Origin: Thermoleophilia bacterium
Lineage (GTDB): Bacteria; Actinomycetota; Thermoleophilia; Miltoncostaeales; Miltoncostaeaceae
Length of the DNA: 39,798 nt
Direction of reading: 5' to 3'
Assembly: GCA_025455865.1 (NCBI GenBank)
Contig: JALOLS010000008.1
Span: 1 to 39,798 of the forward strand
The position numbers were made by a program, and so were the translations under genes. Positions 1 through 39,798 of this stretch are shown here, one piece after another. Under the pieces are notes generated by a model. It did not search any database and had not been told where the DNA came from. It worked only from the letters and a program-made list of their open reading frames with translations. How positions within the stretch are numbered: position 1 is the stretch's first letter; every line of letters starts with the position of its first letter.

Positions 1-79
1 CCCGAGGTCACCGATCTGCTTGCGATTCGCTCCCCGGGAGGCGGGTCTTGGTTCATGGACAGGCCCCTAGGCGGGTCGC

Positions 80-529
80 TCAGCCGCCGCCGGCGCAGCG
101 TGAGGTCAGCCAGCGCTCCAGCCCGTCGAGCGCCTCGGTGCCGAGGGTCTGGAACGTGCCGCCGAGGAACGGCCCGGCGAGCTTCAGCACGCCCTTCATG
201 CCGAGCCGGGCGGCGTAGGTCAGGCTGGTGCCGCCCCCCTCGGCGTCGGCGAAGGTGATGGTGTCCTCGGCCCACGCCTTCTGGCCCTCCCCGCGCAGCA
301 CGATGCGCTCGCCGGGCACCCAGTCGGTGACCTCGTAGGTGAAGGGCACCTCGCGGCCCCGGAAGGCGGCGATCACGTCGTAGCGGGCTCCCAGGCCCTC
401 GGTGGCCCCCTGGCGCTCGGAGCGCAGGATGCCGGGGTCCCACTCCTGCGCCAGGGCGAAGTCGCCCACCAGGGCGAAGGCGGTCGCGCGGTCGCAGGGG
501 ACCAGGATGGTGCGGCGGAAGTCGGTCAT
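80..529 (-). CDS. SRPBCC-fold (polyketide cyclase/START-like) protein
   Basis: A 149-residue protein with the layout of the SRPBCC superfamily: an N-terminal strand opening MTDFRRTILVP, helices around residues 15-35 (ATAFALVGDFALAQEWDPGI), an antiparallel sheet, and a long C-terminal helix around residues 125-143 (FQTLGTEALDGLERWL). Family members bind small hydrophobic ligands in a deep cavity; some are cyclases or START-like carriers, and this one has no signature giving its ligand. No signal peptide or membrane segment, so probably cytoplasmic. The ATG is preceded on the minus strand by TACCAT ending 8 bases upstream, which suggests a leaderless transcript and supports this start. It is divergent from the RsbW-like gene at 709. 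The family is fairly sure; the substrate is unknown. Confidence 0.88.
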   Translation of the reverse strand: MTDFRRTILVPCDRATAFALVGDFALAQEWDPGILRSERQGATEGLGARYDVIAAFRGREVPFTYEVTDWVPGERIVLRGEGQKAWAEDTITFADAEGGGTSLTYAARLGMKGVLKLAGPFLGGTFQTLGTEALDGLERWLTSRCAGGG

Positions 530-537
530 GGCCGCCG

Positions 538-543
538 ATGGTA
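538..543 (-). promoter_or_regulatory. -10 element for the SRPBCC gene (leaderless)
   Basis: The minus strand reads TACCAT with 8 bases to the ATG at 529. There is no Shine-Dalgarno, so the transcript probably begins at or next to the start codon. Confidence 0.4.
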
Positions 544-708
544 CGGGGCGGCCCGGCGGCCGCCGCCGGGAACGGACCCGGTCGGCGGGATCGGTGAGGC
601 CCCGGCCCGCCCGTTGCCCTTGTGCCCGGCGGGGTGATCTGGAGAATAGAAAGACAGGTCTGTATCGTCTGGCCGACGAGGTGGCCGGCGACGGGGAAAG
701 GGCCCTCG

Positions 709-1167
709 ATGAGTGGGTGCGCCACGCTTCAGCCGCGGGTGCCGGACGGACGGGAGGTCGGTCTGTCCATGCTCCTGGCCGGTGACCGGGGCGCGGCCCG
801 GCTCGCCCGGGAGGCGGTGGGCGCGCTGCCGATCGACGCCTCGATGCGCCACGACGTGGCCCTGGTGGTCAGCGAGCTGGTCGACAACGCGGTGCGCCAC
901 TCGGGGACCGGGCCGGGAGGCCGGGTCGGCCTCCGGGTGAGCGGCGAGGCGGCCAGCCTGCGGGTCGAGGTCCGCGACGCCGGCCGGGGACGGCCGGAGC
1001 CCCGCGAGGTCTCCTCGGCCGCCTCGGGTGGCCGCGGGCTGCTCGTGGTCTCCGGGATCGCGCGGCGGTGGGGCGTGGTCGCCGAGCCCCACGGCACGGT
1101 GGTGTGGGCCGACCTCGAGGGCGACGGGCATTCCGGCGAGATGCGAGCGGAGGGGGGCGGGCGGTGA
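709..1167 (+). CDS. RsbW-like ATP-binding protein (GHKL anti-sigma kinase type)
   Basis: A 152-residue HATPase_c (GHKL) domain of the anti-sigma-factor serine kinase type. The N-box is visible as SELVDNAVRHSG, the G1 box as VEVRDAGRG and the G2 region as GGRGLLVVSGIARRWGV. Family members bind ATP and either hold a sigma factor inactive or phosphorylate a STAS-domain antagonist. No STAS protein or phosphatase is encoded nearby. I chose the ATG at 709, which follows a GGGGAAAG motif; an ATG at 622 adds an unconserved N-terminus. Its stop overlaps the next gene's GTG (GTGA), so it heads a translationally coupled set running to 2418. The fold is secure; the partner is unknown. Confidence 0.85.
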   Translation: MSGCATLQPRVPDGREVGLSMLLAGDRGAARLAREAVGALPIDASMRHDVALVVSELVDNAVRHSGTGPGGRVGLRVSGEAASLRVEVRDAGRGRPEPREVSSAASGGRGLLVVSGIARRWGVVAEPHGTVVWADLEGDGHSGEMRAEGGGR

Positions 1168-1352
1168 GGCAGGGGATGCGGCTGGTTCCGGTGGAGGGGG
1201 TCACGGCTGACGCCCTGGAGGTCATCGTCGCGGCGCTGCGCGCCCGGGAGCCCGGGAGCCCGGTGGCGTCGGTGCTGGCCGACCTGGTGCGCGACTGGGA
1301 CGAGAGCGACATGCGGGTGCTGGAGTCCCTGGACCTGGGCGAGGCCGCATGA
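1164..1352 (+). CDS. small acidic protein of unknown function
   Basis: A 62-residue protein starting at a GTG that overlaps the stop of the upstream RsbW-like gene by 4 bases; an in-frame ATG lies at 1176. A purine-rich GGAGGGGGGCGGG stretch just upstream is a good ribosome-binding site. The sequence looks like one or two helices (residues 12-40) with an acidic C-terminal part rich in Asp, Glu and Leu. It ends by overlapping the ATG of the following gene by 4 bases. I do not recognise a family. Its place right behind an anti-sigma-type kinase makes a small regulatory partner possible, but that rests on position alone. Confidence 0.65.
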   Translation: MRQGMRLVPVEGVTADALEVIVAALRAREPGSPVASVLADLVRDWDESDMRVLESLDLGEAA

Positions 1353-2185
1353 CCCCCCCGACGGCGCTCGCGCCCGCCTCCCCGGGCGGGGGGCAGGCGC
1401 GGCATCGCTGGGAGGCCGCCGGATCCGGGGTCGGGCGGCTCGCCCTGGCGCTCCTGGCCCGCGAGGTCGGCAGGCGGATCGGTGACGGCCGGCCGGACGC
1501 GGGGATCGCCGTCGACCGCCTCGGGGCCCTGCTCGAGGCCGACGAGGCCGGCCGGGCCGCCCTCGAGACCGCCGTGCTGGCATCCGAGGGCCGGCTCTCG
1601 GACTGGGAACGGGCCTGCCGGGAGCCCCCATCGCCGCGGGAGGCCCGCATCGCCCGCATGCACGAGGTCCGGGACGCGGTCGGGCGCCTGGTGCTCGGCG
1701 GCGGGCTCCAGCCCGACGGTCCCGGGCGGGTGTGCCTGCCCTGCTTCGGCCCGGCCACCCTGCGGGCGCTCGCGCGCGCCGAGGATCCCGACGGCGCGGA
1801 GCGCCGCTGGGCGCGGGCGCTCCTGGCCGCGCCGGCCGCGGTCCTCGGCACGGCGGCGCCGGCCGGGATCGCGGGCACGGGCCCCGACCCCGACCTCGAC
1901 GAGCTGGCCCAGACGATGCATCGCCTCGGGGCGGTGCGCCAGGATCTGCGTGACGCGATGCTCGGGGCCGAGGCCCGCGCCGCATGGGCCGCCCAGCGCG
2001 GCCAGGTCCCCGAGGCGGCCGCGCTCACCCGTGAGGCGGAGCGCGCCGCGGCGGACCTCGCCCGGGTCGACGCGGCCCTCGACGAGGCCTGGGCCGTCGG
2101 GGTCTCGGCCGCGCACCTGGTGGAGGCCGTCGGGCACACTCCGCGGCCGTGGCCGCGGTCATCCTCATCGTGCTGGTCGTGCTGA
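1349..2185 (+). CDS. helical protein of unknown function
   Basis: A 278-residue protein whose ATG overlaps the stop of the small upstream gene (ATGA). It is Ala/Arg/Glu/Asp-rich and looks mostly alpha-helical, with amphipathic stretches at about residues 35-85 and 185-260 that could form coiled coils. A CLPCF motif near residue 131 holds the only close cysteine pair. There is no signal peptide, membrane segment or recognisable catalytic motif. The last dozen residues (PRPWPRSSSSCWSC) overlap the next gene and may be of little importance. The coupling to an RsbW-like ATPase suggests a shared regulatory role. No family recognised. Confidence 0.65.
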   Translation: MTPPTALAPASPGGGQARHRWEAAGSGVGRLALALLAREVGRRIGDGRPDAGIAVDRLGALLEADEAGRAALETAVLASEGRLSDWERACREPPSPREARIARMHEVRDAVGRLVLGGGLQPDGPGRVCLPCFGPATLRALARAEDPDGAERRWARALLAAPAAVLGTAAPAGIAGTGPDPDLDELAQTMHRLGAVRQDLRDAMLGAEARAAWAAQRGQVPEAAALTREAERAAADLARVDAALDEAWAVGVSAAHLVEAVGHTPRPWPRSSSSCWSC

Positions 2186-2418
2186 ACGCCTGGTCGTTCG
2201 CGCTGTTCGGCATCGACAAGCGCCGGGCCCGCGAGGGTGGCCGGCGGATCAGCGAGCGCGCCCTGATCGCCTCGGGGGCGGTCTCCGGCACCGTGGGTGC
2301 GTGGGCGGGCGTCCGCGTGTTCCGCCACAAGACCCGCAAGCCGTCGTTCCTCGCGCGCCTCGCCCTGGCGAGCGCCGCCGACGCCGCCCTGGTCGCGCTG
2401 CTCATCCTCGCGCGGTGA
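2149..2418 (+). CDS. DUF1294 family small membrane protein
   Basis: An 89-residue protein with two hydrophobic segments (residues 1-17 and about 66-88) around a conserved basic core. It carries the DUF1294 hallmarks: FALFGIDKRRA, then RRISE, then GAVSGTVGAWAGVRVFRHKTRKPSF. Family function is not established; some relatives are fused to cold-shock domains. The GTG start lies 37 bases inside the previous gene, so the four genes from 709 form one overlapping set. A hairpin follows the stop immediately. Confidence 0.85.
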   Translation: MAAVILIVLVVLNAWSFALFGIDKRRAREGGRRISERALIASGAVSGTVGAWAGVRVFRHKTRKPSFLARLALASAADAALVALLILAR

Positions 2419-2420
2419 CC

Positions 2421-2446
2421 GCCGGGCCACGACCGCGCGGCCCGGC
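2421..2446. terminator. hairpin between convergent genes
   Basis: GCCGGGCC (2421-2428) is the exact reverse complement of GGCCCGGC (2439-2446), with a 10-base loop. It sits 3 bases after the DUF1294 stop and before the convergent zinc-ribbon gene. There is no T-tract, as is usual at this GC content. A bidirectional terminator is the simplest reading. Confidence 0.45.
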
Positions 2447-2473
2447 CCGGCGCCCGCGTGGCGGGTCGACGCT

Positions 2474-2725
2474 CTAGCCGACCTCGACGCCGGTGTACTC
2501 ATCCCGGTCGTCGCGCATCTTCTGCAGGTGCTCGCCCTGGAAGAACATCATGAGGTTGCCGCAGTCGTAACAGGCGCGGCCGTAGTAGGCGTTGAAGGTG
2601 GGCAGCCAGCCCATGAACTTCTTCCTGCGCGGCTCGAAGCGGAGTTGCACCCCGCCGTCGCGCGCCGCGAGCGGGGTCAGGTCGCTGCCCCCGCAGGCCG
2701 AGCAGTGCAGGGCCGGATCGCTCAT
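2474..2725 (-). CDS. small zinc-ribbon-like protein
   Basis: An 83-residue protein with two cysteine pairs: CSACG at residues 7-11 and CYDCG about 45 residues later, separated by RFEPRRKKFMGW and a Tyr-rich turn. This spacing fits a zinc ribbon closed by the two knuckles. The C-terminus contains FFQGEHLQKMRDDRDEY. The ATG at 2725 is preceded on the minus strand by GGGGGGAGACG, a good ribosome-binding site, so I prefer it to an upstream in-frame start at 2794. No signal peptide. Function unknown; proteins like this often accompany nucleic-acid or metal handling, but nothing here says which. Confidence 0.75.
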   Translation of the reverse strand: MSDPALHCSACGGSDLTPLAARDGGVQLRFEPRRKKFMGWLPTFNAYYGRACYDCGNLMMFFQGEHLQKMRDDRDEYTGVEVG

Positions 2726-2834
2726 CGTCTCCCCCCGTGGTCGGGCCGGCGGCACCCCCGTCGCCGGATCACCGGACGCTATCGGTCGCCCCACGGGGCC
2801 GGGCGGGGCGGGCGGCCGAGCGGCCCGGCAGTGC

Positions 2835-2840
2835 TAATCT
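2835..2840 (+). promoter_or_regulatory. -10 element of tRNA-Leu
   Basis: TAATCT lies 13 bases upstream of the mature tRNA 5' end, which would leave a short 5' leader for RNase P. No convincing -35 is visible. Confidence 0.4.
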
Positions 2841-2853
2841 CCCCGCTCGCCGC

Positions 2854-2937
2854 GCGGATGTGGCGGAACTGGTAGACGCGCACGGTTCAGGTCCGTGTGG
2901 CCGAAAGGCCGTGGAGGTTCGAGTCCTCTCATCCGCA
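2854..2937 (+). tRNA. tRNA-Leu (anticodon CAG)
   Basis: A class II tRNA of 84 bases. The acceptor stem GCGGATG (2854-2860) pairs perfectly with CATCCGC (2930-2936), with A as the discriminator at 2937. The anticodon stem is CACGG/CCGTG (2881-2885 with 2893-2897) around loop TTCAGGT, giving anticodon CAG at 2888-2890. The long variable arm GGCC-GAAA-GGCC (2899-2910) is typical of leucine tRNAs, and the T loop is TTCGAGT. The 3' CCA is not encoded. It reads CUG, the dominant leucine codon in such GC-rich genomes. Confidence 0.96.
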
Positions 2938-2942
2938 TGGCC

Positions 2943-2974
2943 GCGGGCCGGTCCTCACCCGGGGGCCGGCCCGC
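2943..2974. terminator. hairpin downstream of tRNA-Leu
   Basis: GCGGGCCGG (2943-2951) pairs exactly with CCGGCCCGC (2966-2974). It begins 6 bases after the tRNA and spans the stop codon of the convergent ATPase gene, so it could end transcription from both sides. Confidence 0.5.
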
Positions 2975-3581
2975 CGCGCGTGGCGGCCTCGCGCTCGCGC
3001 CGCGCGAGCTCGGCGGTCAGCGCCCGCAGCCGGGCGTGCAGCCGGGCCCGCTCGGCCGACACCGCGCGCTCCCGCCGCGTGAGGTCGGCGATGCGGCCCT
3101 TGAGCTCGGAGTCGCCCAGCCCCGCGCCGTCGTCACCGTCGGCCGCCGGGCGCAGGAGGTGCCGGGTGCGGGCGCTCCCGGTCCACAGCTCGAACCAGAC
3201 CACGCAGCCCCGGCCGTCGTGCTCGGCCCCCCACCGGTCGGCCACCTGCTCCACCAGCCAGAGCCCCCGCCCGGTGGTCGCCTCATCCGGCGGGCGCGCC
3301 GGGGCGCGGGGCGCGAAGCCGGGCCCCGGGTCGCGCACCTCGACCCGCACCACCCCGGGGACCGCCTCGATGAGCAGGCCCACCGGCTCCCCCGCGACCA
3401 TTCCGGCGTGGCGGACGGCGTTCCCGGCGAGCTCGCCGACCAGCAGCACCAGGTCCGACCGGGCCGCGTCGGTGATCCCGGGCACCGCGTCGACCTCGGC
3501 ACGGCACGCCAGGAGCAGGCCCGGGCCGGCCGGGATCTCGCGGCGACGCACCACGCGTGGGCCGGTGGCCGGGGCGGCCAT
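2955..3581 (-). CDS. RsbW-like ATP-binding protein with C-terminal coiled coil
   Basis: A 208-residue protein with a GHKL ATPase domain of the anti-sigma type: N-box GELAGNAVRHAG, G1 VEVRDPGPGF and G2 GRGLWLVEQVADRWG. After the domain a C-terminal extension of about 55 residues (starting near DSELKGRIADLTRRERAVSA) is rich in Arg, Glu, Ala and Leu in heptad-like order and is probably a coiled coil. The ATG at 3581 is supported by TATGGT ending 6 bases upstream on the minus strand. No STAS antagonist or sigma factor is adjacent. It resembles the gene at 709 in its ATPase motifs, but that protein lacks the coiled-coil tail. Confidence 0.85.
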   Translation of the reverse strand: MAAPATGPRVVRRREIPAGPGLLLACRAEVDAVPGITDAARSDLVLLVGELAGNAVRHAGMVAGEPVGLLIEAVPGVVRVEVRDPGPGFAPRAPARPPDEATTGRGLWLVEQVADRWGAEHDGRGCVVWFELWTGSARTRHLLRPAADGDDGAGLGDSELKGRIADLTRRERAVSAERARLHARLRALTAELARREREAATRGGPAPG

Positions 3582-3587
3582 GGACGA

Positions 3588-3593
3588 ACCATA
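3588..3593 (-). promoter_or_regulatory. -10 element for the coiled-coil ATPase gene (leaderless)
   Basis: The minus strand reads TATGGT with exactly 6 bases to the ATG at 3581, and no Shine-Dalgarno. Confidence 0.5.
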
Positions 3594-3680
3594 CGTCCCC
3601 GGCGCGCGGCCGGCTCGGGTGCGGGGTGCGCGCCGGTGCCGCCGGGCTACCGTCCGGCGACACCGCAGAGGAGGCATCAC

Positions 3681-4052
3681 ATGGAGTCCCGGTCGGTCCA
3701 GATCGTCTTCCCGGAGGACACCAACCACATGGGCACGCTGTTCGGCGGGACCCTCATGGCCTGGATGGATCGCGCGGCCTACCTGGCCGCCGCCCGCCGG
3801 GCGCACGGGGACGTGGTGACCGCGGCGGTCGAGCGGCTCGAGTTCCGGGTGGCGATCCACCAGGGTGAGTGGGTTGAGCTGGTGGCCCGGGTGGAGGAGG
3901 TGGGCCGGACCTCGCTGCGCGTCCTGGTCGAGGCGTTCCGGGAGGACCCGGTGCGCGGCGACCGGAGCCTGTGCACCACCGGGCGCTTCACCATGGTGGC
4001 GCTCGGCGCCGACGGCCAGCCGCGCGAGGTGGGCCCGGCCGAGCCCGCCTGA
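3681..4052 (+). CDS. acyl-CoA thioesterase, hotdog fold
   Basis: A 123-residue single hotdog domain of the YciA/BFIT-type acyl-CoA thioesterase family, which hydrolyses acyl-CoA to free acid and CoA. The family signature is plain: FPEDTNHMGTLFGGTLMAWMDRAAYLAAAR, with catalytic-region Asn/His near residues 14-16 and the GG-x-L-x-x-WMD helix. The second half has VELVARVEEVGRTSLRV and ends in the typical CTTGRFTMVAL. ATG at 3681 follows a GAGGAG ribosome-binding site about 6 bases upstream. A paralogue with the same architecture lies at 22516. The substrate chain length cannot be read from the sequence. Confidence 0.93.
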   Translation: MESRSVQIVFPEDTNHMGTLFGGTLMAWMDRAAYLAAARRAHGDVVTAAVERLEFRVAIHQGEWVELVARVEEVGRTSLRVLVEAFREDPVRGDRSLCTTGRFTMVALGADGQPREVGPAEPA

Positions 4053-4053
4053 G

Positions 4054-4353
4054 CTACCCGAGCGGCCGGCCGGCCCGCCGGCCCAGGCGCCCGAGCGCCA
4101 CGCGCCGCACCAGGGCGAGCAGCGCCATGCCGCCCATGCGCATGACCGGCCGGCTGCGGAGCACCAGCCCGAGCACGACCGCGCCGATGAGCGTGGCCAG
4201 GAGGGCGCCGCCGATGCTGGCGTCGAGGGGGCCGAGGCCCGCGACGGCGTAGGTGACCAGCCCGATCACCGCGCCGAGCGCCGCACCGACCAGCATGAGG
4301 GTGCGTCGCACGATGCCGAGGCCGGGGACGGGGAGGGGCACGCGGGGGCTCAT
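4054..4353 (-). CDS. small membrane protein of unknown function
   Basis: A 99-residue protein with hydrophobic segments at about residues 17-40 (TLMLVGAALGAVIGLVTYAV) and 45-66 (SIGGALLATLIGAVVLGLVL), followed by a basic tail rich in Arg. It has the look of a two-span inner-membrane protein with the tail in the cytoplasm. Its ATG overlaps the stop of the TetR gene upstream by 4 bases, so it is co-transcribed and coupled with that regulator. The stop lies one base from the convergent thioesterase stop. No family recognised. Confidence 0.7.
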   Translation of the reverse strand: MSPRVPLPVPGLGIVRRTLMLVGAALGAVIGLVTYAVAGLGPLDASIGGALLATLIGAVVLGLVLRSRPVMRMGGMALLALVRRVALGRLGRRAGRPLG

Positions 4354-4985
4354 GGCCCCATGGTGCCCGATGGGGGTGGGCCGCAGGCCAGCACCCGGTC
4401 CACCAGCGCATCGAGTGCGCCGGTGAGGTCCTCGGCGCGCACGCCCCGCTCCTCGACCAGGTGCCCGACCAGGTCCGCGGCGAGCGGCGCGAGCACCAGG
4501 TCGGGCAGGAGCCCGGGGTCCGCACCGAGCCCCTCGCGCAGGAGCACGGCCACGTGCAGGCGCTGGCCGGCGTACACCTGGGTGCGGTAGCGGGCGCCCG
4601 CGGTGGCGTTCTCGGCCACCACCATCAGCCGCAGGTTGGCGACCACCATGCCCGCCAGCGCGCCCAGGAAGGCGCGCAGGCGCGCGTCCGGGGGTGCGCC
4701 GGGCCCGAGCGGCGGCGGACCGCGCAGCACCTGCTCCTGGATCTCGCGCTCGCGGGCGTCGAGCACCGCGAGCGCCAGCCCCGCGCGATCGCCGAAGCGC
4801 CGGTAGATCGTCCCCTTGCCCACCCCGGCCACGCGGGCCACCTCGTCCAGGGTCACCTCGGTGGGGCAGCGCTCGGCGAACAGCCGCTCGGCGGCCTCGA
4901 GCACGCGGCGCCGGTTGCGCGCGGCGTCGGCACGTTCGGTGACCGCGGTGGCGGCGGGGTCGGTGGGGGTGAACCGGAGGGCCAT
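4350..4985 (-). CDS. TetR family transcriptional repressor
   Basis: A 211-residue TetR protein. The N-terminal DNA-binding domain covers about residues 22-70, with RRRVLEAAERLFAE leading into the helix-turn-helix LDEVARVAGVGKGTIYRRFG. The rest is the helical ligand-binding and dimer domain, which is not conserved enough to give the ligand. I start it at the ATG at 4985; earlier in-frame codons run into the operator region. Three GGAC-N4-GTCC dyads lie between this gene and the divergent YceI gene, and one of them covers its own -10. It therefore probably represses both itself and the YceI/FMN-reductase pair. It is followed by a coupled small membrane protein. Confidence 0.92.
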   Translation of the reverse strand: MALRFTPTDPAATAVTERADAARNRRRVLEAAERLFAERCPTEVTLDEVARVAGVGKGTIYRRFGDRAGLALAVLDAREREIQEQVLRGPPPLGPGAPPDARLRAFLGALAGMVVANLRLMVVAENATAGARYRTQVYAGQRLHVAVLLREGLGADPGLLPDLVLAPLAADLVGHLVEERGVRAEDLTGALDALVDRVLACGPPPSGTMGP

Positions 4986-5014
4986 TGACAAAGCGGACTG
5001 TAGTCCGTTACGGT
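4985..5014 (+). promoter_or_regulatory. promoter of the YceI operon with operator in the spacer
   Basis: TTGACA (4985-4990), an 18-base spacer and TACGGT (5009-5014) form a good promoter towards the YceI gene. The dyad at 4994-5007 fills the spacer, a classical repression geometry. Confidence 0.6.
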
Positions 5015-5057
5015 GCCCGCAGCAAATCGGACTGCAGTCCGAATGGACCTGAGTCCG
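4994..5057. promoter_or_regulatory. TetR operator cluster: three GGAC-N4-GTCC dyads
   Basis: Three copies of GGAC-N4-GTCC lie between the divergent TetR and YceI genes, at 4995-5006 (centre TGTA), 5029-5040 (centre TGCA) and 5045-5056 (centre CTGA). The middle copy extends to a perfect 16-base palindrome, TCGGACTGCAGTCCGA, at 5027-5042. The first overlaps both promoters; the other two lie in the YceI 5' leader. The dyad centres are 34 and 16 bases apart. Binding by the adjacent TetR protein is inferred from position and symmetry. Confidence 0.7.
4997..5025 (-). promoter_or_regulatory. TetR gene promoter
   Basis: On the minus strand TTGCTG (5025-5020), a 17-base spacer and TACAGT (5002-4997) face the TetR gene. 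The -10 lies inside the first operator dyad, so autorepression is likely. Confidence 0.5.
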
Positions 5058-5076
5058 TATAACGAGAGGAACGACG

Positions 5077-5634
5077 ATGACCACCAGCACCCTCCCGCAG
5101 GCCACCCTGGTCCCCACCGGCACCTGGGCGAGCGATCCGGTCCACTCGACCGTCGAGTTCTCCGCGCGGCACATGGCCGTCTCGACCTACCGCGGCGCGC
5201 TGCCGAAGTTCGAGCTCGCCCTCACCGGTGGTCCCGAGCCCCGCCTGGAGGGCCGCGCCCCGGTCGCCCCGGTCACCACCGAGGACGCCAACCTGACCGG
5301 CCACCTGCTCTCGCCGGACTTCCTCGACGCCGAGCGCCACCCCGAGGTGCGGTTCACCTCGACCAGGGTCGTCCTCGAGCCCGGGGAGACGTTCGTCGCC
5401 GAGGGCGAGCTGACCATGAAGGGCGTGACCCTCCCGGTCACGTTCCGCGGCACGCTGGCCGGCCCGGTGGACGACCCCTGGGGCGGGGCGCGCATGGGCC
5501 TCGACATCGAGGCGAAGGTGGACCGGCGCGACTTCGGCATGGACTGGAGCCTCGACCTCCCGGGCGGCGGCCTCGTCCTCGGATACCAGGTGCGCCTGCA
5601 GGCCCACGTCGAGCTGATCCGCCAGGCGGGCTGA
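5077..5634 (+). CDS. YceI family protein (lipocalin-like isoprenoid-binding fold)
   Basis: A 185-residue YceI-domain protein. It starts the family way, with GTWASDPVHSTVEFSARHM near residue 15, and keeps LTGHLLSPDFLDAERHPEVRFTST, the LTMKGVTLPVTF strand and the closing DRRDFGMDW segment. YceI proteins form an extended lipocalin-like barrel that binds long polyisoprenoid or fatty molecules. There is no signal peptide, so this is the cytoplasmic type. ATG at 5077 follows a GAGAGGAACG ribosome-binding site. It is transcribed away from the TetR gene behind an operator-covered promoter, and the FMN reductase follows after 4 bases. The pair is probably a TetR-controlled response to a lipophilic or redox-active compound. 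Confidence 0.94.
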   Translation: MTTSTLPQATLVPTGTWASDPVHSTVEFSARHMAVSTYRGALPKFELALTGGPEPRLEGRAPVAPVTTEDANLTGHLLSPDFLDAERHPEVRFTSTRVVLEPGETFVAEGELTMKGVTLPVTFRGTLAGPVDDPWGGARMGLDIEAKVDRRDFGMDWSLDLPGGGLVLGYQVRLQAHVELIRQAG

Positions 5635-5638
5635 GGCC

Positions 5639-6193
5639 ATGGAGATCCTCGGCATCGTCGGGAGCCTGAGATCCGGCGCCCACAACGAGGCCCTCATGGG
5701 GGCGGCCGCGCTGGCCGTCCCCGAGGGGGCCGGGATCATCCGGCTGGACGGCCTGCGTGACCTGCCGTACTACGACGAGGACCAGGACACCGACTCGCCG
5801 CCGCCGGCGGTCGTGCGCCTGCGTGCCCGGATCGCGGCCGCCGACGCGCTGCTGATCGCCACCCCGGAGTACAACGGGTCGATCCCCGGAGTGGTCAAGA
5901 ACGCGGTCGACTGGGCCAGCCGGCCGTTCCCGGGGTCGAGCCTGCGCGGACGCAGCGTGGCGGTCATCGGGGCGAGCACGAGCCGCTTCGGCGGGGTGTG
6001 GGCGCATGCGGAACTGCGCAAGGTGCTCGGCCTCGCGGGCGCCCGGGTGGTGGCGTCGGGCATCGCGGTGCCGCACGCCGACCGGGCGTTCGCGGCCGAC
6101 GGGCGCCTGGCCGATCCCGAGCAGCAGGAGGCGCTCGCGGCGGTGCTCGCGGACCTCGTGGCGAGCGCGCGCGGGGTGCTCCAGCCCGTGTGA
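5639..6193 (+). CDS. NAD(P)H-dependent FMN reductase (flavodoxin-like)
   Basis: A 184-residue NADPH-dependent FMN reductase of the ChrR/ArsH-like superfamily; these reduce FMN, quinones or oxidised metals with NAD(P)H. The flavin-phosphate loop is GIVGSLRSGAHN at residues 5-16, and the flavin-binding TPEYNGSIPGVVKNAVDW motif lies near residues 78-95, followed by VAVIGAS. It begins 4 bases after the YceI stop and so shares its operon and TetR control. No signal peptide; cytoplasmic. The physiological electron acceptor is not evident. Confidence 0.93.
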   Translation: MEILGIVGSLRSGAHNEALMGAAALAVPEGAGIIRLDGLRDLPYYDEDQDTDSPPPAVVRLRARIAAADALLIATPEYNGSIPGVVKNAVDWASRPFPGSSLRGRSVAVIGASTSRFGGVWAHAELRKVLGLAGARVVASGIAVPHADRAFAADGRLADPEQQEALAAVLADLVASARGVLQPV

Positions 6194-6221
6194 GGGGCGC
6201 CTCGACCGCGCCGGCCCATCG

Positions 6222-6253
6222 CCGGCGGGTCCCGCGGCCACCCGGCCCGCCGG
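6222..6253. terminator. hairpin after the YceI/FMN-reductase operon
   Basis: CCGGCGGG (6222-6229) pairs exactly with CCCGCCGG (6246-6253) across a 16-base loop, 28 bases after the reductase stop and 20 bases before the next start. It probably ends the operon. Confidence 0.45.
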
Positions 6254-6273
6254 GAGTGTGCGACCCTGAGGAC

Positions 6274-6636
6274 ATGACCCGGGACCCGGCCGCCGATCGC
6301 GCCGAGGACGCGCTCGCCCCGCTCGGGCCGGTGCACGCCCGGGCCATGTTCGGCGGGCACGGGGTCTTCGTGGACGACGCGATGGTCGGCCTGCTGGCCG
6401 ACGGCGTCCTGTACCTCAAGGTCGACGACCGGACCCGCCCGCGCTTCGAGGCCGCCGGTCTCGAGGCCTTCGTCTTCGCCGGGGGGCGGACGGGTCCGAT
6501 GCGGATGAGCTTCCACCGGGCGCCGGAGCCGCTGGAGGACTGGGAGTCGCTCAGGCCCTGGGCCGAGGCGGCCCTGGAGGCGGCGTCGCGGGCCCGCGAG
6601 GCCCGCCGGCGCCGGGTCAGGCGCCCGCCGGCCTGA
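6274..6636 (+). CDS. TfoX/Sxy N-terminal domain protein
   Basis: A 120-residue protein with the TfoX N-terminal domain: the ARAMFGGHGVFVDDAMVGLLADGVLYLKVD stretch at about residues 23-52 is the family signature, and MRMSFHRAPEPLEDWESLRPWAEAA closes the domain. In gamma-proteobacteria Sxy/TfoX acts with CRP in competence, but stand-alone N-terminal-domain proteins are widespread and have no proven role. The C-terminus is a basic Arg-rich tail. ATG at 6274 follows CTGAGGAC. The last 20 bases overlap the convergent metallophosphatase gene. Confidence 0.88.
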   Translation: MTRDPAADRAEDALAPLGPVHARAMFGGHGVFVDDAMVGLLADGVLYLKVDDRTRPRFEAAGLEAFVFAGGRTGPMRMSFHRAPEPLEDWESLRPWAEAALEAASRAREARRRRVRRPPA

Positions 6637-7744
6637 CCGGCAGCGCCACCGACGCGCGGTCGAGCGTGCGCCCGGCGGTGTCCAGGAAGCGGAACGCGAT
6701 GCCGCCGGGCCGGACGTCGGCGACCAGCAGGCCGAACGTCCGCAGGTGGACCCGGGCGTCCGGGCTGCGCGGGGTCTGGCCGGGGTTCCAGGGGGCGCCG
6801 CCGGTGCCGGCGGTGATCGCGAGGACGCCTCCGGGCGTCCGGCGCTCGTAGGCGTGCAGGTGACCCGAGAGCACGGCGGCCGCGCCGCCGCGGCGGGCGA
6901 CCCCGAGCAGGGGGTCCCCGGGCTTGAGCGGCCGGTGGATCAGCACCAGGCGCGCCTCGGGGCCCGGGCGGGCGAGGGCGCGGGTCGCGAACACGACGTC
7001 GCCCGGGTCGCTCAGGACGCCCAGCCCGACGACCTGGACGGGCCCGAAGCGCAGGTCGAAGCGGTCGCCACCGCCGGGAAGGTCGAGGGCCCGGGCCAGC
7101 GCGACCTGTCCGCTCCGGACGATCGTGTCGTGGTCGCCGAGGATCCCGGTCAGGGGGGCGATCCGCAGGAGCGGTCGCAGCGGGGTGAAGATGTTGGGGT
7201 CGAGCAGGCTGGGCAGGGCGGCCAGGTAGGAGTTGTCGCCCAGGGTGAGCGCGAGGCGTGGCCGCAGGCGTGCGGCCAGGCGGCCGACCGCGCGCTCGCC
7301 GTCGGTGGCCGCGCCGTAGTCGCCGAAGGCCACGATGCGCACGGTCCCGGTCAGTCGCCCGGGTGCGGTGTGCAGGCTCCCATGGGCCACAGCGCCCCGG
7401 CGGGCGGTCGCGGTCCAGCGGTAGCGGGTGTCCGGCCGCAGGCCGGTGAGGACCCCGGCCCGCGCCACGCGTCGCTCGCCGTCCGGCCCGGTGGCGACCA
7501 CGCGCACCTCGCCGGGCGGCTCGACCCGCCAGCGCAGGCGCGCGGTGGTCGTCCCCACCCGGGTCAGGTGGGGCCCGCGGGTGAAGCCCGCCGGGGCCGG
7601 CGCCGGGGCGGCGCGGTCGGGCCGGGCCGGATCGTCGGGCGCGGCCAGGACGGCGGCGAGGGCGCCGGCGGCCAGGGCGCCCGCCGCGCCGGCCACGGCC
7701 AGGCGAGACGGTCGCCGGCCCGGCGGTGGGTCCTGGTCTGCCAC
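6617..7744 (-). CDS. purple-acid-phosphatase-like metallophosphoesterase, exported
   Basis: A 375-residue exported protein. A basic N-terminus (PGRRPSR) is followed by a long Ala/Gly/Val stretch to about residue 38, a signal peptide or membrane anchor. Next comes a Pro/Ala linker and a fibronectin-like domain starting at FTRGPHLTRVGTTTARLRW, typical of purple acid phosphatases. The metal-binding motifs follow in order: GDYG, GDNSY, GDHD (usually GNHD), HRPL and SGHLHAYER. The Asn-to-Asp change in GDHD is unusual and may alter the metal site. It should hydrolyse phosphate esters outside the membrane. The GTG at 7744 is supported by TATCCT ending 7 bases upstream. It overlaps the TfoX-like gene tail to tail. 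Confidence 0.88.
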   Translation of the reverse strand: MADQDPPPGRRPSRLAVAGAAGALAAGALAAVLAAPDDPARPDRAAPAPAPAGFTRGPHLTRVGTTTARLRWRVEPPGEVRVVATGPDGERRVARAGVLTGLRPDTRYRWTATARRGAVAHGSLHTAPGRLTGTVRIVAFGDYGAATDGERAVGRLAARLRPRLALTLGDNSYLAALPSLLDPNIFTPLRPLLRIAPLTGILGDHDTIVRSGQVALARALDLPGGGDRFDLRFGPVQVVGLGVLSDPGDVVFATRALARPGPEARLVLIHRPLKPGDPLLGVARRGGAAAVLSGHLHAYERRTPGGVLAITAGTGGAPWNPGQTPRSPDARVHLRTFGLLVADVRPGGIAFRFLDTAGRTLDRASVALPVRPAGA

Positions 7745-7751
7745 CCGGACA

Positions 7752-7757
7752 AGGATA
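7752..7757 (-). promoter_or_regulatory. -10 element for the metallophosphatase gene (leaderless)
   Basis: The minus strand reads TATCCT with 7 bases to the GTG at 7744 and no Shine-Dalgarno. It decides the start. Confidence 0.5.
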
Positions 7758-7875
7758 GGAGCGTCCTGGTGGCGTTCGGCGGTTCCCCGGCGGCCGGGTG
7801 CGGGAAACCCCCGATGCCACGGGCCGGCGGATCCGCTCTCATGCGGTGGGGGGCGGTCCTGAGAGGAGGACCACC

Positions 7876-8418
7876 ACGGCGACCCTGGCCGGTCCGGCCA
7901 CCACACCGCGCACCCCGCACGGCCCCGTCGTGGGCGCCGGCGAGGTGGTCGCCTACTGCGCCGCGCTGAACCCCGGCGACATGGCGGTGGCCGGCTCACA
8001 CCTGGAGCAGGCCGTCCGGCGCTGGCCCCGCTACGTGGCCGGTCGCGCGGACCTGCGGATCGTGCGCTCGGCGTTCCTCACCGACCGCCTGCGCCTGGAC
8101 GCCTACTGCGACCGCGCGCGCGCCGCGGGCGCGATCCCGCCGCTGGTCTGCGCGCCCCACGGCGAGCGCCTGCTGGTGCTCGACGGGACCCATCGCCTGC
8201 GCGCGGCGCGGGCGGCGGGCATCCGGGCGGCGGGGGTGCTCGTGGGGGTCCCGGCCCCCGCGGTCATGCGCTCGTGGCCGCTCGCGCTGCGCGAGGAGGT
8301 GCGGGCGCTGCTGCGGGGCGTGGCCGGGGATGCGGACTGGATCGAGGTCTGCCGGCTGCTGCCGCACCTCCGTCCCGAGGCTCCACCCCGCAGCCCCCTG
8401 GGCCGATGGGAGTGGTGA
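7876..8418 (+). CDS. ParB/sulfiredoxin-like nuclease-domain protein, probable ACG start
   Basis: About 180 residues with a ParB N-terminal-like core: DLRIVRSAFLTDRLRLDAYC at about residues 53-72, then PPLVCAPHGERLLVLDGTHRLRAARAAGIRAAGVLV, in which LDGTHRLRAAR corresponds to the GEHR box of ParB-type CTPase/nuclease folds. There is no DNA-binding helix-turn-helix part, so it is not a segregation ParB. A perfect AGGAGG (7864-7869) is followed after 6 bases by ACG GCG ACC; there is no ATG or TTG there, only a GTG at 7846 with no ribosome-binding site. I therefore place the start at ACG 7876. A later GTG near 7948 is the other option. Confidence 0.75.
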   Translation, partial: TATLAGPATTPRTPHGPVVGAGEVVAYCAALNPGDMAVAGSHLEQAVRRWPRYVAGRADLRIVRSAFLTDRLRLDAYCDRARAAGAIPPLVCAPHGERLLVLDGTHRLRAARAAGIRAAGVLVGVPAPAVMRSWPLALREEVRALLRGVAGDADWIEVCRLLPHLRPEAPPRSPLGRWEW

Positions 8419-8453
8419 GCACCCCACGTTCCCCGAGGCAGACGGAGGGCGAC

Positions 8454-8744
8454 ATGCGCGAGTTCCCCGGGTCCCGCCCCGACCGGGCTGATGAGGCCCT
8501 GTGGACGGCGTTCAGCGGGGTGCGGCGGGCGCTGCTCGAGCAGGCCGCCGCCGTGGTGGGGCCGGACGAGGCGGAGGAGGTCGTCGACGAGGCGCTCGTG
8601 CGCACGCTCGAGCACCCGGTCCGGCCGGCCGGGGGCTCGCTCGAGGACGCGCTCGCCCGGGCGGTCGGCCGCGAAGCCGAGCACCACCGCCGGCGCCTGG
8701 CCCTGCAGCGGCAGGCCGAGGCGCGGGCGGACTGGGTGGCCTGA
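8454..8744 (+). CDS. sigma-70 region-2-like single-domain protein
   Basis: A 96-residue protein resembling region 2 of ECF sigma factors: a helix AFSGVRRALLEQAAAVV, then GPDEAEEVVDEALVRTLEH in the place of the usual ED-x-x-Q-E-x-F-x-x-x region 2.2 helix, and a basic end GREAEHHRRRLALQRQ in the place of region 2.4. No region 4 follows; the gene stops, and the next gene is on the opposite strand 7 bases away. The ATG at 8454 follows CGGAGGGCG. It could be a sigma remnant, an anti-sigma decoy or an unrelated helical protein. The likeness is by eye only. Confidence 0.6.
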   Translation: MREFPGSRPDRADEALWTAFSGVRRALLEQAAAVVGPDEAEEVVDEALVRTLEHPVRPAGGSLEDALARAVGREAEHHRRRLALQRQAEARADWVA

Positions 8745-8751
8745 GCCCGGC

Positions 8752-9327
8752 CTACGCCGCGGCGCGCTGCTTTCGCACGGCGTTGTAGACGCTCGCGGGC
8801 TTGACGCCCATCTCGTCCCCGACGGCGCGGCAGGCGGCGGTGACCGACTCGCCCTTGGCCATGCGCTGGGCGACCTTCTTGGCGGCCTTGTCGTGGTCGA
8901 AGGTGGCCGGGGCGCCCATGCGCACCTTGTCGGTGGGCCACTGCGGGTCGCCCTCGCGCGAGGCGAGCACCACCTGCCACACCGCGCCCTTGGTGGCGCC
9001 GGTCTCGGCGGCCACGGCCGCGCAGGCGGGCATGACCCGCTCGCCCTTGGCGACGCGCTTGCGCACCGCGATGTAGGCCTTCTCGTGGTCGAAGCCGCGT
9101 GTGCCCGGCTGCCGGCGCTCGCGCAGCGGCCAGTCGGGGTCGCGCCGGCGCCGGGCGACCACCGCGCCGGCCACGGTCGAGGCGCTCACGCCGTGGCGCT
9201 CGGCCACCTGCTTGTAGGCCTCCGAGAGAGGGGTTCCGCCGTTGACCAGATCGCGCACCTCGGCGTACGCGGCGGGGCGGTCGAGCCGCACGCGGCCCTG
9301 GGGGCTGGACTTCTTCGACTTCGCCAT
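8752..9327 (-). CDS. basic protein with three tandem helix-turn-helix-like repeats
   Basis: A 191-residue Lys/Arg-rich protein built of three repeats of about 50 residues, at roughly 17-66, 79-131 and 143-188. Repeats 2 and 3 open with FDHEKA and FDHDKA, then VRKRVAKGERV and VAQRMAKGESV. All three contain a conserved central helix (ACAAVAAETG, ACRAVGDEMG, AYKQVAERHG) and a second helix after a short turn (GATKGAVWQVV, GVKPASVYNAV, GVSASTVAGAV), the layout of a helix-turn-helix. Repeats 1 and 2 end in DPDWP and DPQWP. It begins MAKSKKSSPQ and is probably a DNA-binding protein. ATG at 9327 is supported by TAGACT ending 7 bases upstream. I know no named family. Confidence 0.8.
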   Translation of the reverse strand: MAKSKKSSPQGRVRLDRPAAYAEVRDLVNGGTPLSEAYKQVAERHGVSASTVAGAVVARRRRDPDWPLRERRQPGTRGFDHEKAYIAVRKRVAKGERVMPACAAVAAETGATKGAVWQVVLASREGDPQWPTDKVRMGAPATFDHDKAAKKVAQRMAKGESVTAACRAVGDEMGVKPASVYNAVRKQRAAA

Positions 9328-9334
9328 GCGTGCG

Positions 9335-9340
9335 AGTCTA
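9335..9340 (-). promoter_or_regulatory. -10 element for the triple-repeat gene (leaderless)
   Basis: The minus strand reads TAGACT with 7 bases to the ATG at 9327 and no Shine-Dalgarno. Confidence 0.5.
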
Positions 9341-9419
9341 GCCCGCGGAGCGACGGATCGATGCGGCACTCGCCGGATCGCCGTCCAGGGCCGCCGCGGA
9401 CCGCGTGGGAGCGCGCCCC

Positions 9420-9435
9420 GCGGATGCGCATCCGC
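9420..9435. promoter_or_regulatory. perfect 16-base palindrome between divergent genes
   Basis: GCGGATGCGCATCCGC is an exact palindrome in the 176-base gap between the triple-repeat gene and the gene at 9504. It lies about 54 bases upstream of a TAGCCT -10-like hexamer (9489-9494). It may be an operator. Its arms are identical to the acceptor stem of the tRNA-Leu at 2854. Confidence 0.4.
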
Positions 9436-9503
9436 CACACCCGACCAAGGGCGCCGCCCGCCCCCTGTCGCCGGCCGCGCGGGCAGGCTAGCCTCGCCGG
9501 TCG

Positions 9504-10250
9504 GTGACGACCCAGGAACAGCGCACGCCCCTGCTGACGATGCTGGTCGAGCAGCTCACGAACGACACCGGCGTCGTGAGCGCGGACCTGCACGCGATGG
9601 CCTGGGGCGGCGAGGGACGCCTGGTCGGCACCGACCGCCGCGCCGGCGCGGTCGTCGACCTGCTGCCCGCGACCGCGGCCCGGGCCCTCGGGCGGCGGCT
9701 GCACCTGCAGGGGGCGAGCGGCATCGACGGCTGGGCCCTCGCGACCCCGCCGCCGGATGAGGAGGCGCTGGTGGAGCAGGCGCGCCTGGCGGCGGGCCGG
9801 CGGCTGCACCGGAGCCTGGGCTTCAGCCTGACCTGCCCCTGCCAGGACGACCATCCGCGCCGCGCCCTCGCCGAGCGGGTGGGCGCCTACCACCGCCGGC
9901 GCCTGGCCGAGGCCCAGCGGACCGCGCTCGGGCAGGCCATCGGCGCCCGGCAGTGGGCCTTCTGGCCGGCCGCAGGGCTCGCGGCGGTCGACCGCGTGCG
10001 CTCCGCGCGGCCCTCCGCGCAGCCCACCGAGGCGCGGGCGCCGCGCTGGGAGGGGCTGGTGCAGGACCTGGCCGACCTGGTGCTGGCCGAGGCCGCCTTC
10101 GGGGTGCTCGAGTCCGGGCCCCGGGACGGCCCGCCGGCGCTCGCGGCCTGGGCGGCGGCCGGCCGGGCCGCGGCGCCGCTCGCCCGGGAGGCCGCGCAGG
10201 CGCTGGTGGAGCCGGTGGAGTCGCTCGTGCGCCGGGTGATCGCGGGCTGA
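9504..10250 (+). CDS. protein of unknown function
   Basis: A 248-residue protein with an alpha/beta-looking N-terminal half and a mainly helical second half. Notable parts are LTCPCQDDHPRR near residue 112, a small Cys/His-containing patch that could bind metal, and long Ala-rich helices from residue 120 on (AERVGAYHRRRLAEAQR, LVQDLADLVLAEAAFGVLE). No signal peptide or membrane segment. The GTG start is 9 bases after TAGCCT (9489-9494) and has no Shine-Dalgarno, so the transcript may be leaderless. Convergent with the patatin gene (7-base gap). No family recognised. Confidence 0.7.
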   Translation: MTTQEQRTPLLTMLVEQLTNDTGVVSADLHAMAWGGEGRLVGTDRRAGAVVDLLPATAARALGRRLHLQGASGIDGWALATPPPDEEALVEQARLAAGRRLHRSLGFSLTCPCQDDHPRRALAERVGAYHRRRLAEAQRTALGQAIGARQWAFWPAAGLAAVDRVRSARPSAQPTEARAPRWEGLVQDLADLVLAEAAFGVLESGPRDGPPALAAWAAAGRAAAPLAREAAQALVEPVESLVRRVIAG

Positions 10251-10257
10251 GGCCGGC

Positions 10258-11154
10258 TCAGCGCCACCCGGCGGCCACCCGGGCGGCCTCCTCACGGCCC
10301 TGCCGCCGGCCGGCGGCCCCGGCGGCGACCAGCATCCCCGGGTCGAGCGGGCGCTCCAGGGTCGTCTGCGACGCCGCATCGGGCTGGATCATCACCACCC
10401 GGGTGCCGCTCGCCGCGAGGGCGTCGGCGTCGCGGCGGATGGCGGCGGCGCTCAGGGGCCCCTCGCCCCCGGTGGGGATGTGGTCGACGATGAGCAGCGC
10501 CGAGCGGGCCCCCGCGGCGAGGTCGGCGTTCAGCGAGGCGCGGGTGCCGCCGTCGATGCAGGCACGCCCGGTGAGGTGCACCGGCGGGTAGACCCCCGGG
10601 ACCGCCGCGCTCGCCGCGGCCGCCCGGACCACCGGGACGCCGCCGGCGCGGTCGAGCGGCACGACCACACCGGTCGCGGCGTCGACCGCGACCAGCGTGA
10701 GCGGCGTCGCGGGCCAGCGGCGCAGGCGCACCACCGCGCCGACCATCGCGACGAACGCCCGCTCGGGCATCGTTCGCGCGGCGAGGGCGTCACGCCCCCG
10801 CCCCCGGCGCCACTCCGGGGTGCTCGGACCCTGATGGTCCATGGCCTCGATCATCGCCTGCACCTGGCCCGAGTCGGCCTTCGGGGCGAGGCGGTAGAGC
10901 GCGCTCATGGCCGCCCGGACCGGCGACCAGCGGCCGGCGACCACCCGGGCGTCGCGGGCCATCGGCCGGCCGGCGGCCACCCGGGCGGCGACCATGGCGC
11001 CGGCGGAGGTCCCGATGACCCGGTCGGCGCCCCGCAGGTCGACCCCCTCGTCCTCCAGGGCGGCCAGCAGGCCGCAGAGCCAGGCGATGCCGGTGAGGCC
11101 GCCGACCCCCAGCACCAGTGTGCGCCCGCTCAGGTCCCCCGCCACGCCCGGCAT
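10258..11154 (-). CDS. patatin-like phospholipase
   Basis: A 298-residue patatin-family serine lipase/acyl hydrolase. The oxyanion glycine loop is GVGGLTGIAWLCGLL (residues 16-30). The nucleophile elbow is GTSAGA near residue 50, and the catalytic Asp sits in IDGGTRAS near residue 199. These use a Ser-Asp dyad to cleave acyl chains from phospholipids or other lipids. No signal peptide is seen; bacterial patatins of this kind are usually cytoplasmic or membrane-associated. The glycine loop varies from the usual G-G-G-x-R/K-G, but its position relative to G-x-S-x-G is right. ATG at 11154. The substrate cannot be told. Confidence 0.9.
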   Translation of the reverse strand: MPGVAGDLSGRTLVLGVGGLTGIAWLCGLLAALEDEGVDLRGADRVIGTSAGAMVAARVAAGRPMARDARVVAGRWSPVRAAMSALYRLAPKADSGQVQAMIEAMDHQGPSTPEWRRGRGRDALAARTMPERAFVAMVGAVVRLRRWPATPLTLVAVDAATGVVVPLDRAGGVPVVRAAAASAAVPGVYPPVHLTGRACIDGGTRASLNADLAAGARSALLIVDHIPTGGEGPLSAAAIRRDADALAASGTRVVMIQPDAASQTTLERPLDPGMLVAAGAAGRRQGREEAARVAAGWR

Positions 11155-11186
11155 CCTGCCCGCCGGGCGTGGCGGGGGCCCCGGGG

Positions 11187-11792
11187 CTACCAGTGGAAGA
11201 TCGGGAAGACCCGGGTCTGCACGGTGGCCACGCCGATCTTGGTGTCGCCGTTCACCAGGCTCTCAGGGGCCCCGAAGGTGTCGCGCAGCAGCGCCGCGGC
11301 TCCCTCGGTGAGGTCGAGGTGCACGCCCTTGACCGTGAGGTTGCGGCCCTTGAGGTCGACCATCGGGCCGTTCGGGAAGGTGACGTCGAACACCGGGACA
11401 CGGCCCGCGAGCTTGCCGTTCACCCGCACCTGCGCGGTGAGGTTCCCGTTGGTCAGGTCGATGAAGTAGCGGCTCAGGTTCACCGACGGACCGTTCTCGG
11501 CCGCGAGGGTCAGGCCGCCCACGTGGCGGATCTCGCCCTTGAGCGCCTTCAGGTCGACCTTGCCCACGGTGATGGGGAAGGTGATCCCGGCCGGGCCGGG
11601 CATGGCCGCGCCGGTCGGGGCCACACCGACCTCGGCGTCGGCGAGGGCGCCGAAGGTGCCCGCGTCGGGGACCACGGTGGTCCCGCCGGTCGCGAGGATC
11701 GAGGTGGAGCCCAGGGCCGCCGGGGCGGCGGCGAGGGCGGCGCCGGCGATGACGGCGGTGGCGATGCGGGTGTTCAGGCGCGTGCGGGTCAT
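11187..11792 (-). CDS. secreted HtaA-like domain protein
   Basis: A 201-residue exported protein. The first 30 residues (MTRTRLNTRIATAVIAGAALAAAPAALG) are a signal peptide. The mature part has the layout of the HtaA domain: FPITVGKVDLKALKGEIRHVGGLTLAA, then a line of short beta strands ending LTVKGVHLDLTEGAAALL. HtaA domains in corynebacteria bind haem, but many actinobacterial relatives are simply secreted beta proteins, so haem binding is not claimed. An AAGGAG ribosome-binding site precedes the ATG at 11792. It has its own upstream gap and appears to be a single-gene unit. Confidence 0.8.
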   Translation of the reverse strand: MTRTRLNTRIATAVIAGAALAAAPAALGSTSILATGGTTVVPDAGTFGALADAEVGVAPTGAAMPGPAGITFPITVGKVDLKALKGEIRHVGGLTLAAENGPSVNLSRYFIDLTNGNLTAQVRVNGKLAGRVPVFDVTFPNGPMVDLKGRNLTVKGVHLDLTEGAAALLRDTFGAPESLVNGDTKIGVATVQTRVFPIFHW

Positions 11793-11884
11793 GGCGTGCT
11801 CCTTGGTCGGGAGGTACACCTGGACATACGACCGGGCACGCTGTCGAGGTTGTGAACGGGATGACACGCGGGAGGATCCGGCGC

Positions 11885-12493
11885 TCAGCGCCGGAGCAGC
11901 GCGAAGGCGATCCCCGGCCCCTGCCCGAGCCGGTAGGCCATGCGGATCCAGATCGCGGCCAGGTGCTCAAGGTCGCGGGCGGCGTCGAGCGGCCCGGCGT
12001 CGGCGGCGTCGAACCCGATCGCCCCGGCCAGGTCCATCACGACCGCCTTGGCCTGCTCGTCGTCGCCGGCCACCGGCATCCAGGGCCGCACCGCCCCGTA
12101 GGCCGGGTCGGCCATGTTCGCCGCGCCGGTGGTGTTGAACGCCTTGACCACGCGGGCGCTCCCGGTCCAGCCGGCGACGAGCCGCGCGCCCGAGAGCGTG
12201 CCGTCGGCGGCCAGGGCGGGCTCGCCGGCGGCGAGCGGGTTGGTGGCGTCGATGACCACCGCCTCGCCCACCGCAAGCCCCGACGCGACGGCCTCGGTGG
12301 CCGGCCAGGGGAGCGCCAGCAGGACGACGTCCGCGCCGCGGGCGGCGTCCGCGCTCGACGCGACCGGGCCGAGCGCCGCGTGGCGCGAATCGGCCGGGTC
12401 GCGGACCCCGTAGACCACCTCGTGCCCGGCATCCCGCCAGCGCCCGCCGAGGGCCGTGCCCACGCGCCCGGCGCCGATGATCGCGATCCGCAT
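11885..12493 (-). CDS. NADPH-dependent F420-reductase-like oxidoreductase
   Basis: A 202-residue Rossmann protein of the NADPH:F420 oxidoreductase/DUF1448-like group. It begins MRIAIIGAGRVGTALGGRW, the dinucleotide-binding loop, and keeps VVLLALPWPAT, VVIDATNPL and the family's characteristic RVVKAFNTTGAANM segment near residue 135. F420-type members move hydride between NADPH and coenzyme F420, which actinobacteria make; relatives also use other substrates. It starts 2 bases after the DJ-1-like gene and is its operon partner, placed behind a promoter with a MarR-type operator. Sure of the fold, less of the substrate. Confidence 0.88.
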   Translation of the reverse strand: MRIAIIGAGRVGTALGGRWRDAGHEVVYGVRDPADSRHAALGPVASSADAARGADVVLLALPWPATEAVASGLAVGEAVVIDATNPLAAGEPALAADGTLSGARLVAGWTGSARVVKAFNTTGAANMADPAYGAVRPWMPVAGDDEQAKAVVMDLAGAIGFDAADAGPLDAARDLEHLAAIWIRMAYRLGQGPGIAFALLRR

Positions 12494-12495
12494 CC

Positions 12496-13233
12496 TCAGA
12501 CCCCCAGCGCCTCGATGACCAGGCGCGCGGCGGCGGCGCCCGAGTACTGCTGCTGGCCGGTGATCAGGTTGCCGTGGCGCACCGCGTGGGAGCGGAAGGC
12601 GCCCTGCACGATGAAGTTGGTGCCCGGGATGGCGCGGGCCTCGTCCTCGATCCGGAAGGGCTGGATGGCCTGGCCCACCAGGTCGTCGGCGAACTGCTCC
12701 TCGCTGTCGGCGAAGCCGGTCCAGGTGCGGCCCTCCACCAGCAGGCGCCCGTCGGCGCCCCGGGCGGTCAGGAGCACGCAGGTGGCGTGGCAGACCACCG
12801 CGGTGGGCAGCCCGGCGTCCAGCGCACCGGCCACCAGCGCCTCCACCGCCGGGTTCGCGCGGAACGTGTACATGGGCGCCTGGCCGCCGACCAGGAAGAC
12901 CGCGTCGAAGTCCCCGATCGCCAGGTCCGCGAGGGCCGGCGTGTCCTCCAGCAGCGCCGCGTGGGTGGGGCTGCGCTTGAAGCCGAGCGAGATCAGGTCG
13001 GCGGCGGAGTAGCCCGAGGGGTCCTCCGGGTCGCTGAAGCCGTCGGGGACGACGGTCCCGCCGTCCGGGCTGGCGATGGTGACCTCATACCCGCGCTCGG
13101 TGAACTCCCACCACGGGTGGGTGAGCTCCGCCCACCAGAACCCGATGGGCCAGCCGGTCTGACCGCTCACGGCGGGGTTCGAGACGAGCATGAGCACGCG
13201 GCGGGGCCGGAGCACGTCGATGGTCGCGGACAC
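12496..13233 (-). CDS. DJ-1/PfpI (Hsp31-like) family protein
   Basis: A 245-residue class I glutamine-amidotransferase-like protein of the DJ-1/PfpI group, closest in layout to the Hsp31/glyoxalase III type: RRVLMLVSNP, then GFWWAELTHPWWEFTERGYEVTIASPDGG, and the nucleophile elbow AVVCHATCVLL near residue 145 with the reactive Cys. FDAVFLVGGQAPMYTF lies before it. Such proteins detoxify glyoxals or act as stress chaperones. The start is a GTG at 13233 with an AGGAGG site 6 bases upstream. Its promoter (TTGACT-N16-CAATCT) encloses the MarR-type dyad, so the divergent MarR-PDZ regulator probably controls it. Confidence 0.92.
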   Translation of the reverse strand: MSATIDVLRPRRVLMLVSNPAVSGQTGWPIGFWWAELTHPWWEFTERGYEVTIASPDGGTVVPDGFSDPEDPSGYSAADLISLGFKRSPTHAALLEDTPALADLAIGDFDAVFLVGGQAPMYTFRANPAVEALVAGALDAGLPTAVVCHATCVLLTARGADGRLLVEGRTWTGFADSEEQFADDLVGQAIQPFRIEDEARAIPGTNFIVQGAFRSHAVRHGNLITGQQQYSGAAAARLVIEALGV

Positions 13234-13266
13234 GCGATCCTCCTGGTCGGCGAGCGGACGGCCGGA

Positions 13267-13294
13267 AGATTGCTTGGACTCAAGCAAAAGTCAA
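13267..13294 (-). promoter_or_regulatory. promoter of the DJ-1/F420-reductase operon
   Basis: On the minus strand TTGACT (13294-13289), a 16-base spacer and CAATCT (13272-13267) precede the DJ-1 gene. The inverted repeat at 13270-13287 lies across the spacer and -10. Confidence 0.5.
13270..13287. promoter_or_regulatory. MarR-type operator dyad
   Basis: TTGCTTG-GACT-CAAGCAA has perfect 7-base arms. TTGC...GCAA dyads are typical MarR-family sites. It blocks the promoter of the divergent DJ-1 operon and lies 22 bases upstream of the -10 of the MarR-PDZ gene. Binding is inferred. Confidence 0.65.
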
Positions 13295-13308
13295 GAGCGA
13301 CCTCGCGC

Positions 13309-13314
13309 TAGGAT
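13309..13314 (+). promoter_or_regulatory. -10 element for the MarR-PDZ gene (leaderless)
   Basis: TAGGAT lies 6 bases before the ATG at 13321, with no Shine-Dalgarno. Confidence 0.5.
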
Positions 13315-13320
13315 CCGGCC

Positions 13321-14142
13321 ATGCCTCCCGGGACCCCTGAGCCCCCCCGCGACTCCATCGACGCCGTGGTGGAGGGCTGGGGCGGGATCCGCGGAGACCT
13401 CGACGTGTCCCCCGTCGCGGTGGTGGCCCGGCTCGGCCGGGTGCGCGGGGTCATCGAGCAGGAGGTCGAGGCCGTGCTCGCCGACCACGGCCTCGGCCTG
13501 GCCGCGTTCACCGCCCTCGCCGCCGTCGCGCGCCTGGGGGCCGATGAGGGGGTCGCCCAGGCCCGCCTGATGCGCGAGCTGCGGCTGACCTCGGGGACCG
13601 TGAGCGTCCGCATCGACCGCCTCGTGGCCGACGGGCTGGTGGAGCGCCGGCCCGATCCGGCGGACCGGCGGGGGGCGCTGGTGCGCCTGACCGCGGAGGG
13701 GCGCGAGCGGTTCGAGCGCGTCGTGCCCGTCCACCTGGCCACCGAGCGGCGCCTGCTCGCGGCGCTCTCGGAGGCCGAGCAGCAGACGCTCGCGGGGCTC
13801 CTGCGCAAGCTGCTGGTCTCATTCGAGGGCTGCGCGGCGCCCGGCGCCGATCCGGGCCGCGCCATCGGCGCGGTGCTGACCCCCGCCCACCAGGCCATGG
13901 GGATGCGGGGATCGGTGGGCCTCTCCGAGCAGGCCGGGCTCCTGGTGCGCTCGGTCGACGGTGGAGGCCCGGCCGACCGGGCCGGGATCGCGGCCGGGGA
14001 CCTCATCGTCGCCGCCGCGGGCCGGGAGGTCCGCTCGGTGGTCGACCTGCACGAGGCCCTCGCTCCGGGCACGCCGACCGAGGTCCGGCTGCTCAGGGGC
14101 GAGCGGCGCCTGGCGGTCGGGATCGCCGCGCCGGCGGCCTGA
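13321..14142 (+). CDS. MarR family regulator fused to a C-terminal PDZ domain
   Basis: A 273-residue fusion. Residues about 30-168 are a MarR domain with winged helix-turn-helix (ARLMRELRLTSGTVSVRIDRLVADGLV at 81-107, then the wing RRPDPADRRGALVRLT). Residues about 193-270 are a PDZ domain of the HtrA type: GMRGSV, GLLVRSVDGGGPADRAGIAAGDLIVAAAGREVRSVVDLHEAL. PDZ domains bind C-terminal peptides, so this regulator may sense a peptide end or protein partner instead of, or besides, a phenolic ligand. No membrane segment or protease domain is present. Leaderless start. It faces the DJ-1/F420-reductase operon across a dyad operator, its likely target. Confidence 0.9.
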   Translation: MPPGTPEPPRDSIDAVVEGWGGIRGDLDVSPVAVVARLGRVRGVIEQEVEAVLADHGLGLAAFTALAAVARLGADEGVAQARLMRELRLTSGTVSVRIDRLVADGLVERRPDPADRRGALVRLTAEGRERFERVVPVHLATERRLLAALSEAEQQTLAGLLRKLLVSFEGCAAPGADPGRAIGAVLTPAHQAMGMRGSVGLSEQAGLLVRSVDGGGPADRAGIAAGDLIVAAAGREVRSVVDLHEALAPGTPTEVRLLRGERRLAVGIAAPAA

Positions 14143-14856
14143 TCACCAGGGGTGCCCGGAGCCGTCCCACTGCAGGAACCGGCCGCTCTGGGCCATGGTC
14201 AGGCCCTCGGTGAGCCGGGCGATGCCCCGGGCCGACTCCTCGGCGGTCAGCGTCGCGCGCGGCCCGCCCATGTCCGTCTGCACCCATCCCGGGTTCACCG
14301 CCACCACCGCGATCCCGCCGGGCTCGAGCTCGCCGGCCAGCAGGCGCGTGGCCATGTTCAGGGCGGCCTTGCTCATCGCGTAGCCGTAGTTGCCGGATCC
14401 GGCGCCGGTGATCGAGCCGAGCCAGGAGCTGATGTTCACGACCCGCCCCCGGCCCGAGGCGCGGAGCAGCGGGAGTGCGGCGCGCACGACGACCAGCGGG
14501 GCGGCGGCGTTCACCCGCATGAGCGCGAGCAGCGGCTCCGGGGCGATCTCGTCGATGCGGAGCGTCGAGGGGCCGTCCGGCACGCCGCGGAAGTTCGCGC
14601 CGGCCGAGTTCACGACCACGTCGAGGCCGCCCAGGCGCGCCCCGAGGGCGGGCACGACCCGCGCGACCGCCGCGGCGTCGGTCACGTCCAGCGCCCCCGT
14701 CACCACCCGCCCCGGATGGGCGCCGGCCAGCCCGGTCAGGTCCGCGCTCCCGGCCGGGTCGCGGGCGGTGGCCGCCACCTGGTGCCCGGCGTCCAGGAAC
14801 GCCCGGGCGAGCGCCGTCCCGAGGCCCCGGCCGGCGCCGGTGATGAGCACCCGCAC
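14143..14856 (-). CDS. short-chain dehydrogenase/reductase (SDR)
   Basis: A 237-residue classical SDR. The NAD(P)-binding loop is TGAGRGLGTALARA near residue 6, DVTD near residue 59 contacts the adenine, NSAGA stands for the usual NNAGA, the catalytic Ser lies in NISSWLG, and YGYAMSK is the YxxxK active site. It then has PGWVQTDMGG. It reduces a carbonyl or oxidises an alcohol with NAD(P)H; the substrate cannot be told. The GTG at 14856 begins 2 bases after the stop of the exported-protein gene upstream, so the two are co-transcribed. Its stop is adjacent to that of the convergent MarR-PDZ gene. Confidence 0.93.
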   Translation of the reverse strand: MRVLITGAGRGLGTALARAFLDAGHQVAATARDPAGSADLTGLAGAHPGRVVTGALDVTDAAAVARVVPALGARLGGLDVVVNSAGANFRGVPDGPSTLRIDEIAPEPLLALMRVNAAAPLVVVRAALPLLRASGRGRVVNISSWLGSITGAGSGNYGYAMSKAALNMATRLLAGELEPGGIAVVAVNPGWVQTDMGGPRATLTAEESARGIARLTEGLTMAQSGRFLQWDGSGHPW

Positions 14857-14858
14857 GC

Positions 14859-15461
14859 TCAGCCCCCGGCGGCCCGGAGGCGCGCGGCGGCCGTCCGGAA
14901 CGCCGCCCGGGTCACCGCCGGATCGGGCCGGCCGCCCACGCGGATGTGCTGCACCACGCTCGCCAGGCGCCCGGCGGCCATGACCGCGTAGTCGATGCGG
15001 GTCGGGATCGCCGCCCCGCCCCGGGTGGCGGCGCTCGCCTGCACGACGCTCACGCGCAGGCCCGGGATGGGATCGACCAGGCGGGTCTGCCAGGGCACCG
15101 CGGCCCCGCCGGGCGTGGCCCCGGTCCAGCGCCGGCACGCCAGGGTGATCGCCCGCGCCCGGCGCACCGCCGCCTGCGCCCGGGCGGGGGTGGCATAGCG
15201 GGCGACGATCTGGGTGACGAAGGGGCCGAACGTGCCGACCTGCAGGCTCCGGCCGGCCACGTCCGGGGAGGGCGGAAGCAGCGAGCGCCGGCAGTGGTCG
15301 TCCAGCCTGGCCACGTCGGCCCGCCCCTCCGTCCAGCCGGGGCCGAGGGCCTCGGCGGGGATCAGCGCCGGGACGGGGAGCGGGGCGGCGCTCGCCGGGA
15401 CGGCCCCCGCGAGTGCCGCCAGCGCGGTCAGGACGACTCGGTGGTGGAGCGCGAGAGCGAT
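14859..15461 (-). CDS. exported protein of unknown function, non-canonical start
   Basis: About 200 residues: a signal peptide (HHRVVLTALAALAGAVPASAAPLP), then a mature domain with EGRADVARLDDHCRRSLLPP and a paired Cys (ITLACRRW) about 70 residues on, and AVMAAGRLASVVQHIRVGG near the end. The layout resembles PknH-like or lipoprotein sensor domains, without clear membership. No ATG, GTG or TTG in the right frame precedes the signal peptide. A GGGAGG site (plus 15471-15476) is followed by CTG at 15467 (3 bases) and ATC at 15461 (9 bases). I use ATC because of the spacing. A GTG inside the mature part would remove the signal peptide. It is followed closely by the SDR gene. Confidence 0.65.
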   Translation of the reverse strand: MALALHHRVVLTALAALAGAVPASAAPLPVPALIPAEALGPGWTEGRADVARLDDHCRRSLLPPSPDVAGRSLQVGTFGPFVTQIVARYATPARAQAAVRRARAITLACRRWTGATPGGAAVPWQTRLVDPIPGLRVSVVQASAATRGGAAIPTRIDYAVMAAGRLASVVQHIRVGGRPDPAVTRAAFRTAAARLRAAGG

Positions 15462-15607
15462 GTCCAGAGGCCTCCCGTACGTGTGGCCTTGAGGGTGACC
15501 TGCCAGGTGCCCGAGCCGGGCCTCAGGGTACGCCTCACCTTCGCGTGCGGGTCGGCGCTCCCTGTCGCGGTCACCGTGCTCCGAGCCCTTCGACCACCGC
15601 GGGCCGG

Positions 15608-15613
15608 TACCGT
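15608..15613 (+). promoter_or_regulatory. -10 element for the lipoprotein gene (leaderless)
   Basis: TACCGT lies 6 bases before the GTG at 15620, with no Shine-Dalgarno. It decides the start. Confidence 0.5.
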
Positions 15614-15619
15614 GCCCGC

Positions 15620-16546
15620 GTGGCGGTCCGCGCCCTCCTGCTCCTGGCCCTCGCCGCGGTCCTCGCCGGGTGCGGCGGCGGAGATGAGCGGCCGGGGCTT
15701 CGGCTGGCCGGGGACGCGACGGGTGCGCTCGCCGTCTCGTCCGGTTCGGTCTGGGCGGGGTCGGAGCGGCCGCGGACGCTGGAGCGGCTGGCCGATGACG
15801 GGCGCGTCCTGGTCGCGGTCCGGGTGCCGGGCGCACCGACCGAGATCGTGGTCGCGGGCGACCGGGTCCACGCGCTCGACTCCGCGGGGCTCACCACCCT
15901 CGACGCCGTGTCCGGCGACCTCCTGGCCCGGGCCGCCCTGCCCCCGGGCCTGCGCGGCCGGCACCTGGCCGCCGGGGCCGGGGCCGTCTGGGTGGGCGCG
16001 ATCGACGCGGCGGGGAGCGGGGTGCTGGTGCGGATCGACTCCGAGGGCCGCCGGGTGACCGGCCGGCTGCGGCTGGCGGGCGGGGCGGCCGACGTCGAGG
16101 TGGCCGGCGGGCGGGTGTGGGTGACCGACCGGGCGGTGGACGGCGTGCGGCCGGTCGACCCGCAGACCCTGCGGCCCGGCGAAGGCGTGGACCTGGACGA
16201 GGAGCGCGAGATCACCCTGGCCCCGCCGGTGGGCGGGCGCCTGTGGGCCGAGGCCGGGGGCGAGGTGCGCCGCGTGGTCCCGCCCGGCGCGCCCACCTGG
16301 ACCCCGGTGGTCCCCTCCCCGCGGCGGGACGCGGTCCGCGGCCTGGCCGCCGGGGGAGACCGGCTCTGGGCGCTGGTCGGCACCGGCGACGGGTACCGGC
16401 TGGTGGGCCTGGACGCGGTGAGCGGCGCGCCCGGCCCCGCGGCCGACGTCGACCCCGGGGTCGCGGCGCGCGGCCTTGCGGTGGGTGAGCGCGTGGCGTG
16501 GATCGCCGCCGGCGAGCGTGTCGTGCGGGTGTCCCGGCCCGAGTAG
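15620..16546 (+). CDS. lipoprotein with beta-propeller-like repeats
   Basis: A 308-residue lipoprotein. The signal sequence VAVRALLLLALAAVLAGC ends in the lipobox LAGC, so Cys18 should be lipidated and the protein anchored outside the membrane. The rest consists of repeated beta blades with a V-W-V/A motif: GSVWAGSERP, AVWVGAI, RVWVTDR, RLWALVG, VAWIAAG, each about 45 residues apart, as in PQQ/YncE-like propellers. It probably binds other proteins or a ligand at the cell surface. Starts with GTG at 15620, supported by a leaderless -10. No enzymatic motif is present. Confidence 0.85.
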   Translation: MAVRALLLLALAAVLAGCGGGDERPGLRLAGDATGALAVSSGSVWAGSERPRTLERLADDGRVLVAVRVPGAPTEIVVAGDRVHALDSAGLTTLDAVSGDLLARAALPPGLRGRHLAAGAGAVWVGAIDAAGSGVLVRIDSEGRRVTGRLRLAGGAADVEVAGGRVWVTDRAVDGVRPVDPQTLRPGEGVDLDEEREITLAPPVGGRLWAEAGGEVRRVVPPGAPTWTPVVPSPRRDAVRGLAAGGDRLWALVGTGDGYRLVGLDAVSGAPGPAADVDPGVAARGLAVGERVAWIAAGERVVRVSRPE

Positions 16547-16550
16547 CGGG

Positions 16551-16943
16551 TCAGTCCCCGATCAGGCGGGCGATGGTGCGGCGATTGACCAGGCAGGCGC
16601 CCGTGGTCAGCAGCTCCGCGGCGGCGGGCGGCGCCCCGAGCCAGGCGACCAGCGCCGGGTGGGCGGCGGGGACGGTGAGCGTGATGCGGCCGGCCGCCTC
16701 GTCGAGGGTGCCCACCTCGACCAGGTCCTCGACGGGGGCGAGCACGCGCAGCGGGGTCGCCTCGTCCAGCCGCTGCCGCCGGGCGGCGCGGGCGGTGCGG
16801 TCGGCCCAGGTGCCGCGGTCGGCGTCGTGGTCGACCAGGGCGCGGCCTGCGGGCATGCCGCCGGTGGTCGCGACCAGCCCGGCTCCGGGCGCCACCCCCG
16901 CCGGCCCGGCCCCGGCCCGGGGGACGACCACGCGCGCGCTCAT
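16551..16943 (-). CDS. unknown protein coupled to the ABC exporter
   Basis: A 130-residue protein whose ATG overlaps the stop of the upstream ABC exporter gene by 4 bases (ATGA), so they are translated together. The N-terminal 50 residues are Gly/Pro/Ala-rich. The C-terminal half ([39 protein letters not shown]) looks like a small alpha/beta domain, ending in [18 protein letters not shown]. No membrane segment and no recognised family. An accessory to the transporter is possible from position only. Confidence 0.65.
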
Positions 16944-18742
16944 GCCGTGGGCGCCGGCAGCTCGTACCCGGCGCCGGTCTGCACCCGCCACAGCGCGGCA
17001 TAGAGCCCGCCGGCCATGACCAGCTCCTCGTGGGTGCCGGCCTCGGCCACCCGGCCCTTCTCCAGCACGTGGATGCGGTCGGCGTGGCGCACGGTGGACA
17101 GGCGATGGGCGATGACCACGGTGGTGCGACCCCGGCTCACCGTCTCCAGCGACCGCTGGATGGCCGCCTCGGTCTCGTTGTCCACCGCCGAGGTGGCCTC
17201 GTCGAGCACGAGGACCGCGGGGTCGCGCACGATGGCCCGCGCGATGGACAGGCGCTGGCGCTGGCCGCCCGAGAGCTTCTGGCCCCGCTCGCCGACCACG
17301 GTCGCCCACCCCTCGGGCAGCGCGCTCACGAAGTCCCACGCCTCGGCCAGCCGGATGGCCCGCTCGACCTCCTCGTCGGTCGCGTCCGGGCGGCCGTAGG
17401 CCACGTTCTCGCGCACCGAGCCGTGGAAGAGGAACACGTCCTGGCTCACGAACCCGATGGCGCCGCGCAGCTCGCCGAAGGAGAGGTCGGCCACGTCGAC
17501 GCCGTCGATGGTGATCCGTCCCCGCCGGGGCTCGTAGAAGCGCAGGAGCAGCTTCACCAGCGTGCTCTTGCCCGACCCGGTCAGCCCGACCACGGCGTGG
17601 GTCTGGCCGGCGGGGACGTCGAGGTCCAGGTCGGTGAGGACCGGCCCGCCGTCGGAGTAGGCGAACGTCACGCCCTCGAAGCGCACGGCGCCGGCGACCG
17701 GCCGGGGCAGGTGCGCCCGGCCCGGCTGCACCCGGGGCTCGGTGTCCAGCAGGTCGAGGATGCGCCGGGTCGAGGCCATCGCGCGCTGGTACAGGTCGAA
17801 CGTCTCGCCCAGGCGGGTGAGCGGCCAGAGCAGTCGCTGGGTCATGAACACCAGCACGCTGAACAGGCCCACCGCCATCTGCCCGTCGAGGGCCATGCGC
17901 CCGCCCACCAGCATCGTCGCGGTGAACGCGACCAGGATCGCCACCCGGATGAGGGGCACGAAGGCCGAGGACACGCGGATCGCCTCGCGGTTGGCCGCGC
18001 GGTAGGCGTCCGACTCGCCGCTCACCCGGGCGAGCTCGCGGTCCTCGGCGGTGAACGCCTTGATCGTCGCGATGCCGCCCAGGTTGTTGGCCAGGGTGCC
18101 CGAGAGCGTCCCGACCTGGGCGCGGACCTTGGCGTAGCGGGGCTCCAGCCGGCGCTGGTACCAGAACGAGCCCCACACGATCACCGGGATGGGCAGGAAC
18201 GCGATGACCCACAGCAGCGGCGAGGCCAGCAGGAAGACCAGCCCGACGATCACCACGTTCACGACCACGCGGATGATCTCGTTGGCCCCGACGTCCAGGA
18301 ACCGCTCGAGCTGGTTCACGTCGTCGTTCAGCACCGACATGAGCCCGCCGGTCGAGGCGTCCTCGAAGTAGGCCATCTCCAGCCGCTGCACGTGCGCGTA
18401 GGCGTCGATCCGCGCCTCGTGCTCGACGGTCTGGGCCAGGTTGCGCCAGGTGAGCTGATAGCCCCACTCGGTGAGCGACTCGAGCAGCCAGATGACCACG
18501 TTGATCGCCGCGAGGGCCAGGAGCTGCCCCCACTGGCTCTCGATGCCGAGCAGGCCGCTGATGAACGAGTCGTCGGCGCGGACCACCACGTCGACCGCCG
18601 CGCCGATCAGGATCTCCGGCGCCACGTCGAAGATCTTGTTGAGGACCGAGAGCACGGTGGCCCAGATGACCGTGGGCCGGTGCCGGCGGGTGTAGCGCCA
18701 CAGACGCCGGAGGGGCGACGCCTCGTGGGTGGCGGAGGGCAT
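16940..18742 (-). CDS. ABC exporter half-transporter (membrane plus ATPase domains)
   Basis: A 600-residue type IV (MsbA/LmrA-like) half-transporter. The N-terminal half carries about six membrane helices, including [38 protein letters not shown] and [27 protein letters not shown]. The ATPase domain covers about residues 355-585: Walker [11 protein letters not shown] loop FVSQDVFLF, signature LSGGQRQR, Walker [14 protein letters not shown] and switch His VIAHRLSTV. It should act as a homodimer that exports a lipid or drug with ATP. The ATG is supported by TAGCCT ending 6 bases upstream. The substrate cannot be told. Confidence 0.95.
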
Positions 18743-18748
18743 CCGGCG

Positions 18749-18754
18749 AGGCTA
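18749..18754 (-). promoter_or_regulatory. -10 element for the ABC exporter gene (leaderless)
   Basis: The minus strand reads TAGCCT with 6 bases to the ATG at 18742 and no Shine-Dalgarno. Confidence 0.5.
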
Positions 18755-18862
18755 CCAGCGCCCTCCCGGGGTGGCGGCGGCCGGCCTCCCGCTCCCGGCG
18801 GGTGCCCCTTGCGTGGTCTGTCAGCATGGGAGCACAGGGCACCCCGGCATCGAGGAGCGGGA

Positions 18863-19324
18863 TTGGGCACCACGGCCACCGGCGCGGGACTGCGGCTTCC
18901 CGAGGTCAAGCGCGACACCCCCGACGGCTACCGCGCGCTCGCCGCGCTCACCCGGGCGGGGCTGGACGACCACGCGCTCTCGGAGCTGTTGAAGCTCCGC
19001 GCATCCCAGATCAACGCCTGCATGAGCTGCACCGGGTGGCACGACCAGCTGCTGCGCAAGGCCGGGGAGACCGACGACCGGGTGGCCGCGCTCGCCGGCT
19101 GGCGCACGAGCGAGCGGTTCACCCCGCGGGAGCGGGCCGCCCTCGCGCTCACCGAGGCGCTCACCCTGGTGGCCCAGGGGCCCGTGCCCGAGGCGGTCAT
19201 GGCCGAGGCGGCCGATCACTTCCCCGGGGCGGAGCTCGCCCGGCTCGTGATGTCCATCACGGCGATCAACGCGTGGAACCGGGTGTCGATCGCGACCAAG
19301 GGGCCGTTCGCGCCCGGGGACTGA
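18863..19324 (+). CDS. carboxymuconolactone decarboxylase/AhpD-like protein
   Basis: A 153-residue CMD-family protein of the AhpD type. The redox-active pair and nearby His are in INACMSCTGWHDQLLRKAGE near residues 52-70, the AhpD C-x-x-C-x-x-x-H pattern. AhpD-like proteins pass electrons to peroxiredoxins; others are lactone decarboxylases, but the CxxC favours the peroxidase-related type. The start is a TTG at 18863 with GAGGAG 6 bases upstream; no later in-frame ATG is early enough. The protein ends LVMSITAINAWNRVSIATKGPF, the usual C-terminal helix. It is divergent from the ABC exporter gene. Confidence 0.9.
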   Translation: MGTTATGAGLRLPEVKRDTPDGYRALAALTRAGLDDHALSELLKLRASQINACMSCTGWHDQLLRKAGETDDRVAALAGWRTSERFTPRERAALALTEALTLVAQGPVPEAVMAEAADHFPGAELARLVMSITAINAWNRVSIATKGPFAPGD

Positions 19325-19379
19325 AGCCTCGCCGCGCCGTTGCCGATCCGGATGGTGGTCCACCCGGGGAGGAGGGGGC

Positions 19380-19769
19380 GTGCCCATCGAGCAGTGCAGG
19401 GAATGCGGACGGCTGGTGGCCTACCTCGCGCGCGGGCTGTGCCCGGACTGCCATGAGTCCCGCGACCGCGACTTCGTGACCGTGCGCGAGTCGCTGCGCG
19501 ACGAGCCGGCCCGGACCGTGGACGAGCTGGCGAAGCGCACGGGGGTCAGCCGCGAGCGGATCATCGGCTTCGTGAGCGAGGGCCGGCTGGAGCTCGGCCG
19601 CCTGGAGGAGGCCAGGCTCACCTGCGAGGCGTGCGGCCGGCCCTCCGACGCCGGGCGCCTGTGCTCGGGCTGCCGGGACCGCCTGGGCGCGGCGCTCGAC
19701 CGGGTCGCCCAGCCCACCGCCAGCGCGCCGGCCCCCTCGGGGCTCTACACCCGCAAGCCCGGGCGATAG
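19380..19769 (+). CDS. YvyF/TIGR03826-like zinc and helix-turn-helix protein
   Basis: A 129-residue protein with two CxxC knuckles at the start (CRECGRLVAYLARGLCPDC), a MerR-like winged helix-turn-helix in the middle (ARTVDELAKRTGVSRERIIGFVSEGRLELGRL) and two more CxxC knuckles at the end (CEACGRPSDAGRLCSGC). This order matches the YvyF family, found in Bacillus flagellar operons next to flgM. Here no flagellar gene is in the window. It may bind DNA or an export partner. The GTG start is preceded by GGAGGAGGGGG. The family assignment is by pattern. Confidence 0.75.
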   Translation: MPIEQCRECGRLVAYLARGLCPDCHESRDRDFVTVRESLRDEPARTVDELAKRTGVSRERIIGFVSEGRLELGRLEEARLTCEACGRPSDAGRLCSGCRDRLGAALDRVAQPTASAPAPSGLYTRKPGR

Positions 19770-19781
19770 CGAGGCCGAGGG

Positions 19782-19797
19782 GCCGGCGTGCGCCGGC
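19782..19797. terminator. short hairpin after the YvyF-like gene
   Basis: GCCGGCG (19782-19788) pairs with CGCCGGC (19791-19797), 13 bases after the stop and before the convergent membrane-protein gene. The loop is only two bases, so support is weak. Confidence 0.3.
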
Positions 19798-19860
19798 GCC
19801 ACGGCCGCTCCGGCTGACGCCGGACATCGCGGCGCCGCGGACCGCGGGGCCCGGTGACGG

Positions 19861-20376
19861 TCAGATCCGCTCGATCGAGACCACGGCCACCTTCCCTCCG
19901 AACGGGAGGTGGTTGACGCGGTAGCGCTCGCCCTCGACCAGGGCGTTCATGCGCTCGGCGTCCAGCTCGAAGCGGGCCTCGCCGACCGTGGCGGTCCAGC
20001 CGGAGGCGTTCGCACGGATGCGCAGGGGGCCCTCGACCTGCAGGAGCGGCGAGGCCGCGAGCGTCTCCATGGTCCGCCGGGAGCGGCCCATCGCGATGAC
20101 GATCACGAGCAGGATGACCCCGACGCCGGCGGCGAACGCGACCACCACGCCGGTGCTGGTCCCCGGCGTGTTCGCCATCACCAGGTACGCGAGCACCGCG
20201 ACCACGATCAGCACGACCACCAGCAGCACCCAGACCCGGCTCCGCTGGCGGGCGTAGGCCCTCGGCGCGTTGCCGAGCATCACCGCCTGGTCGGCGGTCA
20301 GGCGTCCCTCCCGGTTGGCCGCGAGCTCATCGGCGTCGAAGCCGAAGGCCACACCGAGCCGGGGGTCGAAGGCCAT
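19861..20376 (-). CDS. two-span membrane protein of unknown function
   Basis: A 171-residue protein. An N-terminal soluble part contains FGFDADELAANREGRLTADQAVMLGN, followed by two membrane helices at about residues 47-68 (VWVLLVVVLIVVAVLAYLVM) and 75-97 (TGVVVAFAAGVGVILLVIVIAM). The C-terminal 70 residues form a beta-rich domain (LQVEGPLRIRANASGWTATVGEARFEL). The layout suggests a membrane protein with a small cytoplasmic domain on each side. The ATG at 20376 is supported by TAGGAT ending 6 bases upstream. No family recognised. Confidence 0.78.
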   Translation of the reverse strand: MAFDPRLGVAFGFDADELAANREGRLTADQAVMLGNAPRAYARQRSRVWVLLVVVLIVVAVLAYLVMANTPGTSTGVVVAFAAGVGVILLVIVIAMGRSRRTMETLAASPLLQVEGPLRIRANASGWTATVGEARFELDAERMNALVEGERYRVNHLPFGGKVAVVSIERI

Positions 20377-20382
20377 GCCCGG

Positions 20383-20388
20383 ATCCTA
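20383..20388 (-). promoter_or_regulatory. -10 element for the two-span membrane protein (leaderless)
   Basis: The minus strand reads TAGGAT with 6 bases to the ATG at 20376 and no Shine-Dalgarno. Confidence 0.5.
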
Positions 20389-20406
20389 CGGATCCCCCCC
20401 GATGCG

Positions 20407-21144
20407 TCAGCGCACCTCGGCCCCGGTGATCTCGGCCCGGAAGAACTCGGCGCCGCGCCAGCCGGCGCGGAGGCGCGTGGGCACGAGCACGCCGCCGGTC
20501 TCGCGGTGTCCCTCGGTCACCGCGCCGAACGGCCGGGGCCCGTGCCCGCCGCCGGGGAGCGGCCCGTGGCGCATCATCGCGACCTCGGCGATCGCCCCGT
20601 CGGGGCCGGCGACGACCGCGACCCGGTGGTCCTCGCCGGCCAGCGGGATCACGACCTGGCCGCGGGCGGGATCCTCGCCCGGCGCCCAGCGCGCCCCGGC
20701 GTCCGGGAGCAGGAGCACCGGAAGCAGCCCCGCCCCCTCCAGCACCAGGCGGCCGAGCGCGGACCGCGTGACGTCGGGTCCCGCGCCCTGCACCAGCGGC
20801 GCCCCCCCGGCCAGGCGGAAGTCCATGCGCCCCTCCCCGCCGACCACGAAGCTGTCGGCCCCGGCCATGAGGCCCCCGGCCACCCGGGCGCGCCAGACGA
20901 AGCCCGCCACCGGGGCGAGCACCTGATCGGCCGTGAACGGGAGCCAGGCGGGGCCGAGGCGGATGTGGCCCCGCATGGCCAGCCGCAGGACGTGCGGCAC
21001 CCTCGTGCCGGCCGGGATCGTCCGGGCGAGCACCCGGGCGGCCACCGGCGGCAGCCCGTCGGGGGGCGACGCGGCGTGCATGGGCCAGCCCGGCGGGGCG
21101 GGCGCGGCCCAGAGGTCCTCCAGGAGGCCGCCGGCGTCGCTCAC
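20407..21144 (-). CDS. DUF6544 family protein
   Basis: A 245-residue protein whose sequence order matches the DUF6544/DUF6920 family: LPPVAARVLARTIPAGTRVPHVLRLAMRGHIRLG near residues 30-63, then WLPFTADQVLAPVAGFVWRARV, GEGRMDFRL and LEGAGLLPVLLLPDAGARWAPGED. The family's function is unknown; it has a lipid- or ligand-binding beta-barrel look. The GTG at 21144 overlaps the stop of the flavodoxin gene by 4 bases (GTGA), so both are made together. The second half has Gly-rich loops. No signal peptide is seen. Confidence 0.78.
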   Translation of the reverse strand: MSDAGGLLEDLWAAPAPPGWPMHAASPPDGLPPVAARVLARTIPAGTRVPHVLRLAMRGHIRLGPAWLPFTADQVLAPVAGFVWRARVAGGLMAGADSFVVGGEGRMDFRLAGGAPLVQGAGPDVTRSALGRLVLEGAGLLPVLLLPDAGARWAPGEDPARGQVVIPLAGEDHRVAVVAGPDGAIAEVAMMRHGPLPGGGHGPRPFGAVTEGHRETGGVLVPTRLRAGWRGAEFFRAEITGAEVR

Positions 21145-21656
21145 CCGACGCGCGGGGCGCTCAGCGCGGCGGCGATCCCGCGGGCCCACGCCTCCACCTC
21201 GGCCCAGTCGCGCCGGTCGCCGTCGGCGGCGCCGGTCGCGCGCACCACCACCCGCTCGGGCAGGCCGAGGTCCTCGCGGCGCAGGCGTCCGGCGAAGACG
21301 CGGTGCTCCCGGGCGCCCGTGGCGGCCATGATCTCGTCCAGGCGCACCGCATCGTCCGGGCCGGGCCGCGGGGGGTCGCCGATGGGCCCGCTCGAGAACA
21401 GCCACACCGGCCGCTCGGACAGGTCGGCGGCATGGTCGACCGCGAAGCGCCGGGCCGGCTCCAGCCACCGGCCCATGTAGACGGCGCTGCCCAGCACGAC
21501 CGCGTCGAACGGGGCGAGGTGGTCGACCCCCGCGGTGGGCTCGACGTCGGCCTCGACGCCCGCGGCCTCGAGCGCCCGGCCGATCGCGTCGGCGATCTCC
21601 GCCGTGGCCCCGTGGCGGCTGGCCACCGCCACCAGCACCCGCCGATGTCCGTCCAT
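21141..21656 (-). CDS. flavodoxin-domain protein (HemG-like)
   Basis: A 171-residue flavodoxin-fold protein of the Flavodoxin_5/HemG type. The FMN phosphate loop is VASRHGATAEIADAIG near residues 10-25, VVLGSAVYMGRWL forms the second flavin loop, and VWLFSSGPIGDPP follows. HemG itself oxidises protoporphyrinogen IX; other members are general FMN electron carriers, and no haem gene is close, so the role is open. The ATG at 21656 follows a minus-strand AAGCAT 6 bases upstream, a weak -10. It is coupled to the DUF6544 gene downstream by a 4-base overlap. Confidence 0.88.
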   Translation of the reverse strand: MDGHRRVLVAVASRHGATAEIADAIGRALEAAGVEADVEPTAGVDHLAPFDAVVLGSAVYMGRWLEPARRFAVDHAADLSERPVWLFSSGPIGDPPRPGPDDAVRLDEIMAATGAREHRVFAGRLRREDLGLPERVVVRATGAADGDRRDWAEVEAWARGIAAALSAPRVG

Positions 21657-21703
21657 CGGGCGATGCTTCCACCGGCGCCGGCCGGGGGCATCGGGGGATG
21701 CCC

Positions 21704-22000
21704 CTATTCCGGCGGGTCCGGGACCTGCGGGTCGTCCGCCATCTCGGCCAGCCGGCGGGCCTGCATCCCGCGGATGTACCGGACGGCCCCGAGGATGAGC
21801 AGGGCGCCGACGGCCAGGCCGGCGAGCGCCCCGACCACGCCGCCGCCGGTCCCGGCCCACCGCTCGCCGAGCCAGCGGCCGGTCGCCAGGAGCAGGAACG
21901 CGGCGAGGAAGGTGGTGACCATCAGCACCGGGACCAGGCAGCCACCGGGGGCCAGGCCGGGCGGTGGGAGGCTGGGCGGCGGAGGGGACGGACGGTTCAC
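21704..22000 (-). CDS. small two-span membrane protein
   Basis: A 98-residue protein: a Pro-rich N-terminus (about 20 residues), then hydrophobic helices at about residues 22-42 (CLVPVLMVTTFLAAFLLLAT) and 50-70 (GGGVVGALAGLAVGALLILGAV), and a short charged C-terminal tail (RYIRGMQARRLAEMADD). The GTG start at 22000 is supported by TACCCT ending 7 bases upstream. It is divergent from the DUF6314 gene with only 33 bases between the two starts, so the two promoters overlap. No family recognised. Confidence 0.72.
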   Translation of the reverse strand: MNRPSPPPPSLPPPGLAPGGCLVPVLMVTTFLAAFLLLATGRWLGERWAGTGGGVVGALAGLAVGALLILGAVRYIRGMQARRLAEMADDPQVPDPPE

Positions 22001-22007
22001 CGGCGCA

Positions 22008-22013
22008 AGGGTA
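22008..22013 (-). promoter_or_regulatory. -10 element for the 98-residue membrane protein (leaderless)
   Basis: The minus strand reads TACCCT with 7 bases to the GTG at 22000. Only 8 bases separate it from the opposite-strand -10-like GATGAT (22022-22027), which lies 6 bases before the GTG at 22034. Confidence 0.45.
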
Positions 22014-22033
22014 GGGCCTGGGATGATGCGCGG

Positions 22034-22468
22034 GTGCCCGGACCGCACCCCCTCGACGACCCGGCGCGCCTGGTCGGCCGGTGGCGTCTGCGGCGGGCGA
22101 TCGCCGACGCCCGGGCGGGCCGCGCCGGCCGCGCCCGGGGCACGCTCGACCTGGTCCCGGCCCCGGGCGGGGCGATCGACTGGCTGGAGCGCATGGACCT
22201 GGAGTGGGACGGCCGCGTGCTGCCGGCGACCCGCGCCTACCGGCTCGTGCCGGGAGCGGGGGGCTGGCAGGTCGTGTTCCCGGACGGCACGCCGTTCCAC
22301 GCCTGGCGCCCGGGCGGGACGGTGATCCACCCCTGTGCCGATGACCGCTACGAGGGCGTGGTGGCGGGCGACCCGGCGCGATGGACGGTGACCTGGCGGG
22401 TCCGCGGCCCCCGCAAGGACCTCGAGATCCGCAGCATCCTCACCCCGGGGGCCCCCGGGGGCCGCTGA
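22034..22468 (+). CDS. DUF6314 family protein
   Basis: A 144-residue protein matching DUF6314: LVGRWRLRRAIADARAGRAGRARG at the start, ERMDLEWDG in the middle, ATRAYRLV, then VFPDGTPFHAWRPGG, and the strongly conserved CADDRYEGVV...WTVTWRVRGPRKDLEI near the end. It is probably a small lipocalin-like barrel; no activity is known for the family. The GTG is preceded by GATGAT with 6 bases between, a variant leaderless promoter, and no Shine-Dalgarno. Divergent from the small membrane protein. Confidence 0.85.
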   Translation: MPGPHPLDDPARLVGRWRLRRAIADARAGRAGRARGTLDLVPAPGGAIDWLERMDLEWDGRVLPATRAYRLVPGAGGWQVVFPDGTPFHAWRPGGTVIHPCADDRYEGVVAGDPARWTVTWRVRGPRKDLEIRSILTPGAPGGR

Positions 22469-22503
22469 CGGCCGCGCCTGCGGCCGACCGGGCCGCTCCT
22501 CCC

Positions 22504-22509
22504 TACGCT
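22504..22509 (+). promoter_or_regulatory. -10 element for the second thioesterase gene (leaderless)
   Basis: TACGCT lies 6 bases before the ATG at 22516, with no Shine-Dalgarno. Confidence 0.5.
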
Positions 22510-22515
22510 TGGGGC

Positions 22516-22896
22516 ATGGAGGCCCGCGTCCTCGAGTCGGTGTTCCCGACCGACACCAACCCCCGGGGCCGGCTCTTCGGCGGTCAGCTCGTGGCGTGGA
22601 TGGACAAGGCCGCGGGCTACGCGGCCATGCGCCACGCGCGCAACGTGGTGGTGACGGCGGCCATCGACCACATCGACTTCCGGGTGCCGGTCGTGCAGGG
22701 CGAGATGGTCGAGCTCATCGCCCGCGTCGAGTCGGTGGGGCGCACCAGCATCCGCGTCCGGGTCGACGTCCACAAGGAGGACGCGATCGAGGGCACCCGG
22801 ACGCTCTGCACCACCGGCCTGTTCACGCTGGTCTCGGTGGACGACGCCGGCCGGCCCACCCCGGTGCCGCCGCTCACGGCCGCGACGGGGAGCTAG
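22516..22896 (+). CDS. acyl-CoA thioesterase, hotdog fold (paralogue)
   Basis: A 126-residue hotdog thioesterase. FPTDTNPRGRLFGGQLVAWMDKAAGYAAM is the family signature, followed by AIDHIDFRVPVVQGEMVELIARVESVGRTSIRVRVDV and CTTGLFTLVSVD. It is clearly a paralogue of the protein at 3681, sharing the D-T-N, L-F-G-G, W-M-D and V-G-R-T-S blocks, but has PRG in place of HMG after the first Asn, so the active-site surroundings differ. It should hydrolyse acyl-CoA; chain length unknown. Leaderless start. Its last 4 bases overlap the stop of the convergent helicase gene. Confidence 0.93.
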   Translation: MEARVLESVFPTDTNPRGRLFGGQLVAWMDKAAGYAAMRHARNVVVTAAIDHIDFRVPVVQGEMVELIARVESVGRTSIRVRVDVHKEDAIEGTRTLCTTGLFTLVSVDDAGRPTPVPPLTAATGS

Positions 22897-25808
22897 CGCC
22901 AGACCCGCCGGCGGGCGGTCACGTGGTCGGGCGCCTGGGCCCCGGCGGCGGCCTGGCGGTCCTCCGACGCCTCGTCGCGGCGGGTGAACACCAGCTCGCA
23001 GGGGCCCATCCAGCGGCACCAGGCCTGGTGGAAGGCGTCGGCGCGCGTGCGGTTGCGGCCGAGGTCCCGGGGGACGGCCACCTCGCGCAGCCGGAACGGC
23101 GGCCGGCCGCGGATGGCCCGCCCGAGCAGCCGCAGGGCCCCCGTCCGGTCGGGCACCGGGCGCGAGACCAGGTAGCGCGGGGCGTCGGCGGGGGCGAGCA
23201 GGTCGTCGAGGGCCCCGGTGAAGCGGGCCCCCTCCGCGGGGGTGGCGTCGGGCAGCCAGACCCGGAGATATCCCGAGGCGCGCGGCTCGATGGCGAGCGA
23301 GCGGCCCGCCTCGGGGGTGAGCTCGCCCAGGGCGAGGTAGGCGTCGCGCACGCTCAGCGCGGCCAGGTCCAGCGGCATCGCGAGGGGGAGCGCCCGCTCG
23401 GCCCGCACCAGGCGGCGTCCCGCCCACACCGCGGCGACCGGGAGCGCCAGCACCCCGGCGAGGGCCAGGGGCTGGGCCAGGGCCAGGGCCGCCGCGGCCG
23501 CGCCGGCCGCCACCGCGCCGCCGCCGGCGACCGGCAGGCGCGCGCCGGGCGGGCGGACGAGGGGCGGGTGGGTGTCCGCCCCCGGCGCGGGGTCTCCCGC
23601 GGCGGCGCGGCGCGGGCGCACCACCAGGCTGTCGAGCACCTCGTCGCGGTAGGGCGTCCCCACCGCCCAGCGCTCGCGGGCGGCGGCGTGGTCGGCCGCC
23701 CGGCGGGTCATCTGGCGGTTGATCTCGTCCATCGCCTCGGCCGCCGGCGGCGCGAACGGGGTGAGGGCGGGGTGCACGTGGGTGGGGCCGGCCTCGATCA
23801 CGCCGTCCTCGCCCGGCGCGTAGAGGTGCAGGTGCTTGCGCACGAAGCGCTCGTAGTCGGCGTCGCCGCGGGCGCGGCCCGGGGCGACGCACACGACGTC
23901 CCAGTTGGAGGCGATCTTCCCGGGGTCGTCCGGGTCCAGGCGCAGCGAGCGCCCGCGCATCTGGGCCACCGCGGTCGCCGTCGCGGCCTGGGTCAGGTCG
24001 ACCAGGCAGTTCACGCACGGCGCGTCCCAGCCCTCGCCGAGCATCGCCCGGGTGCCGACCAGGGCCCGGGTGGCGCCCGTGTCGAGCACCGCGGTCGCCG
24101 CGGCCACCCACCGCCCGGGCCGCCACGCCGGGTGGCGGGCGAGCAGCCGCACGAGGTCCCCGTCCGGCTCGGCGGCGAAGCGGTCGGCCGGGATCTCCGG
24201 GCAGTGGCCGGCGAGCACCGGGAGCAGGAGCGGCGCGTCGGCGGCCGCGCAGCGCACCCCCCGCCCGCTGACCAGGAGGGGTCTGAGCCCGGCGGTCCGG
24301 GCGTCGGCGGCGAGCACCCGCACGGCCTCGGGCGCGGTCTGGGCGGCCGGGCGGAGCACGCCCACCAGGGCCCCCTCCCGGGCCTCGGGCGCGCGCTCGC
24401 CGTCGGTGAGCACCAGGGCCCGCAGGCGCTCGCCCCGGGCGATGTCCTCGCACGAGAGCACCTCCACGAGGGCGAGGCCCTTGGCCGCCGAGCCGGTGAG
24501 CAGGCGGTCGGTGTCGCTCGTCGCCCGGCGGATGCCCCGGCGGGTCAGGGCGAAGCCCAGGTCGCGCAGCGCCGCGCCGAGCTCCGCGTCGCGGGCGGCG
24601 GCCTCCGGGGAGGGCTCCGCGCGCAGGCAGGACATCGCATAGTCCTCCAGCAGCACCAGCCAGTCGTCGAGCCCCGGGGGCTCGCGGTAGCCCTCGCCGG
24701 TCGGGGCGCCGGGCGGCAGGGGCAGGCCGGCCGACGCCAGGAACCGGGCGCCGGCCCGCGCGAGGGCGGGCCGCCGCCGCTGGAACTGCGCCCAGGAGAC
24801 CTCGGCCGCGTCGTCCTGCTCCCGGCCGCGGTGGCGCATCCGGGTGGTCACCCACATCGGGAACGACAGGGGCCCGGCGGGATCGGCGTGGAGGGCGGCG
24901 ACCAGCTCGCGGAAGCGCTCGTCGTGCTCGGCCAGCCACTCCTCCTCGGCCTGGAGCGGGCGGGTGAGCCAGGCGAGCTCCTGGTAGGGGGCCAGGTGGC
25001 CGTCGCGCACCACCGCCGGGGTCGGGACCTCGAAGTCGACCTCGCCGAGCAGGTGGTCGTAGAGCTCGGCCTCGGCGGCGGTGAGGCCGTCGGGCGGGGT
25101 GGCGGTGAGCCCGACCAGGTGCACGTCGCCGAGCTGCTCGACCGCCGCCCGGACCACGTAGCCCCACAGCGAGGCCAGGTGGTGGCACTCGTCCAGCACC
25201 ACGGTGCCGACCCCGCCGGCGCGCAGCGCGCCCAGGCGTTCCCGGGCGCCGGGGGCGAGCAGGTCGGCCAGGCGCAGATCGCCGTGCTCGGCCCGCGCGA
25301 TCTCGCGCTTGATCGCCGCGGTGATCGTCCTGAGCTCCCGGGCGCGGCGGGCCGCCGCCTCCCCGGTGAACGCCCGGCCCTCGGCGAGCGCGGCCTCGGG
25401 GGCCTGCATGGTCGCCCGCGCCCGCTCGGCGGCCCAGCGGCGCTCGGCCTCGTCGCCGAGGGCGGCCGCCGGGTCCTCGATCTGGCACAGGGACTGGTAG
25501 GTGAGGCAGGCGATCGGGAAGGCGGGATCCGGACCGGCGGCCCCGGGCGCCCCGAAGGCCTCGGCCCGGGCGACCCACTGCCCCTGCACGGCCGAGTTCG
25601 GGGCCAGCACCAGCGCCGGCGTGCCGAGCCGGCGGATCATCTCGAGCCCCATCACCGTCTTGCCCGACCCCGGGGGGGCGACCACGTGGGTGCGCCGGCG
25701 GCCCGCGGCGCGGTCGCGGTCGAAGGCGGCCAGGGCGTGCTCCTGCGACCGGCGCCAGGTGCCGGTGAAGGCCATCCGTGCGACCACGGCCGCGGCGGGA
25801 CGCTCCAC
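22893..25808 (-). CDS. SF2 DEAD/DEAH-type helicase with a C-terminal membrane-like segment
   Basis: A 971-residue protein. The helicase motor is complete: Walker A APPGSGKT (44-51), motif II DECHH (206-210), motif III TATPP (235-239), motif V GTRAMLGEGWDAP (585-597) and motif VI QMRGRSLRLD (616-625). This resembles the ResIII-type helicases of restriction or repair systems. Between motifs III and V is a long insertion (about 240-560). Unusually, residues about 759-795 form a hydrophobic Ala/Leu/Val stretch able to span the membrane once or twice, followed by a soluble C-terminal domain of about 170 residues with DAFHQAWCRWMGPCELVF. No nuclease motif is seen. The GTG at 25808 is supported by TAGGGT ending 8 bases upstream; a later ATG lies at 25775. 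It stands alone, with no methylase nearby. Confidence 0.88.
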   Translation of the reverse strand: MERPAAAVVARMAFTGTWRRSQEHALAAFDRDRAAGRRRTHVVAPPGSGKTVMGLEMIRRLGTPALVLAPNSAVQGQWVARAEAFGAPGAAGPDPAFPIACLTYQSLCQIEDPAAALGDEAERRWAAERARATMQAPEAALAEGRAFTGEAAARRARELRTITAAIKREIARAEHGDLRLADLLAPGARERLGALRAGGVGTVVLDECHHLASLWGYVVRAAVEQLGDVHLVGLTATPPDGLTAAEAELYDHLLGEVDFEVPTPAVVRDGHLAPYQELAWLTRPLQAEEEWLAEHDERFRELVAALHADPAGPLSFPMWVTTRMRHRGREQDDAAEVSWAQFQRRRPALARAGARFLASAGLPLPPGAPTGEGYREPPGLDDWLVLLEDYAMSCLRAEPSPEAAARDAELGAALRDLGFALTRRGIRRATSDTDRLLTGSAAKGLALVEVLSCEDIARGERLRALVLTDGERAPEAREGALVGVLRPAAQTAPEAVRVLAADARTAGLRPLLVSGRGVRCAAADAPLLLPVLAGHCPEIPADRFAAEPDGDLVRLLARHPAWRPGRWVAAATAVLDTGATRALVGTRAMLGEGWDAPCVNCLVDLTQAATATAVAQMRGRSLRLDPDDPGKIASNWDVVCVAPGRARGDADYERFVRKHLHLYAPGEDGVIEAGPTHVHPALTPFAPPAAEAMDEINRQMTRRAADHAAARERWAVGTPYRDEVLDSLVVRPRRAAAGDPAPGADTHPPLVRPPGARLPVAGGGAVAAGAAAAALALAQPLALAGVLALPVAAVWAGRRLVRAERALPLAMPLDLAALSVRDAYLALGELTPEAGRSLAIEPRASGYLRVWLPDATPAEGARFTGALDDLLAPADAPRYLVSRPVPDRTGALRLLGRAIRGRPPFRLREVAVPRDLGRNRTRADAFHQAWCRWMGPCELVFTRRDEASEDRQAAAGAQAPDHVTARRRVWR

Positions 25809-25816
25809 GGGCGCCG

Positions 25817-25822
25817 ACCCTA
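25817..25822 (-). promoter_or_regulatory. -10 element for the helicase gene (leaderless)
   Basis: The minus strand reads TAGGGT with 8 bases to the GTG at 25808 and no Shine-Dalgarno. Confidence 0.45.
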
Positions 25823-25898
25823 CCGGGCGCCCCGGCGCTCAGTCCGGCACCGGCACCGCCGATGCGGGATCGTGGAGGGCCGCGACGCCGGGGACGGG

Positions 25899-26294
25899 AT
25901 GGACACGCCGCAGTGGGGAGCCGATGTCGGGGCCTGGGAGGACGCCCTCGCGCGTGCGCTGGGCATCCGGCTGGCCCGGGTGCTGCGCGCCGACGCCGAG
26001 CGCGGGGTGGGCCCGTCCGAGCTCGCCGGGGCGCTCGACGCCCGCATGGCCGGGCTGACCGACCGCCAGGTGGACACCGTGCTGGGCATCTACCGCGAGC
26101 AGGGCGCCCCGAGGCCCGGACGCCGTGGCGGGGCGCCGGTCCCGGCCGGCTGGTGCGCCGAGCCGCCGCGGTCCCGCGTGCGCTGGTCGGGCATCATCGG
26201 GCCGTGTCCCCCGAGGCCCGCGACGCGCTGGCCCGCATCGCCGCCGCCGCGGCGGCCGGCGAGGTCGCCGACGAGGAGGCCACGCGGCTCATGA
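25899..26294 (+). CDS. small helical protein of unknown function
   Basis: Up to 131 residues from the ATG at 25899; a GTG at 25872 is in frame. The first 75 residues look genuine: two or three helices (VGAWEDALARALGIRLARVLRADAERG and ELAGALDARMAGLTDRQVDTVLGIYREQG). From about residue 75 the sequence turns into Arg/Pro/Ala-rich material typical of a shadow frame, and it overlaps the next gene by 91 bases, so the true end may have been lost by a frameshift near 26110. Divergent from the helicase gene. No family recognised. Confidence 0.5.
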   Translation: MDTPQWGADVGAWEDALARALGIRLARVLRADAERGVGPSELAGALDARMAGLTDRQVDTVLGIYREQGAPRPGRRGGAPVPAGWCAEPPRSRVRWSGIIGPCPPRPATRWPASPPPRRPARSPTRRPRGS

Positions 26295-26425
26295 CCCTGG
26301 TCGCGGTCCTGGATGGCCGGGGCTGCGACGACCTGACCTGGGCGCCGGCGGGCGACGCCCGGGCCGGCGACCTCGCCCGCCTCACCGCGCTCGGCGTGGC
26401 CCCCGCCCTGCTCGCCCGGGCCTGA
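26204..26425 (+). CDS. small helical protein of unknown function
   Basis: A 73-residue protein from a GTG at 26204, preceded by CATCAT with 6 bases between, a variant of the leaderless -10. It is an Ala-rich helical protein: PEARDALARIAAAAAAGEVADEEATRLMTLVAVLDGRGCDDLTW, then GDLARLTALGVAPALL. Its first 91 bases overlap the C-terminal end of the preceding reading frame in another phase. Convergent with the aldolase-like gene. No family recognised. Confidence 0.55.
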   Translation: MSPEARDALARIAAAAAAGEVADEEATRLMTLVAVLDGRGCDDLTWAPAGDARAGDLARLTALGVAPALLARA

Positions 26426-26428
26426 GGT

Positions 26429-26456
26429 GTCCGGCACCCCCGCCCGGTCGCCGGAC
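26429..26456. terminator. hairpin between convergent genes
   Basis: GTCCGGC (26429-26435) pairs exactly with GCCGGAC (26450-26456) across a 14-base loop, 4 bases after one stop and 63 bases from the opposing gene's stop. It is a modest candidate for a bidirectional terminator. Confidence 0.35.
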
Positions 26457-26518
26457 CGCGGCCGAGCGAGGCGTGTGGCCCTTCCGCCGGACCGCCGGAC
26501 GCCACCGTCGCGGGCGGC

Positions 26519-27547
26519 TCACCTGACCGCGGCGCCGGTGGCCAGGGCGACCAGCGCGTCGACGGCCGGCGCCGTGGTCGCCCACGAGCACATGAGGCGG
26601 AACTCGCGGGTGGCCGGGTTCCACGGGTAGAAGACGTACCGCGCGGCGAGCGCGGCCTCGACCGCCGGGGGCAGGATCGCGAACACGGCGTTCGCCTGGG
26701 CCGGGCGGGCGAGGGTCACGCCCGGCACCCGGGCGAGCCCGTCGGCCAGGCGGGCGGCGAGGGCGTTGGCGTGCGCGGCGCCCTGCAGCCAGCGGTCGTC
26801 CTGGAGCAGTGCGGCCACCTGCGCGCCCAGCGCCCGCCCCTTGGACACCAGCTGCATGCCGCGCTTGAGCGTCATGTCGATGCCGTCGAGCACGCCGGGC
26901 GCGAGGCCGACGATCGCCTCGGCCCCCAGGGCGCCGGCCTTGGTGAAGCCGAGCGCGAGCAGGTCCACCCCGGCGTCGGTCACCAGGGCGCGCGGCGGCA
27001 GGCCGAGGGCGGCGGCCGCGTTGGCCAGGCGGGCGCCGTCCATGTGCAGCAGGAGGCCGTGGCGGTGGGCGGCGTCGGCGAGCGCGCGGGTCTCGGCCGG
27101 GGTGGACACCAGGCCGAGCTCGCTGGACTGGGTCATGGAGACGACCCGGGGCTGGGGGGCGTGGGGGTTGCCGATCGTCCCGGCCAGGGCGTCCACGTCG
27201 CCGGGGCGCAGGCGCCCGTCGGCGGTGGGGACGGCGATCACGTGGACCCCGTGCGTCCCCGGCGCCGTGCTCTCGTCGGTCACCAGGTGGGCGCTCGCCG
27301 GGGCGATGACCGCCTCGTGGGCGCGCAGGACGCTCGCCAGGCCGAGCACGTTGGCCGCCGTCCCGGTGGTGACCAGGCGCACCTCCACGTGGTCGCCGAG
27401 CAGGCGGCGGATGCCGGCCACGGCGGCCGCGGTGTGGGGGTCGTCCCCGTAGGAGCCGAGTGCCCCGGCGTTGGCGTCGGCGAGCGCGGCGAGCACCGCG
27501 GGGTGGGCGCCCACGGCGTTGTCGGAGGCGAAGGAGCGGTCGCGCAC
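26519..27547 (-). CDS. threonine-aldolase-like PLP enzyme
   Basis: A 342-residue fold-type I PLP enzyme of the beta-eliminating lyase/low-specificity threonine aldolase family. It begins SFASDNAVGAHPAVLAALADAN, has the family SYGDDPHTAAAV and TTGTAANVLGLASVL segments, HMDGARLANAAAALG (Asp contacting the PLP nitrogen), and LGFTKAGALGAEA with the Schiff-base Lys. These enzymes cleave beta-hydroxy amino acids to glycine and an aldehyde, supplying glycine or removing aldehydes. The C-terminus AVFAILPPAVEAALAARYVFYPW is the small domain. The start is a GTG; TACCCT lies 9 bases upstream. It stands alone between two convergent or separate units. Confidence 0.92.
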   Translation of the reverse strand: MRDRSFASDNAVGAHPAVLAALADANAGALGSYGDDPHTAAAVAGIRRLLGDHVEVRLVTTGTAANVLGLASVLRAHEAVIAPASAHLVTDESTAPGTHGVHVIAVPTADGRLRPGDVDALAGTIGNPHAPQPRVVSMTQSSELGLVSTPAETRALADAAHRHGLLLHMDGARLANAAAALGLPPRALVTDAGVDLLALGFTKAGALGAEAIVGLAPGVLDGIDMTLKRGMQLVSKGRALGAQVAALLQDDRWLQGAAHANALAARLADGLARVPGVTLARPAQANAVFAILPPAVEAALAARYVFYPWNPATREFRLMCSWATTAPAVDALVALATGAAVR

Positions 27548-27604
27548 GATCGCGGGAGGGTAGCCCGGGCCGGCGGGGGAGCGATCCGCTGGGGGCGAAC
27601 GACA

Positions 27605-27637
27605 CGGCGCGGGACGCCGTGCTGCCGTCCCGCGCCG
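27605..27637. terminator. hairpin downstream of the Pro/Thr-rich membrane protein gene
   Basis: CGGCGCGGGACG (27605-27616) pairs exactly with CGTCCCGCGCCG (27626-27637), a 12-pair stem with a 9-base loop. It lies 40 bases after the minus-strand stop at 27678 and 57 bases upstream of the next minus-strand start. Confidence 0.6.
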
Positions 27638-27677
27638 TTCGGGGTCCGGTTGCCCGGCTCCCGAGGGGCCGAAACCG

Positions 27678-28178
27678 TCAGCCCGGCGGCTGCTCCCAGT
27701 CCCGCTCGATGGCCCGCCGGCGCTCCGCCCGTCGCCGGCGCCGCCGGGCGATCTGGCGGTGGCGGATGGCCACCCCCCCGCCCACCAGGACCAGCCCGAG
27801 CCCGGCCGCCCAGAGCGCCAGGCCGCCCGGGGGGTCGGGGAGGGTGAGGCCGCTGCCGCCCCCGTCGGCGTCGTCCCCGGCCGGCGCCGGCGCGGTGGCC
27901 GCCCCGGTGGCGGTGCGCGGCGGCGGGGGGGGCGCCGGGGCCGGCGCGGCCCGGGTGGTCGCCGGAGGAGCCGGAGCCGGAGGGGGATCGGTCGTCGCCG
28001 TCGTCTGCGGCGTGGTGGTCGCGGCGGGCGGGAGCACCGGCGTGGGCTCGGCCGTGGTGATCGGCGTGAGCGGGGGCAGCGGCACGGTGCGGCCGGACGG
28101 CGCGCCGGCGGCCGGCGCGGCGAGGGCGCAGGCGACGGTGACGGCGACGGCGATCGGGACGGACGGGCGGCGGCGCAT
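27678..28178 (-). CDS. exported Pro/Thr-rich protein with a C-terminal membrane anchor
   Basis: A 166-residue protein with a clear plan: signal peptide (RRRPSVPIAVAVTVACALAAPAAGA, residues 2-26), a long disordered Pro/Thr/Ala stretch (about 30-100), a Gly/Asp patch, a membrane helix (GLALWAAGLGLVLVGGGVAI, about 117-137) and a very basic cytoplasmic tail (RRRRRRAERRRAIERDWE). This is the layout of a cell-surface anchor or stalk protein: exported N-terminus, one span, tail inside. There is no LPXTG motif. The ATG at 28178 is divergent from the alcohol dehydrogenase at 28294. No family. Confidence 0.75.
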   Translation of the reverse strand: MRRRPSVPIAVAVTVACALAAPAAGAPSGRTVPLPPLTPITTAEPTPVLPPAATTTPQTTATTDPPPAPAPPATTRAAPAPAPPPPPRTATGAATAPAPAGDDADGGGSGLTLPDPPGGLALWAAGLGLVLVGGGVAIRHRQIARRRRRRAERRRAIERDWEQPPG

Positions 28179-28293
28179 GGGACCGCCGGATGCTGTCACC
28201 GGCCCCGGACGACGGCCCGGGGCGGGGGATGGGATCCCGGGGTCGCGGGACCAGACTCCGGGGTGGAGGCGTCCACGGGGGAAGGGGGGAGCC

Positions 28294-29376
28294 ATGCGTG
28301 GCGTCGTCTTCGAGGGCCCGCACGACGTGCGGGTCGAGACGGTCCCCGACGCGGGCCTGCTCGGGCCGGAGGACGCGGTGGTCCGCGTCACCCTGGCCGG
28401 CGTCTGCGGCTCGGACCTGCACATCTACCACCACGGCGACGGCCTGGGGATCGGCCCGGGATCCCGGGTGGGCCATGAGTTCGTGGGGATCGTCGAGGAG
28501 GTCGGCGAGGCGGTGCGGGCGGTCGCGCCCGGCGACCGGGTGCTCGCGCCGTTCTGGTTCAGCTGCGGCCGGTGCCCGTTCTGCCGCGAGGAGCTCTTCA
28601 CGTCCTGCCTGGTGGGCGGCTGCTTCGGCTTCCAGAACATCTGGACGGCCGGCGGGCCGGTGGAGGGCGCGCAGAGCGAGCGGGTGCGGGTCCCGTACGC
28701 CGACGGCACCCTGGAGCGCATCCCCGAGGCCCTCGCCGCGCCCGAGCACGACGCGCGCGTGCTGCCGCTCGGGGACGTCCTCTCGACCGCGCTGCACGCG
28801 CTGAGCGGGGCGCGGCCCGTCCCCGGCGACGTGATCCTGGTCCAGGGCGACGGGGCGGTGGGGCTGCTCGCCTGCCATGCCGCCACGCTGTTCGGGCCGT
28901 CGGCCGTCGTGCTCGCCGGCCACCACGCCGACCGCCTGGCCCTGGGCCGGCGCCTGGGCGCCACCCACGCGGTCGACACCCGGGATCGTCCCGACGCGCT
29001 GGCGCCGCTCCTGGCCGACCTCACCGACGGGCTCGGCCCGCAGGTCGTGGTGTGCGCGGTCGCCAGCCCGGCGTCGATGCGGGCGGCGTATGAGGCCGTG
29101 CGCCCGGGCGGGCGCATCGGCTGGGTCGGGATGGAGGTCTTCTCCGGCCCGCCGGACATCCCGTGGGACGTGGCGTTCCTCAAGAACGTGACGCTCACCG
29201 GGGGCGTGTGCCCGTCCCGGCGCTACATCCACCGGCTCTGGCCCCTGCTCGAGCGCGGCGTGATCGACCCCTCGCCGGTGTTCACCCACACCGTCGGCCT
29301 CGACGACGTGCCGGCCGCCTACGCGGCCATGGCGGCGCGCGAGCCCGGCTGGGTCAAGGTCGCGGTGCGGCCGTAG
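28294..29376 (+). CDS. zinc-dependent alcohol dehydrogenase (threonine-dehydrogenase-like)
   Basis: A 360-residue medium-chain dehydrogenase. The catalytic zinc Cys lies in AGVCGSDLHIY, with His-Glu in VGHEFVGIVEEVG, and the four structural-zinc Cys are CGRCPFCREELFTSC. The Rossmann nucleotide loop is VQGDGAVGLLACHAA. It oxidises an alcohol, or reduces an aldehyde, with NAD(P). The ATG at 28294 follows GAAGGGGGGAGCC, a strong ribosome-binding site. A paralogue lies at 33485 on the other strand, and the two flank the cupin, SARP and HNH genes. The exact substrate cannot be told. Confidence 0.93.
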   Translation: MRGVVFEGPHDVRVETVPDAGLLGPEDAVVRVTLAGVCGSDLHIYHHGDGLGIGPGSRVGHEFVGIVEEVGEAVRAVAPGDRVLAPFWFSCGRCPFCREELFTSCLVGGCFGFQNIWTAGGPVEGAQSERVRVPYADGTLERIPEALAAPEHDARVLPLGDVLSTALHALSGARPVPGDVILVQGDGAVGLLACHAATLFGPSAVVLAGHHADRLALGRRLGATHAVDTRDRPDALAPLLADLTDGLGPQVVVCAVASPASMRAAYEAVRPGGRIGWVGMEVFSGPPDIPWDVAFLKNVTLTGGVCPSRRYIHRLWPLLERGVIDPSPVFTHTVGLDDVPAAYAAMAAREPGWVKVAVRP

Positions 29377-29388
29377 CGCGGGGGCGGT

Positions 29389-29414
29389 GGGGCCCGGGGC
29401 CTGCCCCGGGCCCC
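29389..29414. terminator. bidirectional terminator hairpin
   Basis: GGGGCCCGGGGC (29389-29400) pairs perfectly with GCCCCGGGCCCC (29403-29414) around CT, 12 bases after the dehydrogenase stop and 11 bases before the convergent cupin stop. It is one of the strongest stems in the window. Confidence 0.65.
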
Positions 29415-29425
29415 AGGTGTCGGCA

Positions 29426-29917
29426 TCAGGTGATGAAGACCATCCAGTATCGGGGCGCGGCCTCCGCGTCGCGGGCGGCGACCTCGTCCAGGTTGTCCGG
29501 CGCCGGGGCGGAGGGGTCGAGCGCCCGCTCGAGCGTCTCCGCGAAGAAGCGCTCGATCCCGGCCGGGGTGAAGGTGAGGATGAGCCGTGCGGGCAGCGTC
29601 CCGTCGTTGCGGAAGCAGTGGACCCGCCCGCGGGGGATGTTCACGAACGCGCCGGGGCCGGCCGTGATGCGCTCCTCCCCCAGGCGGAACGTGACGTGCC
29701 CCTCGAGCACGGAGAAGGTCTCGTCCTCGCGGGTGTGGATGTGGGGCGGCGGCCCGCCCCCCGGCGGCACCGGGGCCTCCATCGCGAAGTAGGCGCCGCC
29801 GGTCTCCTCGCCGGTCACCAGGAACGTGGAGGAGCCGCCGGGTCCGGCGAGCGTGCGGCCCGCGCCGGCCGGCCGATGGAGCAGGGCAGGCGCGGGTGCG
29901 GTGGTGGTGGGCGTCAT
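29426..29917 (-). CDS. cupin-domain protein
   Basis: A 163-residue single-domain cupin of the quercetin-dioxygenase-like type. Cupin motif 1 is PPHIHTREDETFSVLEGHVTF near residues 57-77 (His-x-His and Glu for metal), and motif 2 ends in IPRGRVHCFRN near residue 97, the third His. Function ranges from dioxygenase to isomerase to binding protein; nothing more specific is visible. The start is ATG with GGAGGCCCCG upstream. A TAGCGT -10-like hexamer lies some 35 bases further up, so this gene has a leader, unlike most neighbours. Divergent from the SARP regulator. Confidence 0.9.
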   Translation of the reverse strand: MTPTTTAPAPALLHRPAGAGRTLAGPGGSSTFLVTGEETGGAYFAMEAPVPPGGGPPPHIHTREDETFSVLEGHVTFRLGEERITAGPGAFVNIPRGRVHCFRNDGTLPARLILTFTPAGIERFFAETLERALDPSAPAPDNLDEVAARDAEAAPRYWMVFIT

Positions 29918-30011
29918 CGGGGCCTCCGGGGCTGGCGGGTGCGATGACGCCGACGCTACGGCCGGGGGCGCGCCCGGTCATCGGGGACGACCCCATCCAC
30001 CCCCCGAATCC

Positions 30012-30023
30012 TTGCGCGCGCAA
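30012..30023. promoter_or_regulatory. 12-base palindrome in the cupin/SARP intergenic region
   Basis: TTGCGCGCGCAA is an exact palindrome lying about 95 bases upstream of the cupin ATG and 97 bases upstream of the regulator ATG. It may be a shared operator; the binding protein is unknown. Confidence 0.3.
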
Positions 30024-30119
30024 CCCTGAGACCACGCCGCCATCCGGGGCGGGTCTCCGCGCCGAGGAGCTCCGCCGCACGGCCGTTGCGCCGCATGCGT
30101 ATGGTCCGGCGGAAGGGTC

Positions 30120-33083
30120 ATGCCCCCGCTGCCCCCGCATCACGTGCCCCGTCCGCGGCTCGTCTCCCGGCTCGCCGGCCGGCGGGTGTCCACGGTCGTC
30201 GCCGGCGGCGGGTACGGCAAGAGCAGCCTCGCCCGCGAGGCGGCGGCGGCGATCGGCGCGGCCGAGGTCACCGCCGCCCTCGCCGGTCCGCACGCCGGCC
30301 CCGACGCGGTCGCCGCCGCCCTGCGCCGCGGCGCGGGACGCGCCGGGCTCTCGGCCGTGGCGGCCGCCCTGGACGAGGCCCCGCCGCCCGAGCGGCTGGC
30401 CGCCCTGGTCGAGGCGCTCGCCCGGCTGCCCGACCCCGTCGTCCTCGTGGTCGACGACGTCCAGGTCGCCACCGGGCCCGCGGCGGAGTGGATCGCCGCG
30501 CTCGCCGCCGGCCTCCCGGCGCCGCACCGGGTGCTGGTGCTCGGCCGGCGCCTGCCGCCCGCCCTGGCCCCGGCCGGGCCGCCCCTGGGCCCCGGGGACC
30601 TCGCCCTGAGCGCCGAGGAGGTGGCCGCGGTGCTCCGGGCGGCGGGCGGGGCCGCGAGCCCGGCCCGTGCCGCCGAGGTGCACCGGCTGACCGGCGGCTG
30701 GCCCGCCGCGGTGGTGCTGGCCGCCCGGCGGGGCGCACCGGCCGCGGACGGCTTCCCGGCGCTGGTCGACGCCCTCCTCGCCGGCCTCGGGCCGGTGCTC
30801 GGCGGGCACGCGGTGGCGCTCGGGCACCTGCCGATGCTCGACGCCGCGCTCATCGGCCTGCTGGCCGGGCCGGACGCCGCCGGGCGCCTGGAGGACGGCG
30901 GGCTGCCCCTCACCCCCGGCACCGGTGGGTGGCTCGAGCTCCCGGCGCCGTTGCGGGAGGACCTCGCCCGCCGCGCGCCGGCCGACGCTGCGGTGCTCGG
31001 GGTCGCCGCCGCCCACTACGCCCGCCGCGGGGAGGCCGCGGCCGCCGTGGCGCTGCTGGCCGGCGCCGCCCGGCCGGCGGACCTGGCCGGGCTGCTCGCC
31101 GCGCTGGACTGGCGGGCGCTCGACGCGCTCTCCACCGGGGAGATCCTGGCGGCCCTGGCCCTCGTCCCCGACGCCGCCCTCGCCGGCGACGCCACCGCGC
31201 TGGTCCAGGCCGCCCGGGTGGCCGAGGCGCGGACCCAGCTCGAGGTGCGCGAGCGGCTGCTCGGGCGGGCGGCCGGGGTGACCGGGGCCGGCGGGCCGGC
31301 CGAGGTGGCGCGGGCGGTGGCCGCCGAGACGGCGCTGGACCACGCGCGCGACGGTCGGGCGCACGAGGCCGAGCAGGCCGCCCGCGCCGTGCTCGGCGAC
31401 GCGGGGCCCGGCGAGGGCGTCACCCGCGGCCGGGCCCTGCTCGCCCTGGGGCGGGCCGCGGCGTTCCGCGGGGACCCCGCCTCGCTCTCCGCGGCCGAGG
31501 ACCACTACGCGGAGGCCGCCGCGACCCTGCAGGCGATGGGCCAGGCCGAGTGGCGCGCGGCGGCGCTCACCGGCCTGGGCTACGGGGTCTCGTTCGCCCG
31601 CGGCGACCTCGACCGCGGCGTCGCGCACCTGCGCGAGGCCCTCGGCGCGCTCCCCCGGGCCGGCCGCCACCGGGCCGCGCTCGCCACCTTCCTCGCCGAG
31701 GCCCTCACCGCCGTCGGCCGCCTGGACGAGGCCGAGGCGCTCCTGGCCGAGGCGGCCGAGACCGGCCGCGACATCGGCGACCACCGCATCCGGGCCTACG
31801 CCGCGTGGGAGGCGGCGCGGGTCGCCGCGGTGCGCGGGGACGCCGCCGGGGTGGCCCGGCGGCTGCGGGAGGCCGAGCGGCACGCCAGCGACTGGTTCGG
31901 GCACCCGACCGGTGTCGAGTTCCTCGCCGACGGCGCGCAGATGCTGGCTCGGGCGGGCGACGAGGCCGGGGCGCGGGCCTGGGCGGCCCGGGCCGTGGAG
32001 CGGGCCGCCGCCGCGGGCCATCCCGAGATCGCCTGGCCCGCGGAGGGTGCGGTCGAGGCGCGCTTCGGCGATCCCCGGCGGGCGGAGGAGGTGCTCGCCG
32101 CCTACGCCGCCTCACCCCAGCAGCCCCCGCGGGAGGAGTGGCGCACGCTGCTCCTGCGCGCGCACGCCGCGACGCGGCGGGGCGGGGAACGGGCGGCGGC
32201 GCTCGCCACGGACGCCTTCGAGGCCGCCGCGGCGCTCGGCCATCCGGAGCTGCCCGCGCTGCACGAGGCCGACATCGCGCCGGCGCTCGCCGAGCTGGCC
32301 GGGGCGGCCGGCTCGCGGGCGGCCCGGCGGGCCGGCGACCGCCCCCCGGACCTCGCCGTGACCGTGCTCGGCGGCTTCGCGGTGACCGCCGACGGTCGCC
32401 CGGCCGACCCGCCCCCGGGCCGCACCGCGACCCTGGTGAAGCTCCTGGCCGTGCGCGCCGGGCCGGTGGCGGTCGACGAGGCGGTCGAGGCGCTCTGGCC
32501 CGGGGTCGACCCGGTCACCGGCCGGGCCCGGCTGCGCAACCTGCTGAACCGCATCAGGGCCCGGTGCGGGGGCCTGGTGGTGCGCCGCGGCGACGAGGCG
32601 CTCGCCCTGGCGCCCGGCGTGCGCGTGGACGCCTCGGAGTTCACGGCCGCCGCCGATGCCGCCCTCGCGGCCGCGGCCCCCGAGCGGGAGGGCCTCGCCC
32701 GCCTTGCCCTCTCGCGCCACCGCGGCGAGCTCCTGCCCGCCGATCCCTACGCGGAGTGGGCCGCGGCGCCCCGCGAGCGCCTCCGCCGCCGGCACCTCGA
32801 CCTGGTCGACATGCTCGCCGCCGGCGCCCGGGAGCGCGGCGACCTGGACGAGGCGGTCCGCCTGCTGGACGCGGGCATCGCGGCCGAGCCGATGGACGAC
32901 GGACGGCTGGTGGCCTGCGCCGAGCTCATGCTCGCGCTCGGGCGCCGCGGCGGCGCGGGCGGCCTGGCGCGCCGCGCGCGCGACATCCGCGGGGCCCTCG
33001 GCCTCCCGCCGACCGCCCGGCTCGAGCGCCTGCTGGCCGCCTCCGGGCCGGGCGGGGCGGCACCCGGGTCGGTGGGGCCCTGA
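30120..33083 (+). CDS. large STAND-type regulator with C-terminal SARP domain
   Basis: A 987-residue transcriptional regulator. The N-terminus has a MalT-like opening (HHVPRPRLVSRLAGRRVSTVVAGG), Walker A GGGYGKSS (29-36) and Walker B VLVVDDVQ (108-115). A long helical, TPR-like region follows (about 330-740). From about residue 744 comes an OmpR-type winged helix: DLAVTVLGGFAVTADGRPADPPPGRTATLVKLLAVR, VDEAVEALWPGVDP, RLRNLLNRIRA, then a BTAD domain to about 960. This is a SARP with its DNA-binding part at the C-terminus behind an ATPase switch, as in some mycobacterial and streptomycete regulators. It likely activates promoters with 11-base direct repeats. The ATG has GGAAGG just upstream. 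Confidence 0.9.
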   Translation: MPPLPPHHVPRPRLVSRLAGRRVSTVVAGGGYGKSSLAREAAAAIGAAEVTAALAGPHAGPDAVAAALRRGAGRAGLSAVAAALDEAPPPERLAALVEALARLPDPVVLVVDDVQVATGPAAEWIAALAAGLPAPHRVLVLGRRLPPALAPAGPPLGPGDLALSAEEVAAVLRAAGGAASPARAAEVHRLTGGWPAAVVLAARRGAPAADGFPALVDALLAGLGPVLGGHAVALGHLPMLDAALIGLLAGPDAAGRLEDGGLPLTPGTGGWLELPAPLREDLARRAPADAAVLGVAAAHYARRGEAAAAVALLAGAARPADLAGLLAALDWRALDALSTGEILAALALVPDAALAGDATALVQAARVAEARTQLEVRERLLGRAAGVTGAGGPAEVARAVAAETALDHARDGRAHEAEQAARAVLGDAGPGEGVTRGRALLALGRAAAFRGDPASLSAAEDHYAEAAATLQAMGQAEWRAAALTGLGYGVSFARGDLDRGVAHLREALGALPRAGRHRAALATFLAEALTAVGRLDEAEALLAEAAETGRDIGDHRIRAYAAWEAARVAAVRGDAAGVARRLREAERHASDWFGHPTGVEFLADGAQMLARAGDEAGARAWAARAVERAAAAGHPEIAWPAEGAVEARFGDPRRAEEVLAAYAASPQQPPREEWRTLLLRAHAATRRGGERAAALATDAFEAAAALGHPELPALHEADIAPALAELAGAAGSRAARRAGDRPPDLAVTVLGGFAVTADGRPADPPPGRTATLVKLLAVRAGPVAVDEAVEALWPGVDPVTGRARLRNLLNRIRARCGGLVVRRGDEALALAPGVRVDASEFTAAADAALAAAAPEREGLARLALSRHRGELLPADPYAEWAAAPRERLRRRHLDLVDMLAAGARERGDLDEAVRLLDAGIAAEPMDDGRLVACAELMLALGRRGGAGGLARRARDIRGALGLPPTARLERLLAASGPGGAAPGSVGP

Positions 33084-33187
33084 CGGGTGGGGGTGTCCCG
33101 ACCCCGTCGGCCCGGCTCCGGCTCGTGAGCGGGTCGCGGGTGCCGATGCCCCCGGCCGCCGGCCGGGCGCCTGTCATCCTGCCGGGC

Positions 33188-33478
33188 GTGGCCGACGAGC
33201 CTGCGCCATGCCCGCTCTGCCGGCGTCCCATGCGCTTCCCGAGCCGGCATCACCTGGTGCCGCGCAGCGAGGGGGGCGAGGAGACCGTGACCATCTGCCG
33301 CGACTGCCACGACGCGGTGCACGCCCTCATCCCCAACCGCGAGCTCGCCGGTCGTGCGGCGTCGGTCGAGGCCCTCCGCGCCGACCCGGCGGTGGCCCGG
33401 GCGGTCGCGTTCCTGGCCCGCCGGCCGTCGGTCACCCGCACCCGCACCCGGCGCCCGCGCCGCGGCGGGCGCCGGTGA
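33188..33478 (+). CDS. HNH-domain protein
   Basis: A 96-residue HNH nuclease-like protein: CPLCRRPMRFPSRHHLVPRSEGGEETVTICRDCHDAVHALIPNRELA. It has the two Cys pairs of the zinc knuckles, HHLVPR for the catalytic first His, and CRDCHDAVH at the end of the motif. It would cut DNA non-specifically, or act as a toxin or a homing-type enzyme; small free HNH proteins are common and may be repair-related. The GTG at 33188 is preceded by CATCCT 7 bases upstream, a variant leaderless -10; an ATG at 33146 is the alternative. Convergent with the second alcohol dehydrogenase. Confidence 0.88.
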   Translation: MADEPAPCPLCRRPMRFPSRHHLVPRSEGGEETVTICRDCHDAVHALIPNRELAGRAASVEALRADPAVARAVAFLARRPSVTRTRTRRPRRGGRR

Positions 33479-33484
33479 GGGCGT

Positions 33485-34525
33485 TCAGCCGGTGACCACC
33501 ATCGCCTTGACCGCCTCGCGGGCGTCCATCGCCGCGTAGCCGCGGGCCACCTCCTCCAGCGGCACGACCAGGTCGAGCACCGGGGAGGGGTCCAGGCGGC
33601 CGGCCAGCACGTCGGCCATGAGCTCCGGGATGTACGCGCGGGCCGGGCAGACCCCGCCGCGCACGCCCACGTTGCGCCCGTAGAGCTGGGCGCCGGCGTC
33701 GATCCGCACCCCGTGCGGCCAGCCCACGAAGCCCACCGTGCCGCCGTCGCGGCAGGCCGCGATGGCGGTCTCCATCGCCGGCTGGGCTCCCACGCACTCC
33801 AGCACCGACCGGGCGCCGCCGCCGGTCAGCTCCGCGACCGCGGCCGCCGCCGCGTCCCCGCGGGCGGTCACGACGTCGGTGGCCCCCAGCCGCCGGGCGA
33901 GCGCCAGCCGCTCCTGGTGGTGGCCGACCACGATGACCCGCTCGGCGCCCAGGCGCCGGGCCGCGAGCACGCCGCAGAGCCCCACCGCGCCGTCCCCGAC
34001 CACACAGGCCGTCGTGCCCGGCCGCACCCCGGCGCTCACCGCGGCGTGGTGGCCGGTGCTCATCACGTCGCTCAGCGGCAGGATCGCCCTGAGCAGGGCC
34101 TCGTCCCCGGCCACCAGGTCGGGCACCCGCACCAGCGTGCCGTCGGCCAGGGGGCACCGGATGGCCTCGGCCTGCCCGCCGTCGCCGGCGCCGGCCCAGT
34201 AGCCGCCGCGCGGGCATGAGGTGTGCAGCCCCTCCCGGCAGAACCCGCAGGTGCCGTCGGAGAAGGCGAACGGGGCGATGACGCGGTCGCCCGGCCGCAC
34301 GGTGCGCACCTCCGGGCCGACGGCCTCCACCACGCCCATCCACTCGTGGCCGATCCGCATGCCGGGCCGGTACCACGCCTCGGCCCCGCGGTAGATCCAC
34401 AGGTCGCTCCCGCACACGCATGCGTGGGTGATGCGCACCAGCGCGTCGTCCGGCCGCTCGATGCGCGGGTCGGGGACGTCCTCCACCCGGATGTCGGCCG
34501 GCCCGTGGAAGACGGCCGCGCGCAC
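33485..34525 (-). CDS. zinc-dependent alcohol dehydrogenase (paralogue)
   Basis: A 346-residue medium-chain dehydrogenase close in order to the one at 28294: ACVCGSDLWIY for the catalytic zinc Cys, IGHEWMGVVEAVG for His-Glu, structural-zinc region SDGTCGFCREGLHTSC and Rossmann loop VVGDGAVGLCGVLAARR. The first structural Cys is replaced by Asp (SDGTC against SCGRC), a variation known in this subfamily that can still hold zinc. The start is a GTG at 34525, 7 bases after the stop of the small membrane peptide gene, so the two are one unit. Convergent with the HNH gene. Confidence 0.93.
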   Translation of the reverse strand: MRAAVFHGPADIRVEDVPDPRIERPDDALVRITHACVCGSDLWIYRGAEAWYRPGMRIGHEWMGVVEAVGPEVRTVRPGDRVIAPFAFSDGTCGFCREGLHTSCPRGGYWAGAGDGGQAEAIRCPLADGTLVRVPDLVAGDEALLRAILPLSDVMSTGHHAAVSAGVRPGTTACVVGDGAVGLCGVLAARRLGAERVIVVGHHQERLALARRLGATDVVTARGDAAAAAVAELTGGGARSVLECVGAQPAMETAIAACRDGGTVGFVGWPHGVRIDAGAQLYGRNVGVRGGVCPARAYIPELMADVLAGRLDPSPVLDLVVPLEEVARGYAAMDAREAVKAMVVTG

Positions 34526-34532
34526 GGCGGGA

Positions 34533-34661
34533 CTACACGAACGCGAGCAGGAGCAGCACGAAGAGCCCCACGCTCAGGACGATCGCGAGGATGGCGACCC
34601 AGGCCCCCCACTGGGTGATGTCCATGCGGATGGGGGCGTCGGGATCCTCATACGACGGCAT
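34533..34661 (-). CDS. 42-residue membrane peptide
   Basis: A 42-codon frame starting MPSYEDPDAPIRMDITQWG, followed by a single hydrophobic helix (AWVAILAIVLSVGLFVLLLL) and ending at TAG. The short acidic/Asp-rich N-terminus and one span are typical of small regulatory membrane peptides. The ATG at 34661 is preceded by TAGGCT with 6 bases between, so it is probably leaderless. It is followed after 7 bases by the alcohol dehydrogenase start and probably heads that unit. Too short to have a family I can name; codon choice and the promoter argue that it is real. Confidence 0.6.
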   Translation of the reverse strand: MPSYEDPDAPIRMDITQWGAWVAILAIVLSVGLFVLLLLAFV

Positions 34662-34667
34662 GGGGTG

Positions 34668-34673
34668 AGCCTA
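34668..34673 (-). promoter_or_regulatory. -10 element for the membrane peptide/dehydrogenase unit (leaderless)
   Basis: The minus strand reads TAGGCT with 6 bases to the ATG at 34661. On the plus strand TAGCGT (34672-34677) overlaps it, a candidate -10 for the rightward gene. Confidence 0.5.
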
Positions 34674-34782
34674 GCGTGCCCGGTGCGGGCCGGACGCCCG
34701 GACGGGCCGGATGGCGCAGGGTGCGCCGGCCGGGGTGGAGCGCGGCGCGTCCACGGCCGATCCGGAGGGGGTGGAGGCCGTC

Positions 34783-35166
34783 ATGTGGTGGGTCGCGCTG
34801 GAGGATCCGGACCGGCGGGTGCGCTGCTTCGGCGTCGACGCGGCGGGCCGGGCCGAGGCGGCGGAGGTGGGCCGCGCGATCGCCCGGGCCGGGGAGCGGC
34901 TGCTGATGGTCCGCGACGCCGCCGAGGCCGGCCCGGACGACGTGGTGGCGGCGCTCCGGTCCGCCCGGCCGCTCATGGACCTCGCGGACGCCCAGGACGG
35001 GGAGTTCCTGGCCCGGCTGGAGGAGGCCGCCTGGGACGCCCGCCGGGTGCTCGCGGAGGGGTGGTCGGACCTCGCCCTGGTCGACGGCTGGCTCATCGGC
35101 CGTCCCCCCGAGGGCTGGGTGCGCCTGGAGTCCTTCGTCGCGCGGGTGGTGCGGGACCCGGAGTGA
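34783..35166 (+). CDS. protein of unknown function
   Basis: A 127-residue protein from the ATG at 34783, which follows GGAGGGGGTGGAGG; an ATG at 34711 gives 24 more residues of Pro/Ala/Gly-rich sequence and cannot be excluded. The content is WWVALEDPDRRVRCFGVDAAGRAEAAEVGRAI, then LLMVRDAAEAGPDDVVAALRSARPLMDLADAQDGEFLARLEEAAW, and a closing WLIGRPPEGWVRLESFVARVV. It looks like a small alpha/beta domain with an acidic character and no cysteine pair of note. No family recognised. The next gene, the NYN protein, begins 72 bases later and may be in the same unit. Confidence 0.65.
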   Translation: MWWVALEDPDRRVRCFGVDAAGRAEAAEVGRAIARAGERLLMVRDAAEAGPDDVVAALRSARPLMDLADAQDGEFLARLEEAAWDARRVLAEGWSDLALVDGWLIGRPPEGWVRLESFVARVVRDPE

Positions 35167-35191
35167 GCGCCGCCGCCCGGTGCGGTTGAAT

Positions 35192-35226
35192 GGGTCCCGT
35201 CGCGCCGGCCCGGCGCGGCCGGACCC
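35192..35226 (+). promoter_or_regulatory. nested leader hairpin before the NYN gene
   Basis: GGGTCC (35192-35197) pairs with GGACCC (35221-35226), enclosing CGCGCCG (35201-35207) paired with CGGCGCG (35211-35217) around a 3-base loop. It lies just before the GGAGGAACGG ribosome-binding site and could control translation or stability. It could also be an upstream terminator. Confidence 0.4.
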
Positions 35227-35238
35227 GGGGAGGAACGG

Positions 35239-35859
35239 GTGCAGGAGGAGCCGGACGGCATGGCGCGGCGGCTGCTGGTGTGGGACGCGCCGAACATCGA
35301 CGTGGCCCTCGGGACCCTGCTCGGCGGGCGGGCCCCCCGGCCCGAGGAGCGCCCGCGCTTCGATGTGCTCGCCCGCTGGCTGGTCGAGCGCACGCGGCCG
35401 GGCGAGGTGCCCGAGGCGTGCGTCTTCGCCAACGTCCCCCGCGACGCGGCCGACCGCATGCGCGGCTGGGTGGAGCTCCTGCGCGGCAGCGGCTTCTCGG
35501 TGTTCCTGAAGCCCAAGCTCCAGGACGAGGACGACATCGACCGCGAGCTGCTGGCCCACGTGCGCCTGCGCGAGCGCGAGGGCCCGCTGGCCGAGGTGGT
35601 GCTCGCCACCGCCGACCGGTTCCGGGACCTCGATGAGGATCTCGGCGCGCTGGGGCGCCGGCTGCCGCTCACCGTGATCGGCTTCCGCGAGTTCAACGGC
35701 GCGGCGATGGGCGACCCCGGGATCGGCTTCATCGACCTGGAGGAGATCCCGGGGCTGTTCCAGCAGCCGCTGGAGCGCGAGCTGCCGCTCGACATGCTGC
35801 CGCCCGAGGGGGCCTGGCTGGCGCCCCGCCGGGGGCTGCTCGAGCTCTACGGGGAGTGA
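35239..35859 (+). CDS. NYN-domain (PIN-like) RNase-type protein
   Basis: A 206-residue NYN/PIN-like protein. It opens LLVWDAPNIDVALG near residue 12, the first conserved Asp and Asn, then KPKLQDEDDIDRELLAHV with the second acidic cluster, and ATADRFRDLDEDLG with the third. Such proteins are single-strand or structured RNA nucleases of the MARF1/Limkain type. The C-terminal part (GIGFIDLEEIPGLFQQPLERELPLDML) may guide binding. The GTG at 35239 follows GGAGGAACGG; an ATG at 35260 is also possible. A nested hairpin lies just upstream. Convergent with the lipoprotein gene. Confidence 0.85.
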   Translation: MQEEPDGMARRLLVWDAPNIDVALGTLLGGRAPRPEERPRFDVLARWLVERTRPGEVPEACVFANVPRDAADRMRGWVELLRGSGFSVFLKPKLQDEDDIDRELLAHVRLREREGPLAEVVLATADRFRDLDEDLGALGRRLPLTVIGFREFNGAAMGDPGIGFIDLEEIPGLFQQPLERELPLDMLPPEGAWLAPRRGLLELYGE

Positions 35860-35872
35860 CCCGCGCGGCGGC

Positions 35873-36472
35873 TCACCGGGTCGAGCGGTCGACCTCGACG
35901 ATCCGCCCGTCGCGGTCGGCGCGCACCGTCAGCCGCTCGCGCACGCCGGACCTGCTGACGCTCAGCACCGGCCCCCGGACCCCGACGCCGAGCGAGACGG
36001 AGCCGGTGACCCCGCCCTCCAGCGGGATCCGCTCGGCCCGCCGCACCAGCCCCCGGAACACGCCCGGGCGCAGGGCCGACAGGGGGACGGTCTGCCAGGC
36101 GAGGTCGCGCGGGTCGCGCACGCCGTAGGGCTCCGGGCCGGTGAACGCCCCGTCCTGCCAGTCGTAGCGGTCCAGGTTCCGGCGCACGCGCGGATCCTGG
36201 ACCACCACCACGACCCACCGCGGGCTGGCCGACACGCCGTAGATGCGCGGGTCGCCCCCGAGCTGCCGCCGGAGCGTCCCGAGCACCGCGGCGATCCCCG
36301 GGCGCTCCCAGGTGGGCGCGGCCGGCACCTCGGCGGTGCCGGTGCGCGGGGCCTCGACCGGCTGCGTGCGCGGGCGCTCGCCGGTCGTGGTCGTGGTCGT
36401 ACCGCCACCCCCGCAGCCGGCGGCGGCCAGCACGAGGACGGTGAGGAGCGCGGGGGAGGTCCGGCCGGCCAT
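35873..36472 (-). CDS. lipoprotein of unknown function
   Basis: A 199-residue lipoprotein. The signal sequence (AGRTSPALLTVLVLAAAGC) ends in the lipobox AAGC. A Thr/Pro/Arg-rich linker (GGGGTTTTTTGERPRTQP) of about 40 residues precedes a compact domain from about residue 55: WERPGIAAVLGTLRRQLGG, IYGVSASPRWVVVVVQDP, and a strand-rich end GPVLSVSRSGVRERLTVRADRDGRIVEVDRSTR. The protein should sit on the outer face of the membrane. The ATG at 36472 is supported by TAGCCT ending 8 bases upstream. No family recognised. Confidence 0.8.
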   Translation of the reverse strand: MAGRTSPALLTVLVLAAAGCGGGGTTTTTTGERPRTQPVEAPRTGTAEVPAAPTWERPGIAAVLGTLRRQLGGDPRIYGVSASPRWVVVVVQDPRVRRNLDRYDWQDGAFTGPEPYGVRDPRDLAWQTVPLSALRPGVFRGLVRRAERIPLEGGVTGSVSLGVGVRGPVLSVSRSGVRERLTVRADRDGRIVEVDRSTR

Positions 36473-36480
36473 GGCGAACG

Positions 36481-36486
36481 AGGCTA
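36481..36486 (-). promoter_or_regulatory. -10 element for the lipoprotein gene at 35873 (leaderless)
   Basis: The minus strand reads TAGCCT with 8 bases to the ATG at 36472 and no Shine-Dalgarno. Confidence 0.45.
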
Positions 36487-36495
36487 TCCGAGCGC

Positions 36496-36526
36496 CCCGT
36501 GGGACACCGGTGGGACGCCGGCCGGG
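36496..36526 (+). promoter_or_regulatory. tandem 11-base direct repeat upstream of the secreted-protein gene (copy 1)
   Basis: Heptamer GTGGGAC occurs twice (36499-36505 and 36510-36516) with an 11-base period. The 31-base block matches that at 39334-39364 (minus strand) at 29 of 31 positions. It is followed by TTGCAT (36527-36532), a -10-like hexamer 10 bases after the second heptamer. Confidence 0.6.
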
Positions 36527-36565
36527 TTGCATGGCCCACGCGCACCCGCCCGAAGGAGCCAGGAC

Positions 36566-37714
36566 ATGTCGCGCCCCGTCTCACCCGCCCGCGTCGCCGC
36601 CCTCGTGGCCGTCGCCGCCGGGCTCGCCGCCGCGGCGCCGGCGGCGGCCGTCCCGTTCGGCGCGAACCTGAGCGTGGCGCCGAACATCAGCCCCACCTGC
36701 CCGCTCGGGGCGCCGTTCCCGGACAACATCCCGGGCGCATGGCCGGGCTCCGCCGGCTTCGCAAGCTGCACCTGGACCCACGGCGACGCCACGCCGAACG
36801 GCCAGGGCCTCTTCCCGCCGTCCAGCGGCGTCATCACCCAGGTGCGCGTGCGGGTGGGACCGGTGGTGGGGCCCATGCAGCCGGTCATCCTGCGCTGGCT
36901 GGTGCAGAACGCCCGCAACGACGGCCAGCCGAACCGCGTCTGCTGCTCCCTGCAGGCGCTGGGCCCGGTGTTCACTCCGCAGCCGAACGCGGTGACGACC
37001 GTGAACGTCAACCTCCCGGTCACCATCGAGACGCTCCCCGGCCCCGACGAGACCCGCGCCGCGGCCTTCGACCAGCTCGCGCTCTCGGTGCTCGACGGCA
37101 CCACGCCGGTGCCGCTCTTCGACACCGGGGTGCACGGCGGGGCCACCCAGCCGATCTCGCCGGTCTTCAACAACGCGTTCTTCCCGGCCTACTCGGAGCC
37201 CACGGTGGCCCCGCGGGCGTCCGGCGGCGGGTCGGCGGTCGGCGGCTACATCGTGATGATGCAGGGTGAGCTGGTGCCCGCGGGCGGGGCGTCGCCCGGG
37301 GCCGGCGGGGCCACCCCGGGCGCGACCCCGGGCCCCGGCCCGGGCGCCGGGCCGGGTGCGGCCCCGGCGCCGGTGGCGCCCGCCGTCCCGGCCCCCGGGC
37401 TGCCGGTGGTGGCGGTGCCGGTGCGGGGCGACGTCGCCCCGGTGGTGGTGGCCTGCGGCGGGAGCGCCGAGTGCGTGGGCCGGGTGCTGCTGGCCGCGCG
37501 CCGGCCGGTCGCCGCCCGGGCCCGGGCGGCCCGGAGCGTGGTCTACGGGCAGGCGTCCTTCCGCATCGGCGCCGGGAAGCGCGCGGCCGTGCGGGTGCGC
37601 CTCACGGCCGCCGGCCGGGCGCTCGTCGCGCGCCGCCGCACGGCCCCGGTGTGGGCCCAGGTGTCGGTGAACGGGGCCGCGCCGGTGGTGCGCCGGCTCA
37701 CGCTCCGCCGGTGA
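36566..37714 (+). CDS. large secreted protein with Gly/Pro-rich linker
   Basis: A 382-residue exported protein. The signal peptide (VSPARVAALVAVAAGLAAAAPAAAVP) is followed by a beta-rich domain with four spaced cysteines (PTCPLG, ASCTW, CCSLQ) that may form disulfides, up to about residue 225. Then comes a Gly/Pro/Ala linker (about 235-275) and a C-terminal domain with RVRLTAAGRALVARR, a pattern common in surface proteins of Thermoleophilia. It is therefore probably a cell-surface or extracellular protein. The ATG at 36566 follows AAGGAGCC. Upstream lies the tandem repeat copy 1, so it may be under SARP-type control. No enzymatic motif seen. Confidence 0.82.
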   Translation: MSRPVSPARVAALVAVAAGLAAAAPAAAVPFGANLSVAPNISPTCPLGAPFPDNIPGAWPGSAGFASCTWTHGDATPNGQGLFPPSSGVITQVRVRVGPVVGPMQPVILRWLVQNARNDGQPNRVCCSLQALGPVFTPQPNAVTTVNVNLPVTIETLPGPDETRAAAFDQLALSVLDGTTPVPLFDTGVHGGATQPISPVFNNAFFPAYSEPTVAPRASGGGSAVGGYIVMMQGELVPAGGASPGAGGATPGATPGPGPGAGPGAAPAPVAPAVPAPGLPVVAVPVRGDVAPVVVACGGSAECVGRVLLAARRPVAARARAARSVVYGQASFRIGAGKRAAVRVRLTAAGRALVARRRTAPVWAQVSVNGAAPVVRRLTLRR

Positions 37715-37722
37715 GCCGGGGG

Positions 37723-37728
37723 TAGCCT
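37723..37728 (+). promoter_or_regulatory. -10 element for the GST gene (leaderless)
   Basis: TAGCCT lies 6 bases before the ATG at 37735, with no Shine-Dalgarno. Confidence 0.5.
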
Positions 37729-37734
37729 CCCGGC

Positions 37735-38361
37735 ATGGCGCTCGTCCTCTATGACAACCCGGTCTCCTCCAACGCGCTCAAGGTGCGCTTCCTGCTCGCC
37801 GAGCTCGGCGTGGCCCACGAGCGCGTGGAGGTGCCGATGGCCCGTCCGCGGCCGGACTGGTACCTGGCGCTGAACCCGCTCGGCGGCATCCCCGCGCTCC
37901 GCGACGGCGACATGGTGCTGGCCGAGTCGGCGGCGATCCTGCGCTACCTGGTCGCCCGGGAGGGCGCCTGGCACCTGTACCCCCCAGACCCCCCGGCGCG
38001 GGCGCGCATCGACGAGTGGATCGACCGCTTCGTGCTCACCTTGCGACCGGCGCTCCGCCGGGTCGAGAACGAGGCGCTCGGATGGACGCCGGGCGGCGGC
38101 TTCGGGTCCCGACCACCCGACCACGCGGCGGCGGTGCGCGTGGCGGGCGAGGTGGCGCCGGTGCTCGCGGTGTTCGACGCGCTGCTGGCCGGCCCGCTCG
38201 CGCTCGGGCCGGATCTCACCCTCGCCGACGTGGTGGCCGCCCCGCCGCTCTTCCGCACCACGGTGACCGGGATGGACCTCGCGCCGTTCCCGCGCCTTCG
38301 CGCCTGGCGTGACGCGCTCGTCGGGCGTCCGGCGTTCCGGGCCGCCGGTCCCGTGCGCTGA
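37735..38361 (+). CDS. glutathione S-transferase family protein
   Basis: A 208-residue GST-fold protein. The thioredoxin-like N-terminal half has DNPVSSNALKVRFLLAELG with Ser/Asn in the active site, LNPLGGIPALRDG with the cis-Pro, and the family ESAAILRYLV glutathione-contact motif near residue 63. The helical C-terminal half ends LADVVAAPPLFR...FPRLRAWRDALVGRPAF. Actinobacteria lack glutathione in most cases, so it may use mycothiol or act on another thiol; the sequence cannot tell. The stop overlaps the first codon of the alpha/beta hydrolase gene, so both are made together. Confidence 0.92.
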   Translation: MALVLYDNPVSSNALKVRFLLAELGVAHERVEVPMARPRPDWYLALNPLGGIPALRDGDMVLAESAAILRYLVAREGAWHLYPPDPPARARIDEWIDRFVLTLRPALRRVENEALGWTPGGGFGSRPPDHAAAVRVAGEVAPVLAVFDALLAGPLALGPDLTLADVVAAPPLFRTTVTGMDLAPFPRLRAWRDALVGRPAFRAAGPVR

Positions 38362-39155
38362 GCGCCTTCACGGCGGTCCACCGGGGCGGGGAGGGCCCGC
38401 CCCTGGTCCTCATCCACGGCTTCACCGACACCTGGCGCACCTGGGAGCTGGTCCTGCCCACGCTGGAGCGCCGTCACGAGGTCCTCGCGCCGACCCTGCC
38501 CGGCCACGCCGGCGGACCTTCGCTCGACCGCCCGCCCACCGCGCGCACGATGGCCGACGGGGTCGAGCGGGCCATGGACGCGGCGGGCATCGGCCTGGCC
38601 GATCTCGCCGGCAACTCGCTGGGCGGCCATGTGGCCCTGCAGCTGGCCGCCCGCGGCCGGGCCCGGTCGGTGGTCGCCCTCGCGCCCGCCGGCGGGTGGG
38701 CGGCCGACGACCCGCTCCCGGCGGGGCTCACCGAGCACTTCCTGGCCATGCGCGACCAGGCCCGGAACGCCGCGCCGCAGGCGCCGTCGCTCCTGGCGAC
38801 GCCCGAGGGCCGGCGGATGGCCACGCGCGCCGTCTGCGAGCGCTCCGACCACATCCCGGCCGGGCTCATCATCCACCAGATGCTCGGCATCGCCGCCTGC
38901 CCGGAGCTGGAGCGGCTCACCCGGCTGGCCGAGTCGGCGCCCTGGACGCTCGACGCCGCGCTCGTCACCTGCCCGGTCCGCGTGGTGTGGGGGGCGGCCG
39001 ACCGGGTGCTCCCCTGGCCCCGGGCTGCGGTGCGCCACCGGACCGAGTGGCTCCCCCAGGCCGACTGGGTGGTGCTCGACGGCGTGGGCCACTGCCCCCA
39101 GCTCGACGCGCCGGCCGAGACCGCCGACCTCATCCTGGGCTGGACCGTGGCCTGA
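38358..39155 (+). CDS. alpha/beta hydrolase, probable CTG start
   Basis: A 265-residue alpha/beta hydrolase. The oxyanion region is LVLIHGFTDTWRTWELV near residues 17-33, the nucleophile elbow GNSLGGH near residue 80, the acid Asp in VVWGAADRVLPW, and the His in GVGHCPQLDAP. No ATG, GTG or TTG is in frame between the upstream stop at 38310 and residue 1; the first such codon is an ATG at 38550, which would remove the oxyanion strand. A CTG at 38358 overlaps the GST stop by 4 bases (CTGA), exactly like ATGA/GTGA overlaps elsewhere here, so I place the start there. The substrate is unknown. Its end overlaps the minus-strand gene at 39130. Confidence 0.82.
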   Translation: MSAFTAVHRGGEGPPLVLIHGFTDTWRTWELVLPTLERRHEVLAPTLPGHAGGPSLDRPPTARTMADGVERAMDAAGIGLADLAGNSLGGHVALQLAARGRARSVVALAPAGGWAADDPLPAGLTEHFLAMRDQARNAAPQAPSLLATPEGRRMATRAVCERSDHIPAGLIIHQMLGIAACPELERLTRLAESAPWTLDAALVTCPVRVVWGAADRVLPWPRAAVRHRTEWLPQADWVVLDGVGHCPQLDAPAETADLILGWTVA

Positions 39156-39321
39156 CCTCGTCGTCCGCCGGGGGCGCCGCCGCCGCGGCGAGGAACGCCA
39201 GGAGCTCCTCGGCGTCGCGGATGGTCGCGGTCTCGCCGGTGGCGATCAGCTCCACCTGGCCGGCCAGGCGCCCCACCCGCACGGCGGCGGGGGCGAGGCG
39301 CAGGATCACCGACACGGTCAT
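39130..39321 (-). CDS. small protein of unknown function
   Basis: A 63-residue protein from the ATG at 39321. It starts MTVSVILRLAPAAVRVGRLAGQVELIATGETATIRDAEELLAFL, a beta-strand pair followed by a helix, and ends in an acidic/Ala-rich tail. No signal peptide or metal motif. It has the -10-like CACGAT 6 bases upstream of the ATG, and the tandem repeat copy 2 immediately behind that. The last 26 bases overlap the convergent hydrolase gene. No family recognised; its promoter is its most notable feature. Confidence 0.6.
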   Translation of the reverse strand: MTVSVILRLAPAAVRVGRLAGQVELIATGETATIRDAEELLAFLAAAAAPPADDEVRPRSSPG

Positions 39322-39333
39322 GCGGGGATCGTG

Positions 39334-39364
39334 CCCGGCGGGCGTCCCACCGGCGTCCCACGGG
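39334..39364 (-). promoter_or_regulatory. tandem 11-base direct repeat upstream of the small gene at 39130 (copy 2)
   Basis: On the minus strand the heptamer GTGGGAC occurs at 39361-39355 and 39350-39344, an 11-base period. The second copy is followed after 10 bases by CACGAT (39333-39328), and then 6 bases to the ATG at 39321. It matches copy 1 at 36496-36526. Confidence 0.6.
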
Positions 39365-39380
39365 GACGGGCCGTCGCCGA

Positions 39381-39620
39381 TCAGCCCCCGGCGCGCTCGC
39401 GGGCCACGCGGCAGGCGCCGCACTCCTGACCCTGGTTGTAGCGGCTGAGCACCGTGTCGCAGCTCATGCACACGCGCGGGCGGGTGGACGGCGTGACCGC
39501 CTCGGGCGCCGGGCAGGCGCACAGGCGCGGGATGCGGGCGCCCCGGGGGCGGGTGAGCTCGGCGATGAGCCCGCAGGTCGGGCAGGACACCTCGACCGTC
39601 TCGGGCGGGCGGCGGCGCAT
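39381..39620 (-). CDS. small protein with several CxxC knuckles
   Basis: A 79-residue protein with cysteines at CPTCG, LCACP, CMSC and CGAC, that is, four close pairs like two zinc ribbons (residues about 11-31 and 44-67). No helix-turn-helix or signal peptide is seen. Such proteins usually bind zinc and act as small structural or nucleic-acid-binding modules. The ATG at 39620 has AACGAT 6 bases upstream, a variant leaderless -10, and no Shine-Dalgarno. Upstream in the same strand direction is the small gene with the tandem repeats. No family recognised. Confidence 0.7.
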   Translation of the reverse strand: MRRRPPETVEVSCPTCGLIAELTRPRGARIPRLCACPAPEAVTPSTRPRVCMSCDTVLSRYNQGQECGACRVARERAGG

Positions 39621-39675
39621 GGGGCGATCGTTGCGCGTGGGCGCCGGGCGTGCCCCCCGGGGTGGCCCACTCCAC

Positions 39676-39700
39676 CCCCCCGGGGCACTGCCCCGGGGGG
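39676..39700. other. strong hairpin between divergent genes
   Basis: CCCCCCGGGGC (39676-39686) pairs perfectly with GCCCCGGGGGG (39690-39700) around a 3-base loop (ACT). It lies upstream of both the minus-strand gene (start 39620) and the plus-strand gene (start 39758), so it is not an obvious terminator for either. Confidence 0.5.
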
Positions 39701-39757
39701 CGGGCGGGAGGAGATTGCCCTCATCAGCCGACCGCACGCACCGAGGGGGATCTCGCC

Positions 39758-39798
39758 ATGACGCTCACCACCGCACTGAAGACCGCCGCCGTGGCCAC
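39758..39798 (+). CDS. start of an exported-looking protein, cut by the window end
   Basis: An ATG at 39758, preceded by GAGGGGGA at about 6 bases, opens a frame reading MTLTTALKTAAVA to the window end. The start is typical of a signal peptide (short, one Lys, then Ala). Nothing more can be said. The strong hairpin at 39676-39700 lies in its probable leader or upstream region. Confidence 0.6.
   Translation, partial: MTLTTALKTAAVA

Follow-up and report, generated by a model that had tools for sequence, protein, structure and literature searches.

The window analysed here, a stretch of 39,798 nucleotides, carries at 13321-14142 on the plus strand a single reading frame of 273 aa, with an ATG start and no internal stop, that joins a MarR winged-helix domain to an HtrA-type PDZ domain. 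A DJ-1/PfpI-like gene and a small oxidoreductase gene lie divergently on the other strand, with a candidate operator between them and the fusion:

11885..12493, minus strand: small NAD(P)-binding oxidoreductase gene, downstream of the DJ-1 gene (PF03807 F420_oxidored, E 4.3e-15)
12496..13233, minus strand: DJ-1/PfpI-like gene, divergent from the fusion (PF01965, E 1.6e-12; start inferred from the starts of homologues)
13270..13287, no strand: candidate operator TTGCTTGGACTCAAGCAA, with 7-bp arms and a 4-bp spacer (matrix scan, genome pattern search)
13321..14142, plus strand: MarR-PDZ fusion regulator, 273 aa (reading frame with ATG start; Pfam; homologues over the full length in 12 other genomes among 399)
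13348..13392, plus strand: N-terminal helix, residues 10-24, a PecS-type extension with W20 (model helix H10-24; alignment)
13408..13824, plus strand: MarR winged-helix domain, residues 30-168 (Pfam, PDB search, model)
13855..14124, plus strand: HtrA-type PDZ domain, residues about 179-268 (PDZ_6 and PDZ_2; profile matches to DegP, DegQ and HtrA2 chains; PDZ tree)

Behind the oxidoreductase lies a gene at 11187-11867 (minus strand) that has no Pfam match and, by eye, an apparent signal peptide. Elsewhere in the window, at 4350-6193, a TetR-type regulator is divergent from a set of genes, one of which encodes an NADPH-dependent FMN reductase.

Domain make-up of the regulator

Both halves of the protein exceed curated Pfam cut-offs. 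The winged-helix model MarR_2 (PF12802), which places the protein in the MarR family, matches residues 56-117 (E 2.4e-13, 50.5 bits against a cut-off of 27), and three PDZ models follow it: PDZ_6 (PF17820) at residues 209-257 (E 7e-11, 42.1 bits against 27), PDZ_2 (PF13180) at residues 191-266 (E 1.5e-8, 35.3 bits against 27), and PDZ itself (PF00595, 26.8 bits against 23.2). All 10 fusions tested, out of the 14 described below, pass both the MarR and the PDZ cut-offs. A PDB sequence search likewise divides the protein in two, with residues 8-169 retrieving MarR proteins (chains of 8ylf, 8ylh, 2fbk, and others) and residues about 195-269 retrieving HtrA/DegP-type PDZs, and a profile built on the PDZs of five fusions matches DegP-like chains with an E of 1e-19. 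The original prediction had described a normal MarR domain at residues 30-168 and a PDZ domain at 193-270. The MarR domain is borne out by the Pfam and PDB matches, with the qualification that a PecS-type helix at residues about 10-24 extends its boundary; the PDZ domain also stands, as one of HtrA type, but its start lies not at residue 193 but near 179, where the strand AIGAVL aligns with the R-L-G-[VML] of relatives.

An N-terminal helix bearing a conserved Trp is given as a hallmark of the PecS/UrtR subfamily in PMC6391409. The window protein has this extension, with W20 invariant among four aligned fusions and kept in 11 of 11 rows of the group that we call type A, to which the window belongs; a second group, type B, lacks it. 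In the AlphaFold model, the MarR part of the fusion is of good quality, and the PDB structures most like it are those of MftR and PecS in complex with operator DNA (the top entries are 8ylg, 8yli, and 8ylm, and the 8yl entries are MftR, PecS, and HucR by structure search). Judged by sequence and modelled fold, the MarR part is of the PecS/MftR/HucR type. With few relatives as input, the PDZ domain was modelled at low confidence, with a pLDDT of about 29-46 inside the fusion and a mean of 38.9 as a lone domain, and a scan of viral contigs for PDZ relatives with which to enrich the alignment gave 207 pattern matches and no relative. Redox sensing through cysteine was dropped as an idea on inspection of the four-fusion alignment, which has no Cys in its invariant columns.

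The kinship with the HtrA/DegP/DegQ/DegS proteins is one of PDZ sequence homology, up to the E 1e-19 of the profile search. The trypsin-like domain with its His-Asp-Ser triad that marks the HtrA protease family is absent from the fusion, which has no Pfam Trypsin match, leaving the PDZ alone in common; in contrast to those proteases, the regulator is predicted to be cytosolic and has its PDZ joined to a DNA-binding domain.

Distribution and descent of the fusion

A check for the same fusion in related genomes, suggested with the original prediction, found it. Homologous MarR-PDZ fusions occur at no fewer than 14 loci in at least 13 of the 399 genomes of the class, a lower bound since six candidates were scored per genome, and they span three families (f1, f5, and f7) and six genera. 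The survey took in homologues of the window fusion, as distinct from combinations of other MarR with other PDZ domains. Full-length fusions are found in 4 of 61 relatives and in 4 of 42 genomes of the window's family. Type A comprises 11 loci that all share one MarR subtype (G000, which is the window's own genome, G019, G022, G025, G725, G729, G735 with two, G749, G567, and G726); type B comprises three shorter proteins of 244-249 aa (G697, G716, and G721). Across 396 genomes of the phylum, again with six candidates scored per genome, the sole full-length fusion among the matches listed was the window's own, and none of the 165 plasmid records that matched the fusion query covered 80% or more of it. 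The fusion is no peculiarity of a single genome.

Type A forms one group in the MarR tree together with one PDZ-less member from G673 (SH-aLRT 90; locus L101, 3887-4378), which may possibly reflect loss of the PDZ. Because this protein sits inside the type A group, the PDZ appears to be dispensable. Type B falls on a long branch in the MarR trees, which prompted us to consider two independent fusions. An AU test, however, does not reject a tree that unites the 14 fusions in one clade (p 0.841; this constrained tree was the better one), and the first matches of a type B MarR query of 149 genomes are type A fusions (G025, G022, and G019). On these two results a single origin of both types is possible.

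The PDZ points toward the HtrA system. Many genomes of the class, in a non-random sample of loci fetched for their PDZ matches, carry an HtrA-like gene and a catalytic HtrA in tandem. A tree of 57 PDZs is poorly resolved inside the half that holds the fused and paralogue domains, but it places all 14 fused PDZs with 26 from the upstream HtrA-like paralogue and sets the 17 from catalytic HtrAs apart on a branch supported at 100/100. All 14 fused PDZs also score higher against the paralogue than against the catalytic HtrA, so on sequence grounds the fused PDZ is of the paralogue's lineage. 'Pseudoprotease' would be wrong as a general label for this paralogue, since in an alignment read by eye His, Asp, and Ser are all retained in 14 of the 24 rows that include a protease part; the copy in the window's own genome (L137, contig C34) has all three replaced. 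At that locus, as at L118-L136, the paralogue stands in tandem with a catalytic HtrA that has no signal or membrane segment. None of 17 catalytic HtrAs has a hydrophobic segment before the active-site His (the largest 19-residue mean hydropathy is 1.20); they therefore look cytosolic, and protease and regulator would share that compartment.

The two types differ in where this system lies. Each of the three type B regulators adjoins a catalytic HtrA, with which its gene overlaps in L092 and from which it diverges in L093 and L094, and the paralogue query finds no close match in these three genomes, the best hit (E 6e-27 to 6e-30) being the catalytic HtrA itself. Among type A genomes the paralogue is retained in G000, G725, G567, G729, G749, and G735 (E 1e-80 to 1e-188), and no close match was found in G019, G022, G025, and G726, which are mostly drafts, so that absence there is soft; where the HtrA pair is present in type A it is on other contigs than the fusion.

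The candidate operator and the divergent operon

The candidate operator lies 33 bp before the ATG of the fusion and 36 bp before the GTG at 13233 that is most likely the start of the DJ-1 gene; the listed TTG start at 13287 would read through the palindrome. A palindrome of about 18 bp resembling TTAGTTTGnnnnCAAACTAA is present in all 11 type A promoters. These sites were initially chosen by eye in intergenic regions and then scored, which favours the matrix result: when a matrix is built from the promoters of the 10 other type A loci, the window palindrome is the top site of the 39.8 kb (19.2, with the next at 8.5), none of 100 first-order simulations reached that score (the largest was 16.2), and in leave-one-out each type A palindrome ranks first within its own locus (11 of 11). 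Less dependent on the choice by eye are three further results. Within the 3,163,586 bases of the window's own genome the core GYTTGNNNNCAARC has a single location, against four per strand for a reversed control pattern; two PDZ-less loci that were outside the matrix (G005 and G013) score 20.4 and 28.2, first in each locus; and a stricter palindrome pattern matches 17 of 180 fetched loci, each of which proved on reading to be a copy of a type A locus. In all three type B loci (L092, L093, and L094) the best palindrome-like site is at the regulator start, with scores of 11.8-16.6 that are about chance level, as chance matches in control loci reach 15.8. The matrix scan found no such palindrome at the HtrA pair of the window's own genome (L137 and L078), so control of HtrA by the type A regulator is not supported.

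The DJ-1/PfpI gene is divergent from and adjacent to the regulator in 8 of 11 type A loci, and the NADP-oxidoreductase gene is nearby in 9 of 11; at the two loci without it, L085 and L086, the contig ends within or just past DJ-1. Three type A loci (L089, L090, and L091) gave no DJ-1 match, which means that the circuit can do without DJ-1. In L089 and L091 a LysR-type gene, recognised by eye in the sequence, lies in between, and in L090 the oxidoreductase gene follows the fusion directly at its 3' end with a 4-base overlap. This DJ-1 subfamily is rare: a threshold of E 1e-30 finds it in 8 of 199 class genomes, and one of E 1e-40 in 3 of 198 genomes of the phylum. Four of those eight class genomes have a MarR-PDZ alongside. 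Two others, G005 (L178) and G013 (L179), combine the DJ-1/oxidoreductase pair with a PDZ-less PecS-type MarR and the same palindrome, and DNA recognition and the PDZ are therefore separable; these loci offer a natural PDZ-less control for the PDZ. G043 has its DJ-1 gene beside what by eye is an apparent TetR gene, and no regulator was seen at the DJ-1 locus of G015.

The conserved divergent layout and the palindrome with its genome-unique core make the DJ-1/oxidoreductase operon a likely target of the fusion regulator, in agreement with what had been proposed for the DJ-1-like operon. That the protein represses both divergent genes by way of the palindrome is inferred from how the locus is arranged and conserved, by analogy with other MarR proteins. 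With the urate-responsive PecS/MftR/HucR subfamily the system shares the MarR fold, the N-terminal helix with its conserved Trp, a likely divergent target gene, and a palindrome of about 18 bp. It differs in its C-terminal PDZ and in the neighbour, which by Pfam is DJ-1/PfpI, so that the putative target is a DJ-1/oxidoreductase operon and not the pecM efflux pump (DMT) or uricase gene from which PecS/UrtR regulators diverge. The divergent partner is in turn a DJ-1/PfpI protein like the Hsp31-like stress enzymes, but it falls below the NCBIfam curated cut-offs.

A possible role for the PDZ domain

We propose that the fusion is a cytosolic one-component repressor in which the PDZ senses a protein tail, a peptide, or a partner protein and so controls DNA binding, a reading to which we give a probability of about 0.5. 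If this is how the protein works, a PecS/MftR-like MarR dimer would bind the 18-bp palindrome at 13270-13287 and repress both its own gene and the divergent operon, with the C-terminal PDZ, of HtrA-like-paralogue lineage, serving as a protein-interaction input. Capture of a protein tail, a peptide, or a partner (HtrA or a client) would shift the PDZ against the dimerisation helices and weaken DNA binding, and stress enzymes would then be produced once the ends of unfolded or cleaved proteins turn up. Acting as an input is, we suggest, the role that would come most naturally to such a domain. MarR regulators are known for responding to small molecules and oxidants, and a small-molecule ligand, as for HucR and PecS, is usual in this MarR subtype, which counts against a PDZ sensor. 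DegS provides a precedent for the PDZ side, as its HtrA PDZ reads a protein C-terminus and controls transcription through proteolysis of an anti-sigma factor in a membrane cascade.

A further reading, possible but in our view doubtful, is that the PDZ of a cytosolic HtrA system was moved onto a MarR protein, in type B in place of the HtrA-like paralogue, to give a proteostasis repressor responsive to protein tails, and that the kind of degradation or damage signal steering the protease would also switch transcription of HtrA (type B) or of the DJ-1/oxidoreductase genes for stress enzymes (type A).

The same lineage could be read differently, with the PDZ as a docking or turnover handle by which HtrA or its paralogue cleaves or sequesters the repressor under stress, so that derepression would come from loss of the repressor. 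The position of type B regulators beside a catalytic, apparently cytosolic HtrA would fit this as well as the descent of the PDZ does, but the separate contigs of the type A HtrA pair and the four type A genomes in which the paralogue was not found do not, and we consider this route unlikely. We judge it similarly improbable that the MarR pocket senses a small molecule, in the manner of PecS, MftR, and HucR with urate and xanthine, with the PDZ merely stabilising or tethering the protein. Such a ligand would suit the MftR, PecS, and HucR structures that are the best sequence and model matches and the retention of W20 throughout type A; it would leave a long-kept PDZ unexplained, the divergent gene is neither pecM nor uricase, and the PDZ-less protein of G673 shows that the PDZ can be spared. 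A neutral or defective fusion, whether from misassembly, read-through, or a decaying domain, is very improbable despite the long branch (1.2) of the window PDZ in the PDZ tree, given in-frame, stop-free fusions at 14 loci in 13 genomes and a conserved PDZ core.

Should the proposed sensor reading be right and the PDZ read protein ends, damage to proteins would feed straight into gene control. A MarR protein with a protein-tail input would bring in a new class of signal and would link damaged protein to transcription within one molecule, with no cascade at the membrane like that of DegS. A survey of transcription-factor companion domains lists 126 for MarR and does not mention PDZ in its main text (PMC5882156), and among the titles and abstract openings of open-licence papers listed by full-text searches no description of a MarR-PDZ fusion was found. 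The family's assets include a genome-unique operator core, relatives that lack the PDZ but share the operator, and the type B proteins that adjoin HtrA. The DJ-1 proteins themselves offer one idea for a ligand. The C-terminal residue is Val in all seven readable DJ-1 proteins that adjoin type A fusions (the one at L085 is cut by the contig end), and of the three readable ones that have no fusion beside them, one each has Val, Arg, and Thr as its last residue (that of G013 is cut); in these few, related sequences the terminal Val could possibly be what the PDZ binds.

What the first reader, a model, noticed from the sequence alone, without database searches (positions are those of the whole stretch)
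36496..39364. A 31-base element with two 11-base direct repeats is shared by two genes on opposite strands
Copy 1 (36496-36526, plus) and copy 2 (39334-39364, minus) are identical at 29 of 31 positions and both hold heptamer GTGGGAC repeated with an 11-base period. In both, a -10-like hexamer follows the second heptamer after 10 bases (TTGCAT and CACGAT). SARP regulators of the ActII-ORF4/DnrI type bind heptameric direct repeats of this period just upstream of the -10, and a SARP gene lies at 30120-33083. The link between that gene and these sites is inference.
Basis: partly seen in the sequence, partly recalled or inferred. Interest (0 to 1): 0.75.

Follow-up and report, generated by a model that had tools for sequence, protein, structure and literature searches.

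The report
SARP-linked promoter box for secreted proteins
The twin repeat is a real promoter-control site: the same arrangement sits in front of genes for exported proteins and a tiny companion protein in four soil-type actinobacteria, next to one family of large SARP regulators, which points to a SARP circuit used for the cell surface rather than antibiotics.

Summary
Observation confirmed: the two copies match at 29/31 bases, and both are GTGGGAC-N4-GTGGGAC-N10-(-10 hexamer). The exact double heptamer occurs 5 times in the 3.16-Mb genome (about 0.09 expected, reversed control 0). All five lie in promoters, with T at hexamer position 6 in 5/5. Targets are four predicted secreted proteins and a 63-aa protein. 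A sixth, 2-mismatch site drives a paralogous pair: small protein plus secreted protein.

Of 399 genomes of the class, only one other (Solirubrobacterales MAG clean270) has several sites: six, all with N10-TANNNT. It carries four full-length homologues of the window SARP. The SARP was not found (E<=1e-10) in 36 same-family genomes. A GTDB scan found two more MAGs with the SARP, one in another class (Acidimicrobiia). In three contigs the SARP gene is followed at once by a repeat of the same layout, leading into the small protein or a secreted protein.

Best reading: this SARP subfamily (ATPase-TPR with a C-terminal SARP domain) binds the 11-bp repeats over the -35 region and activates secreted-protein genes. 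Binding is unproven, and which of the genome's two paralogues acts here is open. New variant of a known kind.

The parts
36499..36516 (+). Site 1: GTGGGAC-ACCG-GTGGGAC (31-base shared element 36496-36526)
36527..36532 (+). -10-like hexamer TTGCAT, 10 nt after second heptamer
   Evidence: T at position 6 in 11 of 11 exact promoter sites of two genomes
36566..37714 (+). Target 1: 382-aa predicted secreted protein (signal-peptide-like N-terminus), no Pfam/NCBIfam match; has paralogues without the site
39344..39361 (-). Site 2: GTGGGAC-GCCG-GTGGGAC (31-base shared element 39334-39364)
39328..39333 (-). -10-like hexamer CACGAT, 10 nt after second heptamer and 6 nt before the start codon (probably leaderless)
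39130..39321 (-). Target 2: 63-aa small protein; family of five known here, each under a site, in an operon behind a site-driven gene, or directly behind the SARP; model beta-helix-beta-beta-helix
30120..33083 (+). Candidate cognate regulator: 987-aa SARP with N-terminal ATPase (AAA_16-like), TPR region and C-terminal SARP domain
32355..32624 (+). OmpR-type winged-helix DNA-binding domain of the SARP; recognition helix GRARLRNLLNRIR
32625..33032 (+). BTAD domain (Pfam PF03704, 22.3 bits, cut-off 22.1)

Best explanation
The element is an operator-promoter. Two copies of an 11-bp unit (GTGGGACG plus 3 loose bases) replace a -35 box, and a weak -10 hexamer follows 10 nt after the second heptamer. 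A dimer of a large SARP-type activator, the subfamily of the window gene 30120-33083 and its paralogue on contig C29, binds the two units side by side and recruits RNA polymerase, as AfsR does at afsS. The regulon is at least six promoters in this genome. They drive secreted or surface proteins of unknown function and a roughly 63-aa cytoplasmic-looking partner protein, several probably from leaderless mRNAs. The N-terminal ATPase and TPRs would sense a signal and gate activity. Shown: sites, their number, spacing, -10 hexamers, targets, co-occurrence and adjacency with the SARP. Inferred: binding, activation, signal, and which paralogue acts.
For: Five exact sites against 0.09 expected, all in promoters. 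Six more in MAG clean270 (G237) with spacer GCTC and N10-TA(G/C)(G/C)GT, flanks otherwise unrelated except one near-identical pair at contig ends. Period test on 382 kb of fetched loci: the degenerate heptamer pair occurs 16 times at period 11, all 16 with the hexamer at N10, against 0-5 at other periods from 8 to 15; reversed control 0. Full-length SARP homologues: G000 (2), G237 (4); E<=1e-10 absent from 36 same-family genomes; in 101 genomes of G237's family only G237 has full-length copies. Adjacency: SARP stop to site 29 nt in L139 (Acidimicrobiia), site overlapping the SARP stop codon in L137 and L138, each leading into the small protein or a secreted protein. Window SARP 3.4 kb from site 1. 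The 63-aa protein occurs under sites in G000 and G237 and directly behind the SARP in L137. The DNA-binding/BTAD model best matches AfsR in its promoter complex (8k60, 8hvr) and EmbR. AfsR binds two 11-bp repeats at -40..-30 and -29..-19, contacts the first 8 bp of each, and acts on a poor -10 CACTGT (PMC10936776).
Against: No binding or expression data. OmpR/PhoB-type response regulators bind similar repeats at similar positions, and the genome's response regulators were not surveyed. The window SARP is 3.4 kb from site 1, not adjacent. Other BTAD proteins are common in the class. Contigs L137 and L138 carry a diverged heptamer (GTTTAAC/GTTGGAC), so their adjacency supports the subfamily more than the exact GTGGGAC specificity. 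The degenerate pattern was written after seeing the sites. The Pfam BTAD score of the window protein is only just over its cut-off, and Foldseek TM-scores are modest (0.40). Two class-wide SARP searches failed. Several genomes are MAGs.
Confidence: 0.8

Rival explanations
1. The repeats are bound by an OmpR/PhoB-family response regulator of a two-component system, which also uses 11-bp direct repeats in place of the -35 box; the SARP is a bystander.
For: Same DNA-binding fold and same site geometry in principle; AfsR and PhoP recognise overlapping repeats at afsS (PMC10972967). Response regulators exist in these genomes (one seen in L112).
Against: Does not explain why a SARP gene directly precedes a site in three contigs of two classes, nor why multi-site genomes are those with intact SARPs. 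No response regulator gene was seen next to the sites in the G000 neighbourhoods read.
Confidence: 0.12
2. The sites are controlled only by the paralogue on contig C29 (L134:7165-10143), and the window SARP has another target.
For: C29 has the helix SGRKRLRNALSRLR, closer to the G237 C54 copies (SGRKRLRNVLNRLR) whose genome uses the same GTGGGAC heptamer; the window helix reads TGRARLRNLLNRIR.
Against: The window SARP is the one close to two sites (3.4 and 6.3 kb); no site was found in the 18 kb around C29.
Confidence: 0.3
3. The 31-base element is a dispersed repeat or chance similarity in a 78% GC genome, without regulatory function.
For: With 2 mismatches allowed the motif is not enriched over control; seven other genomes have single exact hits without a promoter layout, as chance gives.
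Against: Exact sites 5 against 0.09 expected, similarity stops outside the operator and -10, T fixed at hexamer position 6, recurrence of the layout in other families and another class.
Confidence: 0.01

Closest known systems
AfsR-afsS (Streptomyces coelicolor; PMC10936776)
   Same: Large SARP with an ATPase-type domain and TPRs; two 11-bp direct repeats overlapping the -35 region; weak -10; structural model of the window SARP domain best matches AfsR chains. The small target protein next to the regulator recalls afsS only loosely.
   Different: AfsR has the SARP domain at the N-terminus, here it is C-terminal; the heptamer differs (CGTT(T/C)ATCG against GTGGGACG); targets are secreted proteins, not a regulator of antibiotics.
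SARP-LAL regulators PimR/SanG/PolR (PMC5930380)
   Same: Heptameric repeats with 4-nt spacers; protein with a large ATP-binding part.
   Different: Heptamer CGGCAAG; N-terminal SARP; sites within antibiotic clusters; PimR operator does not overlap the -35 box.
ActII-ORF4 / DnrI small SARPs
   Same: DNA-binding plus BTAD module; direct repeats close to the -10.
   Different: Small proteins in antibiotic clusters; here a 987-aa protein and no biosynthetic cluster was seen around the sites.
EmbR (Mycobacterium tuberculosis, 2FEZ)
   Same: Only convincing PDB sequence match to the window SARP domain (E 3e-5); a SARP-fold regulator outside antibiotic synthesis.
   Different: Has an FHA domain, no ATPase/TPR.
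PHO boxes / PhoP-type response regulators
   Same: 11-bp direct repeats over the -35 region.
   Different: Different heptamer (from general knowledge, GTTCACC) and no link to the SARP.

Membership tests
SARP regulators (the protein 30120-33083) | OmpR-type winged-helix DNA-binding domain followed by BTAD | tested here: met
   Pfam BTAD 22.3 bits against cut-off 22.1; EmbR match over the DNA-binding domain and DNA-binding plus BTAD by profile; Foldseek top hits AfsR and EmbR, E 4e-6 to 1e-4
Large SARPs (AfsR-like) | N-terminal SARP domain, then NB-ARC/NOD, then TPR (PMC10972967) | tested here: not met
   Order is reversed: ATPase 20-140, TPR about 490-550, BTAD 836-971. It is a SARP-domain protein but not an AfsR-type large SARP.
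SARP operator (the DNA element) | Direct heptamers with 11-bp period | tested here: met
SARP operator (the DNA element) | 3' repeat about 8 bp from the -10 element | tested here: met
   10 nt from heptamer, 9 nt from the 8-bp core GTGGGACG; constant in 16 of 16 sites
SARP operator (the DNA element) | Bound by a SARP, which activates transcription | not testable with these tools
   Only co-occurrence and adjacency could be shown
Streptomyces antibiotic regulation | Targets lie in or control secondary-metabolite clusters | tested here: not met
   Targets are secreted proteins and a 63-aa protein; no biosynthetic cluster seen around the sites
OmpR/PhoB response-regulator box | A cognate response regulator shared by the genomes with sites | not tested
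   The genome search cap reached before response regulators could be surveyed

The most novel reading that the evidence does not exclude
A previously undescribed subfamily of SARPs with reversed domain order (ATPase-TPR-SARP) forms, with its GTGGGAC-type boxes, a roughly 65-aa partner protein and a set of large secreted proteins, a patchily inherited surface-protein control module in the window's class and in Acidimicrobiia. The partner protein is a co-regulator or anti-activator of the SARP, and box and recognition helix have diverged together (GTGGGAC against GTTTAAC/GTTGGAC).
Probability: 0.45. Interest if true: 0.7.

Novelty: new variant of a known kind. Interest (0 to 1): 0.6.

Why it matters
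SARPs are known almost only as switches for antibiotic clusters in Streptomyces. Here a SARP subfamily in little-studied, mostly uncultured actinobacteria appears to run a regulon of exported proteins. The operator can be read directly from DNA (repeat, N10, -10), so regulons of other members can be predicted. The two heptamer types beside two recognition-helix types make SARP DNA specificity testable. The small protein next to the regulator is a concrete candidate partner.

Tried and rejected
Two-mismatch search: 30 loci read, only one (C60) had promoter layout; the rest lack it or lie in coding sequence. Single exact hits in seven other genomes judged chance: no matching hexamer or gene layout. 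Upstream regions of paralogues of the 36566-37714 protein, in this genome and relatives, lack the box, so the box does not follow that protein family. Homologues of the C60 secreted protein in G003 lack the box. The LuxR-type LAL regulator 1.8 kb from the C2 site was considered; it has a GerE domain and nothing ties it to the other sites. Generic 11-bp repeat scan near the SARP relatives of G134 and G253 found nothing; those copies are partial or broken. First genome-contig scan with the single protein found nothing. Class-wide SARP scan failed twice. No plasmid carries the SARP. No paper reports GTGGGAC as a bacterial regulator repeat among those listed from the held library. Foldseek gave no relative for the small protein. 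BLAST found no similarity between the secreted proteins behind the small protein in C60 and in L137, despite the same gene order.

Full report
Observation. The two copies are as described: 29 of 31 positions identical, GTGGGAC twice at an 11-base period, and a -10-like hexamer (TTGCAT, CACGAT) starting 10 nt after the second heptamer. In the 3.16-Mb genome the exact double heptamer occurs five times; the reversed control has none, and 0.09-0.10 are expected from composition, a first-order Markov model or the observed heptamer frequency (Poisson P about 5e-8). Enrichment vanishes at two mismatches, so the consensus is tight.

Promoters and targets. All five exact sites precede a gene. Across the five, the hexamer keeps T at position 6 (5/5) and A or T at position 2 (5/5), in a genome that is only 22% A+T. 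Targets: 382-aa secreted protein (window 36566-37714), 63-aa protein (window 39130-39321), and secreted proteins on contigs C2, C56 and C66. Four of the five first genes are judged secreted: three by a simple heuristic, the C56 product by eye because its signal-like segment starts at an internal Met; background about 16% by the same heuristic. Of the two-mismatch sites, only C60 has the same layout. It drives an operon of a paralogue of the 63-aa protein (42%) and a secreted protein 70-89% identical over two stretches to the C56 product. That two independent paralogue families both sit behind the box makes C60 a credible sixth member.

Distribution. Among 60 relatives, and 399 genomes of the class, only one other genome has several exact sites: G237, a Solirubrobacterales MAG of a different family (identified as clean270, DAHUYL01, by matching contig lengths). 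It has six. All have spacer GCTC, N10 and a textbook TANNNT; four lead within 8 nt into a start codon. Two of the six lie at contig ends with near-identical flanks and may be one duplicated locus. The readable targets are large secreted proteins with Vgb_lyase, InlB-B-repeat, TIG or Ig-like domains; one site precedes a collagen-like frame broken by a stop. One target operon ends in a homologue of the 63-aa protein.

The regulator. 30120-33083 encodes 987 aa: ATPase, TPR, then a winged helix plus BTAD at the C-terminus. The AlphaFold2 model of the C-terminal part (pLDDT 78) best matches AfsR chains in transcription complexes and EmbR. A 46% identical paralogue lies on C29; no relative at E<=1e-10 was found in 36 same-family genomes. 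G237 has four full-length homologues at 39-42% identity over the whole length, and among 101 genomes of its family only two others have relatives, partial or broken. BTAD proteins as such are common, so it is this subfamily, not BTAD in general, that tracks the sites. Its recognition helix, GR-x-RLRN-x-L-(N/S)-R-(L/I)-R with variants, differs from that of other BTAD proteins in the same genomes.

Linkage. A GTDB contig scan with the six full-length proteins added a Solirubrobacterales MAG (L137) and an Acidimicrobiia MAG (L139). In L139 the SARP stop is 29 nt from GTGGGACGCCCGGGGGAC-N10-TACCTT, which leads into a secreted protein. In L137, and in G237 contig C107 (L138), the SARP stop codon overlaps GTTTAACGCTCGTTGGAC-N10-TAG(G/C)GT, which leads into the 63-aa-type protein (L137) or a large secreted protein (L138). 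A further L138 site, GTTGAACGTTCATTGGAC-N10-TACGGT, drives another small-protein gene. In 382 kb of fetched sequence the degenerate heptamer pair occurs 16 times at period 11, all with the hexamer at N10, against 0-5 at neighbouring periods; reversed sequence gives 0. The pattern was written after seeing the sites, so this is a description of tightness more than an independent test; the exact-site counts and the adjacency were not so chosen.

Mechanism. AfsR, as a side-by-side dimer, binds two 11-bp repeats (-40..-30, -29..-19), contacts the first 8 bp of each, and substitutes for a poor -35 next to a weak -10, CACTGT (PMC10936776). Here the 8-bp core GTGGGACG is repeated at 11 bp (G at position 8 in 10 of 11 first and 11 of 11 second repeats). 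If the -10 is numbered in the usual way, the 11-bp unit ends 6 bp before it in both systems (inference). By hand alignment to the residues named in that paper, the Arg that contacts the conserved T in AfsR is kept in the subfamily (inference). Four small-protein promoters put the start codon 6-7 nt after the hexamer, so those mRNAs are probably leaderless.

Limits. No binding or expression data; the genomes are draft assemblies or MAGs; response regulators were not surveyed; which of the two paralogues acts on the window sites is open.

Noticed in passing
window 36481-36514 (-): Read on the minus strand, the site-1 repeat is followed after 10 nt by TAGCCT and then, 8 nt on, by the ATG of a divergent lipoprotein gene (35873-36472), so the box may also affect that gene.
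   Followed up: partly
window 39130-39321; L036:8983-9174; L113:10983-11216; L138:14587-14790; L137:3493-3693: A family of about 63-77-aa proteins without Pfam, NCBIfam or PDB relatives (the first three tested against Pfam and NCBIfam), predicted as a confident beta-helix-beta-beta-helix fold (pLDDT 86), always tied to the box or the SARP.
   Followed up: yes
L036:8942-8975 (own genome C60): The sixth site has heptamers GTGGGAC and ATTGGAC, a mix of the two box types, and a third GTGGGAC 24 nt after the first, overlapping the -10 region.
   Followed up: partly
L131:8178-10500 (G134, contig C45): A SARP relative without the ATPase part is divergently transcribed from a secreted protein beginning with a GTW-type domain; no recognisable 11-bp repeat lies between them.
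   Followed up: partly
L034:14917-15631 and G000:C171:1-240: The C56 secreted gene runs off its contig; C171 starts with a stretch 89% identical to the end of the C60 paralogue, so the two contigs probably join.
   Followed up: partly
G000 contigs C141, C132, C58, C2, C100 (L055, L058, L059, L060, L063): Several paralogues of the 382-aa secreted protein exist without the box, so only one member of the family is under this control.
   Followed up: yes
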